DNA from: Flavobacteriia bacterium
GTDB lineage: Bacteria > Bacteroidota > Bacteroidia > Flavobacteriales > Flavobacteriaceae
Length of the DNA: 10,467 nt
Reading direction: 5' to 3'
Assembly (NCBI GenBank): GCA_011330545.1
Contig: DRQI01000383.1
Location: forward strand, 1-10,467
In this document: positions 1 to 10,467 of the stretch, in pieces
Layout: each line of letters begins with the position of its first letter
How positions within the stretch are numbered: position 1 is the first letter of the stretch
Notes under the pieces: generated by a model
Databases searched by the model: none
Seen by the model: the letters and a program-made list of their open reading frames with translations, nothing else
What the model was told of the DNA's origin: nothing
Translations under genes and position numbers: made by a program

Positions 1-716
1 AAAATATCCTCACCGATACCTTCGGTAATATAGGGGTAGATTTCATTTTCATCAAAAATACCTGTTTCATGGTACTTTTTAAATACTGATCCATAGGTGT
101 CTACGCCCCAAATTTTAATATTTGGATTTTTTTCTTTTAAATATTTACCAATGCCCGAAATAGTTCCGCCGGTACCTACGCCTACAACAAAATGCGTGAT
201 TTTACCATCGGTTTGTTCCCAAATTTCAGGAGCGGTTTGTTCGTAATGTGCAATGGCATTTGACGGATTGTCATACTGATTTACATACCAAGAGTTGGGT
301 GTTTCTTCAGATAATCGTTTGGACACCGAATAGTAAGAACGCGGGTCATCGGGTTCTACATCATTCGGGCACACTACGACTTCTGCCCCAACAGCCCGTA
401 AAATATCTATTTTTTCTTTTGATTGTTTGTCGCCAATAACACATATTAGTTTATATCCTTTTACTATTGCTGCTAAGGCCAATCCCATTCCGGTATTTCC
501 AGAAGTTCCTTCTATGATCGTACCTCCGGGCTTTAACCGTCCATCGATTTCGGCATCTTCTATCATTTTCACGGCCATCCGGTCTTTTACTGAATTACCC
601 GGGTTAAAAGTTTCTACTTTTGCCAATACCAATGCCTCGATATCTTTGGTAATGGTATTAATTTTTACCAAGGGCGTATTTCCTATGGTTTCTAATATAT
701 TTTTTGCGTATTGCAT
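1..716 (-). CDS. PLP-dependent cystathionine beta-synthase / cysteine synthase family enzyme (3' end cut by window edge)
   Basis: This is a fold-type II PLP enzyme of sulfur amino-acid metabolism that joins an activated serine to a sulfur donor (homocysteine or sulfide). The window holds 238 codons from an ATG at 716; the C-terminus lies beyond base 1. Visible motifs are the N-terminal IGNTPLV (11-17), the Schiff-base lysine K44 in PGNSVKDR, the substrate-binding loop EGTSGNTG (69-76), EKIDILRAVGAE (101-112), and the phosphate-binding glycine loop GVGTGGT (179-185). The stretches after the lysine, with KIDILRAVGAE and later EGIGEDI, look more like cystathionine beta-synthase than CysK from memory, but the two cannot be separated without the missing end, where CBS domains might follow. 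The gene lies 50 bases downstream of the glycosyltransferase gene and has a promoter-like box in that gap. The family call is firm; the exact substrate is not. Confidence 0.9.
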   Translation of the reverse strand, partial: MQYAKNILETIGNTPLVKINTITKDIEALVLAKVETFNPGNSVKDRMAVKMIEDAEIDGRLKPGGTIIEGTSGNTGMGLALAAIVKGYKLICVIGDKQSKEKIDILRAVGAEVVVCPNDVEPDDPRSYYSVSKRLSEETPNSWYVNQYDNPSNAIAHYEQTAPEIWEQTDGKITHFVVGVGTGGTISGIGKYLKEKNPNIKIWGVDTYGSVFKKYHETGIFDENEIYPYITEGIGEDI

Positions 717-749
717 ACCTTTATTTCTGATTCTATATTTTATTTATTG

Positions 750-757
750 CAAAACTA
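750..757 (-). promoter_or_regulatory. Putative -7 box for the PLP enzyme gene
   Basis: Read on the minus strand the bases are TAGTTTTG, an exact match to the Bacteroidota -7 consensus TAnnTTTG. The box would give a leader of about 25-30 bases before the ATG at 716. No clear TTTG-type -33 box lies at the expected distance, so the call rests on the -7 match and its position. Confidence 0.45.
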
Positions 758-766
758 CAATATTCA

Positions 767-1771
767 TTATGAACTTTTAAACATTTCAGGAAAAGTATCA
801 ATAGTAGATTTTTGCATTAGGTGAAGCCTGAAAAATGAACGGAGAAACCCCAGTCCGTATCCAAAAAATTGAATAATTGTCGTGAGGATACTGTACAACG
901 CCACTGAGATATTTTTACTTTGAAGAAAGGCATCTGTAAAAATAAGTAAAAAGTATCCGCCAAATAACTGCAGAGGAAGGTATATTCCTGCTAAAGAAAA
1001 CAGTATGGATCCAACCAAAGCAATGATAAATATACTTGGAAACCAATAGGTGATTTTAGCCGTTTTCGGATGTTGCTTACTTAAAATAGGGCGTGCTGCC
1101 CCAAAATGAAAGGTTTGTTTAAAAAAGCTTTTAAAATCTACCCTACGTTTATGATATACCAATGCTTTTTCTATCAATTGGGTTTTATAACCGTTTTCCC
1201 ACAAACGAAAAGTCAAGTCTATATCTTCTCCAAAACGCTGGCTTCCAAAGCCTTTTGTACTTTTAAAGGCTTTTTTAGAAATGCCCATATTAAAACTTCT
1301 GGGCTGAAATTTGTTAGGCGAATTTTTCTTGCCCCGTATGCCTCCGGTTGTCAAAAAGGAAGTCATCGAATAATTGATTGCTTTTTGGATGGTTGTAAAT
1401 GAATCATCAGCCGCATCCGGCCCGCCATAGGCATCTGTATAGGTATGTGCCAATGCCTTTGATACTTCTGTTATATAAAATGGCGGTAAAATACAATCAG
1501 AATCAAGAATAATAAAATAGTTACCCGTAGCTTTTTGCATCGCAAAATTTCTACTTAAACCGGGCCCTGAGTTTTCTTTGTAATAATAGCTGAGTTGTAG
1601 TTGGCCTTGATATTTTGTTATACCATTTTCAGCACTTATTTCTGAACCGTCTTCAACTATAATTACCTCAAAATCATCAGAATAATCTTGATGCGTAAGG
1701 CTTTCTAACAGTTCATCAATTTCATCGGGACGATTGTAAACCGGAATAATTATCGAAAATTTTACATCCAA
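767..1771 (-). CDS. Family 2 glycosyltransferase with C-terminal membrane segments
   Basis: This is an inverting GT-A (GT2) glycosyltransferase that moves a sugar from a nucleotide donor, probably for a cell-surface glycan; donor and acceptor cannot be read from sequence. The N-terminus FSIIIPVYNRPDEI (5-18) is the classic GT2 start, followed by VEDGS (39-43), the metal-binding DSD motif (90-92) after FIIL, and GEDIDL (181-186) with the likely catalytic acid. Hydrophobic stretches at about 243-264, 266-283 and 289-311 suggest two or three membrane helices, placing the catalytic domain on the cytoplasmic face. The length of 334 residues is ordinary. The only start upstream of the conserved FSIIIPVYN core is TTG at 1771: an in-frame TAA lies 12-15 bases upstream, and the nearby ATG at 1767 is out of frame and followed at once by a stop. 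A terminator and a promoter-like box separate it from the gene upstream. Confidence 0.9.
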   Translation of the reverse strand: MDVKFSIIIPVYNRPDEIDELLESLTHQDYSDDFEVIIVEDGSEISAENGITKYQGQLQLSYYYKENSGPGLSRNFAMQKATGNYFIILDSDCILPPFYITEVSKALAHTYTDAYGGPDAADDSFTTIQKAINYSMTSFLTTGGIRGKKNSPNKFQPRSFNMGISKKAFKSTKGFGSQRFGEDIDLTFRLWENGYKTQLIEKALVYHKRRVDFKSFFKQTFHFGAARPILSKQHPKTAKITYWFPSIFIIALVGSILFSLAGIYLPLQLFGGYFLLIFTDAFLQSKNISVALYSILTTIIQFFGYGLGFLRSFFRLHLMQKSTIDTFPEMFKSS

Positions 1772-1791
1772 AAAAAGTAGTATTTAGTTGT

Positions 1792-1799
1792 CAAAGATA
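1792..1799 (-). promoter_or_regulatory. Putative -7 box for the glycosyltransferase gene
   Basis: The minus strand reads TATCTTTG, an exact TAnnTTTG match. Transcription would start near 1785-1788, about 15 bases before the TTG start codon. It lies just downstream of the terminator of the preceding gene, which fits a new transcription unit. The -33 region is only T-rich, so the -7 box carries the call. Confidence 0.45.
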
Positions 1800-1826
1800 A
1801 CCAATAGCTGTGTAACTATAAAAGAA

Positions 1827-1859
1827 AAGTCCTCATTTCAAGTATTTGAAAGAGGACTT
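1827..1859 (-). terminator. Intrinsic terminator of the T9SS-exported protein gene
   Basis: A long inverted repeat lies 28 bases after the stop of the upstream gene. The arms at 1827-1841 and 1846-1859 pair as AAGTCCTC with GAGGACTT and TTTCAA with TTGAAA, with one bulged base at 1835 and a 4-base loop at 1842-1845. On the minus strand the stem is followed at once by a T-rich tail (TTTTCTTTTATA), the signature of a factor-independent terminator in that direction. There is no comparable T run on the other side. Confidence 0.85.
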
Positions 1860-1887
1860 CTAATTCAATATTTTATATGGGCCTATA

Positions 1888-3072
1888 TCAGTTTTTTATA
1901 ACTTTAAACGAGCCGTTGGCATTGCCAATAGTAACGCGTACGTAATAGGTGCCGGCGGGCAAATTAGACATGTCTAGTTCAGCGCTCAAATCTAACGATT
2001 GTGTAAGCCTTTTTACTTCTCTTCCTAAGATGGTATACAAACTCACTTGGTCTATCGATTCATTGGCATTCATTTTTAACGTATTTTCAACCGGATTCGG
2101 AAAGTAATAAAATCCTTTGGCAACGATATCGTCTATCGATAAGAAATCGGTTGTTGCTGACAGGGTAAAAACGCCTTCGGGTTCATCATTAGTACCACTT
2201 GGGTATCCAATATTTATATAATATGTTTTATTCAAAGTAGAGGTAAAAGCTACGGCTTCTACAAAGCCCGAAGCTCCCACATTACTATCGCCTACACAGG
2301 TAAGGGCACCGCAACTTCCTTCATAAACACCTATGGCGGCATCCCATGCGTCGGGCGTAACGGTAATGGTAATTTTCCCACCGTCACCTACTACGGTATA
2401 CCAAACGCCGTCATTCAAATCCATACAACCCGCACTTGTAATAAAACCGGCGTTGTTGGTTGCTGAGGTAGCATCCATTGAGCTGTTAAATGGCAAATTG
2501 GTAATTGCTAATGCATTTGCACAATCATCATTGGAAGGTGTCGTTGGTGTTGAACCTACACAGATATCAAAAGTAGTATCTGCCCCTGATGCTGGCGAAT
2601 CGGTAAAAACACTTATAAAATACGTGTTTCCAACGGTAAGGCCTGTTGGGGTTCCCGGATTGGTACTTCCACAAAAAATGCCTGTCATGGTAGCACAATC
2701 ACCGGTTGCACCGCCGTCAAATACCATATAGTACATATTTGTTTGTGAGCCGGCAATATTTAATAATTCAATTTTATGAGAAGTGTCTGTAGCCACAAAT
2801 TTATACCAAACATCATCATTGGCATTTGCCGGAGTACCGGGGCATCCGCTTACCACACCTGAGGCTGTAGCTTCAGCAACAGTTCCTGATGTTGTATTGG
2901 TACATAAAAAATCACTGTTTACGGTCAATGCAATGGCATTGGCACAATCATCATTGGGCGGAGCAGCTACTATATCTACATTTTTTTTTCCTTTACTTAT
3001 AAGGGCATTTGCATGCCATACAAACGGAAAGAAAAACAAGAGCAAAAGACCAATGGTAGCTTTTCTTTTCAT
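1888..3072 (-). CDS. Secreted protein with type IX secretion C-terminal sorting domain and two NDDCANA domains
   Basis: This is an exported protein of unknown function. Residues 1-23 form a signal peptide (KRK, a long hydrophobic core, then a likely cut after ANA). Two related domains follow, each opening with PxNDDCANA: about 38-173 and 178-308. Both keep a DDVWYKF/DGVWYTV strand and a YFISVF/YYINIG strand, suggesting beta-sandwich modules. The second has DAAIGVYEGSCG and CVGDSNVGASG, wording I associate with Bacteroidota surface proteins. The last 75 residues (about 320-394) are a type A T9SS sorting domain: FPNPVENTL, VSLYTILGREV, LDMSNLPAGTYYVRV, ending SFKVIKN. So it should cross the inner membrane by Sec and the outer membrane by T9SS, with the C-terminus removed. 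Paired cysteines may form disulfides. No catalytic motif is visible; binding or adhesion is a guess. An intrinsic terminator follows the stop codon. Confidence 0.92.
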   Translation of the reverse strand: MKRKATIGLLLLFFFPFVWHANALISKGKKNVDIVAAPPNDDCANAIALTVNSDFLCTNTTSGTVAEATASGVVSGCPGTPANANDDVWYKFVATDTSHKIELLNIAGSQTNMYYMVFDGGATGDCATMTGIFCGSTNPGTPTGLTVGNTYFISVFTDSPASGADTTFDICVGSTPTTPSNDDCANALAITNLPFNSSMDATSATNNAGFITSAGCMDLNDGVWYTVVGDGGKITITVTPDAWDAAIGVYEGSCGALTCVGDSNVGASGFVEAVAFTSTLNKTYYINIGYPSGTNDEPEGVFTLSATTDFLSIDDIVAKGFYYFPNPVENTLKMNANESIDQVSLYTILGREVKRLTQSLDLSAELDMSNLPAGTYYVRVTIGNANGSFKVIKN

Positions 3073-3146
3073 AATTGAGTAGTTTAAATTGGATTAATAT
3101 ATTAACAAACGTTTTTTTTCTTAAAAAATTATACTTTTTACTTACT

Positions 3147-3161
3147 ATTATTCAAAATAAT
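3147..3161 (-). terminator. Weak AT-only hairpin after fabI
   Basis: Arms ATTATT (3147-3152) and AATAAT (3156-3161) pair around a 3-base loop, 8 bases past the fabI stop. On the minus strand the T run (TTTTTT) comes only about 20 bases later and the stem has no G-C pair, so termination here is doubtful. Confidence 0.2.
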
Positions 3162-3169
3162 TGTTCTTA

Positions 3170-3982
3170 TCACTTTTCTTCAAAATAATCCATAACAGAC
3201 TGACTTACACCCATGTTAGAAAATCCGCCATCGTGAAATAAATTTTGTAATGTTACTTTTTTTGTCAAATCTGAAAATAAGGTGATGGTGTAGTCTGCAC
3301 ATTCATCTGCCGTAGCATTGCCCAAAGGCGACATTTTATCGGCATATGTAAAAAAGCCGTCAAAACCTTTTACGCCTTGCCCTGCAGTTGTAGGTGTTGG
3401 TGATTGTGAAATAGTATTTACCCGAACTTTTTTATCGGTGCCGAAAAAATAGCCAAAACTTCGGGCTACAGATTCTAAATAGGCTTTGTTATCGGCCATA
3501 TCATTATAATCGGGAAATACCCGTTGTGCTGCCATATAGGTAAGTGCTACAATTGAACCCCAAGGGTTCATCGCATCTTGTTTGTATAAAACACTCATTA
3601 CTTTGTGAAATGATACTGCTGAAACATCCCAACCTTTGGTAGTATAATCATAATTTTGGTCGGTATAATGCCTGCCTTTTCTAACGTTTACAGACATCCC
3701 TATTGAATGTAGCACAAAATCTAATTTACCGCCGAGAATGGCTGTTGATTTTGTTACTAAGTTTTCTAAATCTTCCATAGAAGTGGCATCTGCCGGTATA
3801 ATTTCTGAGCCTGTTTTTTCGGCTAATTCATTGATGGTACCCATTCTCATAGCTATCGGTGCATTTGTCAATACAAATTTCGCTCCTTCTTCGTGTGCTT
3901 TTTCTGCCGTTTTCCATGCGATGGAATGTTCATCTAAAGCACCAAAAATGATGCCTCTTTTTCCTTTTAATAAATTGTACAT
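3170..3982 (-). CDS. fabI: Enoyl-[acyl-carrier-protein] reductase (NADH), FabI
   Basis: FabI carries out the last step of each fatty-acid elongation round, reducing trans-2-enoyl-ACP with NAD(P)H in the cytoplasm. It is a 270-residue short-chain dehydrogenase-like protein, a normal length. The nucleotide-binding start is the FabI variant GALDEHSIAW (14-23). LHSIGMS (91-97) matches HSIG of E. coli FabI, including the glycine known from triclosan-resistance work (G95 here). The catalytic pair is the FabI-type Y-x6-K, Y159 and K166, with the second conserved tyrosine Y149 ten residues before. ISQSPTPTTAG (191-201) replaces the usual substrate-loop sequence and FHDGGFSNMG (249-258) is the conserved C-terminal part. 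It lies 118 bases after recN with its own promoter-like box, so it may be a separate unit. No second enoyl reductase is visible here. Confidence 0.97.
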   Translation of the reverse strand: MYNLLKGKRGIIFGALDEHSIAWKTAEKAHEEGAKFVLTNAPIAMRMGTINELAEKTGSEIIPADATSMEDLENLVTKSTAILGGKLDFVLHSIGMSVNVRKGRHYTDQNYDYTTKGWDVSAVSFHKVMSVLYKQDAMNPWGSIVALTYMAAQRVFPDYNDMADNKAYLESVARSFGYFFGTDKKVRVNTISQSPTPTTAGQGVKGFDGFFTYADKMSPLGNATADECADYTITLFSDLTKKVTLQNLFHDGGFSNMGVSQSVMDYFEEK

Positions 3983-4054
3983 AATTAAGTCTTATTCTTT
4001 GGTTAGTTAAAGCGCTCTCATTGAAACCTTTTTAAGGCTGTATAATAAGTTTAA

Positions 4055-4062
4055 CAAAAATA
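4055..4062 (-). promoter_or_regulatory. Putative -7 box for fabI
   Basis: The minus strand reads TATTTTTG, an exact TAnnTTTG match in the 118-base recN-fabI gap. It predicts a leader of roughly 65 bases, longer than the other leaders in this window. No convincing -33 element is visible. Confidence 0.4.
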
Positions 4063-4100
4063 AATGAATATTTTGTATTCGCTATTTAAAATCGTTAAAA

Positions 4101-5756
4101 TTATTGATTTAGCAATTGTTTTGCATGATTAAAAGCCACTTCGGTAACATTTTTACCGCTTAGCATTTCTGCAATTTCATCAATTCTTTCGGTTTCTGAA
4201 AGCAATTTAATATTAGTGGCTGTTTGGTGGTTTTCTACGGTTTTATATACTTTGTAATGATAATTTCCCCTAGCGGCAATTTGTGGCAAGTGTGTAATTG
4301 CCAGTACTTGCATATTTTGACTCATTTTTACCATTACCGAAGCTATCCTGTTAGAAACTTCTCCTGAAACGCCGGTATCTATTTCATCAAAAATAATAGT
4401 GGGTAAGTTAAGGTGGTTACTCAAAATAGCTTTTACCCCCAACATTATCCTTGACATTTCGCCTCCTGAGGCCACTTTTTTTACGCTTTTATATGTACTG
4501 CCTTTGTTGGTTGCTATTAAAAATTCTAATTGGTCTTTGCCATTGGCAAAAAACGCATCTGTTTTAACGATATTAATTTTAAAGGAAGTAGCAGGCATTT
4601 CAAGCATTTTTAACAACTCTTTTAATCGTTTTATCAAGATTGGTATTGCCTTTTTTCTCGTATCGTGTATAGATTGTGCCAATGAATTGAGTTGGTTTTC
4701 TACCACGGAAATTTCGGCATTTTTTGCTGCGATAATTTCGGAAGCATTTTCTACATAACCTACCTTTACTACTAATTGCTGTTGTTTTTCTAACAATTCA
4801 TCGATATTGGCCGCCTGATGTTTTTTTAGCAAATCATACAACAACTGTAACCTCTCATTGTATTTTTCAATTTCTTGCGGACTATACGATATTAATTCGT
4901 TATTATTCTCGAGCTCATACACTATATCGTCAAATTCTATTTTTACACTTTTAATTCTTTCTGACAAACTTTCAAATTCTTTACTAAATTGGCTCAGTTT
5001 TTCAATGATAGTAACGTAACGTTGTAATAAATTGGCAACTCCTATTTCATCGGCTGTGGCGAGTTGATGCGCTTCTGTAAGGTGTAATTTTATTTCTTCT
5101 ATATGATTGAGTTTTTCGAGGATCTGTTCTAAAAACCTTTGCTCGTCGGGTTTAAAATTTGCTTCTTCCAACTCTTTTAATAAAAAAGAATGATATTCGT
5201 GTTGTTGGGTTGCTTCTTGTTGGGTATTTACTAACTGTTGTAGTTCTTTTTGTAACTTTTTATATATCTGTAATCCTTTTTGATATGATTTTAAATATGT
5301 TGTGTTTTTTGCCAATGCATCTACAATCAAAAATTGAAATTGCGTATCTGCCAACTGTAAGGTTTGATGTTGTGAATGTACATCGATTAATTTATCACTT
5401 AATGACGATAATACCGCAAGCGTCGTTGGCGTATCATTTACAAAGGCTCTTGATTTGCCATTGGGTAAGATTTCCCTTCTGATGATGGTATGTTTTTCGA
5501 AGTCTAAGTCGTGTTCTTTAAAAAAAGGCTCTAAATCATATTTTGAAATTAGAAATTCTCCTTCAATGACACATTTTTTCTCTTTGTTTTTTAAACTGGA
5601 TAGTTCTGCCCTTTTCCCTAAAATCAATGCCAATCCACCTAGAAGAATCGATTTCCCGGCTCCGGTTTCTCCTGTAATGGTAGAAAAGCCATTGTGAAAT
5701 TCAACAAAAAGGCTATCGATTAAAGCGTAGTTCTTTATAGAAAGTGATGCTAACAT
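4101..5756 (-). CDS. recN: DNA repair protein RecN
   Basis: RecN is an SMC-like ATPase that acts with RecA at double-strand breaks, bridging or holding DNA during recombinational repair. The 551 residues match the family length. The N-terminal half-ATPase shows IKNYALID (7-14) and Walker A GETGAGKS (29-36). The middle, about 150-380, is rich in E, K, Q and L and reads as two antiparallel coiled-coil arms. The C-terminal half-ATPase carries the ABC signature ASGGEMSR (429-436), Walker B PTIIFDE (452-458) with D457 and E458, the D-loop-like IDTGVSG, and the switch histidine H489 in AITHLPQIAA. All catalytic parts are present. It follows porD after 117 bases and has its own promoter-like box with a palindrome at the predicted start of transcription, so separate control is plausible. 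Confidence 0.97.
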   Translation of the reverse strand: MLASLSIKNYALIDSLFVEFHNGFSTITGETGAGKSILLGGLALILGKRAELSSLKNKEKKCVIEGEFLISKYDLEPFFKEHDLDFEKHTIIRREILPNGKSRAFVNDTPTTLAVLSSLSDKLIDVHSQHQTLQLADTQFQFLIVDALAKNTTYLKSYQKGLQIYKKLQKELQQLVNTQQEATQQHEYHSFLLKELEEANFKPDEQRFLEQILEKLNHIEEIKLHLTEAHQLATADEIGVANLLQRYVTIIEKLSQFSKEFESLSERIKSVKIEFDDIVYELENNNELISYSPQEIEKYNERLQLLYDLLKKHQAANIDELLEKQQQLVVKVGYVENASEIIAAKNAEISVVENQLNSLAQSIHDTRKKAIPILIKRLKELLKMLEMPATSFKINIVKTDAFFANGKDQLEFLIATNKGSTYKSVKKVASGGEMSRIMLGVKAILSNHLNLPTIIFDEIDTGVSGEVSNRIASVMVKMSQNMQVLAITHLPQIAARGNYHYKVYKTVENHQTATNIKLLSETERIDEIAEMLSGKNVTEVAFNHAKQLLNQ

Positions 5757-5783
5757 TTATCGTATTATTCGTCAGAAAAATGG

Positions 5784-5795
5784 GTGTATTTACAC
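5784..5795. promoter_or_regulatory. Palindrome at the predicted recN transcription start
   Basis: The 12 bases form a perfect dyad, GTGTA and TACAC arms around a 2-base AT spacer, lying 28 bases upstream of the recN start codon and just downstream of the putative -7 box at 5800-5807. The size and site fit an operator covering the transcription start, but the regulator is unknown and a chance palindrome is possible. Confidence 0.3.
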
Positions 5796-5799
5796 TGTT

Positions 5800-5807
5800 C
5801 AAACTTA
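5800..5807 (-). promoter_or_regulatory. Putative -7 box for recN
   Basis: The minus strand reads TAAGTTTG, an exact TAnnTTTG match. Transcription would begin near 5793-5796, giving a leader of about 37-40 bases. The -33 region shows no clear TTTG. Confidence 0.45.
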
Positions 5808-5873
5808 ACTAAAAATTTCTTGATACGGAATAGTTAGGGGATAGAGATTGAAAAAATACTGCTTTTAGAAGTT

Positions 5874-6764
5874 TTAAGATTTAATCTTTTCCCATTTGGC
5901 ATTAAAGGTAGGGTAAACTTTTAACAGCATTTCTTTAAGGTTTGCCGTATTTATCCTAGGGCCATCTGAAAAGATGTCTACAATTTCATCAGACTTGGCA
6001 TCAATAAATACGCGTAATAAATAGGCATTCGCCCGCCTGTTATAAATATTTTGGAGTTTCATCAATGCCGCTGCTATATTTTTTTTAGCTTCTTTCTTAT
6101 TTTCACTCATCACATCCAACCCTTTTAAATGATAGGTATACAATAAGTCTCTATAATCTTTGTAAACGGGTGACAGTAAATTTTCGTTTAGCTGATAACG
6201 CGTTTTGCTGCCATCTATCCTATTCCATCCTGAATAACCTCCTTGTTGCGCTTGATTGACAACATTTTCTGCCAATTTATAAAATTTCTCTCCTCCACGG
6301 GGTGCAAAGGTATCGGCATCAATTCCTAAAATAGTATAGGCATAAAAGGTAAGTATTGAGATTAAATTCGATTCAAAACTCGTTTCATTATAAATTAAAG
6401 GTTCATACTCATTATATACAATACGTACTTTTTCATCCCTGTAATTAAAAATAGGGGTTTGATAGGTTGAATTAAATACCGGGCGGGAAGCCTGTATTTG
6501 AAAATCTATATCGAACTCATTTGAAGAGATTTGTTTGGTAACAAATAATGTTATGGAGCAATTAATTTTTTCTTGAGGCTTGTATTTATTTGTGGTCCAT
6601 CGGGTATTGTTCATAAACTCAGAAACAGCATCCTTCAAATTACTATACGTTTGTGTATTAGAATTTTGAGCTTGTTGAGCATCAACAATAACCAAGCAAT
6701 TCAATTCTTGGCTATTTACTTGTGAAATGACACTAAAAACGAGTATAAAAAATAGTTTACGCAT
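5874..6764 (-). CDS. porD: DUF4835 family protein, likely type IX secretion factor PorD
   Basis: The protein is recognised as a DUF4835 member, a Bacteroidota-only family that some annotation pipelines name T9SS protein PorD; its biochemical role is not known to me. Residues 1-18 are a signal peptide (RKLFFILVFSVISQVNSQ, cut near S18/Q19), with no lipobox cysteine, so a periplasmic or outer-membrane-associated protein is expected. Mature features include QELNC (19-23), then RWTTNKY and INCSITLFV, followed by FAPRGG and GYSGWNR in the middle, typical of the family. No catalytic motif is seen. The length of 296 residues is normal. Its ATG overlaps the end of coaBC by 8 bases, so translational coupling is likely. 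A T9SS cargo gene lies about 2.8 kb downstream, which fits an organism with T9SS but does not prove the function. Confidence 0.82.
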   Translation of the reverse strand: MRKLFFILVFSVISQVNSQELNCLVIVDAQQAQNSNTQTYSNLKDAVSEFMNNTRWTTNKYKPQEKINCSITLFVTKQISSNEFDIDFQIQASRPVFNSTYQTPIFNYRDEKVRIVYNEYEPLIYNETSFESNLISILTFYAYTILGIDADTFAPRGGEKFYKLAENVVNQAQQGGYSGWNRIDGSKTRYQLNENLLSPVYKDYRDLLYTYHLKGLDVMSENKKEAKKNIAAALMKLQNIYNRRANAYLLRVFIDAKSDEIVDIFSDGPRINTANLKEMLLKVYPTFNAKWEKIKS

Positions 6765-7968
6765 TTATTTTTTTAAGTATTTCATCAAAAATATCTTGGG
6801 CAACAGCCGCCTTGGGTTTTAAATTAAACTCCATAATATTTTCTTTATTATCAATAATGGTAATTTTATTGGTTGGTTTTTTAAAGCCCGCCCCTTTATC
6901 TTCTAATGAATTGAGTACGATTAAATCTAAGTTTTTACGTTTTAATTTGCCTTTGGCATTTGCCAACGCATTGTTGGTTTCTAAAGCAAAACCCACTAAG
7001 AATTGATGTTGTTTTTGTGCTCCTAAGGATGCCAAAATATCTTTGGTTGGTGTGAGTTCAATAACCATACCGGCATCTTTTTTCTTAATTTTTTGTGATG
7101 CGATAGCGGCCGGTTTAAAATCAGCCACTGCTGCTGCTAGAATAGCAATGTCAGCATCTTTATAATATTGATGGGTGGCTTGATACATTTCATCGGCACT
7201 TACCACATCAACACGTTGGATGAGCGTATGTGATACTTTTTCATTAGACGGCCCTGAAATTAAAATTACTTGAGCTCCCAAGTTAGCGGCTTGTTTTGCC
7301 AATTCGAATCCCATTTTTCCTGAGGAATGGTTTCCTATAAACCGAACGGGGTCAATGGCTTCATAGGTTGGCCCTGCGGTTATTATAACTTTTTTTCCTC
7401 GCAACGGCAATTGTGAGATTATATCATTTTCTATAAACGACATGATGGTTTCGGGTTCTGCCATTCTACCTTCGCCTTCCAAGCCACTGGCTAATTCACC
7501 ACTTTCAGCGGGAATCATCACATTGCCAAACTGTTCTAATTTTTGTAAGTTTTCTTTGGTGGTATGGTGTCGGTACATGTCTAAATCCATCGCCGGCGCA
7601 AAATACACATCGCATTTTGCAGATAAATAAGTGGCCAGCAGTAAGTTATCGCAAGTGCCGTTGGCCATTTTAGATAAGGTATTAGCCGTTGCCGGGGCAA
7701 TGACAAAATAATCTGCCCAAAGTGCTAAATCAACATGGTTGTTCCACACTTCATTTTCATCTTTTATATCATAAAAAGTTGAGTGTACCGGATTTTTAGA
7801 CAGTGTAGAGAGGGTAAGCGGCGTTACAAAATCTTTGGCGGCAGGCGTCATTACTACTTGTACATTAGCCCCTGCTTTGATAAATAACCTTACTAAATAC
7901 GTAATTTTATAAGCAGCAATTCCGGCAGTAACGCCAATTAATATATTTTTACCGCTTAGTACAGACAT
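6757..7968 (-). CDS. coaBC: Bifunctional phosphopantothenoylcysteine decarboxylase / phosphopantothenate-cysteine ligase CoaBC
   Basis: CoaBC makes 4'-phosphopantetheine for coenzyme A in two steps: CoaB joins cysteine to phosphopantothenate, then the FMN-dependent CoaC decarboxylates the product. The CoaC half (1 to about 185) shows GVTAGIAAYK (12-21), catalytic H78 in NNHVDL, and PATANT (92-97). The CoaB half starts at KVIITAGPT (193-201), with NHSSGKMG (213-220), AAAVADFKP (278-286) and the KIKKK lysine stretch (293-297). Two CoaC positions differ from the E. coli enzyme as I recall it: PAMD (D128) where E. coli has PAMN (N125), and S161 where it has the flap cysteine C158. The length of 403 residues is usual, so both domains should be intact. 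The start codon shares one base with the rpoZ stop (TAATG), and the 3' end overlaps porD by 8 bases. Confidence 0.97.
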   Translation of the reverse strand: MSVLSGKNILIGVTAGIAAYKITYLVRLFIKAGANVQVVMTPAAKDFVTPLTLSTLSKNPVHSTFYDIKDENEVWNNHVDLALWADYFVIAPATANTLSKMANGTCDNLLLATYLSAKCDVYFAPAMDLDMYRHHTTKENLQKLEQFGNVMIPAESGELASGLEGEGRMAEPETIMSFIENDIISQLPLRGKKVIITAGPTYEAIDPVRFIGNHSSGKMGFELAKQAANLGAQVILISGPSNEKVSHTLIQRVDVVSADEMYQATHQYYKDADIAILAAAVADFKPAAIASQKIKKKDAGMVIELTPTKDILASLGAQKQHQFLVGFALETNNALANAKGKLKRKNLDLIVLNSLEDKGAGFKKPTNKITIIDNKENIMEFNLKPKAAVAQDIFDEILKKINA

Positions 7969-8297
7969 TATTTTTTAGCTTCTGCCTCTTGTTTTCTGTA
8001 ATATATTTTACCTTTCAACCACTCTTCAATAGCCATTGCAGTGGGTTTTGGTAATTTTTCGTAAAAACGAGAAACTTCTATTTGTTCTTTATTTTCGAAA
8101 ATTTCCTCCAAACTATCATTATGGGTAGCAAATTCTTCTAATTTATCAATCAATTCAATTTTCAAATCTTCACTAATTTGAACGGCCCTTTTTGCCATGA
8201 TTGAAATGGCTTCATAAATATTATTGGTAGGCTCTTCAATTTTAGTCCTATCGTACGTAACGGTTGTTAAGGGTGCTTCAGAATTTTTATAATCCAT
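7968..8297 (-). CDS. rpoZ: DNA-directed RNA polymerase omega subunit (Bacteroidota type)
   Basis: Omega is the small RNA polymerase subunit that clamps and stabilises the beta' subunit. At 109 residues it fits the Bacteroidota form, which diverges from the proteobacterial one. The key piece is NNIYEAISIMAKRAVQIS (25-42), equivalent to the conserved helix in which omega proteins carry a NRFEL-type segment followed by A-x-R-A-x-Q. The C-terminal half, with EEWLKGKIYYRK (90-101), is typical of the Bacteroidota family. It starts inside the end of bamD (11-base overlap) and its stop overlaps the coaBC start, so the three are almost surely translated from one transcript. The identity rests on this helix, size and gene order. 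Confidence 0.9.
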   Translation of the reverse strand: MDYKNSEAPLTTVTYDRTKIEEPTNNIYEAISIMAKRAVQISEDLKIELIDKLEEFATHNDSLEEIFENKEQIEVSRFYEKLPKPTAMAIEEWLKGKIYYRKQEAEAKK

Positions 8298-9120
8298 TGG
8301 TTTTAAATTTTTCTTGTTGTTTTTTCAATAATTTTAGTTCTTTTTGTAAGTTTTCTACCAATCCGGCAAATTCTTTTATCCTCGTTGATGTTGGAAAACT
8401 TTTTTCAAATCGCTGATGCGTCAAAATAGCATCATTGATTCTTTTTTCTTTTTTATAATCTACACTTTTCATTGCTAACTCGTAAGAAGCCAAAAACTTA
8501 TAAGCCATAGCATCTTCTTTATAGATGGTTCCGAAATTGTCTTCAAGAAAGGTATCTAAGGCTACGATGGCTGCTTTATAATGTTCTGTTTTATAATACA
8601 GTTTGGCATTGTCAAAAGCTTTTTTTTCTAATCTTTTGCTAAGTTCGTCATAGTACTTATTGGCTTCTGCCAACTTATCAGAGTTTGGATATTTATCGAT
8701 AAACCCTTGAAAAGCATTTAGGGCTTTTTCTGTATCTGCCTGGTCTCTGTTAGATTTTGGCGAAGACAAATAATAACTATGTGCTGCTAAAAAAGAGGCT
8801 TCTTCTATTTTTGAGCTATTGGGATAATTGCCAATAAACCTATTAAAGTAATACGACGCCAAATCATAATTTTTAGTTTTATAATTGGCATTGGCTATCA
8901 TAAATTGGATACGCTCCATTTGCGGTTTGCGTTGGTATTTGGGAATTACCTTTTCAAACAACTGAATGGCTTTGTTATACTTGCCTTGTTCATACAAATC
9001 AGTTGCCATTTTATACTGCTCATCTACAGTACCTTTGTTTAATACTTTTTGATATTCGCCACAGGCTGTAAATACAATGGTTACCAACAATAAAACACTA
9101 AGTCTCTTCATTTTTTGCAT
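8287..9120 (-). CDS. bamD: Outer membrane protein assembly factor BamD (lipoprotein)
   Basis: BamD is the essential lipoprotein partner of BamA in folding outer-membrane beta-barrel proteins. A lipoprotein signal peptide ends in the lipobox FTAC, with lipidated C20 if counted from the first ATG; the following GEYQKVLNKG is typical of Bacteroidota BamD. The rest is a row of TPR-like helical repeats, for example EQYKMATDLYEQGKY (34-48), NYKTKNYDLASYYFNRF (79-95), KALNAFQGFIDKYPNS (132-147) and NAKLYYKTEHYKAAI (171-185). The length of 277 is ordinary. Two in-frame ATGs exist, at 9120 and 9111. The second gives MKRLSVLLLV, a cleaner signal peptide, and a -7 box at 9125-9132 would start transcripts close to the first ATG, so 9111 may be the true start. 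The gene heads the bamD-rpoZ-coaBC-porD unit. Confidence 0.95.
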   Translation of the reverse strand: MQKMKRLSVLLLVTIVFTACGEYQKVLNKGTVDEQYKMATDLYEQGKYNKAIQLFEKVIPKYQRKPQMERIQFMIANANYKTKNYDLASYYFNRFIGNYPNSSKIEEASFLAAHSYYLSSPKSNRDQADTEKALNAFQGFIDKYPNSDKLAEANKYYDELSKRLEKKAFDNAKLYYKTEHYKAAIVALDTFLEDNFGTIYKEDAMAYKFLASYELAMKSVDYKKEKRINDAILTHQRFEKSFPTSTRIKEFAGLVENLQKELKLLKKQQEKFKTNGL

Positions 9121-9124
9121 TTTG

Positions 9125-9132
9125 CAAAATTA
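9125..9132 (-). promoter_or_regulatory. Putative -7 box for the bamD operon (proximal)
   Basis: The minus strand reads TAATTTTG, an exact TAnnTTTG match, with GTTTTA (9152-9157) 19 bases upstream as a weak -33. Transcription would begin close to 9118-9121, at the first possible bamD ATG, implying either a leaderless message or use of the second ATG at 9111. Confidence 0.45.
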
Positions 9133-9173
9133 CTTATTTAAAACGGATTAATAAAACTATTTTTTGAAAGTGA

Positions 9174-9181
9174 CAAAAATA
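9174..9181 (-). promoter_or_regulatory. Putative -7 box for the bamD operon (distal)
   Basis: The minus strand reads TATTTTTG, an exact TAnnTTTG match, predicting a leader of about 50 bases before bamD. No clear -33 box is seen. It may be the main promoter if the proximal box, which leaves almost no leader, is not used. Confidence 0.4.
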
Positions 9182-9269
9182 GGGTTACTTTTTATAGCAT
9201 TGCACGAAAGATTACTAAAAGTTTGTTAATACTTAGAGTGTAGATACTACGAGAAAAATACGCTTTTCC

Positions 9270-10151
9270 CTATGCTAGGTAGTTATCTACAAAGCCATGT
9301 ATTTTTTGCTGTAATTGTTTACTCGCTTCTACTAAAGGCAAACGGACAAAGGGTTCGCAAAGTTTTTTTTCTTTGAGCAGCGCTTTGATTCCGGCCGGAT
9401 TATTTTCTTCAAAAATTAAATTGATACAATCCATTAATTGATAATGAATTTGGTAGGCCTGTTTGGCTTTTCCTTCAATTCCGAGTCGAATCATAGTAGC
9501 GAATTCTTTTGGAAATGCTTGTCCGATTACCGAAATGACGCCTGCCCCTCCGGCAAGGACTACCCCAAGTACCAAATCGTCATCACCCGAAATGATTAAA
9601 AAATCATCGGGTTTATTTTTTATGAGTTGTAAATATTGGTGTACGCTATTGCCGGCTTCTTTAAGGGCAATAATATTGTCAAAATCTGATGCCAACCTAA
9701 AAACTGTTTCAGGACTTATATTTTTTGCTGTCCTTCCCGGAACATTATACAGTATTATCGGTTTCGGGCATACTTTTGCGATGGCACTAAAATGTTGATA
9801 AAACCCTTCTTGTGTAGGTTTGTTATAATATGGGGCAACAGACAAAATGGCGTCAAATGCCTTTAAATTAGCGGCATTAATTTCATCAATTACAGCTTGG
9901 GTACAATTTCCGCCTATGCCTAAAACCAACGGTAATTTGGCATTATTAACAGCTACAACGGCCTCTCTAACTTGTGCTCTTTCTTTTGCACTGAGCGTTG
10001 CCGGTTCACCCGTAGTACCTTGTACCACCAAATAATCAATACCATTGTCAATTTGGTAATTTACCAGTTTTTCTAAGGCATTATAATCTACTTTTCTATC
10101 TTCTGTAAACGGGGTAATTAATGCCACACCTGTTCCTACAAACTGCTCCAC
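9270..10151 (-). CDS. dapA: 4-hydroxy-tetrahydrodipicolinate synthase DapA
   Basis: DapA condenses pyruvate with aspartate semialdehyde, the first committed step toward diaminopimelate and lysine. The 293-residue TIM-barrel aldolase has GTTGEPATLS (45-54) with T46/T47, PYYNKPTQEG (107-116) with Y109, YNVPGR (135-140) with Y135 and R140, and Schiff-base lysine K164 in ALKEAG; all expected catalytic residues are present. The residues that bind inhibitory lysine in E. coli (H56, E84) align without gaps to R58 and A86, so feedback control by lysine is probably weak or absent. The start is GTG at 10151: an in-frame TAA lies 12-15 bases upstream, no ATG precedes the conserved FVGTGVALITPF, and MEQFVGTG is the right N-terminus. 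It sits 149 bases before bamD and downstream of the hairpin cluster, with no exact promoter box found. Confidence 0.96.
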   Translation of the reverse strand: MEQFVGTGVALITPFTEDRKVDYNALEKLVNYQIDNGIDYLVVQGTTGEPATLSAKERAQVREAVVAVNNAKLPLVLGIGGNCTQAVIDEINAANLKAFDAILSVAPYYNKPTQEGFYQHFSAIAKVCPKPIILYNVPGRTAKNISPETVFRLASDFDNIIALKEAGNSVHQYLQLIKNKPDDFLIISGDDDLVLGVVLAGGAGVISVIGQAFPKEFATMIRLGIEGKAKQAYQIHYQLMDCINLIFEENNPAGIKALLKEKKLCEPFVRLPLVEASKQLQQKIHGFVDNYLA

Positions 10152-10199
10152 TAGTTTTAAAATTTATCAGTTAATAAAAAATTTCTTGAAACCAACTAT

Positions 10200-10220
10200 C
10201 CCCGAGGCAAGCCATAGGGG
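10200..10220. repeat. Hairpin copy A of a paired repeat (CCCC/GGGG type)
   Basis: CCCC (10200-10203) pairs with GGGG (10217-10220) around an inner GAGGCA-AGCC core. The outer TGAAACCA/TGGTTTCA pair encloses it, and on the minus strand the whole stem is followed within about 4 bases by a T run (TTTTTT), so it could also act as a terminator or attenuator in front of dapA. Confidence 0.55.
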
Positions 10221-10354
10221 TATTTCGCTGGTTTCATTTTGACCTTAGGGTCAAAAACCGAAATTTGGTATTTTACCTCACCCGAAACTGCAAAAGGCAG
10301 TTTCGACCCTGCCTACCGTCAGGCAGGCTCTCCCAAGGAGAGGTAAATCGGAAA

Positions 10355-10375
10355 CCTCGAGGCAGAGCCTAGAGG
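10355..10375. repeat. Hairpin copy B of a paired repeat (CCTC/GAGG type)
   Basis: CCTC (10355-10358) pairs with GAGG (10372-10375), and AGGC (10360-10363) with GCCT (10367-10370), leaving a 3-base loop. It shares a preceding GAAACC and the CGAGGCA and AGCC core with copy A, while the closing stem differs on both sides in a compensating way. Confidence 0.55.
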
Positions 10376-10410
10376 AATTCTTTTCGATTCGATATAGTTT
10401 AAATTAACTG

Positions 10411-10467
10411 TTAATCTTCAAATTCTTCTTTTAAAATACGTTGAACATCTAATATCGTTTCTTCTTC
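10411..10467 (-). CDS. C-terminal end of an unidentified protein (5' part outside the window)
   Basis: An open frame enters from the window edge and ends in TAA at 10411-10413, giving 18 residues ending in DVQRILKEEFED. The frame is in the same direction as all other genes here, and the acidic, helical tail looks like a natural protein end. Too little remains to name a family. Its stop lies 36 bases before the inverted-repeat cluster, so that cluster would form the 3' end of its message. Confidence 0.6.
   Translation of the reverse strand, partial: EEETILDVQRILKEEFED

Follow-up and report, generated by a model that had tools for sequence, protein, structure and literature searches.

The gap upstream of dapA (9273..10151, minus strand; TIGR00674) in the window, by which we mean the whole 10,467-nt stretch of flavobacterial DNA analyzed here, is crowded with hairpins, which raises the question of what kind of sequence they form. 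A preliminary description had placed a dense hairpin cluster at 10187-10375 and explained it either as a palindromic element built of modules, similar to a REP/BIME or a MITE, or as a structured RNA. We counted eight perfect inverted repeats (arms of at least 6 nt, loops of 3-40 nt) in 10187-10375, against 1.5 ± 1.2 in 200 dinucleotide shuffles of this interval, none of which reached eight. This count is not unique, because among 54 further 189-nt tiles taken from the window the richest has nine (mean 2.5), and it is a weaker sign than the preliminary description supposed. The stronger sign is the folding energy of 10180-10385, with z-scores of -4.9 (minus-strand RNA), -5.8 (plus-strand RNA) and -6.7 (plus-strand DNA), and with none of 200 shuffles folding as well for any of the three molecules. 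The hairpin density is real, and the earlier statement that GC is about double that of the flanks is fair: GC is 0.50 inside, 0.34 in the left 100 nt (mostly dapA), 0.14 in the 21 nt beside dapA and 0.23 to the right. The reported lack of coding content was borne out, as the cluster holds no ORF of 60 or more amino acids; no tRNA was found. Elsewhere in the window, 2966-3069 (plus strand) gives a weak match to the Rfam Phe_leader model (27.7 bits against a cut-off of 55) that is probably due to chance.

A dispersed, modular element with fixed ends

A search of the organism's own draft genome (544 contigs, 3.13 Mb, 86% complete) identified the cluster as a dispersed repeat with 17 full or partial places, the window's included, as well as one 23-nt inverted match. 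The places in the window and on contig C220 have a common right flank and may be one site. When aligned, the copies have sharp common ends and otherwise unrelated flanks, and many stop at contig ends. From a comparison of copies and empty sites (17 places in this genome and three empty sites in relatives), we set the ends of the element at 10173 and 10386, giving a length of 214 nt with the minus strand as the presumed transposing (top) strand. The interval first described lies within the element and misses both termini. The window copy differs from the copy on contig C221 at one of 214 positions. Among other copies whole hairpins vary, with a 20-nt hairpin, a 19-nt CCTGCC hairpin and a 23-nt insert each present or absent. 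In the C97 and C516 copies (L013, L019) a hairpin loop is inverted with respect to the other copies, as template switching would produce.

The window copy can be read as a series of parts. The segment beyond the first hairpin (10173..10199, minus strand; ...GAAATTTTTTATT) is the right end in the IS200 convention, and its last 13 nt are one strand of a helix, P1, whose inner strand (10260..10272; inverted repeat I5) pairs with the terminus at 10173-10185, 85% of it in this copy. Between these strands lie the subterminal hairpin H1 (10200..10220), equivalent to IP-R and similar to the right-end hairpin of insertion sequences (IS); helix P2, which encloses H1 (10187..10236, arms 10187-10194 and 10229-10236; inverted repeat I14); and hairpin H2, or helix P3 (10237..10256; inverted repeat I16). 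All three helices are marked by covariation. The core (10274..10346, minus strand) is a module of the Rfam family whalefall-1 (RF01762), interrupted by an optional 20-nt hairpin, CCTGCCTACCGTCAGGCAGG (10308..10327), which the alignment shows to be missing in some copies. The second subterminal hairpin, H4 (10355..10375), is equivalent to IP-L, resembles the IS left-end hairpin and is a direct repeat of H1 (D2, 72%). It is followed by the left end in the IS200 convention, CGAAAAGAATT (10376..10386, minus strand), and by a target-derived pentanucleotide (10387..10391, minus strand).

Related sequences, some partial, occur in nine of the 17 genomes of the genus, this one included. A covariance model of the left domain matched at least 24 of 299 genomes of the family Flavobacteriaceae, in at least 23 genera; 13 candidates were scored per genome, so these figures are lower bounds. 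A DNA pattern of one end found at least 114 stretches in named genomes, and the genera among the matches listed include Flavivirga, Snuella, Arenibacter, Maribacter, Polaribacter, Gramella, Lutibacter and Aquimarina. Searches of plasmid and phage collections gave no match. The impression in the preliminary description that similar hairpins occur elsewhere in Flavobacteriia thus holds for this family. Its proposal of a modular palindromic element also stands: the sequence is neither single-copy nor restricted to this genome, and its pairing is conserved (see below).

Among 184 distinct copies, 129 contain both ends, and of these 31 are 52-89 nt long, 95 are 149-302 nt and three fall between. 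The long form carries one hairpin twice, close to either terminus and directly repeated (H1 and H4), and the short form has a single hairpin region and both termini. Judged from the sequences, the short form would be the product expected from losing everything between the two direct repeats. At one Flavivirga site the element measures 237 nt in F. aquimarina and 123 nt in F. jejuensis, so change of size at a fixed site does occur. By sequence pattern, the cores of the 95 long copies are whalefall-1 in 52, an ATTCCCG hairpin in 31, both in eight and neither in four. Many copies (for example L170, L174, L154 and L157) have the alternative core GATTCCCGTTTTCACGGGAATGAC. Some have inserts such as TCCCGATAGCTATCGGGA inside H1, which resemble independent hairpin repeats nested in palindromes. 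No autonomous copy, with a gene between the element's own full ends, was seen among the copies listed.

Insertion sites and a candidate transposase

To identify empty sites, the joined flanks of eight Flavivirga sites were searched in six Flavivirga genomes. For three of the eight, a sister species has a continuous empty site, and the other five gave none that was readable. In all three readable pairs of occupied and empty sites the element lies directly 5' of ATTAA without target duplication; one pair is exact to the base, the second differs by one base, and in the third about 12 nt of left flank align uncleanly, both deviations being no larger than the flanks' own divergence. ATTAA also follows 61 of 67 distinct copies with the GAATTCTTTT-type right end, in a set whose right ends were defined without using the bases that follow. 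Beyond it, 84% have A as the sixth base, and composition is near background from position nine onward. Since insertion precedes ATTAA both at the empty sites and in these 61 copies, the conserved ATTAA belongs to the target and not to the element. The window copy is an exception, being followed by ATTCG. In minus-strand terms, TTAAT, which we infer to be the target, is found immediately 5' of the element, which has a hairpin near each end. Insertion beside a short conserved target on one strand, without duplication, is the style of the IS200/IS605 family.

As the element is dispersed, has fixed ends, inserts 5' of ATTAA without duplication, carries direct end hairpins and has IS200-like ends, it is very probable on this sequence evidence that the cluster represents a single copy of a transposable element of the IS200/IS605 type from marine flavobacteria, non-autonomous and of the palindrome-associated kind (PATE). 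It has four features of PATEs: no target duplication, near-terminal palindromes that are similar to each other, likeness of these palindromes to those of IS605-type transposons with a transposase, and too little length for a transposase gene. Two further features of PATEs are a lack of terminal inverted repeats, on which the weak similarity described next bears, and mobilization in trans by a Y1 transposase, for which a candidate is described below. A MITE of the classical kind, mobilized by a DDE enzyme, would likewise be short, non-coding and dispersed. The termini do have a weak inverted similarity, seen by eye over 13 nt (AATAAAGAATTTC versus CGAAAAGAATTCC), and 40-nt arms are 70% complementary. 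With target duplication absent at the three sites read, hairpins that are direct and not inverted repeats, and a fixed flanking ATTAA on one side only, we give this origin almost no weight. What holds of the preliminary REP/BIME- or MITE-like label is its description of a modular palindromic element, and an IS200/IS605-derived PATE fits more exactly than either a REP or a classical MITE.

We also examined how copies lie with respect to genes. For 113 copies that have both ends and sufficient flank, both neighbours run in the direction of the copy in 27 cases and against it in 26; 24 copies lie between genes that converge, 12 between genes that diverge, and the remaining 24 have no ORF on one side. 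Three overlap an ORF of at least 90 amino acids. Orientation to neighbouring genes is therefore unbiased over the 113 copies, as expected of a mobile element, and by this measure (27 with, 26 against) a cis-regulatory role gains no support. Short forms favour convergent gene pairs (13 of 25).

At the dapA locus, a comparison of the upstream gap in relatives found the element here and in none of the others: in all 15 other genus genomes with dapA, this gene follows a DUF6913 gene (the Pfam name for the C221 protein) by 0 to ~115 nt, and none of the 15 has the element between the two. In the window's own genome the DUF6913 gene is on C221, ~43 nt from the near-identical copy. In the window itself the copy links dapA with the 3' end of nusA (flank and gene end, 10392..10467, minus strand), which follows rimP on C220, and the last 81 nt of the contig (10387-10467) belong to the nusA 3' side. 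The window end held in common with C220 is exactly 140 nt, such as would be left by assembly with k = 141, and the dapA-nusA join is probably an assembly chimera through the repeat (window 10387-10467 and L009 659-1443). The simplest reading is a single insertion between DUF6913 and dapA together with a chimeric contig, and recombination between copies is a possible alternative origin of the join. Because the element ends 21 nt from the GTG start of dapA, we predict that it is probably co-transcribed with this gene.

A search for Y1 transposase genes under 12 genome handles, with G173 and G320 apparently the same genome, identified a candidate partner. Several IS200-type genes among 38 loci scanned are flanked by a hairpin and an end like those of the element, and in Flavivirga, Confluentibacter and Gramella the ends that enclose tnpA in IS200/IS605 insertion sequences are closely similar to the element's. 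In F. aquimarina, for example, tnpA is bounded by TTTAAT|CTAAAGAATTCCTCGAGGCTCTGCCTCGGGG and TACCTCGATGGCTCTGCCTCGGGGTAGTTCATT, and in Confluentibacter flavum one contig starts and another stops at apparent IS ends. Patterns that tolerated up to 11 edits were applied to 33 tnpA loci and matched the left end at 21 (14 with six edits or fewer) and the right end at 23. Scored by alignment against 2000 control windows, the left end ranked above all of them at 22 of the 30 tnpA loci that have upstream sequence; for the right end this was true of 23 of 31 loci with flank, and the rest include decayed genes. A blind line of evidence agrees: an earlier search with a 76-nt minimal element had matched IS left ends at six places in five genomes (G022, G052, G063, G067 and, twice, G152), 24-27 nt from tnpA matches found later. 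The encoded proteins are IS200/IS605 family transposases by NCBIfam and sequence relatives of 2xm3 and of the ISHp608 TnpA (2a6m). In one draw of 299 genomes, the tnpA clade was found in at least 16, the element in at least 24 and both in at least eight, against 1.3 expected (Fisher p 4e-6, in a test that ignores relatedness and with a limited number of candidates scored per genome in both searches).

Some findings stand against this reading. The window's own draft genome (86% complete) has no match at E 1e-30 to tnpA of the partner clade, nor have 16 of the 24 element-bearing genomes. G171 (one contig, 99% complete) has five element matches and no Y1 gene, so an enzyme of its own cannot now move its copies. 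With nine Y1 seeds, no IS200-type gene was found near the 114 element loci listed. Furthermore, the segment beyond H1 is 27 nt long in the element and 9 nt in the insertion sequences, and only its ends correspond. In the window's genus, copy-rich G011 has a decayed tnpA with a similar right-end hairpin (L067 203-590, C433). A second IS200 type of G000 and G008 (L025 on G000 C316; L058, L068 and L075) was aligned as a candidate partner and set aside; its ends differ, with end hairpins of the form ACCACCTGC..GCAGGTGG.

The same search with Y1 seeds bears on the proposal that the element is a REP/REPIN mobilized by a RAYT (REP-associated tyrosine transposase) instead of an IS200-type TnpA. RAYTs are Y1 enzymes that act on hairpins, as summarized in part of PMC6006769, and a RAYT-like gene on C463 does adjoin one element copy. 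This gene scores 43 bits against an NCBIfam RAYT cut-off of 80 and is at the Pfam Y1 cut-off. It has the element on one side only, where a REP/RAYT system would have copies flanking the gene, and it is flanked by a different repeat of its own (CCTGCAAGGTTT..AAACCTTGTAGG), as is its relative in G008. We had followed a RAYT as partner for this adjacency and set it aside on the gene's own repeat and on the presence of such a gene at only one of the 114 loci listed. As the ends of the element also resemble those of IS200 tnpA elements, mobilization by a RAYT is very unlikely. The gene and repeat on C463 (L015 1600-2370, G000) and in the G008 relative (L079) form a separate REP/RAYT pair in the genus.

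The internal junction and the whalefall-1 core

The left domain of the element folds as a three-way junction, in which P1 ties the terminus to the interior, P2 surrounds H1 and P3 forms the remaining arm. For the analysis of covariation, 15 of the 95 long copies were dropped as unlike the pattern of the inner P1 strand, leaving 80, and filters for length and 92% identity left 43. Six of these were dropped for length (inserts or missing parts) and four by name (L088, L168, L185 and L218, in which P1 or P3 is replaced or absent), leaving 33. In these 33 left domains, which are related and to some degree selected for the structure, 90.1% of cells in the junction are paired and 83 are changed on both sides, compared to 29.8 ± 3.9 in shuffles (0 of 500 as high); the preliminary description had named conserved pairing as a thing to look for, and here it is found. 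Sliding the partner strand gave 33-56% paired and at most 21 double-changed cells, and unconstrained RNAalifold predicted 24 pairs, parts of the same P1-P3 helices. Repair of hairpins by template switching, of which inverted loops are a sign, could mimic part of this covariation. None of 16 loci of tnpA-bearing elements that we searched has the P1-P3 domain.

Many copies have a core that matches RF01762, a family published in 2010, on the minus strand. The published account (PMC2864571) describes whalefall-1 as an RNA from a whale fall only, absent from sequenced cultivated organisms. One G011 copy scores 37.4 bits and the maximum in the genus is 42.1. The window copy, in which the 20-nt hairpin interrupts the motif, scores 18.3 bits and falls short of the 37-bit gathering threshold; the copy on C220, whose right flank is that of the window copy but which is without this hairpin, reaches 40.6. 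Across the family, RF01762 matches 15 of 299 genomes, two of them above the cut-off, and 17 of 41 family matches abut a P1-P3 match (0-2 nt). Three further matches (G000 C220, C372 and C455) lie in element copies cut by contig ends. We rejected a first idea, that whalefall-1 occurs solely as a component of the element, as all six of the other matches that we read (in G001, G002, G003, G005, G006 and G013) lack the P1-P3 domain at E 0.01; the G006 match keeps the element's right end. These six loci (L267, L270, L271, L273, L274 and L275) comprise five apparently stand-alone whalefall-1 sequences and, at L267, the one with the element's right end. Stand-alone whalefall-1 is possibly an independent small repeat with ACCTC/GAGGT ends.

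These data give partial hold to the structured-RNA alternative raised in the preliminary description, in which whalefall-1 and its surroundings would be a non-coding or cis-regulatory RNA family whose copies are selected as RNA. RF01762 exceeds its gathering score in five of 17 genus genomes, at some places outside the element, and covariation of the left domain is strong. In addition, the mismatches lean mildly to the minus strand, which is the whalefall-1 strand, with 39 plus-strand A-C mismatches (wobbles on the minus strand) against 22 G-U and 78 other mismatches. Against this reading stand the lack of orientation bias among 113 copies, the patchy presence with copy-rich genomes, insertion at empty sites, and the part of the covariation that template switching could mimic. 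An RNA function of whalefall-1 itself is possible, and selection of the element's copies as an RNA family seems to us extremely unlikely.

Proposed mechanism and relation to known systems

We propose that the element, as a PATE, would be acted on in trans by the Y1 (HUH) transposase of the tnpA insertion sequences, which would recognize H4 and H1 on the single-stranded minus strand and cut after TTAAT and at the TTTATT terminus. A single-stranded circle would then be excised and inserted 3' of a new TTAAT. Forms of 52-89 nt would be produced when the core is lost from between H1 and H4, the two direct-repeat hairpins, and the interior, comprising the three-way junction and an exchangeable core such as whalefall-1, may keep the ends in a usable fold or limit read-through transcription. 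A more specific version, which we consider unlikely, is that the interior evolved as a control fold absent from autonomous relatives, with P1 tying the cut end (TTTATT) to the interior. P1 would then rival an alternative pairing of this stretch with the right half, and the exchangeable core, the whalefall-1 hairpins included, would determine when the single-stranded element is ready for excision or serves as a transcript. If so, whalefall-1 would be a regulatory cassette of mobile elements, and neither an orphan RNA gene nor filler.

Assignment to the PATEs would give a kind, and a likely mobilizing enzyme, to a repeat of at least 23 Flavobacteriaceae genera, and would explain the orphan Rfam family whalefall-1 in large part as a mobile-DNA module. 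The natural series from autonomous IS through full PATE to 52-89-nt PATE offers a way to ask how little an IS200-type element needs for movement. Such repeats also break flavobacterial metagenome assemblies and may mis-join them. In the literature searched, mostly open papers, we found no report of the element and one open paper that names whalefall-1.

Among known systems, the IS200/IS605 insertion sequences, such as IS608 and another member of this family, ISDra2, are close to the element. Like them, it has subterminal hairpins and a short target on one strand that is not duplicated; it differs in having no gene and in a target, TTAAT, that is deduced from insertion sites. In this family, hairpins act with guide sequences, as outlined in part of PMC6006769. 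The REP/BIME and RAYT systems, as far as the sections drawn on describe them (PMC6006769, PMC3733652), resemble the element in their intergenic palindromes and Y1 transposases, and the element differs in showing no link to a RAYT gene. The whalefall-1 RNA, in the portion of PMC2864571 cited above, was published as a non-coding RNA of whale-fall samples, whereas here the motif, on the minus strand and forming the core of many copies, is an interspersed Flavobacteriaceae module found inside and outside the element. What is unusual in the element is the junction that ties the terminus to the interior, the 52-89-nt forms, the swappable hairpin modules and the whalefall-1 core. A close likeness is to the PATEs of Haloquadratum walsbyi, which, in the excerpts of PMC3119063 used here, have near-terminal IS605-like palindromes that are direct repeats, cause no target duplication, adjoin a conserved target oligonucleotide, are too short for a transposase, occur as ~52 bp terminal-only versions formed by core deletion, and have other small repeats inserted in their palindromes. 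The present element differs from these in being bacterial, from Flavobacteriaceae, and in its proposed partner, an IS200 type with tnpA; its new points with respect to the Haloquadratum PATEs, as those excerpts present them, are an internal junction that covaries, cores that can be exchanged and the identity given to whalefall-1.
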